Under the pieces are notes generated by a model. It had not been told where the DNA came from. It did no database searches and was given only the letters and a program-made list of their open reading frames with translations. From positions 1 through 37,171 of IMG/VR virus record IMGVR_UViG_3300006920_000105: a DNA stretch of 37,171 nucleotides, one strand, 5' to 3'. This document shows positions 1 through 37,171 of this stretch, in pieces (positions within the stretch are counted from its first letter, which is position 1; every line of letters starts with the position of its first letter). The DNA is from a virus. Position numbers and translations under genes: made by a program.

Positions 1-7919: not shown

Positions 7920-10094
7920 TCACATTCCTACTGAGCCGGGAGGGGGCGGCGGCGCGCCTTCCGGGGGCCGTGCTGCGGAGTTAACCTGTTGGGGTTGTGT
8001 GGACGGAGCGTTGTTGCCGCCCTGCCCTCCCTGTGCGCGAGGGTCCGTGGCGGGACCGCCAGCGCCAGCTTGCTCCGGACCGGCTGCCTGCTTGGCCGCG
8101 TTCATCATTTGGATTGACGGCATACCTGCGGCGAAGGCGTCCGCCAAGTCCAACCGGTCGTCCATGCGGCGCAACATTTCCTTGGCCATCCACTCGGGGG
8201 AGATGCCGGGGATTTGCATAAGCATGGGGAAGATCGCCTGCGCGTTCTGTATGTCCTGCGCCTTGTTCGGGCGGCCAGTGGACGCCGCTTCGATTTCCAG
8301 CATGATTTCCAGCGCCACGTTCTCGCGGTCCAGTTCGGGCCACACTGCGCCGGGGCCAAGTACCTTTTTCACCTTCTCGGCGCTGCACTCCAAGAGCAGA
8401 ACCTGCCCGGAGGCCCGCGCCAACTCGGTTAGGAATTCATCCAGATCATCGACTACGGACGCCACGGACGTGGACCGGGAGCCCTCCGCGATTGCGGCTT
8501 CGGTTGCCGTGGAGCCGGACGTGCCGCCGAGGTTGGCTTCCTGTTGTCCGAGCGCCCGCAGGTAGTCCTCGAACACGGGTGACGGGTCGTACACCGAGGG
8601 GTCGATGGAGGGCCCGGAGTGCGATTGCAGCAAGTCGCTGATTTTCTCGCCGGGTTGCATCCCTGTGATTTCAACAACGGCGTGTGCTTCGGCTTCCGTT
8701 ATCTTGGCCTTGTCGTCCTCACTCAGCCGCCCGGAGGCCATGTAGGTGCGCGGGCGCGCAGCCACGCGGTGTTCGCGCAGGCCCTGCCGGGTGCGGTTTA
8801 GTTCCCTCTGCATGTCGCGCATGAGCCGGGCGTCCGACATTGGGATCACGGTGTCGTCGTCGTAGACCTCGTTGATCACGAAAGGGAACCACGGGAAGAA
8901 CCGCTCCAAGTAGATATCCGGGGCCGCAGGCTCCACGAGAAAGTCGGGGTATCCGTCGCAGACAACATACACCATGCCGTCGGTGCGGGAGTACACCTCC
9001 CACAAACAATGGTACGTGTCGCCCTTCTTGTCTTTCACGCTGTCCGTCGGGCTATAGGCGTGGTGCCGTGTCCGGCGGTACGCTCGGGCCGTGGCGGCTT
9101 CCTCGTCGGACACTCCGGGGGCGCTGCTACTTACGTCCACGCCGTAGACTTCCTTGATCCGGTCGGCGGACAGGAAGTATTCTTCGGCCACCCACTGAGC
9201 GCCGACGAAGCCGCGAAGCTGTTTGATGTCCGGGTCCATGATGATCGCCGTGCTGTCGGGAAAGTTGTAGGTCAGGCCCTCGCGGATGATGACTTGTTCG
9301 GTCTGAGACAGATCGGCCAGAAGCAACCGGAGTTGTTCTTCCTCCGCGCTGCCCTCTAGGATTTCCCCGTCCGCCATGTCCGCAGAAAGACGCTCCATCG
9401 CGGACAACTGCTGCTCCGTGGTTTCGATGCGGCGGTCCACGTCCGGGTGTTTACCCATGATGCGCTCGTATCCAAGCTTGGTGTAGCCCACGCCGGTGGT
9501 CAGCGCGCGGCGGACCGTGCCTTTCATTTGGACCTTGAACGGGATCGGCTGTTCGTCAATCTCGTGTTCGTACATTAGTTCCAGCGTGCGGGCCATTTTG
9601 TCCAGCATCTGGTTTTGCGCCATGGTTTGTTGCGCGTCTTGCAACACCGCCATGGCTTGCATGTTCATGGGGTCCATGCTGACCGCTTCCATTGCGGCGG
9701 ATATGGACTGGCCGGAGCCGTCCCACACCGTGGAGAGCAACCGGGGCTTGCGCTTGGCCACCACTTTGGGGTTCTTGCCGTAGATCGAAGCCGTGCGGCT
9801 GATAACGTGGCGCAACGTGATGTTGGCGACATACCGATCTTCCGGCGTTTCGGTAAACTGCGCGGCGTCCGCTGCCGACTGGCCCGTCGCCCACTGCGCT
9901 CCGGCAGTGAACCGCATGTCCTCTATCATCCGCTTGAACGCCGTGTCGTGCCAGAACGATCTAGCGCGGCGGACACGGTCCGCCCACGCGTTCACTAGTT
10001 CGGCGCGGCCCGCTTCGGGCTCCGGGGTCTCGCGGCTGATGATCGCGGATTGGTCCACTGCGGTGCCCATTGTGCTTTGAAATTCGTTTTCCAT
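7920..10094 (-). CDS. Portal protein (head-tail connector)
   Basis: 724 aa, almost the length of the P22 portal (725 aa) and longer than T7 gp8 (about 536 aa). The N-terminal part (ARSFWHDTAFKRMIEDMRFTAG, shown here by its FWHDTAFKRM core) and a middle containing FFPWFPFVINEVYDDDTVIPMSD, with a helical LMRDMQRELNRTRQGLREHRV-type segment, fit dodecameric portals. The C-terminal 60 residues are Gly/Pro/Gln-rich and probably disordered. It starts one base after the TerL stop and would form the ring through which TerL loads DNA. Confidence 0.85.
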   Translation of the reverse strand: MENEFQSTMGTAVDQSAIISRETPEPEAGRAELVNAWADRVRRARSFWHDTAFKRMIEDMRFTAGAQWATGQSAADAAQFTETPEDRYVANITLRHVISRTASIYGKNPKVVAKRKPRLLSTVWDGSGQSISAAMEAVSMDPMNMQAMAVLQDAQQTMAQNQMLDKMARTLELMYEHEIDEQPIPFKVQMKGTVRRALTTGVGYTKLGYERIMGKHPDVDRRIETTEQQLSAMERLSADMADGEILEGSAEEEQLRLLLADLSQTEQVIIREGLTYNFPDSTAIIMDPDIKQLRGFVGAQWVAEEYFLSADRIKEVYGVDVSSSAPGVSDEEAATARAYRRTRHHAYSPTDSVKDKKGDTYHCLWEVYSRTDGMVYVVCDGYPDFLVEPAAPDIYLERFFPWFPFVINEVYDDDTVIPMSDARLMRDMQRELNRTRQGLREHRVAARPRTYMASGRLSEDDKAKITEAEAHAVVEITGMQPGEKISDLLQSHSGPSIDPSVYDPSPVFEDYLRALGQQEANLGGTSGSTATEAAIAEGSRSTSVASVVDDLDEFLTELARASGQVLLLECSAEKVKKVLGPGAVWPELDRENVALEIMLEIEAASTGRPNKAQDIQNAQAIFPMLMQIPGISPEWMAKEMLRRMDDRLDLADAFAAGMPSIQMMNAAKQAAGPEQAGAGGPATDPRAQGGQGGNNAPSTQPQQVNSAARPPEGAPPPPPGSVGM

Positions 10095-10095
10095 G

Positions 10096-11646
10096 CTACC
10101 AACCTTCTCTGGATGCTCGGATTTTATGCGCCCGTTCGGCGGCGCGGGTCTCTGCGAACAAGTGTCGGAACGTGCCGGGCGCGCCCCTTTGGCGAATGTT
10201 GGTCAAGTCGGACGAGCCAACTTGCTGGTTCATTCCGATGCCGATGTATGCCAGCGCGTCCACGAAGTCGTCGTGCGCGCCGTGGGGGAATTTTAAAATT
10301 TGGTCTTTCGCTTCCGGCCACCAAGGGGCGAAGCTTGGGAAGTACACCTTGCCCATGGCCATCCGGCCTTGGATCGACTGCGCGCGGGTCTGCTTGTCCG
10401 CGATAGGGGTGATTTCGATGATTGCCGCGTAGGTCTGTTCTTCGCTCATGCGCTTGCGCAGGAACGGGCCGATGGATTTGGTGATGTGTCCGCGTTCGGC
10501 CCACCAAAATTGCGGATGGTGCTGTTGCATTAGGGAGAGCATCTTTTCGACGGCGACGTCCGCCGTGAATTGGCCCCACTGGACAGTCGGCAGAACGTAG
10601 ATGTTGTTTTCCGGGTCCACGCCGACGGGGATCATCGCCGTCTTGTCTCGGTCCTGCTTAATGGACACGGCGTGGTCGGACGCCACGTAGTACCGCAGGT
10701 TGGAGGGCAACTCGTCCTGCTTGTAGGTCTTGACCCATGACGCTTGGAAGAACGAGCCTTCGCCTGCGGAGGGTCGGCCTTGGTACAAGGCTTGAAAGCC
10801 TCTGGCGTCCATGCGTTGTTGGCGCAGAAGAAACTCCCGGCTGAACCGTTCGGGCCAAAGAGCCTCGCCGGTCTTGCGGCCCAGAATATCGTTTTCGAGC
10901 GCAAGCGCCGGGAGGTCGATAACTTCCCACTCAGCGGCTTCGTCCTTGTTGTAGAACGGGTTCATTGGGTCCGTCAGGCGTCCGACGAGATCATCTTCGT
11001 GCCATCGCGTCTGGATTAGCATGATCCACGCGTCGTCCGTCATGAGGCGGGTGCCGATAACTTGGCTAAACCACTCCCAAAGCTGGTCGCGGATAAGTTT
11101 GCTGTCCGCCTCTTTCCGGTCTTTGATGGGGTCGTCGATGATAAGGCCGTGGCCGCCACGTCCGGTGATCGAACCGCCGCGCCCCACGAACGCCAACAGG
11201 CCCCCTTCGACGGTCTCCAGCCGCTGGACGGACGCGGACCCGTCTTTGAGCGTGTGCTTTGGGAACACGAGTTGGTGTTCCGGGGATAGGATGTAATCTC
11301 TGACGGCGCGGCCCACGTCGCCCGCGTAGTTCTCGTTATACGTGCCGAAGATGAGAGACAACTCGGGGTTGTGTCCGGACCAGTACGCCGCGAATTTCTT
11401 GGAGGCCAACTCGGTTTTGCCGTGGCGCGGCCCCATGTTTACGATGACGCGTTTTGTTTTTCCCGCCAAGAGGCTTTCAAGTTTCTGCGCGAGCAACACG
11501 TGGTGCCTCCCGGTGATGTACCGGGATTTCGGGACCGGGCTGTGGTCCTTGGGGTCGGGCATGGTGAAGCGGACGTATTGCAGCAAGTCGCCTTGCGCCT
11601 TGTCCGCCGCCAGAAGCCGTCTGAGGATATCTTCTTGAATGGTCAT
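10096..11646 (-). CDS. terL: Terminase large subunit
   Basis: 516 aa from ATG at 11646, which overlaps the o-spanin stop (ATGA); a GTG two codons upstream is the alternative. Walker A is GPRHGKTE (about residues 72-79) and Walker B is LIIDDP (about 168-173). The nuclease domain starts near YYVASDHAVS (about residue 320) and carries a late acidic cluster, GAHDDFVDALAY. The packaging ATPase and nuclease would dock on the portal encoded next. Placement after the spanins matches T7, where gene 19 follows 18.5. Confidence 0.92.
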   Translation of the reverse strand: MTIQEDILRRLLAADKAQGDLLQYVRFTMPDPKDHSPVPKSRYITGRHHVLLAQKLESLLAGKTKRVIVNMGPRHGKTELASKKFAAYWSGHNPELSLIFGTYNENYAGDVGRAVRDYILSPEHQLVFPKHTLKDGSASVQRLETVEGGLLAFVGRGGSITGRGGHGLIIDDPIKDRKEADSKLIRDQLWEWFSQVIGTRLMTDDAWIMLIQTRWHEDDLVGRLTDPMNPFYNKDEAAEWEVIDLPALALENDILGRKTGEALWPERFSREFLLRQQRMDARGFQALYQGRPSAGEGSFFQASWVKTYKQDELPSNLRYYVASDHAVSIKQDRDKTAMIPVGVDPENNIYVLPTVQWGQFTADVAVEKMLSLMQQHHPQFWWAERGHITKSIGPFLRKRMSEEQTYAAIIEITPIADKQTRAQSIQGRMAMGKVYFPSFAPWWPEAKDQILKFPHGAHDDFVDALAYIGIGMNQQVGSSDLTNIRQRGAPGTFRHLFAETRAAERAHKIRASREGW

Positions 11647-11867
11647 TCGCACTCACGCTCAAAAGTCAGGTTCGTCTTGTAGTCGCGGCGCAGGTTCCAA
11701 GGCGCGTTTTTGGCCCGCCAATCGACTTCCTCTTGGGTGAAGCGCCGGGGTTCTTCGACGTCGCAGAATAGCGCCTCAGTAGACGGAGCCGTCACCGGGG
11801 GTTGAGGGGAGCAGCCAGCGAGGATCAGGGACGCGGCTAAGATCAGGTAAGTCGTCAACTGTTGCAT
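11643..11867 (-). CDS. o-spanin, Rz1-like outer-membrane lipoprotein
   Basis: 74 aa, with a signal peptide and lipobox (SLILAGC, Cys about residue 19) followed by a short Pro-containing periplasmic part. It is out of frame with, and overlaps, the 3' part of the i-spanin gene, the usual Rz/Rz1 arrangement. ATG at 11867 gives a normal signal peptide; ATG at 11879 would add four residues (MRKA). It would be lipid-anchored in the outer membrane and pair with the i-spanin to fuse membranes at lysis. This implies a Gram-negative host. Confidence 0.8.
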   Translation of the reverse strand: MQQLTTYLILAASLILAGCSPQPPVTAPSTEALFCDVEEPRRFTQEEVDWRAKNAPWNLRRDYKTNLTFERECE

Positions 11868-12057
11868 CGCTTTGCGCATCCTCTTTGGTGTTTGCGGCGC
11901 GGGCCTGCCAAGCCATGAGCGCCAGTTCCTGCCGGGTGATTTTCGCCCGGAGGTCTTGGTTGGTCTTGTAGATGACGAAAACCCCGCCTGCGGACGTGAT
12001 GGACACGATGACGGACCCGAGCAGGAGGTAGCCTCGTAGCGCCCCAAAAAGTGTCAT
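11776..12057 (-). CDS. i-spanin, Rz-like inner-membrane protein
   Basis: 93 aa from ATG at 12057, overlapping the endolysin stop as ATGA. One N-terminal membrane segment (about residues 9-30, LLLGSVIVSITSAGGVFVIY) precedes a helical periplasmic stretch (about 33-60, NQDLRAKITRQELALM) and a Pro-rich end. Size, N-terminal anchor, coiled-coil-like region and the embedded Rz1-like gene together support the call. Confidence 0.75.
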   Translation of the reverse strand: MTLFGALRGYLLLGSVIVSITSAGGVFVIYKTNQDLRAKITRQELALMAWQARAANTKEDAQSDATVDDLPDLSRVPDPRWLLPSTPGDGSVY

Positions 12058-12446
12058 GGCTTGTACTCCCTCCAAGACAGTTGCCAGTGCGGGCCGTCTT
12101 TGAATGTTTTCCAGTCACCGCCCCATTCAATCTTGACGTTCTCGGCGGCTGCGGCTTCCTTCACGTATGCCGCGAGAATGTAGAACAGCGGCCAATCCCA
12201 CCGGATGCTTCCGGCGACATAGGGCGCGATATCCACGGCGTGGCCGGTGAGGTGACGGCTGTTCAGCGTCGTGGTCGCGCCTGCGGCCAGCAGTTTCTTT
12301 TGCCGGGCCAACGTGCGGACGCCTTCAACGATTGAGAAGTCCACCGTGGAGATTTCGAGGGCGTGGCGCATGACACAAATCAGGTCCGTGTGGACGCCCT
12401 CCAGTCGGCGCTCGCTGAGTTTGCCGAAGCGAAAGTCTTTGGTCAT
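12054..12446 (-). CDS. Endolysin, peptidase M15 (VanY/L-Ala-D-Glu type)
   Basis: 130 aa from ATG at 12446, overlapping the stop of the membrane-protein gene as ATGA. The zinc-ligand signature SRHLTGHAVDIAPY (S-x-H-x-x-G-x-A-x-D) and a later His in DGPHWQLS match the M15 family of phage peptidoglycan endopeptidases. There is no signal peptide, so export would depend on the holin. It lies between the membrane protein and the spanins in a tightly overlapped lysis cassette. Confidence 0.87.
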   Translation of the reverse strand: MTKDFRFGKLSERRLEGVHTDLICVMRHALEISTVDFSIVEGVRTLARQKKLLAAGATTTLNSRHLTGHAVDIAPYVAGSIRWDWPLFYILAAYVKEAAAAENVKIEWGGDWKTFKDGPHWQLSWREYKP

Positions 12447-12931
12447 GGGCGAACCCCCGGTGCGTCCGTGTCGGCGTGAGGCACGAACAAGGTTGAGTGG
12501 GTGAGCCACGGCAGGAAACTTGCTGTATGGCAGTCGTGGACGGCGTAGGCGGACGCGTTGGCGAAGAACTCGTCTCGCGTCATGGTCATAATCCACGGAC
12601 CCACGTCGATCTTGCCGGGGTCATAGTTGTGCCTGCGCGCCGTGGAGGACGCAGTGACCGGGATCGTGCGTCCGCCGGAGGTGGCGTAGCGCCATTCCAC
12701 GTGGTCAATGGCGCAGTCCCGGTATTTCTCCACCGTGCCGGAAACGAGGACTTTACCTTCGATGGTCTCGGTCACGCGGAGGTCGATGAGCGCGGACACG
12801 ACAGGCCACGTCCGGCCCTCGAAACGGGGGATGGTCTCCAACACAAGCGACGGCCAGAAAAACAGCAGGACCAATGTCAGCCAGCCGTAGCGCATGATTG
12901 TGGACCAAAGCTTGTTGCCGTGTGTTCTCAC
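12443..12931 (-). CDS. Membrane-anchored protein of unknown function in the lysis cassette
   Basis: 162 aa from GTG at 12931, which overlaps the holin stop as GTGA, with a GGGGGG run 6 bases upstream. One hydrophobic segment lies at about residues 14-33 (YGWLTLVLLFFWPSLVLETI), so most of the protein would be outside the cytoplasm. The soluble part is beta-rich (TETIEGKVLVSGTVEKYRDC) with paired Cys residues (CAIDHVEW, HDCHTASF). Coupling to holin and endolysin suggests a lysis-timing or superinfection role, but I do not recognise it. Confidence 0.65.
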   Translation of the reverse strand: MRTHGNKLWSTIMRYGWLTLVLLFFWPSLVLETIPRFEGRTWPVVSALIDLRVTETIEGKVLVSGTVEKYRDCAIDHVEWRYATSGGRTIPVTASSTARRHNYDPGKIDVGPWIMTMTRDEFFANASAYAVHDCHTASFLPWLTHSTLFVPHADTDAPGVRP

Positions 12932-13263
12932 TTCTTGCCCCCCGGAGGTGCGTCGTCCTTGGCGTTGCGGAACCAATTGATGATGCTGCCGGGGCTTTCG
13001 CCGTTCTGGGCCTTAAGGATGATAGAGCGCAGCGTATGCTCGCCGGTCAGGGCCATAAAGGCCGCGATGGCGTAGGCCGCGCTTTCGCTCTGGATATCGA
13101 ACCACTCCAGCACCAGCGGTGTCATGGCTACTGCCGCGAGGACGGAGCCTGTCGCGGTCGCGGCAACACCTAATTTGGTTAGGCGTTCGGACGTCGTTAT
13201 CTTGAAAACGATGGCCAGCCCAACGATTATCCAAAACTCTAAGGCTTGGTTAAAAAGTTTCAT
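12928..13263 (-). CDS. Holin-like membrane protein
   Basis: 111 aa with three hydrophobic segments (about residues 8-21 ALEFWIIVGLAIVF, 33-50 VAATATGSVLAAVAMTPL and 64-76 AYAIAAFMAL) and a charged C-terminal tail (NAKDDAPPGGKK). Size and topology suit a class I phage holin. It lies between the tail fibre and endolysin genes, where T7 has its holin 17.5. Another small membrane function is possible, but position strongly favours a holin. Confidence 0.7.
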   Translation of the reverse strand: MKLFNQALEFWIIVGLAIVFKITTSERLTKLGVAATATGSVLAAVAMTPLVLEWFDIQSESAAYAIAAFMALTGEHTLRSIILKAQNGESPGSIINWFRNAKDDAPPGGKK

Positions 13264-13266
13264 ATG

Positions 13267-15918
13267 TCAGTACCACTTTCCTACGGCGTGGAGGGACACC
13301 GTTACGGATGCGGTGCTTGCGCTTGTTCCTGTCCGCCAAGCCATGAGGCTCGTGACTGCGGTTGCGCTAAAGGATTGACAGGATGCGTGCACCAGCCGGG
13401 CCACGTCGGCCGCGGTGTTTACGCGGGGTGAGATTGAGAGCGCAGCGATGGACGAGAATGGCTCTGCCCACGTGTGGCTTGCCACTGCGGTTCGGTTCGG
13501 GTCCACGAACGTGCCGGTGCCGAGGGCCGTCGGGTCTCCGAGGGAGACGTCCGCCCATTGTTCCATGGTCCCGTCCGCGTATTTGATCCAGCGGTTGGGC
13601 GATGTGCCGCCGCTTTCGATGATCGCCCCCGTGGGGGTTCCGCCAGACTGGCTAACTGTGCCGACGGGGCGGCCAATAGGCGTGCGGACGCCGCTCTGAT
13701 CGCCGACAGACCAACCAATGCTCGGCTCGAAAATGAGGGCGCGGGTGTAGTCCATGAGGCCCGAACCGGCGGGGCCGACGAGGGAGATGACCCCGGTCCC
13801 CGAGGTGTTCGTGACTTGCATCGCGTCGCCGCCGTCGAGGCTGTCTTTCGGGTGGACAGCCACCGCCCCCGCAGAGGTCTTGGTCAGAACGCCGGGCTGG
13901 GCGAAAGACAGCAATCCACGTGCGTAGCTTGTCGCGCCGGTGGTTGGGCTCGAACGCAGGTTGCCGCTTGCGACGTACCCACGAGAGTTTGCCGCCGCCC
14001 ACGTGCCGGTGCCTTCGAAGGTAAACTCGTCGCCGGAGGCAACGGCGATGTTTTCACTGAACAGGTTGTTCGTTATCACGAAACCATCCAGTGTTCTGGA
14101 CACGGCGGTTGTGTAGAAGCGGACATAGCTGTCCATCTGCACGTCCGCCGGGGCGAGGACGATGAACGTGTTGTTTGCGAACAGGGACGCCGCTTCGCCG
14201 AAGCCTTGATCGACGTCCCAATGGACTACGCCGTTGTCGATGTAGTTGTTTGTTATCACTGAGTTTTTGGTTCTGAGGCACATGCTGATTGCCTCTTTCC
14301 CGACGGGCGTGGCCTTGGCTGGCGTGCCCTCGTCAGTGCTGCCGTTGAACGGGTGGTTGCCGATTATCTGCATTTTGCTGCCCCACGCCCGGATCGGGAC
14401 GAGGCAGTAGAACGGCGTGTTGTTGACAATGCGGCTGTCCGTGGTGCGGACGTCGATCAGGCAGGCGGTGCGCTCGTTCCAGTCGTCGAAGTTGGTCTCG
14501 TTGAAACTGTACTGGCACCAGCGGTTGTCGGCGATGGTGAGGTCGCCGTTCTGAGACCCCTTCGCGTAGACGCCAAACTCTTTGGGGGCGTGGCCGTAGG
14601 TGTTCCAGATGCCGCAGCGGTGTTTTGTGTCCTCAAACTCCACGAAGCCGTTGGCGACGTGGTTGCCTTCAAAGGCCATGTCGCGGAAACGAACGCTAGT
14701 GGCCCGGTCGGAGCCGACCTTGTTGACCTTGAACATTGGGTTGCCGTAGCCGTAGTCCGACCGGCGTTCGTCCTCCACGCCGGGCGCTCCCGCCACCCAA
14801 CTTGCGGACGCGAGGGCAACGACACGCATGTCGCAAATGTCGATAAACTTGTAGCCCGACATGTCGATTGTGTCTGATATGGCGATATCTTCACTCAGGC
14901 CGGTCACGGTGGCTTGCGCCGCTTGGGCGGGCCACTGCTCTTCCGTGAGACTGAGGGAATTGGCGTAGGTCGTGGCGCGCTGGAGGGGGGTCGTCATGTC
15001 CGTGACGCCGGGGAAGGTGTTCTGGCCGAAGTGCTGGACGGCGATGAAGGGGTCGGCGGGCGACCACTTGCTGGAGCCCGCCGTCGTCATGGCTGTGCCT
15101 GCGGCGTCGCGCTTCAAATTCAAGATCACGCCGTTGGCGGCGTGGAACCGGAGGCGGGTCACGCTGCCGGAGATGGTGGCTGCCTCTGCGGTCGCATAGT
15201 CGGCGTAAGTGGGGTCCGTGGCGGGACCGGCAGGGCCGGTGTCTCCCGTCAGGCCGGTGGGGCCTGTGGGCCCGGTGGGTCCGGACAGTCCGGTGGGGCC
15301 TGTGGGTCCGGTTGGGCCTGCGGGTCCGGTTGGGCCTGCGGGTCCGCGAAGTGAACCGAGGTAGTCGTAGGACGCCGGGGCGTCGGCGATGGTTGCTTGC
15401 AGCAACATGAGGTCCGTGCCGGTGTCGTGGATCACGTAGTCGCCCACGCGGAGGGTGGCGGGCGGCGCAGCTTCGGGGTCGTCGGCGGTGAAAAGGAGGC
15501 GGGTGCCCGCCTCACCTGTCTGGCCGGTGAGTTGCAGTCCGGGGGTCCAGTCGCCGGGGGTGGCGCTGGCCTTGTAGTAAATCTGGCCGGTTTCGACGTC
15601 CAAGAACGAGAAGAACGCCGCTTCACTGTCGTAGGTGGTGCGGTCCGCCGTCAGACCTTCGGCGTCCGCCGTCAAAGATTGGCCGTCGTCGCCCCGGATG
15701 GACTGGAGGTCCGGGGGTAGGATCAACCATTCCTCCCTGATCCGACCGTCTGGGTCGATGGTTTGCCGAATAAAATCAATGACGTTGCCGAGGGTTGTCC
15801 ACACCCGGTTCAGTTCGTTGTCAATCTGGGTGCCCTCGTGGGGCTGCGCTGGCTTTGTCTCAGAGAAGCTTCGGAACGAATACTGCCTTTGGGACTTTAC
15901 AGGGACCGGTTCTGTCAT
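13267..15918 (-). CDS. Tail fibre / tailspike with collagen-like shaft and beta-helix
   Basis: 883 aa. The N-terminal about 190 residues would attach to the tail. Residues about 191-232 are a run of Gly-x-x triplets rich in GPTGP, a collagen-like trimer shaft. The middle (about 330-640) has repeated Asn-rich turns such as [11 protein letters not shown] and FVITNNLF, typical of a right-handed beta-helix spike that may cut or bind surface polysaccharide. The end carries [18 protein letters not shown], a common C-terminal fibre module. It is likely the main host-range determinant. Confidence 0.85.
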
Positions 15919-16257
15919 GAGGTTCTCGCAAGGAAAGGTTGTCCTGTTTGTAGGCTGTTTAACCTACAAAAGTAAGACAAAATTACGAAAACAGCGGTTT
16001 AGACGAGATCGTCAAAAAGTCTGTACAACACGCGCTTGGTATGTCGGGGCAATAGGAATATTGCGCGGCCCGGCGGGGGAGGCCGGGGGGTCGGGGTCGG
16101 CGTCCGGGGTCGGCGTCCGGACGTGGCCATGGACGCCGCGTCCTCCGTGTGCCTCACGCCCTGCGCCCTGCGTCCTGCACCATCACCCCCTTTGCAGGGG
16201 AGCGCTCGACCCTTTGCCCCGTGTGCTTTGGGCGTGGTGCATCCAGCATATGCCGGA
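15919..16257. other. Gene-poor region upstream of tail fibre gene
   Basis: No credible gene lies in these 339 bases. The tail-proximal third is AT-rich and holds TTTGTAGG and CCTACAAA arranged as an inverted repeat (15947-15954 and 15963-15970) plus operator-like dyad G. The rest is GC-rich, with a duplicated GGCGTCCGG unit near 16098-16122 that resembles the minisatellite at 20.4 kb, and a short CCCC/GGGG hairpin near 16187-16200. It probably carries the tail-fibre promoter and its control. Confidence 0.55.
15999..16016 (-). promoter_or_regulatory. Operator-like dyad G upstream of tail fibre gene
   Basis: Read on the minus strand: TTTGAC-GATCTC-GTCTAA, a full match to TYTGWC-N6-GWCWRA. TTGACG inside it could be a -35 box, so a bound repressor would compete with RNA polymerase for the late fibre/lysis transcript. 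Confidence 0.6.
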
Positions 16258-16500
16258 TCAAGCGCCGGATCTGGCTGCCACGATGGCTGCGAGGGCGTCC
16301 TCCATCTGGCTGCGCGACATCTCCTTGACTGGCGTCGTGAGGTCTTGAGGCTCGCGCTGGTTGCGACCAAGCATCTGCGTCATCTCTGCCAGTGTCCGCG
16401 CGGCTTGCGCCTTTGCTGCGGCTGGTGCGTCGCCGTCTTGCATGATGGCGCGCAGTGTTTTCCTGACTAATTCGCTGTCCGACAGTTCAACATCTTGCAT
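16258..16500 (-). CDS. Candidate terminase small subunit
   Basis: 80 aa from ATG at 16500, chosen because AGGAG lies 6-7 bases upstream. The all-helical sequence contains SDSELVRKTLRAIMQ and AAKAQAARTLAEMTQMLG; the second pattern is common in small terminase subunits and related short phage DNA-binding proteins. It is the first gene of the late block. The family match is recalled, not tested, and the protein is short for a TerS (usually 100-180 aa), so another small structural or DNA-binding role is possible. Confidence 0.5.
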   Translation of the reverse strand: MQDVELSDSELVRKTLRAIMQDGDAPAAAKAQAARTLAEMTQMLGRNQREPQDLTTPVKEMSRSQMEDALAAIVAARSGA

Positions 16501-16817
16501 CTCTTTCTCCTTTTGAGCGCGTGGCCGCATCCTACAATGTCGGCTGGCTGACTGTACATCGGCACTTACGATAACCTACTTGCCCATTGTCACCGCATCC
16601 GCCGCATCTGCGGACGCCAGGCGCACCAAACAACCTGGCGCGAGATCCGGGCTGCGGACGTGGGGCGCAACAAAAAAGCCCGGTCCGCTGTTGTGGCGGG
16701 CCGGGCTTCATTTCGCTTGGTGGCGTTATATCGCTGCGCAGATTGCTTCGACCAGTGCGAAGGCTGCTGCGCTTGCGAGCAACAGCCTGACCGCTTGTGC
16801 GGGCCTATTGCGCCCCA
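16501..16817. other. Intergenic region between small-terminase candidate and VWA gene
   Basis: These 317 bases hold the AGGAG site for the gene at 16500, CCTACAA at 16531-16537 (TTGTAGG on the minus strand), and the terminator of the gene upstream. No open frame here has a credible start and composition. The remaining sequence shows nothing I can name. Confidence 0.5.
16672..16707 (-). terminator. Rho-independent terminator of CobS/CobT-like operon
   Basis: On the minus strand a GC-rich stem (AGCCCGG at 16701-16707 with CCGGGCT at 16677-16683, plus further inner pairs) is followed by TTTTTT. It lies about 110 bases past the stop of the VWA gene and separates this operon from the late genes. 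Confidence 0.85.
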
Positions 16818-18809
16818 TCACCTGCCAGCACCTGACGCCTTGCCGCTGGCCAGCAATACTTGCGCCACCATCTCGGGCAACCGGGCGACGTCTGTACAGT
16901 TCACGGAAAAGGACGGGCCGAAAAGATCCACTATGGCGCTACAATTCAGCGCCACCGCGACATGCTCCACGCCTGACCGGCGGGCGCGTGCAAGCTGCTG
17001 TTGGGTCGCTGTTGGGTCGTGGGGGTCTCCGTCACACAACCAGACGCACACCCGGCGCTCGGTCCTGCGTGCCGCAAGTTGCCGGGTGGCCCATTTAACC
17101 TCTGCCGCCATTGGCGTCCCGCCTCTGGGCTGCAATTCGCCGCATGTCCGGACGAGATCCAGCACACCTCTGTCACTTCCAAAGCGCTTCACCTGCGTGA
17201 TTGTCTCAGGAATGTCGCTGCCTGCAAACATAGCGAGCGCGCTCTCTGCGCCTGCTCGTTTCAGCGCGGGCATCATCGCCTCTAACATCGCGATGGACGC
17301 CGCCCACAAATTTGTCTGCCCTTGGCCAATGGCGGTCTCGTCAAACATACTGCTGGACGCGTCCAGCATGATCTGGACCGCCGTTGTCACGCCGGGGGTC
17401 AGTTCTCGTGTGGTGTACAGATCCCGGCATCCGGCCAAGGCGCGAGGCATCGCTCGGGCGTCCAGTCGGCCAGCCAAGTTGCGCCGTGTGATTTGAAGCT
17501 GCTCCACGCTACGCAGTCCGCGCCGGAACGCGTCCGCCATTTGGCGCGCTGGCATCGCGCGCTTGGCCTCCGCCAGATAGCGGGCGTAATCTTTGAGGAT
17601 GGGCGTGTAGTCGCGGAGCTGGTACATCTTGCGCCGCCGTTTTTGGTGGTCCTCGAAGGTCGCGGCGTCCGCGGACGGGACAACTGCGTAATTAGCGCCT
17701 GCCGCGTCCTTGCCGCTCCGGGTAGGTGCGAGGTCCGCCAATAGTTCTTCTCTTGTCTGGGGAAGATCCGGGGCAATGTCGCCGGGGCCGCCCTGACTTG
17801 CGCCTTTGCCTTGGCCTTCGCCTTTGCCCTCGCCCTCGCCCTCGCCTTGGCCTTCGCCTTGGCCTTCGCCTTGGCCTTCGCCCTCGCCTTGGCCTTGGCC
17901 TTCGCCTTGGCCTTCGCCCTCGCCTTGGCCTTCGCCTTGGCCTTCGCCTTGGCCTTCGCCCTCGCCTTCGCCCTCGCCTTCGCCTTCGCCCTCGCCTTTG
18001 CCTTCGCCTTTGCCTTCGCCTTTGCCGTCTTCGGGCGTGTTCTGCGCGGGGGTTTGGAGCAGCGCCGCAAGAAGTTCTGCTGCTAATTTGATGCGGGTCG
18101 CTGCTGCCAGTCTGCCGGGACGAGCGTCCTGTTGGCTCGCCAATCCCGTGACCGTTTCAACTGCCGTCTCGACTAGGGCCAGAACAGCGGGGTCCGCTAT
18201 CTGGCGGACGCGTGCCAAGTTCACGTCCAGCTTGGGCGTGTTCTGGTAGCCTCGGGCGTTGATGCTCGCCCCTAGAAGCACCTGCGCTTGGTGCGCCGGG
18301 TCGGTGGGTAGAGTGGCGTGAGGCCAGATCATGACTTGCTCGTTCAACTCGCCCAATAGGTCGCGCGCTGCGCCTGCGAACTTGTTTCGGGGCTTGCTCG
18401 CCCACGTTTCGATATACATGTCCTCGATGGCGTTCGTCATCTGGTGCAACTGTGGGAGGGGCACGCCATGCACCCTTGCCGCGACTTGCAGTCTGTTGCT
18501 CAGTTTCTCCATGTCGGACAAAACCGCGTGCAATGTCTCATGGACAACGTAGGCCATAAGCGTCCGGGCGAATTTCCCGGACACCTGTTTATCTGGGTCA
18601 TACGTTGGGAGGCTGATCGTTAACTCTCCGGCCGTCGCCGATATTCTGGCGGTCTCACCTCCGAGCAAATCGACGTTCACTTGGTGGATATCGGATCCGG
18701 ACTGGCCGGTGGTCATCGCTTTGACCGTTTTCGTCACTGCGCTTGCGAAGTCCTCGTAGGACACCCAAACGGCAAAGTCATAAAGGTTTTTATCTGCGGT
18801 GGTTTTCAT
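16818..18809 (-). CDS. Metallopeptidase-VWA protein (CobT/DUF2201-like)
   Basis: 663 aa from ATG at 18809 (AGGAG 8 bases upstream). The N-terminal domain carries HETLH at about residue 91, an HExxH zinc-peptidase motif. Residues about 261-334 are a Gly-Glu/Gln/Lys repeat linker encoded by a 6/12-bp DNA repeat. The C-terminal von Willebrand A domain has a MIDAS motif DASSSM (about 482), GGTPM, and an acidic CDGDPHD loop. CobT and DUF2201-type proteins act with a MoxR/CobS AAA+ ATPase, here encoded 26 bases upstream. There is no CobN, so a cobalamin role is unlikely. Function in the phage is unknown. Confidence 0.85.
17805..18030 (-). repeat. Coding tandem repeat for a Gly-Glu linker
   Basis: About 225 bases of repeats built from CCTTCGCCTTGG and CCCTCGCC variants on the plus strand, encoding GEGQGEGE-type residues in the VWA protein. 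The unit length keeps frame, so copy-number change by slippage would alter linker length without breaking the gene. Confidence 0.85.
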
Positions 18810-18834
18810 GATGTGTCTCCTTTTTTCTGGTGTT

Positions 18835-20337
18835 TCAGTTGAAAGCGTTCTGCGGGATGTTGGCCGTCCACAATTGGCGAAGCGGCTCGCGGTCGTCATA
18901 TGGTGCGGTTTGCAAAACCGCCAAGTGTAGCGCCTCCGCGCCGGACGCACCGGATGCGATGCAGCCTGCCAGCGCTTCCAGCCGCCGGAAACCAAGTCCG
19001 TGTGACAGGTTGCCTTCACCGGAGGCTTTGCGGGTCTTGCCTGCGAAATCCACAAGGATGCGCGCGTGTTTTGCGTCGATCCCGGTCCGCTGAACAAGCA
19101 GTTTGCTCTCTGCTTTGGCGGGCAGGTAGTCGATTGGTACTGTGATGCTGAACCGGTCCAGCGTGGCCCGGTTCATAACGCGAGTGCCTTCGTAAGCGCC
19201 GTTCTCGTCACCGGTGCCGGAAGTGTTGTCCGCTGCGAGGAAAACAACGCCGGGGGCAACGGGCACGATCTCGCCAGTGTCCGGGATTTGGAGCGTGCGG
19301 TCCGCGTCCAGCACTGATTGCAGCACCATCATTGCGCCGGGGCGTGCGGCGGATGGCTCGTCAATCAAAATGACCGTGCCGGGGCGACGGATGGCTGCCG
19401 TCAATTGTCCGTCCTGCCAGACTGTTGATCCGTCCACTAGGGCGGGCATCCCAACAAGCGTCGGTGCGTCCGTTTGATCCGTGCACGATATGCGGACAAA
19501 TGGCCGGTTGAAGCGTGCCGCGACTTGCTTGGCGAAAGTCGTTTTGCCTGTCCCGGCTTGGCCAGTCAGGAAAACATTGCGACATGCGGCAAGTTCGGCG
19601 AGGACAAGCGCCGTGTGCTCGGACCAAACATAGCTTGCGTCCGTGGCTGGTGCGTCTGGTGCGTCATATACATCGAAAGTAGCTGCCGCCTGTTTGGCCG
19701 TCATCGGTGTTTCGATCCCGGACGCGTCCAGCCGCCGAGGCTCCGTGATTTTAGGAATGTGTCCCTTGATCTTTGCCGGGTCGATTGCTGCGCGCTCCAC
19801 GATGCGAACGATTGCCGCCGGGGGTGGCGTGCAAGCTTTGACGGCCATGCGGTGCAACAGCGCCTTGTATCCGTCAAAGTCTCCGGATCCCATCAGGCTT
19901 TGCAGCTTCACCACTGCGGCCCGCGCGGTCTTCTCCACGTCTCCGTCCTCGCCTTCGCCTTCGCCTTGGCCCTCGCCTTGGTCCTCGCCTTGGTCTTGTT
20001 CCTCTGGGACGTCCGCTGTTGGTGCGCCGTTGTTAGTGTTGGTCGCCAATGCCAGCACTGCGGCCCCGCCGAGCCCTTCCGTTGCCGCTCTGGCGTTTAC
20101 CGCGTCCATTGCTTGAGCGGACGTCATGCCGTTCGCCTTGGCTTGGTCGTACCATGTCGCCTCGCGTTCGGTCGGCTGATCGAAGCCCAACAGCGTGGCG
20201 TATTGGCTCAGGTCCGCGACGCTTGCGCCTGTTACTAGCTGTGGGTCGCTGCCCACAATCGCCTCGCGGTCTGGGTGGTTGCGGATGCGGCTCTTGATAA
20301 TCGTCCGGGCGGAACCTTTGAATGTCATGCTTGTCAT
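18835..20337 (-). CDS. MoxR/CobS-like AAA+ ATPase
   Basis: 500 aa from ATG at 20337, chosen because AAAGGA lies about 10 bases upstream; the frame stays open for 114 more codons through a GC minisatellite, which I exclude. The N-terminal part is helical with an acidic linker ([17 protein letters not shown]). The AAA+ core has Walker A GQAGTGKT (about 259-266), Walker B VILIDEP (about 322-328) and a sensor-like AADNTSG. Ring ATPases of this class remodel targets through a VWA partner, and the CobT-like gene follows directly. Similar pairs are known in some Caulobacter and marine phages. Confidence 0.87.
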   Translation of the reverse strand: MTSMTFKGSARTIIKSRIRNHPDREAIVGSDPQLVTGASVADLSQYATLLGFDQPTEREATWYDQAKANGMTSAQAMDAVNARAATEGLGGAAVLALATNTNNGAPTADVPEEQDQGEDQGEGQGEGEGEDGDVEKTARAAVVKLQSLMGSGDFDGYKALLHRMAVKACTPPPAAIVRIVERAAIDPAKIKGHIPKITEPRRLDASGIETPMTAKQAAATFDVYDAPDAPATDASYVWSEHTALVLAELAACRNVFLTGQAGTGKTTFAKQVAARFNRPFVRISCTDQTDAPTLVGMPALVDGSTVWQDGQLTAAIRRPGTVILIDEPSAARPGAMMVLQSVLDADRTLQIPDTGEIVPVAPGVVFLAADNTSGTGDENGAYEGTRVMNRATLDRFSITVPIDYLPAKAESKLLVQRTGIDAKHARILVDFAGKTRKASGEGNLSHGLGFRRLEALAGCIASGASGAEALHLAVLQTAPYDDREPLRQLWTANIPQNAFN

Positions 20338-20397
20338 GTCTGTTTTTCCTTTGTCGGTTGTGCAGGGCGGATTGCCCCGTCCATTCCTTACCAAATT

Positions 20398-20415
20398 TTT
20401 GTCGGATGTGTCAAA
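20398..20415 (-). promoter_or_regulatory. Operator-like dyad F / promoter of the AAA+ operon
   Basis: Read on the minus strand: TTTGAC-ACATCC-GACAAA, nearly identical to dyad D (TTTGAC-AGATCA-GACAAA). TTGACA within it makes a consensus -35 box, with a weak -10 (TAAGGA) 18 bases on. It lies about 60 bases before the ATPase start. Confidence 0.6.
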
Positions 20416-20423
20416 CAACAAAA

Positions 20424-20588
20424 GGCGTCCGGGCGACAAAGGCGTCCGGGCGTCCGGGTCTGGACGTCTGGGTCTGGGCGTCCGGACGTCTGGCCGCCGG
20501 GTCTGGCCGCCGGGTCTGGACGTCTGGGTCTGGGCGTCTGGCCGCCGGGTCTGGGCGTCCGGGTCTGGGCGTCTGGGCGTCCGGGGCG
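20424..20588. repeat. GC-rich minisatellite
   Basis: Imperfect repeats of about 12-16 bases made from GGCGTCCGG, GACGTCTGGGTCT and GCCGCCGGGTCTGG units; the last occurs three times. The plus strand is G-rich with regularly spaced GGG tracts. There are no stops in some frames, but composition is not coding. Confidence 0.8.
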
Positions 20589-20651
20589 CGCGCGCGCCGT
20601 CGGGCTGCCCAGCTTTCTGGTGCGGACAACCCGCTAAATCCGTGCTACGTA

Positions 20652-20686
20652 ACCCGCACAACCCGCACAACCCGCACAACCCGCTG
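20652..20686 (+). repeat. Tandem ACCCGCACA repeats (four units, last partial)
   Basis: A 9-bp unit repeats directly at 20652, 20661, 20670 and 20679, ending in CCGCTGG next to the SD. An additional CAACCCGC lies at 20627-20634. Iteron-like spacing just before a start codon could be a protein-binding array or simple slippage. Confidence 0.8.
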
Positions 20687-20699
20687 GGAGGATTTCATT

Positions 20700-21356
20700 G
20701 TGACCGATATTTCAAAAGAAAAACGAGATAAACTTTTAGCCACGCTGGAGCGCATCGAAGCCGCGCCCGAAAAGACCCGCAGGACCAAGCGGCTCAATCT
20801 CAACCCCAAAGTCGAACAGCGCGTCACCCCGGAGGGCAAGTTGGCCCGTGGGGGGTGGCGTGGCCAGCCGGGGTCACTGGCCGCGCTGGACGTGCACCGG
20901 GGGCGGACGCTCATTCACTTGCTGCCCAAGTGTGCAGGCGTGACTAAGCTCGGCAAGCCTTGCGGCAAGCCTAAGATGCGAGAGAGTGAGTTTTGCTGGA
21001 CGCACAACAGTCCGGGGTTCCTGTCGGCTCGGACCAAGAAAGACCTGCTCTGGAAACCTAGCCGCACGCGGGTTCTGCGAAGGGCGCTGGGCAATCTGGT
21101 TGCGACGCCGGGGATGGTGCCGGAGGAATTGAAGCAACAACCCGTGTTCATGGCGGTGGCGGAGATAGCCTACAACAACCGGTACATTCCCCGTGACAGC
21201 GGCACCCCGTTAGAGGTCCGGCTCAAACATGCGCGAAGGTGGGAGGTCGCCGGACGCCTCACATTGGAGTTGGCCAATGCGTGGCACTCGCTAGTTGGGG
21301 ATGGGAACCACGAGGGGTGGCACCGGGCCGTGGAGAAGGCGCGCAGACTAGTCTAG
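20700..21356 (+). CDS. Zinc-finger-like protein of unknown function
   Basis: 218 aa from GTG at 20700, chosen because GGGAGGA stands 8 bases upstream; the longer open frame is minisatellite. A basic N-terminal helix (residues 4-34) precedes CAGVTKLGKPC, then FCWTH, a Cys-x9-Cys-x10-Cys-x2-His pattern like the small zinc motifs found in many phage and bacterial proteins. The C-terminal half is helical and basic. It is a monocistronic gene between a repeat array and an AT-rich island, so a DNA-binding role is reasonable but unproven. Confidence 0.65.
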   Translation: MTDISKEKRDKLLATLERIEAAPEKTRRTKRLNLNPKVEQRVTPEGKLARGGWRGQPGSLAALDVHRGRTLIHLLPKCAGVTKLGKPCGKPKMRESEFCWTHNSPGFLSARTKKDLLWKPSRTRVLRRALGNLVATPGMVPEELKQQPVFMAVAEIAYNNRYIPRDSGTPLEVRLKHARRWEVAGRLTLELANAWHSLVGDGNHEGWHRAVEKARRLV

Positions 21357-21560
21357 TCTGCCAGCGCTTCCAGCCGCCGGGGGAGGTCGGGCGAGGGAAG
21401 TGTCTATTGTCTGCCAAAAAAGGCCCCTCTCTCTCTATACATATATATATACCCCTATATACCCTTTATATTTATATATTACATTATATTATATATTAAC
21501 TTAGACATTAGACTTTGATACTTAAGCTTTTTGTTTTGTTGGAGATTTTTGTCTGCTATC

Positions 21561-21595
21561 AAGCTGTCTAGCTGAAAACACATAGACAGCTTTTT
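21561..21595 (+). terminator. Rho-independent terminator of the zinc-finger gene
   Basis: A 10-bp stem, AAGCTGTCTA (21561-21570) with TAGACAGCTT (21583-21592), runs into a T-run at 21591-21595 on the plus strand. It faces the terminator for the primase gene about 115 bases away. Confidence 0.8.
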
Positions 21596-21699
21596 CCCGC
21601 CCAAGCGGAACGGCGGCGCGCGGCGCAACCTGAACGGTAACGGTTGCCCCGCCCGACTAACGTCACGACGGTATCCAAAAACATGCTGACAGACGGGAT

Positions 21700-21737
21700 A
21701 AAGAAAAAGTCCGCGACCAAAAGTTTTGGACGCGGAC
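21700..21737 (-). terminator. Rho-independent terminator of the primase-helicase gene
   Basis: A near-perfect 14-bp stem spans 21709-21737 with one mismatch and a one-base centre; on the minus strand it is followed by TTTTTCTTT. It lies about 30 bases past the primase stop. Confidence 0.85.
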
Positions 21738-21768
21738 CATAGACACATAGACAGATGGGGGTTTGGGG

Positions 21769-24270
21769 TTACGGCATGTTGCTTAAGAGCCGATCCCGAT
21801 CTTCCTTCATGATCCGCTCCAACTCGGCGGCTGCTTGGTCGGCCATCCACCGCCCGCCTTTGGTCTTCGCATCCACGACGTCCCTCGGCGTTAACGCAGG
21901 GCCCGCCCACATGGATGCGCGCGACACGCCTGAAGTCCGCACTTGGCCAAGGTTCGTACAACCCGCCGCCTTCATGCCTTGAACGATCACCTTGAGTGTA
22001 AGCCCGCCCGCCTTCACGGACGTGGGGGCCGCAACGGCGGCGTAGCTTTCAATCTCGTTTGCCGTCAGGAACCGCCGCCCGTGGAACCTGCCGCCCACAA
22101 CGAACTGATCCAACACCCACTTGGATTTGTCACTGAGGTTGTGGGCGAGCATCGCGGCTTTGGAGCCGGACGTGTCAGGCGGCAGCAAGTGCGGGTTAAA
22201 GTTTGACAGGTCTCGGGCCAACAAGAACCCCATAACCCGCTCCGCCTCCGCAACGGACCCGATCACCGGGGCCATGCGCTTGTACCAATCAGGGGCTTTT
22301 GGGTCCGCTGGTGACACGTAGGCCGCGATGCGCCTATCGTCGTCCTCCAGACCTCGCATCGCGTCCATATGGTTGGTGAAACCAATGAAGTTGGCCGTGG
22401 GCTCAAATGAGAAAGTCTTTGCGTACTTGCCGTTTATTTCGATCCGCCCGGCGTTCTGCCCGGTCCAGTCCTTCAACTTGTTGTACAAAGCCCCGTCCGC
22501 GCCGAACCGCAATTCCGGCATGACCACCATTTTCGCCCGTTGCCAAGAGTTGAACTGGCTTTCCAAGCGAGTGTTGTTCACGAACTGGACATTGTGCGCG
22601 CCCAAGATGTGAACCAACGGAGACAACCAAGTGTCTTTGCCGACCCCCTGCCCGCTGGCGATAAACAGCACCACAGGTGTTCTCTTGCCCGGAAACTGAA
22701 CTTGGTAGGCCAACCAGTCCAACGCATAATTCCGGAAATCGTCGCAAGGCAACATGTATCCGGTCAAATCAAGCCACGCGTCCGGCACGCCCGCGCTCGC
22801 CACCAAGCCCCCCGGCGTCCACGTGTTGATCTGCTCAACCTTCTGTCCATGTTCGTTCACGGCCAACACGACGGGGTCCTCCACGCCGGGTTTGTAGGTC
22901 ACTCCGTAAGCCGTCCGGCGATCAGGATGGTTGCGCAGGACATTGCACACCCGCTTCGCTCCGCTCAACCCGGCGGGATAGTGGGGCAGCACATCGGCGT
23001 GAAACTCCAGTTGCTTCTCGTCCATCAACTCCCGGTCCTCGGTGTCGAAGAAACCCTTGACCGGCCCAACCCAAACGAACCGCTCGACCAGACGCTCGGT
23101 GGCCGCGTCCAAGGCTTCCGCCGCCTGCGTCGCGCGCACCTCCATCCTCCGGGCCATTTCCTCGGCGTCATGCACAGCAGGGCTGTCGTCAACAACAGCC
23201 TGCCCAAACTTAACGCCGTGTTGCTCGAATGAGGCCCGCGCCTCGAAAGTCTGCGCGGACAAAGGCAGGTCCGCCGGGCGAGACCCAACAGCCTCCATCG
23301 CAGAAACGTGGTCCTCGTACTGCCCCCGGATCATCGCCGCGAAGTCCGGCGAGCGCAGCCCGTCGCAAGACGCGTGGTTGCAGTGACACAACCCGCCCCC
23401 TAAAAACGCAAAGCCAGTCTCTGGCCGGTCGCCATGTTCTGCCATGTTAGGACATAGCGCGTCGATCACCCCTTGGCGCGTCGAAGGGACGGGGTTAAGC
23501 CCCACCACACCGGCCATCCGGACAAGGGGGTCCTCCGCGTCCGCCACCCGAGCCAACGCGCCGTTGCCCACTGAGGCCAACTGACGGCCCGTCATAGCCA
23601 TTTGCGGAACAGGCGCGTTCCTCCAATCTTCCCGGCCAAGCAACACTTGACCTATTTCGTCCAAAGATACTTTGTGACCTCGGTCCCACGTCACGGACGA
23701 CACACTCGGCGGCCTCTCACCGGGCCCCCGGTATTTGGGCTTGGAATTCCAACCCATAGGGAGCCGCAGATACCGGGTCGGGTCATGCAGCGCGTCCGTC
23801 AGCTTCGCCTCAATCATGTAGGCCCGGATCAGCGCCAATTCGTCGCGCCTCTCGTCCGTGGTAGGATCACCGTCCAGCGCCCAGACCCAACTCTCATTGC
23901 CGGGCGATGTTTCGATCCGCACGGTCGGCTCCGGGAACCCCACCGCAAACATGGTGTCCCACAACCCGCGATCCACCTTCGTTCCAATGTCGTCGGCGTA
24001 CAACACGGGCTGCGATACGACTTCGCCAAGCGTCCGGTTGTTGGCCCCCGCCCGGATCAGTCCGGTGCAGAAGTACAAGTCCGCTTCGCGCGGGTCAGGC
24101 ACGGCGCGCTTCAAACGCTCCAGCCCCTGCATCCCGAACCAAGACGCCCCCTTCTCTATGTCCGAAAAACCGGCGAGCCAAACTTGCTCGACCTTATCCA
24201 CACCATACAACTCAACTAAGAAGCTTCGCACCACATTCCAATCAAGGCTCTTGTTCGTCGGGTCCGTCAT
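21769..24270 (-). CDS. Primase-helicase (SF3 helicase, DUF5906-type)
   Basis: 833 aa; AGGAG lies 6 bases before the ATG. The N-terminal about 350 residues are primase-like, with FSDIEKGASWFG and a Cys/His cluster (GGGLCHCNHASCDG) that may bind zinc. The C-terminal helicase carries Walker A ASGQGVGKDT (about residue 535), MVVMPELRFG as Walker B-like motif, and NFIGFTNHMDAM as an SF3 sensor motif. Such proteins open the origin and prime synthesis. The gene is monocistronic, with its own terminator and an upstream gap containing a degenerate operator. Confidence 0.85.
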   Translation of the reverse strand: MTDPTNKSLDWNVVRSFLVELYGVDKVEQVWLAGFSDIEKGASWFGMQGLERLKRAVPDPREADLYFCTGLIRAGANNRTLGEVVSQPVLYADDIGTKVDRGLWDTMFAVGFPEPTVRIETSPGNESWVWALDGDPTTDERRDELALIRAYMIEAKLTDALHDPTRYLRLPMGWNSKPKYRGPGERPPSVSSVTWDRGHKVSLDEIGQVLLGREDWRNAPVPQMAMTGRQLASVGNGALARVADAEDPLVRMAGVVGLNPVPSTRQGVIDALCPNMAEHGDRPETGFAFLGGGLCHCNHASCDGLRSPDFAAMIRGQYEDHVSAMEAVGSRPADLPLSAQTFEARASFEQHGVKFGQAVVDDSPAVHDAEEMARRMEVRATQAAEALDAATERLVERFVWVGPVKGFFDTEDRELMDEKQLEFHADVLPHYPAGLSGAKRVCNVLRNHPDRRTAYGVTYKPGVEDPVVLAVNEHGQKVEQINTWTPGGLVASAGVPDAWLDLTGYMLPCDDFRNYALDWLAYQVQFPGKRTPVVLFIASGQGVGKDTWLSPLVHILGAHNVQFVNNTRLESQFNSWQRAKMVVMPELRFGADGALYNKLKDWTGQNAGRIEINGKYAKTFSFEPTANFIGFTNHMDAMRGLEDDDRRIAAYVSPADPKAPDWYKRMAPVIGSVAEAERVMGFLLARDLSNFNPHLLPPDTSGSKAAMLAHNLSDKSKWVLDQFVVGGRFHGRRFLTANEIESYAAVAAPTSVKAGGLTLKVIVQGMKAAGCTNLGQVRTSGVSRASMWAGPALTPRDVVDAKTKGGRWMADQAAAELERIMKEDRDRLLSNMP

Positions 24271-24289
24271 TTTATTCTCCTAAATCTGG

Positions 24290-24307
24290 TTTGCCCAATC
24301 TGTCAGT
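24290..24307 (-). promoter_or_regulatory. Degenerate operator-like site H upstream of primase gene
   Basis: Read on the minus strand: ACTGAC-AGATTG-GGCAAA, differing from TYTGWC-N6-GWCWRA at two positions. It lies about 20 bases before the primase start. It is the weakest member of the set. Confidence 0.3.
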
Positions 24308-24345
24308 TTGTCTAGCAAACAACAAGACAAAATCTACACGGCAAA

Positions 24346-24376
24346 CAAAAAAGAGCCGCAGCGCAAGCCACGGCTC
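24346..24376 (-). terminator. Rho-independent terminator of the lysogeny operon
   Basis: On the minus strand GAGCCG (24371-24376) pairs with CGGCTC (24353-24358) and is followed by TTTTTTG. It lies 30 bases past the integrase stop and insulates the primase gene. Confidence 0.85.
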
Positions 24377-24405
24377 AGTTTCAAAGACTACATAGCTATT
24401 CGCAG

Positions 24406-25497
24406 CTACGCGCGAACGGCCACCAACCCCACAGGCCCGGACGCGTTCACCGCCGCCAAGCCGAACCCCGGCTGGTAGTGGGCGTAATGTTTCTGCGTGA
24501 CCTCCAAGGTATCCCCCAAGATAGCCGCGATCTGGTCCAGAGGCACACCCCACCCGGCCCGCAGCGTGGCCCACGTCCGCCGCAAATCGTGAATAGTGAG
24601 ATTGGAAGGGAACTGGTATTTCTGCGTGAACCGCTTGAACGCCTGCCGGACCTTGCCGTCGTGACCAAGCACGTGCACCCCGTCCGTTCCGTCCTCCCCG
24701 GCCCGTGCCTTCAAGTCCATCAGGACAGGCATCAGCTTATCACTGATAGGCACCGGCACCCGGCGCTTCTTCGTTGTGGCCCGCGTCGGGTCCCGAAAAT
24801 CAATTAACTTGTTAACTAAATCTACCCTGTCCCACGTGAGCCCACGGATTGCGCTCTCGCGCGCCGCCGTCTCCAACGCCAGACAGATGAACGCGCCAAC
24901 CCGACGATACTGGAAATGTGCACTCCCCACGCACACCACGGACGCACACGTAAACATGCGGTTCGCCCCGCCCTCGTTCAAGTAAAACAACCTCGGCGGG
25001 CTATCGGCAGGCAGGTCGAACGCGGGGATATCCGCCGGGTCGATCAGACTGCGCCGTGGGTTCGCGGCCCAATTCATCGCCGCGCGAAAGGCGGACAGGT
25101 CCCGCCTCACAGTTCCGGGCTTCACCCCGGCCTTGGCCCGCGCAAGCTTGAACCTCTCCACGTCCGCGAAACCAAGCGAACCCACATCCAAGGCCCCCAA
25201 CTCCCGCCCGACAACCCGCAGCGAAAACATGTTCGTCGGGCTGGCGTTATTCACCTCCACGTGTTCGGCCACGTAGCGGTCGATCACATCTTGCACGGTC
25301 ATGCCGCGCACGGACGCCTCGTAGCTGGCCCGTTGCGCTAGCCACACATCTTTGAAGCGTTCAGCCTCGCGCTTGTTCGGAGTGCCGCAAGACTGGCTGC
25401 GCGATCTACTGCGGCCCGCGTCGTCGTCCCGCTCAGACCACCGGATTTCCCACCGGCCTGACTTGTTTTGCGCAAGTTTGTATTCCGTTCCCGCCAT
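24406..25497 (-). CDS. int: Tyrosine-recombinase integrase
   Basis: 363 aa from ATG at 25497 (GAGAGG 7 bases upstream). An N-terminal beta-rich arm-binding-like part (YKLAQNKSGRWEIRWSE) precedes a core-binding helical domain and the catalytic domain. Catalytic residues seen are Arg in AARESAIRGLTW, His and Arg in IHDLRRTWATLRAG, and a terminal Tyr in TQKHYAHY. It would integrate the phage at a host attachment site. Its start lies inside the Xis-like frame, an unusual 160-base overlap. The candidate attP is 11 kb away on this map. Confidence 0.9.
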   Translation of the reverse strand: MAGTEYKLAQNKSGRWEIRWSERDDDAGRSRSRSQSCGTPNKREAERFKDVWLAQRASYEASVRGMTVQDVIDRYVAEHVEVNNASPTNMFSLRVVGRELGALDVGSLGFADVERFKLARAKAGVKPGTVRRDLSAFRAAMNWAANPRRSLIDPADIPAFDLPADSPPRLFYLNEGGANRMFTCASVVCVGSAHFQYRRVGAFICLALETAARESAIRGLTWDRVDLVNKLIDFRDPTRATTKKRRVPVPISDKLMPVLMDLKARAGEDGTDGVHVLGHDGKVRQAFKRFTQKYQFPSNLTIHDLRRTWATLRAGWGVPLDQIAAILGDTLEVTQKHYAHYQPGFGLAAVNASGPVGLVAVRA

Positions 25498-25685
25498 GAC
25501 GCTACCTCTCGTCTTTGTAAATAGTCTACCAAATCCTGCTTTAGAAAACGCACCGCGCGTCCACCGTCCGACAACCTGACGGAGTGAAGATCACCCCCCG
25601 CACGCAGTCGGCCCACGGTCTTTTCTGAAACACCCAATTTCGAAGCCACCTCCCGAGTGGTTAACAAATCCCCGGCGTCGAACAT
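25338..25685 (-). CDS. Excisionase-like helix-turn-helix protein with long C-terminal overlap
   Basis: 115 aa from ATG at 25685, whose A is shared with the repressor stop (TGATG). Residues 8-60 form a MerR/HTH_17-type winged helix (LLTTREVASKLGVSEKTVG, then RFLKQDLVDYLQRR), typical of Xis and directionality factors. The last 50 residues overlap the integrase N-terminus in another frame and look basic and disordered. It probably directs excision by bending attachment DNA and may regulate int. No strong SD is seen, so translation is probably coupled to the repressor. Confidence 0.7.
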   Translation of the reverse strand: MFDAGDLLTTREVASKLGVSEKTVGRLRAGGDLHSVRLSDGGRAVRFLKQDLVDYLQRREVASWRERNTNLRKTSQAGGKSGGLSGTTTRAAVDRAASLAALRTSARLNASKMCG

Positions 25686-26095
25686 CAACGGATCTTACCG
25701 TCCAGAACCGCCACGACCTTACTGGCAGTTACCATGTCTGTCAGGACGTTCACCCGCAGGAACACCCCGCCGTCCACGACACGGATATCAATGGTCGGGG
25801 CACCCCCTGAGAAGGCCCTCTCGGCCAACACGTCCGGCGCGAGGTTCTCCGCCGACACGCCCAACCCCGCAGCCAACTCGCGCAGACTTTGCTCGGTCGG
25901 GACCGTGGCCCCCTTCTCGTATGCGGACACCCGGTCCCGATGGCGAGCAACAGTGTACCCGCGCTTATCCACGGTCTCGCCCCACACTGCACGAGCAAGG
26001 TCAGACTGCGACCACCCCCGTGCCTTGCGGGCTTGCGCCAGTCTCTCTGGGAAAATCCCCGTCAACGGGATTTCACTCGATTGTTTCTTGTCCAC
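25685..26095 (-). CDS. XRE-family phage repressor
   Basis: 136 aa from GTG at 26095 with GGAGG 8 bases upstream. The N-terminal helix-turn-helix (about residues 16-80) shows RLAQARKARGWSQSDLARAV, a 15-residue insertion, then VSAYEKGATVPTEQSL. The C-terminal part is short and beta-rich (IDIRVVDGGVFLRVNVLTDM), probably for dimerisation, with no LexA-type Ser-Lys peptidase. It is divergent from a Cro-like gene with dyads B and I between them, so it is the best candidate to bind the dispersed dyads. Confidence 0.8.
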   Translation of the reverse strand: MDKKQSSEIPLTGIFPERLAQARKARGWSQSDLARAVWGETVDKRGYTVARHRDRVSAYEKGATVPTEQSLRELAAGLGVSAENLAPDVLAERAFSGGAPTIDIRVVDGGVFLRVNVLTDMVTASKVVAVLDGKIR

Positions 26096-26143
26096 TTCTT
26101 AATCCTCCACATAAGCAACAAAAACACCAAACACTAAGCACCA

Positions 26144-26161
26144 TTTGACAAACAGGTCAAT
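26144..26161 (-). promoter_or_regulatory. Operator-like dyad B
   Basis: Plus strand TTTGAC-AAACAG-GTCAAT; the core TTGAC/GTCAA halves are perfect. It overlaps the likely -35 of the repressor promoter, consistent with autoregulation. Confidence 0.6.
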
Positions 26162-26278
26162 ATTTAACTGCGTCCACGCCCCGCCCGGCACACAAAACAT
26201 GACGCCAAGTTATTGATAAAACAGCACAACGAAACGTCATCTTATATTTTTGTGGTGACTGTCGTTTTCGCGGGTTAG

Positions 26279-26296
26279 TTTGTCAACAATGACAAA
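26279..26296 (+). promoter_or_regulatory. Operator-like dyad I
   Basis: TTTGTC-AACAAT-GACAAA, a perfect 6-bp inverted repeat (7 bp counting the next inner pair). It lies 22 bases before the Cro-like start, where binding would block the start of the early transcript. Confidence 0.65.
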
Positions 26297-26317
26297 CACT
26301 CACCCGGAGGCAGAATA

Positions 26318-26656
26318 ATGGCCCGACAATTTACAACAGGCGGCAACGTGTACTGGAACGATCCGCTGATAATAACGCGCTCAGGGACCAACCCCGAGGC
26401 GGTCCTTTCCATGCTGCGCCGCCACAAGCAGACCTATCAGGACCACGCTGGCGAGGTGCAACCCACGGTTGGGGCCGTGTACCAATGGCACAGCCGCAGC
26501 AAAATCCCTGAACACTGGCGCGCGGTCCTCGTATATTGCCTGTTGGTGGACGAGAAAATCACCGTGCCCGAGTTATTCCGGCTAGGCTCGGCGGCCCGCA
26601 GCGTGGCCCGCCGCCCCGCAGACCCCAAACAATTGGAACAGGAACTTGACGCGTGA
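26318..26656 (+). CDS. Cro/YdaS-like DNA-binding protein
   Basis: 112 aa; GGAGG lies 7 bases before the ATG. The central part (AVLSMLRRHKQTYQ, then VGAVYQWHSRSKIPEHWRA) has the form of Cro/YdaS-type helix-turn-helix proteins, in which a Trp is followed by a short linker and IP. It is the first gene of the plus-strand early operon, opposite the repressor, as expected for a Cro. Its stop overlaps the start of the resolvase gene as GTGA. Confidence 0.65.
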   Translation: MARQFTTGGNVYWNDPLIITRSGTNPEAVLSMLRRHKQTYQDHAGEVQPTVGAVYQWHSRSKIPEHWRAVLVYCLLVDEKITVPELFRLGSAARSVARRPADPKQLEQELDA

Positions 26657-27177
26657 GTTATCGCGTCTTTGTAGGTGTCGATCCGGGGCTCACCGGCGCG
26701 GTTGCGTGGGTGGGCGTCCCTGAACACGGCGATGGACCGCCAGTCCTACTGGACGTCCGGGATATGCCGACGGTCCGCGTCCGCGTGGGAAAAGGCCACC
26801 GCAACAAACTCAACTTACCTGCTCTCGCCGACGCCGTGAGCCACCCGGCGATCAGCCACCCCGAGATGTGCTTCATTGAAGAAGTCCACTCAATGCCCGG
26901 ACAGGGCGTGGCGTCAACCTTTACATTCGGGCACGCATTTGGAGCAATCGAAGGCATCATGGCGGGCGCGGGCGTGCCCTACCGCTTAATCCCCCCAAAG
27001 GAGTGGCAAGCGCCGTACAAGATCAGGGGCCAAGAAAAAGACAAGTCCCGGCTGGTTGCCGCGCAGCTTTTCCCCGGTCGCTCGGAAATGTTCAAACGTA
27101 AAATGGACAACGGTCGGTCCGATGCAGCGCTCCTTGCGCTGCACGCCGCAGTTGTGACCACCCAGATGTTAAAATAA
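26653..27177 (+). CDS. RuvC-like Holliday-junction resolvase
   Basis: 174 aa from GTG at 26653. The RNase H-fold acidic residues are visible: Asp in VGVDPGLTGAVAW (residue 9), Glu in CFIEEVHSMPGQG (about 75), and a C-terminal Asp in NGRSDAALLAL. The PPKEWQAPYKI segment is usual in phage RuvC-like enzymes. It would cut branched DNA during replication or recombination, or before packaging. It is translationally coupled to the Cro-like gene. Confidence 0.82.
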   Translation: MSYRVFVGVDPGLTGAVAWVGVPEHGDGPPVLLDVRDMPTVRVRVGKGHRNKLNLPALADAVSHPAISHPEMCFIEEVHSMPGQGVASTFTFGHAFGAIEGIMAGAGVPYRLIPPKEWQAPYKIRGQEKDKSRLVAAQLFPGRSEMFKRKMDNGRSDAALLALHAAVVTTQMLK

Positions 27178-27257
27178 CCGCACCGGGAAAATCACTGTTG
27201 CCTTTGCATGCTGTGTAGGTTAAAAAATCTGACAAATCAGTCAAAATGGAAACAATC
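27178..27257 (+). promoter_or_regulatory. Promoter/operator region of helicase gene (dyad C)
   Basis: An 80-base gap with TGTGTAGGTT at 27212-27221 and dyad C at 27228-27245, TCTGAC-AAATCA-GTCAAA. The dyad ends immediately before the first ATG (27246) and 12 bases before the preferred one. A repressor bound here would block transcription entering the helicase gene. Confidence 0.55.
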
Positions 27258-28760
27258 ATGCCCCCGTCGCAAGCATTGAAAGTCAAACACTACCAACAAG
27301 AAGGCATCGACTTTCTGACGGCTCGCAACCGGGCGTATATTTTTGACGACGCGGGCCTTGGCAAATCAATGCAGATGATCCTCGCCGCAAACAACCGGAA
27401 CGCCCACCGGCTGCTTGTCCTCGCCCCGGCAATCGGACGAGTGTCTTGGGCCTTGCAGTTTGAAACGTGGGACGACACGAAACGCCCTGTCTACCAATGG
27501 CCTTCCGACACGGCGGGCATGATCCCGGCGTCCGGACCTTGCGCCATCATCGTATCAGTGGACCTTTTGTCAAATCCCCAGAACTACGTCGCAATCCGCG
27601 CCGCGCTCAACGCGGGCGACCCAATGGACATGGTGATTATTGACGAGGCCCACTATTTGGCCAACCCCACCGCATTGCGCACGCAAGCAATATACGGGAC
27701 AGACTACACCGACAGCGTCTTGAAGGGTGCGAAAGGGTGTTGGGTGGCGACTGCCACGCCGACGCCGAAACACGCCGGGCAACTTTACAGCCACCTTCGT
27801 GCAGTCACACCGGGACTGTTGCGTGACCTGTTCCCGGCCCTCGGACGCCTGCCGACGCAGGAGGAATTCGAAGATGAATTCTGCGAAGTCCGGCTCGACA
27901 CCAAGCGCCGCCGGGGGGCGCTACCCGTGCGGATCGTTGAAGGCAACCGCGCAACGGAAATTGTCAGGCTCGCCGAAGCACTGGCCAACTACATGTTAGT
28001 GCGCCACAAAGCAGAAGTTTTGCAGGAGTTGGACCCCATCATCGCGTGCCTTCTTCCGTTGGACGTGAAGGGCAATCACCCGGCGGCGGACGCACTCTTA
28101 ACCAAAAGCGCGCGCGAAAACATGTCCGGAGACCAGTTTTTGAGTGAGTTAAGCGCTCTTTACCAAGCCCCCACCTCCACCGGCATCATCAGCAGTGATT
28201 ACGCCTCCTACCGCAGAGATTTGGGCGAAAGAAAAGCGCACGCGGCGATGCCTTGGATAATCGACTACCTGACAAGCGACCCGGACCGAAAACTGGTTAT
28301 CTTCGCGCACCACGGCGCTGTCATCGACTACATACAAAGCCGCCTCGCCGTCTTGCAAATTACCCACGGGGTGATACGAGGCAAGACAAACACAGAACAC
28401 CGCGCCCAAGCGGTGAAACTTTTTCAAGAAGGTAAACTCCGCGTTATTATCGGGCAGAACAAAGCCGCAGGGACCGCCATCACGCTCACGGCGGCGGACA
28501 CGTGCTTACTGTTGGAGCCCCACCCCACCCCGGACGTCAACTACCAAGCTATTTCCCGCTTGCACCGCATCGGCCAGCAAGGAAGCGTCAACGCGCATTT
28601 TGCCTTCGCCGCAGAGGAACCAACGGAACGGCGGATGGCCAGAATTCTCCAGCGCCGCGCACAAGACAACCTCCAACTGTTCGGAGGCACAACCGCGCAA
28701 GGCGTGATCCCTCGCCTCTTACAACCCACATCACCACTTCCATATTTCCCCACAACTTAA
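27258..28760 (+). CDS. SNF2-type DNA helicase/translocase
   Basis: 500 aa from ATG at 27258 (GGA 7 bases upstream); ATG at 27246 is the alternative but has no SD. Motif I is DDAGLGKS (about residues 30-37), motif II DEAH (about 129-132), motif III WVATATPTP, and motif VI YQAISRLHRIGQQGS near residue 430. This motif set is superfamily 2, SNF2-like. In phages with DUF2800 and DUF2815 genes a helicase of this kind is a regular partner, probably in replication or recombination. Confidence 0.85.
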   Translation: MPPSQALKVKHYQQEGIDFLTARNRAYIFDDAGLGKSMQMILAANNRNAHRLLVLAPAIGRVSWALQFETWDDTKRPVYQWPSDTAGMIPASGPCAIIVSVDLLSNPQNYVAIRAALNAGDPMDMVIIDEAHYLANPTALRTQAIYGTDYTDSVLKGAKGCWVATATPTPKHAGQLYSHLRAVTPGLLRDLFPALGRLPTQEEFEDEFCEVRLDTKRRRGALPVRIVEGNRATEIVRLAEALANYMLVRHKAEVLQELDPIIACLLPLDVKGNHPAADALLTKSARENMSGDQFLSELSALYQAPTSTGIISSDYASYRRDLGERKAHAAMPWIIDYLTSDPDRKLVIFAHHGAVIDYIQSRLAVLQITHGVIRGKTNTEHRAQAVKLFQEGKLRVIIGQNKAAGTAITLTAADTCLLLEPHPTPDVNYQAISRLHRIGQQGSVNAHFAFAAEEPTERRMARILQRRAQDNLQLFGGTTAQGVIPRLLQPTSPLPYFPTT

Positions 28761-28770
28761 AGGTCGAACA

Positions 28771-29214
28771 ATGAAATCCACCCCCACAGCTTCCGCGCCC
28801 ACAATCACACTCAACATCACCGGCGGGACCGTCGCCGAAGTGCACGAAATGATTTTGCAGGTTGCCGCCGCGATCAACCCGGAACGCCTCCAGTCGATCA
28901 AAGTGCAAGACAACCCGCCAGCCGCGACAGCACAGATAGGCGAGCCAGCGCCAGCGCCAGCGCCCGAGCCAGCGCCAGCGCCCGAGCCAGAGCCAGCGCC
29001 AAGCACAGTGAAGGACATGTCGGACGCGGAGTGCTTGCGCATGGCATTGCGTGAAGTGCAGGAACACTTCGCCAAAGACCCGAGAAGCATCTCGCACATC
29101 ACGAAACTGCAAGGCCAATATGGCGTGAAGAAATTCACCGAAATCCCCCTAGAAAAAGGCCGGGACTTCCTGTCTGACGTCCGCCTCATGACTGCGGGCG
29201 CGGCAACGGCCTAA
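28771..29214 (+). CDS. Protein with Pro-Ala-Glu linker, unknown function
   Basis: 147 aa; AAAGG lies 8 bases before the ATG. An N-terminal beta/helix part (ITLNITGGTVAEVHEMI) is followed by a PAPAPEP linker (about residues 58-78) and a helical C-terminal domain (AECLRMALREVQEHFAKD, then VKKFTEIPLEKGRDFL). The stiff Pro-Ala-Glu linker suggests two tethered domains. It lies between the helicase and nuclease genes and is followed by a terminator. I do not recognise the family. Confidence 0.65.
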   Translation: MKSTPTASAPTITLNITGGTVAEVHEMILQVAAAINPERLQSIKVQDNPPAATAQIGEPAPAPAPEPAPAPEPEPAPSTVKDMSDAECLRMALREVQEHFAKDPRSISHITKLQGQYGVKKFTEIPLEKGRDFLSDVRLMTAGAATA

Positions 29215-29261
29215 ACCCACCACCTCCCCGGCGTGCAAACAGCATCGCGCCGCAACTGGCC

Positions 29262-29292
29262 CCGGAAATTAGTTTTTCCGGGGTCTCTTTTT
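29262..29292 (+). terminator. Rho-independent terminator before the DUF2800 gene
   Basis: CCCCGGAAA pairs with TTTCCGGGG across a short loop and is followed by TCTCTTTTT. It ends the first early transcript; the promoter for the next one starts in the same T-run. Confidence 0.8.
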
Positions 29293-29325
29293 GACTTGTT
29301 TGTCTGTTTCGTCGGATGCTATACC
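29290..29325 (+). promoter_or_regulatory. Promoter with operator-like dyad E
   Basis: Dyad E (29290-29307) is TTTGAC-TTGTTT-GTCTGT, one mismatch from the consensus. A promoter candidate reads TTGTTT (29296-29301), 18 bases, then TATACC (29320-29325) with an extended TGC before it. The start codon is about 30 bases on. Confidence 0.55.
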
Positions 29326-29356
29326 TACACACACAACAAAAGAAAGAGCGCCCCAT

Positions 29357-30679
29357 ATGCCGCCCACCACCCACTCCAGTTTTTCGGCGTCATCGGGCGC
29401 GCGACTTCTGGCGTGTCCGGGATCGTTCGGCCTTGGCGAGCGCCTTGGCCCGCAAGGGCGCACCTCCACTGTATTCTCCGCCGAAGGCACCTTGGCCCAC
29501 GCGCTTGGTGAGGTTTGTATCTTCACCGGCAGGGACGCTTCCGAATTCATAGGCCAGACCCGGCACTCCGACGGCTTCACTTTCACGATAGATGAAGATT
29601 TTGCAGAGCATGTCCAAACATACGTGGACTTCGTGCGCGGCCTCATAGCCCTCGGGTACATAGTGGCGCTGGAGCGCACAGTGGACCCCTCGGTTCAATG
29701 GACTGAGCCCGGACGCCCGGACAACCTGCCGCCGCTGCCGCTGGAACTGTTCGGCACCGCCGACGTGGTCGCCTACCACCCCGGCAAGTCGCACTTGATT
29801 ATCGGCGACCTGAAATTCGGCGCAGGAGTTTCCGTGGAAGTTGAGCGGAACGCGCAGCTAACCTACTACGGCGCGGGCGCGATGAACCCCGGACTGCTGG
29901 CCGATATCTGCAACGACCACGGCCAGCAATACGCAGGCGTAGCAGCCGTCACGTTCGCAGTGATCCAGCCGCGCGCACACCACCCGGATGGCCCGGTCCG
30001 TACGTGGGACACCACCCCGTCCGACGTTCGCAATTGGGCGCGCACCACTCTCTACAACGGCGTGTTGACGGCCATCGCGGACAACGGGCAGACACTGGCC
30101 GCGGGAGATTGGTGCAGGTTCTGTCCGATACTCGCGCACTGCGCCAAGCCTCGTGAAATGGCGGCGGCTGCGGCCAAAGCGATGTTCCTTAACACACCCC
30201 TCCACAACATACCTGACCCCGACGGCATGGGGGGCCAGTTACCCGACGTCCACCTGACGGACGACCAAATAGCGGACCTCCTAGACCGCATCACGATCAT
30301 CGAACCGTGGTTGAAAGCACTCAAGGTCCTTGGCCAGAAACGTATCCGCAAAGGCGCAACACTCACAGGGTGGAAGCTTGTGCCCGGACGTGGCCGGAGG
30401 GTCTACGCCGAAGCCGACGAAGCCGCGCTGGAAACCGCGCTACTTAACGCGGGCGTGAAACCCGCCGACCTGTTCGCCCGCAAAATGAAATCCCCGGCGC
30501 AACTCGAACGCGCCGTCGGCAAGCAGGAATACGCGGCCAAAGTCGCGCCTCATGTCGTCAAGAAATCTTCCGACAGCCAACTCGCTGCCGAAGGTGATCC
30601 GCGCGCCCGGATCGAACGCCGCAAGGCGAAGGACGCATTTGCCCCACAAACCGCAACTAAACCCAATCATGGAGAATAA
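29357..30679 (+). CDS. RecB-family PD-(D/E)XK nuclease (DUF2800)
   Basis: 440 aa from ATG at 29357; the frame opens earlier, but those 22 codons cover the promoter. LLACPGSFGLGERL near the N-terminus, IIGDLKFGAG (Asp-x-Lys catalytic motif, about residue 150) and CRFCPILAHC (about 252) give the DUF2800 pattern, a RecB/Cas4-like nuclease with a likely iron-sulfur cysteine set. It probably resects DNA ends, with the adjacent ssDNA-binding protein covering the product. The next gene starts 2 bases after its stop. Confidence 0.85.
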   Translation: MPPTTHSSFSASSGARLLACPGSFGLGERLGPQGRTSTVFSAEGTLAHALGEVCIFTGRDASEFIGQTRHSDGFTFTIDEDFAEHVQTYVDFVRGLIALGYIVALERTVDPSVQWTEPGRPDNLPPLPLELFGTADVVAYHPGKSHLIIGDLKFGAGVSVEVERNAQLTYYGAGAMNPGLLADICNDHGQQYAGVAAVTFAVIQPRAHHPDGPVRTWDTTPSDVRNWARTTLYNGVLTAIADNGQTLAAGDWCRFCPILAHCAKPREMAAAAAKAMFLNTPLHNIPDPDGMGGQLPDVHLTDDQIADLLDRITIIEPWLKALKVLGQKRIRKGATLTGWKLVPGRGRRVYAEADEAALETALLNAGVKPADLFARKMKSPAQLERAVGKQEYAAKVAPHVVKKSSDSQLAAEGDPRARIERRKAKDAFAPQTATKPNHGE

Positions 30680-30681
30680 AA

Positions 30682-31314
30682 ATGGCAAAAACTGTTATGA
30701 CGCCCATCGGCGTCCTCAACTTCCCTCACTTCTACACCGCGTCCACGAACAAAGAGAACCCCAACCAAGGCCCCCGGTTTTCCGGAATGTTGTTGTTCGA
30801 TGACCTCGGCACCCAATCCACCGCCTACAAAGAATTGCGCGCCAGCGTAATGGAGGCGATTGTGGACAAGTTTGGCGCGGCCAAAGCGGCGGACCCGGCC
30901 TTCATCCGCAGCCTGCGCCTCCCCTTCCGGGACGCCGCAGACAAGTCTTACAACGGCTTCGAAAACGGCTCCATTTTCATCTCCGCGTGGGCCCGAGAAG
31001 AAGATGGTGCGCCCGAAGTTGTGGACCTCCACGGCACAACCATCCAAGTGCCCGCCGACGTCTTTTCCGGACAGCTTGCGCGCTTCACCGTCCGTCCGTT
31101 TGCTTACGACAGCAACGGCAACAAGGGCGCGTCCTTCGGGCTGGAACACGTGCAGATCGTGAAAGCGGACATGCCCCGCCTCGACGGTCGCCAGAGCGCG
31201 GACAAGGCGTTCGCCGGAGGCATTGACGCGGACCAAGCCAAGGCCCTCGGCATCGACCTCTCCGGCGGCGGCTCCGGCTCCGGCCCCATTCTGGACGACG
31301 ACCTACCCTTCTAA
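30682..31314 (+). CDS. ssDNA-binding protein (DUF2815) with SSB-type acidic tip
   Basis: 210 aa; GGAG lies 7 bases before the ATG. The N-terminus (TPIGVLNFPHFYTAS) and the beta-rich core with GSIFISAWA match DUF2815, an OB-fold-like family beside phage polymerases. The protein ends DDDLPF after a Gly/Ser linker. This is almost the DDDIPF tail by which SSB recruits repair and replication enzymes. Recognition of the tail is direct; partner recruitment is inferred. Confidence 0.85.
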   Translation: MAKTVMTPIGVLNFPHFYTASTNKENPNQGPRFSGMLLFDDLGTQSTAYKELRASVMEAIVDKFGAAKAADPAFIRSLRLPFRDAADKSYNGFENGSIFISAWAREEDGAPEVVDLHGTTIQVPADVFSGQLARFTVRPFAYDSNGNKGASFGLEHVQIVKADMPRLDGRQSADKAFAGGIDADQAKALGIDLSGGGSGSGPILDDDLPF

Positions 31315-31324
31315 GCACACGACA

Positions 31325-31345
31325 CCCCCCGGCACGTCCGGGGGG
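31325..31345 (+). terminator. GC hairpin after ssDNA-binding gene (attenuator)
   Basis: An 8-bp stem CCCCCCGG/CCGGGGGG with a 5-base loop lies 10 bases past the stop. No T-run follows, so it is more likely an attenuator or mRNA-stabilising hairpin than a terminator. Confidence 0.55.
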
Positions 31346-31370
31346 CCACTTCCCTTTCGAGGATACTCAC

Positions 31371-31628
31371 ATGGCCAGCACTTCCAACACCCGGCGCGAC
31401 GCCGAAAACAACGCCCAACGCATATCCGACTATTGGGCCCGGCAGGGTTTTCGTGTCCTTACGAAAATCGTCCGGGAGCCATGGGTCCGAGGCGTGAACA
31501 CTCCCGGTTACTCCGTCCGGACGGACATGCTGGACGGCCTCCCCTACGCGCACCCCCTGAACGTCAACCGCCGGGCAAGACAGTCCGACGAACAGAAGGA
31601 GAAACCAAGTGGCCCGAGAAGAAGATAA
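31371..31628 (+). CDS. Small basic protein of unknown function
   Basis: 85 aa with an Arg-rich composition, an N-terminal helix (AENNAQRISDYWARQGFRV) and a disordered basic end. The pattern ISDYWARQGFRV is seen in short phage proteins encoded near DUF2815, but I cannot name a family. Its 3' end overlaps the next gene by 20 bases, which argues for coupled translation. Confidence 0.6.
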   Translation: MASTSNTRRDAENNAQRISDYWARQGFRVLTKIVREPWVRGVNTPGYSVRTDMLDGLPYAHPLNVNRRARQSDEQKEKPSGPRRR

Positions 31629-31971
31629 AGTCCCCGGATGGAAGGACGACGGCGACAAGGTTCGTATCGAACTGGTCCCGTCCGAGTTTGTGTTCGCCAC
31701 TGCTGCCGTCCTGACCTTCGGCGCGAAGAAATATTCCGACCGGAATTGGGAAAATGGAATGTCTTGGGGCCGCGTGTTCGGCGCGCTGATGCGCCACTTG
31801 TGGGCTTGGTGGGCGGGGCGCGGCCCGGCGACCGTCAACTTCCTGTTTGGTGAATTGGACGACGAAACGAAACTCTCGCACCTATGGCACGCGGCGTGCT
31901 GCCTCTCCTTTCTGATCGCCTACGAACAGCGCCCGGCGATGGCCCCCTTCGATGATCGGCCCACGCCATGA
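31609..31971 (+). CDS. dATP/dGTP pyrophosphohydrolase-like protein (MazZ/DUF5664 family)
   Basis: 120 aa from GTG at 31609 (AGGAG 7 bases upstream). The family pattern is clear: VLTFGAKKYSDRNWENG, then ALMRHLWAWWAG and ETKLSHLWHAACCLSFL. This all-helical MazG-like fold has metal-binding Glu/Asp/His residues. The family includes MazZ of cyanophage S-2L, which makes dGMP for 2-aminoadenine synthesis; most members occur without that pathway and probably adjust nucleotide pools. Its stop overlaps the next ATG. Confidence 0.8.
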   Translation: MAREEDKVPGWKDDGDKVRIELVPSEFVFATAAVLTFGAKKYSDRNWENGMSWGRVFGALMRHLWAWWAGRGPATVNFLFGELDDETKLSHLWHAACCLSFLIAYEQRPAMAPFDDRPTP

Positions 31972-32318
31972 GTTACATATACCCCGCCGACATTCGGATC
32001 ACGCGCCACGCCCGGCGCAGGTTCAAGGAGCGCACCGGCCTCCCCATTCGCGCCGTGAAAGCGGCGGCGGCTAACGCAATTGAGCGCGGCGAGAAGCTAG
32101 AGGACTTGCCGTTCTTCCAACGCACCCGGCTGCAAACGCTGGCGGCGAAGCATAGTCCGAACACTGAGACAGATATCCGCGTGTTCAACGGCGTGGCCTT
32201 CGTGTTTCGGGTCGGGTGCATTGCCATGGACGGACGATATCAGACCGACGTCGCCGTCCTTGTGACCGTGCTGCCGAACTACGGGAGCGACCAATACGCA
32301 GAGAACGCGCATGAATGA
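31968..32318 (+). CDS. Small conserved-type phage protein, unknown function
   Basis: 116 aa from ATG at 31968, overlapping the MazZ-like stop (ATGA). The start ADIRITRHARRRFKERTGLP resembles many short phage and toxin-like proteins that open with an I-T-x-H-A-x-x-R-x-x-E-R helix. The C-terminal half is beta-rich (VAFVFRVGCIAMDGRYQTD). It overlaps the polymerase gene by 8 bases. Function unknown; a BrnT-like RNase fold is only a guess. Confidence 0.6.
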   Translation: MSYIYPADIRITRHARRRFKERTGLPIRAVKAAAANAIERGEKLEDLPFFQRTRLQTLAAKHSPNTETDIRVFNGVAFVFRVGCIAMDGRYQTDVAVLVTVLPNYGSDQYAENAHE

Positions 32319-34338
32319 CCCTAAATCAAACAGAGTATTGTCTATAGACTTTGAAACGACCAGCACCGTAGACCTCCGCAAGACGGGGGTTTTCCCCTAC
32401 GCGCGGCACGAGGACACGAAGGTCTTGTGCATGGCTTACGCCTTTGACAACGACCCGGTGCAAGTCTGGCGGTGGGACCAACCGTTTCCTGCGGACGTGG
32501 CCGGGCATGTTCAATCCGGCCTGCCCGTCCGCGCATGGAACGCGCAGTTTGAGTTTGAAATCTGGAACAACACTCTGGCCCGCCACGTACTACTCCCCGC
32601 CCTGACCCGTGACCAGCTTTTCGACACCATGGCCCAAGCGGCCTACTACGGTCTGCCCCTTGGGCTGGACCAGTCCGCCGAAGCTGCGGGCCTTAGCCTG
32701 CGCAAAGACAAAGCGGGCCACGCGCTGATGATGCGGATGAACAAGCCCCGGACGAAAGCCAAGCCGGGCCAGCCCGCAACGTGGTGGCACGATGACGACC
32801 CCGCCAAGGTGGACGCTCTCTGCGCCTACTGCGCGCAGGACGTTCAAGTCGAGCGCGCCATGGCCAACCGGCTGGCCCCACTACCCCCGCGCGAGCGCGA
32901 AATCTGGCTGCTCGACCAGAAGATAAACGCCCGAGGCATGGGCATGGATTTGAAACTGATCGCCGCGCTGGAGACAGTCGCCGCCAACGCGACCCGCGCA
33001 ATCAACAGCGCACTCGATCGGCTCACCGGCGGCGAAGTTCGCACCGTAGGATCCACCCGCGCGATGTTGGATTATCTCAAAAGCCTCGGTTGGAAAGGCG
33101 CGGACCTGACGAAAGACACCGTGGCGCGGGCCATCGCGGACCCCAACACGCGCGACTACGTCCGGGAAGTCCTGCAACTAAGGCAGGACGGCGCTAAAAC
33201 CTCAACGGCGAAACTCCCGGCCATGCGGTTGGCCGCCACGGACGCCCCGTTTCCTGTGGAGTTATTAATTGAGGGGGATTTTCCTTGCGTCCGTGGGCTG
33301 CTCCAGCATTACGGGGCGTTCCGGACAGGCAGGTGGGCCGGGAGACTGGTCCAACCGCAGAACATGCCGCGTCCGTCACTCAGCCAAGATGAACTAGACC
33401 TAGCCATCGAAATCATTCTCGGCGGCTGCTTCGACCCAGAAACACTGGAGTTGGTGTTCGGCGTGTCCGCCATGGAACTAGTGTCCTCCTTGCTCCGCTC
33501 CGTCCTCACCGCACGCCCCGGCTGTTTATTGGCCGTGGTGGACGCCTCGCAGATCGAAGCGCGCGTCCTGCCGTGGCTGGCGGACGAACAGAAAGGCTTG
33601 GAAGTTTTCCGGCAAGGACGAGATGTTTACATCGCCGCCGCCGCAGACATTTACCGCACCCCGGAGGAAAGCGTAAGCAAGGACATGCGCCAGATTGGCA
33701 AAGTCGGCGTGCTGGCCCTTGGCTTCGGCGGCGCAGAGGGCGCGTTCCAAACAATGGCGGCGAACTACGGCGTGGAGGTGACAGACCAGCGCGCAGGCGA
33801 AATCAAGGACGCGTGGCGAGCGGCCAATCCTAAGATTGTGCAATTCTGGAAGGACCTCGACGCGGCGTTCTTGCAGTGCGTCCGGGCTCACGGTCAGGTG
33901 CTGGCGGTCAAGGTGGGCCACGTCAAAGTTGGCCGCGTGGGCGCGCACGTCGTCATTGTCCTGCCGTCAGGACGGTCGCTTTGGTATCGGGACGTTCAGG
34001 AAGGGACCAACAAATTCGGCCAACGCTGCTCCACCTACATGGGTGTGGACCAATACACCCGGCAGTGGAAACGGCTGGACACCTACGGCGGCAAGCTGGC
34101 TGAGAACGTTACGCAAGCTGTGGCGCGTGACTGCTTGGCCGAGGTTATGTTGTCGGCTGACAAGATAAACATAGCTGTGCTGTTGACCGTCCACGACGAA
34201 TTGATCACCGAGGCGGCGGCAGGGGCCGAAGCCTCAACCCTGACAGCGCTAGAGGGGTTTATGTCCACCCCGCCCACGTGGGCACCCGGCCTTCCGGTAG
34301 GCTCCGACGGGTGGGCAGGCAAGCGTTACAGAAAATAA
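32311..34338 (+). CDS. DNA polymerase, family A, with 3'-5' exonuclease
   Basis: 675 aa. Exonuclease motifs: Exo I SIDFETTST (Asp13, Glu15), Exo II AWNAQFEFE (Asn77), Exo III YCAQDVQVE (Asp177). Polymerase motif A is VVDASQIEARVL (Asp411), motif B RQIGKVGVLALGFGG (about 460-474), and motif C VHDELITE near residue 630. LVQPQNMPR is the usual family A segment before motif A. All catalytic residues are present, so it is likely active and proofreading. It is the phage replicase, working with primase-helicase, helicase and ssDNA-binding protein. Confidence 0.93.
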   Translation: MNDPKSNRVLSIDFETTSTVDLRKTGVFPYARHEDTKVLCMAYAFDNDPVQVWRWDQPFPADVAGHVQSGLPVRAWNAQFEFEIWNNTLARHVLLPALTRDQLFDTMAQAAYYGLPLGLDQSAEAAGLSLRKDKAGHALMMRMNKPRTKAKPGQPATWWHDDDPAKVDALCAYCAQDVQVERAMANRLAPLPPREREIWLLDQKINARGMGMDLKLIAALETVAANATRAINSALDRLTGGEVRTVGSTRAMLDYLKSLGWKGADLTKDTVARAIADPNTRDYVREVLQLRQDGAKTSTAKLPAMRLAATDAPFPVELLIEGDFPCVRGLLQHYGAFRTGRWAGRLVQPQNMPRPSLSQDELDLAIEIILGGCFDPETLELVFGVSAMELVSSLLRSVLTARPGCLLAVVDASQIEARVLPWLADEQKGLEVFRQGRDVYIAAAADIYRTPEESVSKDMRQIGKVGVLALGFGGAEGAFQTMAANYGVEVTDQRAGEIKDAWRAANPKIVQFWKDLDAAFLQCVRAHGQVLAVKVGHVKVGRVGAHVVIVLPSGRSLWYRDVQEGTNKFGQRCSTYMGVDQYTRQWKRLDTYGGKLAENVTQAVARDCLAEVMLSADKINIAVLLTVHDELITEAAAGAEASTLTALEGFMSTPPTWAPGLPVGSDGWAGKRYRK

Positions 34339-34360
34339 TGGCATCGTTGTCGTTTTTGTA

Positions 34361-34393
34361 TTTGACAGATCAGACAAAGGTGTGTTTTGTAGG
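34361..34393 (+). promoter_or_regulatory. Promoter region with operator-like dyad D
   Basis: Dyad D (34361-34378) is TTTGAC-AGATCA-GACAAA, with a perfect GATC centre if read as TTTGNCNGATCNGNCAAA. It contains the -35 box TTGACA; 17-18 bases on is TTTTGTAGG (34385-34393). This 94-base gap is the only break in the operon between polymerase and HD hydrolase. Confidence 0.6.
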
Positions 34394-34432
34394 TTTTGCA
34401 GACACTCATGCACAACAAAAAAGGATACTGAA

Positions 34433-34633
34433 ATGAAACTAGCACTGGACGTCTTCGCCGTCGCCGCAGCGTATTTTGGGTTTTACGGCTACGTGTTCCC
34501 CGAGATGCTGCTCCGCGCAGAGATGAATTTTTTCGTGGCCTTCGCCGCCGCCTGCCTTGCCGTTGCCGGGCCTCTGCTGTGCGCCGCCTTCCTTGGCTAC
34601 CGCCACCCCAAACTTCTAGGAAAAGATCAATGA
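34433..34633 (+). CDS. Small two-helix membrane protein
   Basis: 66 aa from ATG at 34433 with AAGGA 7 bases upstream. Two hydrophobic segments (about residues 4-21, LALDVFAVAAAYFGFYGY, and 31-53, FFVAFAAACLAVAGPLL) flank a short polar turn; the C-terminus is basic. Its stop overlaps the HD gene start as ATGA. It could be a second holin, a pinholin or a superinfection-exclusion protein; location in the early operon favours a non-lysis role. Confidence 0.65.
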   Translation: MKLALDVFAVAAAYFGFYGYVFPEMLLRAEMNFFVAFAAACLAVAGPLLCAAFLGYRHPKLLGKDQ

Positions 34634-35370
34634 CCCTCATAGCGTTCGACAAAGACCCGCGCGACGAAGCCAACCCGTGGACGCAAACGGCGTCCGGCAT
34701 TAAGTTGGACCTGCTGGCCCCCACCCCGGAAATGATCCATTGGCCGGACGTGGCGCAGGGCTTGTCCCGAGCGAACCGTTTCAACGGCATGACCGCCGAG
34801 CCGTACTCAGTCGCAGAACACTGCTGCAAAATGTACGACTTCATAACCTCCGACGGCGCGCCCCCTGCGGCACGAGCGTGGGCACTGCTTCATGACGCGC
34901 ACGAAGCCTACATCGGCGATATCGTCACACCGGTGCCCCCGGCCCTTGGCATGTACGCCGCCCGGCACGTTCGGTTCACCGACGAGGACGCCCCCGAGGG
35001 CAGCAAAGAGAGCGAAATGATAAACGCCGTCATGGTGCGCGCGATCCCCCATATAATCTTACAAGCACTGGACGGCTTGAAGCACGAATTAGACCACGCC
35101 ATTTTTGGAGCCGCCGGGTTCCCCCCTCCATGCAAGGCCAGCCGCGCCGAAACGCTTGTACTCAAAATGATAGACAAAGCCTTCGGCTTGGCGGAGCGCA
35201 ACAAGCTTATGGGCCCCCCGCCGGAGAAATGGCCGGACGAAGATGAATTGAGCAAGATGCAAAATATAGATGTAGAATTTGAGTGCTGGCCCCCGGAGCG
35301 CGCCGCCAAGGAATATCTAGGCCGTCTTCTCGAATTGGGCATCTGCCGCCCTCCGTCAACACTGAATTGA
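34630..35370 (+). CDS. HD-domain phosphohydrolase (5'-nucleotidase / dNTPase-like)
   Basis: 246 aa. Family signatures: TASGIKLDLLAPTPE, LSRANRFNGMTAEPYSVAEHCCKM (His ligand within SVAEH), and ALLHDAHEAYIGDI, the HD pair. A later Asp in MIDKAFGLAERN fits the fourth ligand. The family includes YfbR-like 5'-deoxynucleotidases and phage dATPases such as DatZ. It is likely a metal-dependent nucleotide hydrolase that changes the dNTP pool; substrate cannot be read from the sequence. A DUF1653-like gene follows. Confidence 0.82.
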   Translation: MTLIAFDKDPRDEANPWTQTASGIKLDLLAPTPEMIHWPDVAQGLSRANRFNGMTAEPYSVAEHCCKMYDFITSDGAPPAARAWALLHDAHEAYIGDIVTPVPPALGMYAARHVRFTDEDAPEGSKESEMINAVMVRAIPHIILQALDGLKHELDHAIFGAAGFPPPCKASRAETLVLKMIDKAFGLAERNKLMGPPPEKWPDEDELSKMQNIDVEFECWPPERAAKEYLGRLLELGICRPPSTLN

Positions 35371-35382
35371 AGGAGCGATCAG

Positions 35383-35640
35383 ATGGATGAGAGATTGAGC
35401 AATGGACAGCTTGTTTCGCGTTGTGCGGATGCTTGGGAGGCGGTGCCGACCGCTTCATGGTGGCTACACAAGAAAACAGGAGGGGTGTACGAGGCCCAAG
35501 GTGTCGCTCTCACATCAAGCGATCTAGAACCCGTGGTGATCTACACGAGCATGAAGGGGGGTGGACCATCATTCACCCGCCGCGCTTGTGAGTTTCTAGA
35601 TGGACGGTTTGAGCGGATCAACGACAAGGAGGGCGAGTAA
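35383..35640 (+). CDS. DUF1653-like small protein
   Basis: 85 aa; AAGGAG lies 7 bases before the ATG. The sequence WWLHKKTGGVYEAQGVA, then LEPVVIYTSMKGG and CEFLDGRFERI follows the DUF1653 beta-barrel layout, a short phage and bacterial family of unknown function. The stop shares one base with the next ATG (TAATG). Confidence 0.65.
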   Translation: MDERLSNGQLVSRCADAWEAVPTASWWLHKKTGGVYEAQGVALTSSDLEPVVIYTSMKGGGPSFTRRACEFLDGRFERINDKEGE

Positions 35641-35945
35641 TGGCTGGAAGTGAACGGGCGACAGCGTTTTTGCTTTGGAGGGAAGGGGTGTCCGTCGGCT
35701 GGAGGTGCACCGTCGCGGAGTTGGCGGACGCGGTGGGCGTGTCGGCGTCATATGCCCGGAACATAGTAAGGAGCCGGGGCTGGCCACTGCAACCTGACGG
35801 CGCGCCATATGAAAGCAGAGCCCGCCAAGCCCGTGAACGCACCCGCTGCGACGCACCCCGGCGCGATCTGATCAAGATAATTAAAGACCAAACGTCCCAC
35901 CCCAACCGGCGGACGGAATTCAGACAGATGGAGAACGAAACATGA
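35640..35945 (+). CDS. Small helix-turn-helix protein
   Basis: 101 aa. An HTH is visible at about residues 24-48 (TVAELADAVGVSASYARNIV), followed by a basic, probably disordered C-terminus (SRARQARERTR). It could be a late or early regulator. It is coupled at both ends: TAATG with the gene before and ATGA with the gene after. Confidence 0.6.
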   Translation: MAGSERATAFLLWREGVSVGWRCTVAELADAVGVSASYARNIVRSRGWPLQPDGAPYESRARQARERTRCDAPRRDLIKIIKDQTSHPNRRTEFRQMENET

Positions 35946-36058
35946 TGACCTTTTGGCCACTGGCGGTTGCCTTCCTCGCTGGAGTGTCGCTTTGCGTTGG
36001 CGTCCTTGCGATCCTCATATTGATGATCAACAATGACCCGCCCGGACCGAGGTTCTGA
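35942..36058 (+). CDS. Short single-pass membrane protein
   Basis: 38 aa, read from ATG at 35942 that overlaps the preceding stop as ATGA, ending TGA at 36056-36058. Residues 5-29 are one continuous hydrophobic helix (WPLAVAFLAGVSLCVGVLAI) followed by a short polar tail (NNDPPGPRF). The coupling and clean topology support a real gene. Function unknown. Confidence 0.55.
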   Translation: MMTFWPLAVAFLAGVSLCVGVLAILILMINNDPPGPRF

Positions 36059-36059
36059 T

Positions 36060-36332
36060 ATGGCAATCTCACCGAAGGACTTACGCATATCGTCCGTGAC
36101 GATGGACCACGCGCGCGGCGCTTGGCCCGGATCACGTCCGCAGCGGTGGACCGCCCGGCACGTGCCTTCTGGGGTCGCCGTGTCTTGGACGGACTACGCC
36201 CGCCCCGGAGGCAGCAAGTCCCAGCACCACGCTCATCCACTGGTTCTTGCCGCGCTGGAGATGTTGGTGGACGATCTTGGCGGGGACGTCTTGCCAGAGG
36301 AAGTCAGGGAGGACTATCTTGACGCTGGATAA
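36060..36332 (+). CDS. Small protein with a release-factor-like segment
   Basis: 90 aa from ATG at 36060, one base after the preceding stop. The segment RHVPSGVAVSWTD, then SKSQHHAHPLVLAALEML, resembles the part of the RF-1 domain that reads THxPTGIVV, SQHxNxxxAxxxL. Short phage proteins with this remnant exist; the GGQ tripeptide is not present, so peptidyl-tRNA hydrolysis is unlikely. It is the last gene of the early operon, and its stop lies at the edge of the 31-bp inverted repeat. Confidence 0.55.
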   Translation: MAISPKDLRISSVTMDHARGAWPGSRPQRWTARHVPSGVAVSWTDYARPGGSKSQHHAHPLVLAALEMLVDDLGGDVLPEEVREDYLDAG

Positions 36333-36361
36333 TTGCTGGATAGACCCCCCTTAAATCCAGC
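36331..36361 (+). repeat. 31-bp inverted repeat, left copy
   Basis: Perfect inverted copy of 36593-36623. The repeat is itself a hairpin (GCTGGAT paired with ATCCAGC around a 13-base loop containing CCCCCC). Confidence 0.95.
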
Positions 36362-36403
36362 AAAACCGGACGTTTTGTCTGCTTCTGTCCCGACAACCTA
36401 CAA

Positions 36404-36428
36404 GGCTCCACTCCGGTGGGGCCTTTTT
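36404..36428 (+). terminator. Rho-independent terminator of the plus-strand early operon
   Basis: GGCTCCAC (36404-36411) pairs with GTGGGGCC (36416-36423) across a TCCG tetraloop and is followed by TTTTT. It lies 72 bases past the last early gene. Confidence 0.88.
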
Positions 36429-36433
36429 CTTAT

Positions 36434-36469
36434 GGCTGCGGACGCGGTTTTTGTAGGCTGCGGACGCGG
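36434..36469 (+). repeat. 14-bp direct repeat at the tRNA-like 5' end
   Basis: GGCTGCGGACGCGG occurs at 36434-36447 and again at 36456-36469. The second copy carries the GCTGCGG that pairs with the tRNA-like 3' end. Confidence 0.9.
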
Positions 36470-36524
36470 GGTCACTCCGTTGGTAAGGGTGAGGTCCGGG
36501 GTTCGATCCCCCGCCGCAGCACCA
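36457..36524 (+). other. Truncated tRNA-Thr(GGT)-like element, candidate attP core
   Basis: A 7-bp acceptor stem (GCTGCGG 36457-36463 with CCGCAGC 36514-36520), a perfect T-arm (CGGGG, TTCGATC loop, CCCCG; 36497-36513), an anticodon-loop-like TTGGTAA and an encoded ACCA end are present. No D-arm fits, the element is 68 bases, and the anticodon loop would have nine bases, so it is not a working tRNA. Temperate phages commonly carry a tRNA 3' half as attP core, so the identity block may start near TTGGTAA (36480) and run to CCA. Confidence 0.6.
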
Positions 36525-36592
36525 TTTTCCCCCACATAAACAAGCACTTAACCGAAGGCCCGAAACCCTGTTTTGTAGGTCCGTCCAGCATC

Positions 36593-36623
36593 GCTGGATT
36601 TAAGGGGGGTCTATCCAGCAATT
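36593..36623 (-). repeat. 31-bp inverted repeat, right copy
   Basis: Perfect inverted copy of 36331-36361, 9 bases past the stop of the right-edge structural gene. The pair encloses 231 bases with the terminator and tRNA-like element. The hairpin may also help terminate minus-strand transcription. Confidence 0.95.
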
Positions 36624-36631
36624 CGTTCTCC

Positions 36632-37171
36632 TTATGCCGCCACGAACGTGCCGACGGCGTAGGCGCTGCCATTCCAGTCGGCCACGGATTTCAGGTCCAC
36701 GAGCGGCGTCATGCCTGCGACGGTCCCGGCGTAGACCGCGTTGCCGCCGCCGTCGTAGAAGTCGGCGTAGACCGCCGTGGTGTTATCTTCGATGGAGTAC
36801 CAAACGTTCGAGACATGCAGCGTGCCCATCGCGCCGCCAGCTATGTTGCCAGCGCCGATAAGGATTGGTGACTTCTGTGCGTTCCCGTTGAGGGCAGTGT
36901 CGAGCGCAAGCACACCGTCGATCCAGATTTGCTGGGAGCCTACACGTGTCTTAACAAGCCACTTCTGGTCGGTAGCCGTGGCCATGGCTGAACCGGTCAG
37001 GTAAACCGACCCCATAGACGAGCCTGCGGTATTCTCAGCTTTCAGGAACCACCGCTGGTTGCTGTCAAACAGTGACAGGTGCCAGTCGCCTGTGCCGTTG
37101 CCTGAGTTGAGAACGAACCCGACACTCGGCACGGCGGCGGGGATGCTCACCGTAAACGCCAGCGTCACATA
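36632..37171 (-). CDS. LamG/concanavalin-like virion protein, N-terminus beyond window
   Basis: The frame is open to the right edge (a Tyr codon precedes the first GTG), so the N-terminus is missing; 180 residues are visible. The beta-rich pattern GDWHLSLFDSNQRWFLKAEN, QKWLVKTRVGSQQIWIDGVL and ILIGAGNIAGGAMGTLHVSN is a LamG-like jelly roll, common in carbohydrate-binding fibre or decoration domains. It ends the late block, convergent with the early operon. Confidence 0.7.
   Translation of the reverse strand, partial: YVTLAFTVSIPAAVPSVGFVLNSGNGTGDWHLSLFDSNQRWFLKAENTAGSSMGSVYLTGSAMATATDQKWLVKTRVGSQQIWIDGVLALDTALNGNAQKSPILIGAGNIAGGAMGTLHVSNVWYSIEDNTTAVYADFYDGGGNAVYAGTVAGMTPLVDLKSVADWNGSAYAVGTFVAA

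Follow-up and report, generated by a model that had tools for sequence, protein, structure and literature searches.

The two adjacent genes that we characterized in this window –the whole 37,171-nucleotide stretch of viral DNA analysed here– encode a MoxR/CobS-type AAA+ ATPase and a partner protein built of an HExxH-bearing head, a linker, a finger and a VWA domain. We propose that the pair is probably an ATP-driven remodelling machine, whose MIDAS would grip a target and whose gluzincin-like head would cut it, most likely in the early or replication phase of infection. Both motif sets are invariant, the partners are adjacent and co-inherited, the C-terminal half of the partner is NorD-like, and its head is homologous to the N-domain of CobT, which lacks HExxH. 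The pair is not peculiar to this phage: it is widespread, with similar pairs in many unrelated phages, and earlier papers describe it under the name of phage 'CobST' or as a MoxR protein with a metallopeptidase-vWA partner.

The locus and the AAA+ protein

Both genes lie on the minus strand with 25 bp between them, and the ORF check confirmed the reading frames of the first-pass annotation, at 18835-20337 for the AAA+ protein (500 aa) and 16818-18809 for its partner (663 aa, phage 'CobT-like'). On the same strand, each has its own ribosome-binding site: AAGGA at 20347-20351 for the AAA+ gene (ATG at 20337), and AGGAG at 18817-18821 for the VWA gene (ATG at 18809). The module had been described as self-contained, with its own promoter region, an operator-like dyad and a terminator. 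A minus-strand intrinsic terminator with a U-tract was indeed present at 16676-16708 (-32.2 kcal/mol, z = -3.83), and its stem was also seen in a separate scan. The promoter scan, limited to sigma-70-like types, found none for the pair, and the supposed dyad proved to belong to an array of degenerate 14-bp tandem repeats that precedes the genes (20424-20585, repeat search). Self-containment is thus supported by the ribosome-binding sites, the terminator and the conserved adjacency, and by neither promoter nor operator.

The pair does sit between late and replication blocks, as proposed: a collagen-type tail-fibre gene (13267-15918) lies on one flank, and a primase (21769-24270) and an integrase (24406-25497) on the other. 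Since the pair shares its strand with the late genes and the tail-fibre gene is just downstream, late expression is possible, the terminator between them aside. A search for PurZ, a mark of diaminopurine genomes, gave no match.

The AAA+ protein has an N-terminal extension of its own and a short Glu/Gln/Gly-rich stretch. It matched AAA_5 (3e-19) and CbbQ_C (6e-7) in Pfam, phrog_249 (3e-63) and, among PDB sequences, midasin (2e-37), CobS (6e-29) and NorQ (1e-25). In an alignment of 14 phages, G259, G262, G264 and K265 of the Walker A motif GQAGTGKT (residues 259-266; 19540-19563, minus strand) were invariant, as were E327 of the Walker B (IDE) acidic pair D326-E327 (19357-19362, minus strand), the sensor N371 and the arginine R395; D326 was nearly so. 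The AAA_5 match, Walker A and B, sensor, arginine and CbbQ-type C-terminal part together place the protein in the MoxR/CbbQ type. Loss of Walker A or MIDAS residues in relatives, named beforehand as a ground for rejecting the proposal, was not seen in the phage alignments, where both are retained.

The partner protein

The full-length model shows a folded head (residues 14-252) and a finger/VWA part (residues 404-660). The partner was aligned in sets of 12, 10, 24 and 19 sequences, the 12 being phage proteins (15-31% identity) and the 19 proteins of other contigs. H90, E91 and H94 of HETLH, the zincin metal-binding motif (residues 90-94; 18528-18542, minus strand), were invariant in all four. 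The HExxH of the head could serve metal binding without cleavage. Downstream, NAIEDMYIE (residues 126-134; 18408-18434, minus strand) is the candidate third-ligand helix: E129 and D130 were invariant in the 12-, 24- and 19-sequence alignments, D130 was invariant and E129 nearly so in the 10-sequence one, and E134 was invariant in the 19. H90-E91-x-x-H94, followed 35 positions on by E129, makes a (nearly) invariant gluzincin-like motif. The head was modelled with a pLDDT of 88.7 and a pTM of 0.87, and its PDB neighbours include the zincins MATCAP, selecase/jannalysin and SPRTN, at E values of 0.13-2.3 that are individually not significant. Judged by its motifs, the head appears to be a gluzincin-like metallopeptidase, probably active.

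A linker predicted to be disordered (residues 257-403, pLDDT < 50; 17601-18041, minus strand) follows. Its GEGEG/GQGEG runs correspond to a hexanucleotide repeat at 17801-18026, with 37.7 copies of the 6-mer (TRF). The finger region (residues 404-470; 17400-17600, minus strand), located by the alignments and the NorD match, carries the conserved G447-R448 (GRLD); G447 was invariant in the 12- and 10-sequence alignments, and both residues in the 19-sequence one. The VWA domain (residues 476-660; 16830-17384, minus strand) has a complete MIDAS of D483-x-S-x-S, T565 and D593. D483, S485, S487 and D593 were invariant in the 12-, 10- and 19-sequence alignments, and T565 in the 19. Pfam VWA_3 matched below threshold only; the VWA fold was recognized by Foldseek. 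The top five Foldseek matches of the full-length model were all NorD in NorQD complexes (E 2e-9 to 4e-9), spanning 250-272 columns over VWA and finger and ranking above plain VWA domains.

The first-pass observation that HETLH and a complete MIDAS are joined in one protein is correct. What is new here is that the residues kept without exception in divergent phage partners (15-35% identity) are mainly those of the zincin set (H90, E91, H94, E129 and D130) and the MIDAS.

Relatives in phages and related systems

Bacterial proteins paired with MoxR and belonging to DUF2201 (PF13203/PF09967) combine a metallopeptidase-like N-domain with a VWA-like domain. Profile searches against the DUF2201 and CobT families had been suggested, with a divided outcome: the window partner matched neither DUF2201_N in Pfam, even with the E limit relaxed to 1, nor the CobT families PF06213/PF11775, whereas the partner of its distant relative, Escherichia coli phage PhiR41_1, matched CobT (9e-27) and CobT_C (8e-82). 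DUF2201_N had no match above cut-off in 41 alphaproteobacterial genomes.

The nearest isolate, Microcystis phage Mae-Yong1326-1 (OP028995), has the same pair, an AAA+ gene adjoining an HETLH-GEGSG linker-VWA gene (42% and 32% identity), and its capsid, integrase and replication genes are related to those of our phage. There, however, the pair is inverted relative to the primase, and the record calls it CobS/CobT, a cobaltochelatase. Iyer et al. 2021 (PMC7824862) described pairs of MoxR and metallopeptidase-vWA proteins in jumbo phages. As in their group 2.2, a separate MoxR AAA+ gene adjoins a vWA protein with an N-terminal metallopeptidase domain, in the same domain order; this likeness is at the level of the published description, and their pairs come from jumbo phages only, with virion assembly as the proposed role. 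The core genes 'peptidase' (phrog_459) and cobS of T4-like cyanophages likewise encode HEVGH...NVLEDARIER with a MIDAS and an adjacent AAA+ protein, but with the VWA gene before the AAA+ gene and 17% identity to the window VWA protein. A virion proteome exists for S-SM1.

Such pairs extend to haloarchaeal viruses and to phages whose hosts span several bacterial phyla, and the partner has HExxH and MIDAS at nearly every viral locus where its gene lies inside the contig. Distances of the AAA+ proteins and their partners correlate (r 0.73-0.74, Mantel p 2e-4, 24 pairs), as shared ancestry or functional coupling would alike produce. No knock-out or biochemical study of a phage pair was found in the literature searched, with subscription journals mostly outside it.

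A survey of what else such phages carry, suggested at the outset, took in about 30 contigs besides about 15 annotated records and works through guilt by association. In the annotated phages, the genes near the pair include clamp and clamp loader, primase, DNA polymerase, ThyX, MazG, RuvC and SNF2. These neighbourhoods lean towards the early or replication phase over virion maturation, and action in that phase is more likely than a structural role.

NorQ/NorD resembles the window pair in its N-domain-linker-VWA layout and in NorD being the top Foldseek match of the C-terminal half, and differs in its task, iron insertion into NO reductase. In two NorD-like proteins the corresponding motifs read HAxAH and LxEDARxE, with the histidines kept and the catalytic Glu lost. 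A profile comparison with the NorD head, built on two sequences only, gave a weak probability of 31%.

Proposed mechanism and alternative roles

The pair would form a separate, transcription-unit-like module between the tail-fibre gene and the primase and integrase. The AAA+ protein would assemble into a ring, and the finger beside the VWA domain would insert into its pore, as the NorD finger enters the NorQ ring (PMC13036017). ATP hydrolysis would then twist the VWA domain and pull the flexible acidic linker, while the MIDAS would hold one particular protein as target, which the N-terminal head, with its HExxH and downstream Glu, may cut or trim. A host or replication protein, met in the early or replication phase, would be the most likely target.

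The published alternative is that the pair replaces or boosts host CobS/CobT and hijacks host CobN, raising the cobalamin supply (PMC8651126, PMC9503304 and others); CobN hijacking has been proposed in print. Sequence likeness speaks for it: the AAA+ protein and finger/VWA are homologous to CobS/CobT, the best PDB sequence match of the window partner is CobT (9uka_G, 1e-28), the CobS match and the PhiR41_1 hits given above fall in line, and the CobT N-domain is homologous to the window head (hhalign 96-98%, controls at most 0.2%). Nevertheless, the HExxH invariant in phage proteins is missing from chromosomal CobT (15/15 aligned, and 3 further divergent CobT-type ORFs), and the AAA+ protein scored 106 bits against the 558.6 cut-off of the NCBIfam CobS equivalog (TIGR01650). 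Cobaltochelatase needs CobN, and its reported absence was confirmed in the window and in a near-identical 47,464-bp sibling. Nor was CobN found in any of eight phage records –seven with the HExxH-VWA pair and Listeria P70, with a CobS-like AAA and a DUF7192 partner– which, with the motifs invariant in relatives, agrees with the first-pass idea of a remodelling module lacking CobN. E. coli, the PhiR41_1 host and one of 14 control genomes, gave no CobN match, and a Devosia MAG in which a prophage-like region is homologous encodes CobN and CobT of its own. Finally, of 27 alphaproteobacterial genomes that encode CobT, 12 gave no CobN match; even a chromosomal CobST is therefore not necessarily a chelatase. 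We regard a cobalamin role as highly improbable. Metal insertion or cofactor assembly without proteolysis, in which HExxH/E would bind a metal and hand it to a target in the manner of NorQD with NO reductase, seems very unlikely too: NorQD and CobNST both insert metals, and the two NorD-like proteins keep the histidines without the catalytic Glu, but the catalytic E91 never varies in the phage alignments, a residue for which a pure metal carrier would have no use, and no metalloenzyme target gene is constant near the pair.

A chaperone-protease for virion assembly or maturation, with a structural protein as what the ring pair would remodel and cleave, deserves more credence, although we still lean against it. 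It was proposed for the same domain pair in jumbo phages (PMC7824862), ATV p618/p892 offer a precedent (cited in PMC7824862 and PMC7911831), and the tail-fibre gene stands next to the pair here. Against this, the terminator separates the pair from the late genes, and in S-H25, DLP6, T5S1, PhiR41_1 and Cantare it lies among replication, recombination or nucleotide genes, outside the structural block. Counter-defence, with the machine dismantling or cleaving a host immune complex, would suit an architecture made for a specific target, a broad but patchy distribution, and the adjoining integrase and primase of temperate phages. PADLOC, however, gave weak generic AAA matches only and no defence-related family, and cobS is a core gene of T4-like cyanophages, as would rather be expected of a basic function in infection; we consider this role unlikely.

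The remodelling and cleaving machine that we favour bears on how such genes are counted. The pair of this phage belongs to a known and often misannotated kind: such pairs belong to the core gene set of marine T4-like cyanophages and are often classed as auxiliary metabolic genes for vitamin B12, and one published view holds the 'peptidase' label on cyanophage cobT to be a mistake (PMC8651126). Conservation of the zincin residues speaks for keeping that label and for putting the B12 reading to the test, which alters the way in which viral effects on marine cobalamin are tallied. More tentatively, phage 'CobST' pairs at large might be widespread ATP-driven, MIDAS-guided zinc proteases, with the N-domains of CobT, and perhaps NorD, in bacterial metal-insertion machines as relatives that lost the protease site. 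If true, the 'auxiliary B12 genes' of hundreds of phages would be a misannotated protein-processing machine.

Gene pair and phage genome

The AAA+ protein (500 aa; 18835-20337, minus strand) and the VWA protein (663 aa; 16818-18809, minus strand) are encoded by ORFs separated by 25 bp, each preceded by a ribosome site. The first-pass annotation had given the pair its own terminator, promoter region and operator-like dyad. The terminator held, as a convincing hairpin with a U-tract lies at 16676-16708 on the minus strand. The upstream elements found no support: the promoter scan found no sigma-70-like promoter, and the dyad falls in a degenerate 14-bp tandem array. Tandem repeats of 14 bp and 9 bp occupy 20424-20684, between the pair and the gene at 20700, and the GC skew changes sign nearby, at about 21 kb. 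This repeat region is a possible origin or regulatory region.

A sibling contig (47,464 bp; 99.8-99.9% identical) is circularly permuted relative to the window, and its cut falls inside the VWA gene's GEGEG repeat. Thus, the window, an entire IMG/VR virus record of 37,171 bases, covers the greater part of the phage genome, whose size is about 47 kb. The phage carries virion genes (portal, terminase, capsid, and tail fibre) together with integrase, repressor, primase, RuvC, SNF2, exonuclease, SSB, and DNA polymerase A genes, and looks temperate from this content. Adjoining DNA polymerase A, a dATP/dGTP diphosphohydrolase N-domain (PF18909) and a dNMP phosphatase are found at 31609-31971 and 34579-35370, an arrangement as in diaminopurine phages; a search for PurZ in the window and the sibling found none.

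Conserved residues and structure models

The pair is very probably an ATP-driven MoxR-VWA remodelling machine, a reading that is well supported. The first-pass annotation had named the loss of Walker A or MIDAS residues in relatives as evidence against it, and both are kept. Across 14 AAA+ partners, Walker A, E327, N371, and R395 show no variation. Twelve phage VWA proteins that are 15-31% identical to that of the window share, apart from the start Met, invariant H90, E91, H94, E129, D130, G447, D483, S485, S487, D593, and G594; D483, S485, S487, and D593 belong to the MIDAS. A second alignment (10 proteins) agreed with this pattern, with E129 only nearly invariant; the head alignment (24 sequences) was invariant at P68, H90, E91, H94, E129, and D130, and the full-length alignment (19 sequences) added E134, R448, and T565. 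These four sets overlap one another. Across 24 pairs, the pairwise distances of AAA+, head, and VWA are correlated (r 0.73-0.77), with a Mantel p of 2e-4 that is the lowest the permutations allow; this shows co-inheritance and not by itself function.

The top Foldseek match of the finger/VWA half was NorD in NorQD complexes (E about 2e-9), and the alignment spans more columns than a bare VWA. In NorQD, the finger that lies beside the VWA reaches into the pore of the ring, and the proposed effect of ATP hydrolysis is a twist of the VWA and a stretch of the linker (PMC13036017). By homology, the phage finger would enter the AAA+ ring pore, and ATP hydrolysis would drive the same movements of VWA and linker. 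In the full-length model (pLDDT 70, pTM 0.47), linker 257-403 is disordered.

The N-terminal HExxH head is likely a catalytically active zincin. Modelled alone, it reached pLDDT 88.7 and pTM 0.87. Foldseek found no significant match in the PDB, with zincins (MATCAP, selecase/jannalysin, SPRTN) among the best non-significant ones; among viral models, it matched phage 'CobT' and VWFA proteins (HHTV-2, HCTV-2, Cantare). Two NorD-like proteins (loci L032 and L034) present HAAAH/HATAH at the HExxH position and LLEDARIE/LVEDARVE at that of NxxEDxxIE; in these two sequences the catalytic Glu is lost and the histidines are kept.

CobT homology and CobN

When the heads of 16 phage proteins were compared with those of 15 chromosomal CobT, hhalign gave 98.5% probability with linker ends and 96.3% without them (E 1.6e-9, for a single comparison), versus 0.2% or less for reversed and column-shuffled controls. 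The PhiR41_1 partner (HEVAH) matches Pfam CobT above the cut-off, so the family link does not depend on hhalign alone. HExxH occurs in 0/15 chromosomal CobT, where the aligned stretch is DA-x-AL-like, whereas the helix E-x-x-R-V/I-E is kept in most; HExxH is likewise missing from three divergent CobT-type ORFs outside this set. Cyanophage cobT has been said to be mistakenly annotated as peptidase (PMC8651126). Since phage heads keep the HExxH that homologous CobT lack, this statement is doubtful. Another study calls phage cobT the lower-ligand enzyme (PMC11288001), confusing the CobT of the chelatase with the phosphoribosyltransferase of that name.

CobN was absent, as first annotated: PF02514 was not found in the window, nor in the sibling and seven annotated phage records (six with the HExxH-VWA pair, and Listeria P70 with a CobS-like AAA+ and DUF7192). 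Alternatively, though less probably, the window phage's pair may hijack the CobN of its host. A Devosia MAG that harbours a prophage-like region of the window's clade encodes both CobN and CobT itself. PhiR41_1 carries the pair and has E. coli K-12 as listed host; E. coli, one of 14 control genomes, gave no CobN match. Among 41 alphaproteobacterial genomes, CobT was found in 27 and CobN in 16, and 12 of the 27 CobT-positive genomes had no CobN match, some perhaps being incomplete. The Caulobacter control genome is CobT-positive and CobN-negative.

Distribution and neighbourhoods of the probable remodelling pair

The closest isolate is Microcystis phage Mae-Yong1326-1, whose 'CobS' and 'CobT' (42% and 32% identical) are adjacent as in the window and share HETLH, the GEG-rich linker, and the VWA. 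Its source is reported as Microcystis, yet the GC content of the record (OP028995) is 71.8% and several of its best matches are alphaproteobacterial; its host assignment deserves a check. The nearest genome match of the window's clade is the Devosia MAG (locus L029).

Relatives of the AAA+ protein occur in 772 phage records. Of 14 records inspected beyond Mae-Yong1326-1, eight had an HExxH-VWA partner near the AAA+ gene (S-H25, T5S1, DLP6, PhiR41_1, Kpn 1825-KPC53, Cantare, Austin, Mbo2), five had DUF7192 (PF23822) nearby in its place (P70, A511, Wilder, Mithridates, 3-521), and Mel-JY01 had neither in the stretch examined. DUF7192, which lies near a CobS-like AAA+ in these five, is possibly VWA-like but lacking MIDAS. 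IMG/VR scans added about 35 loci, several on contigs ending too early to contain the partner; where it was expected within the contig, nearly all had HExxH and MIDAS. At L084 and L087, the head is encoded in one frame and the VWA in another (from a split gene, a frameshift or an error in sequencing), the third-ligand match is weak at L088, and no partner was seen beside the AAA+ at L005.

Six loci of the window's clade (L029, L038, L063, L064, L065, L067) share the gene order integrase-primase-AAA+-VWA, which is often preceded by a repressor and followed by a tail-fibre gene. The primase is convergent at L070, L079, and L085, and RuvC and SNF2 follow at L074 and L077. The pair is bordered by replication, recombination or nucleotide genes in S-H25, DLP6, T5S1, PhiR41_1, and Cantare. 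Only five of 80 primase-anchored viral loci had the AAA+ gene in the stretch examined, exactly those whose primase is at least 38% identical. Thus, the pair is a trait of the clade and is not shared by every phage that has this kind of primase.

These neighbourhoods favour the early/replication phase for the pair. The phage pair belongs to a known kind of system that is often misannotated.
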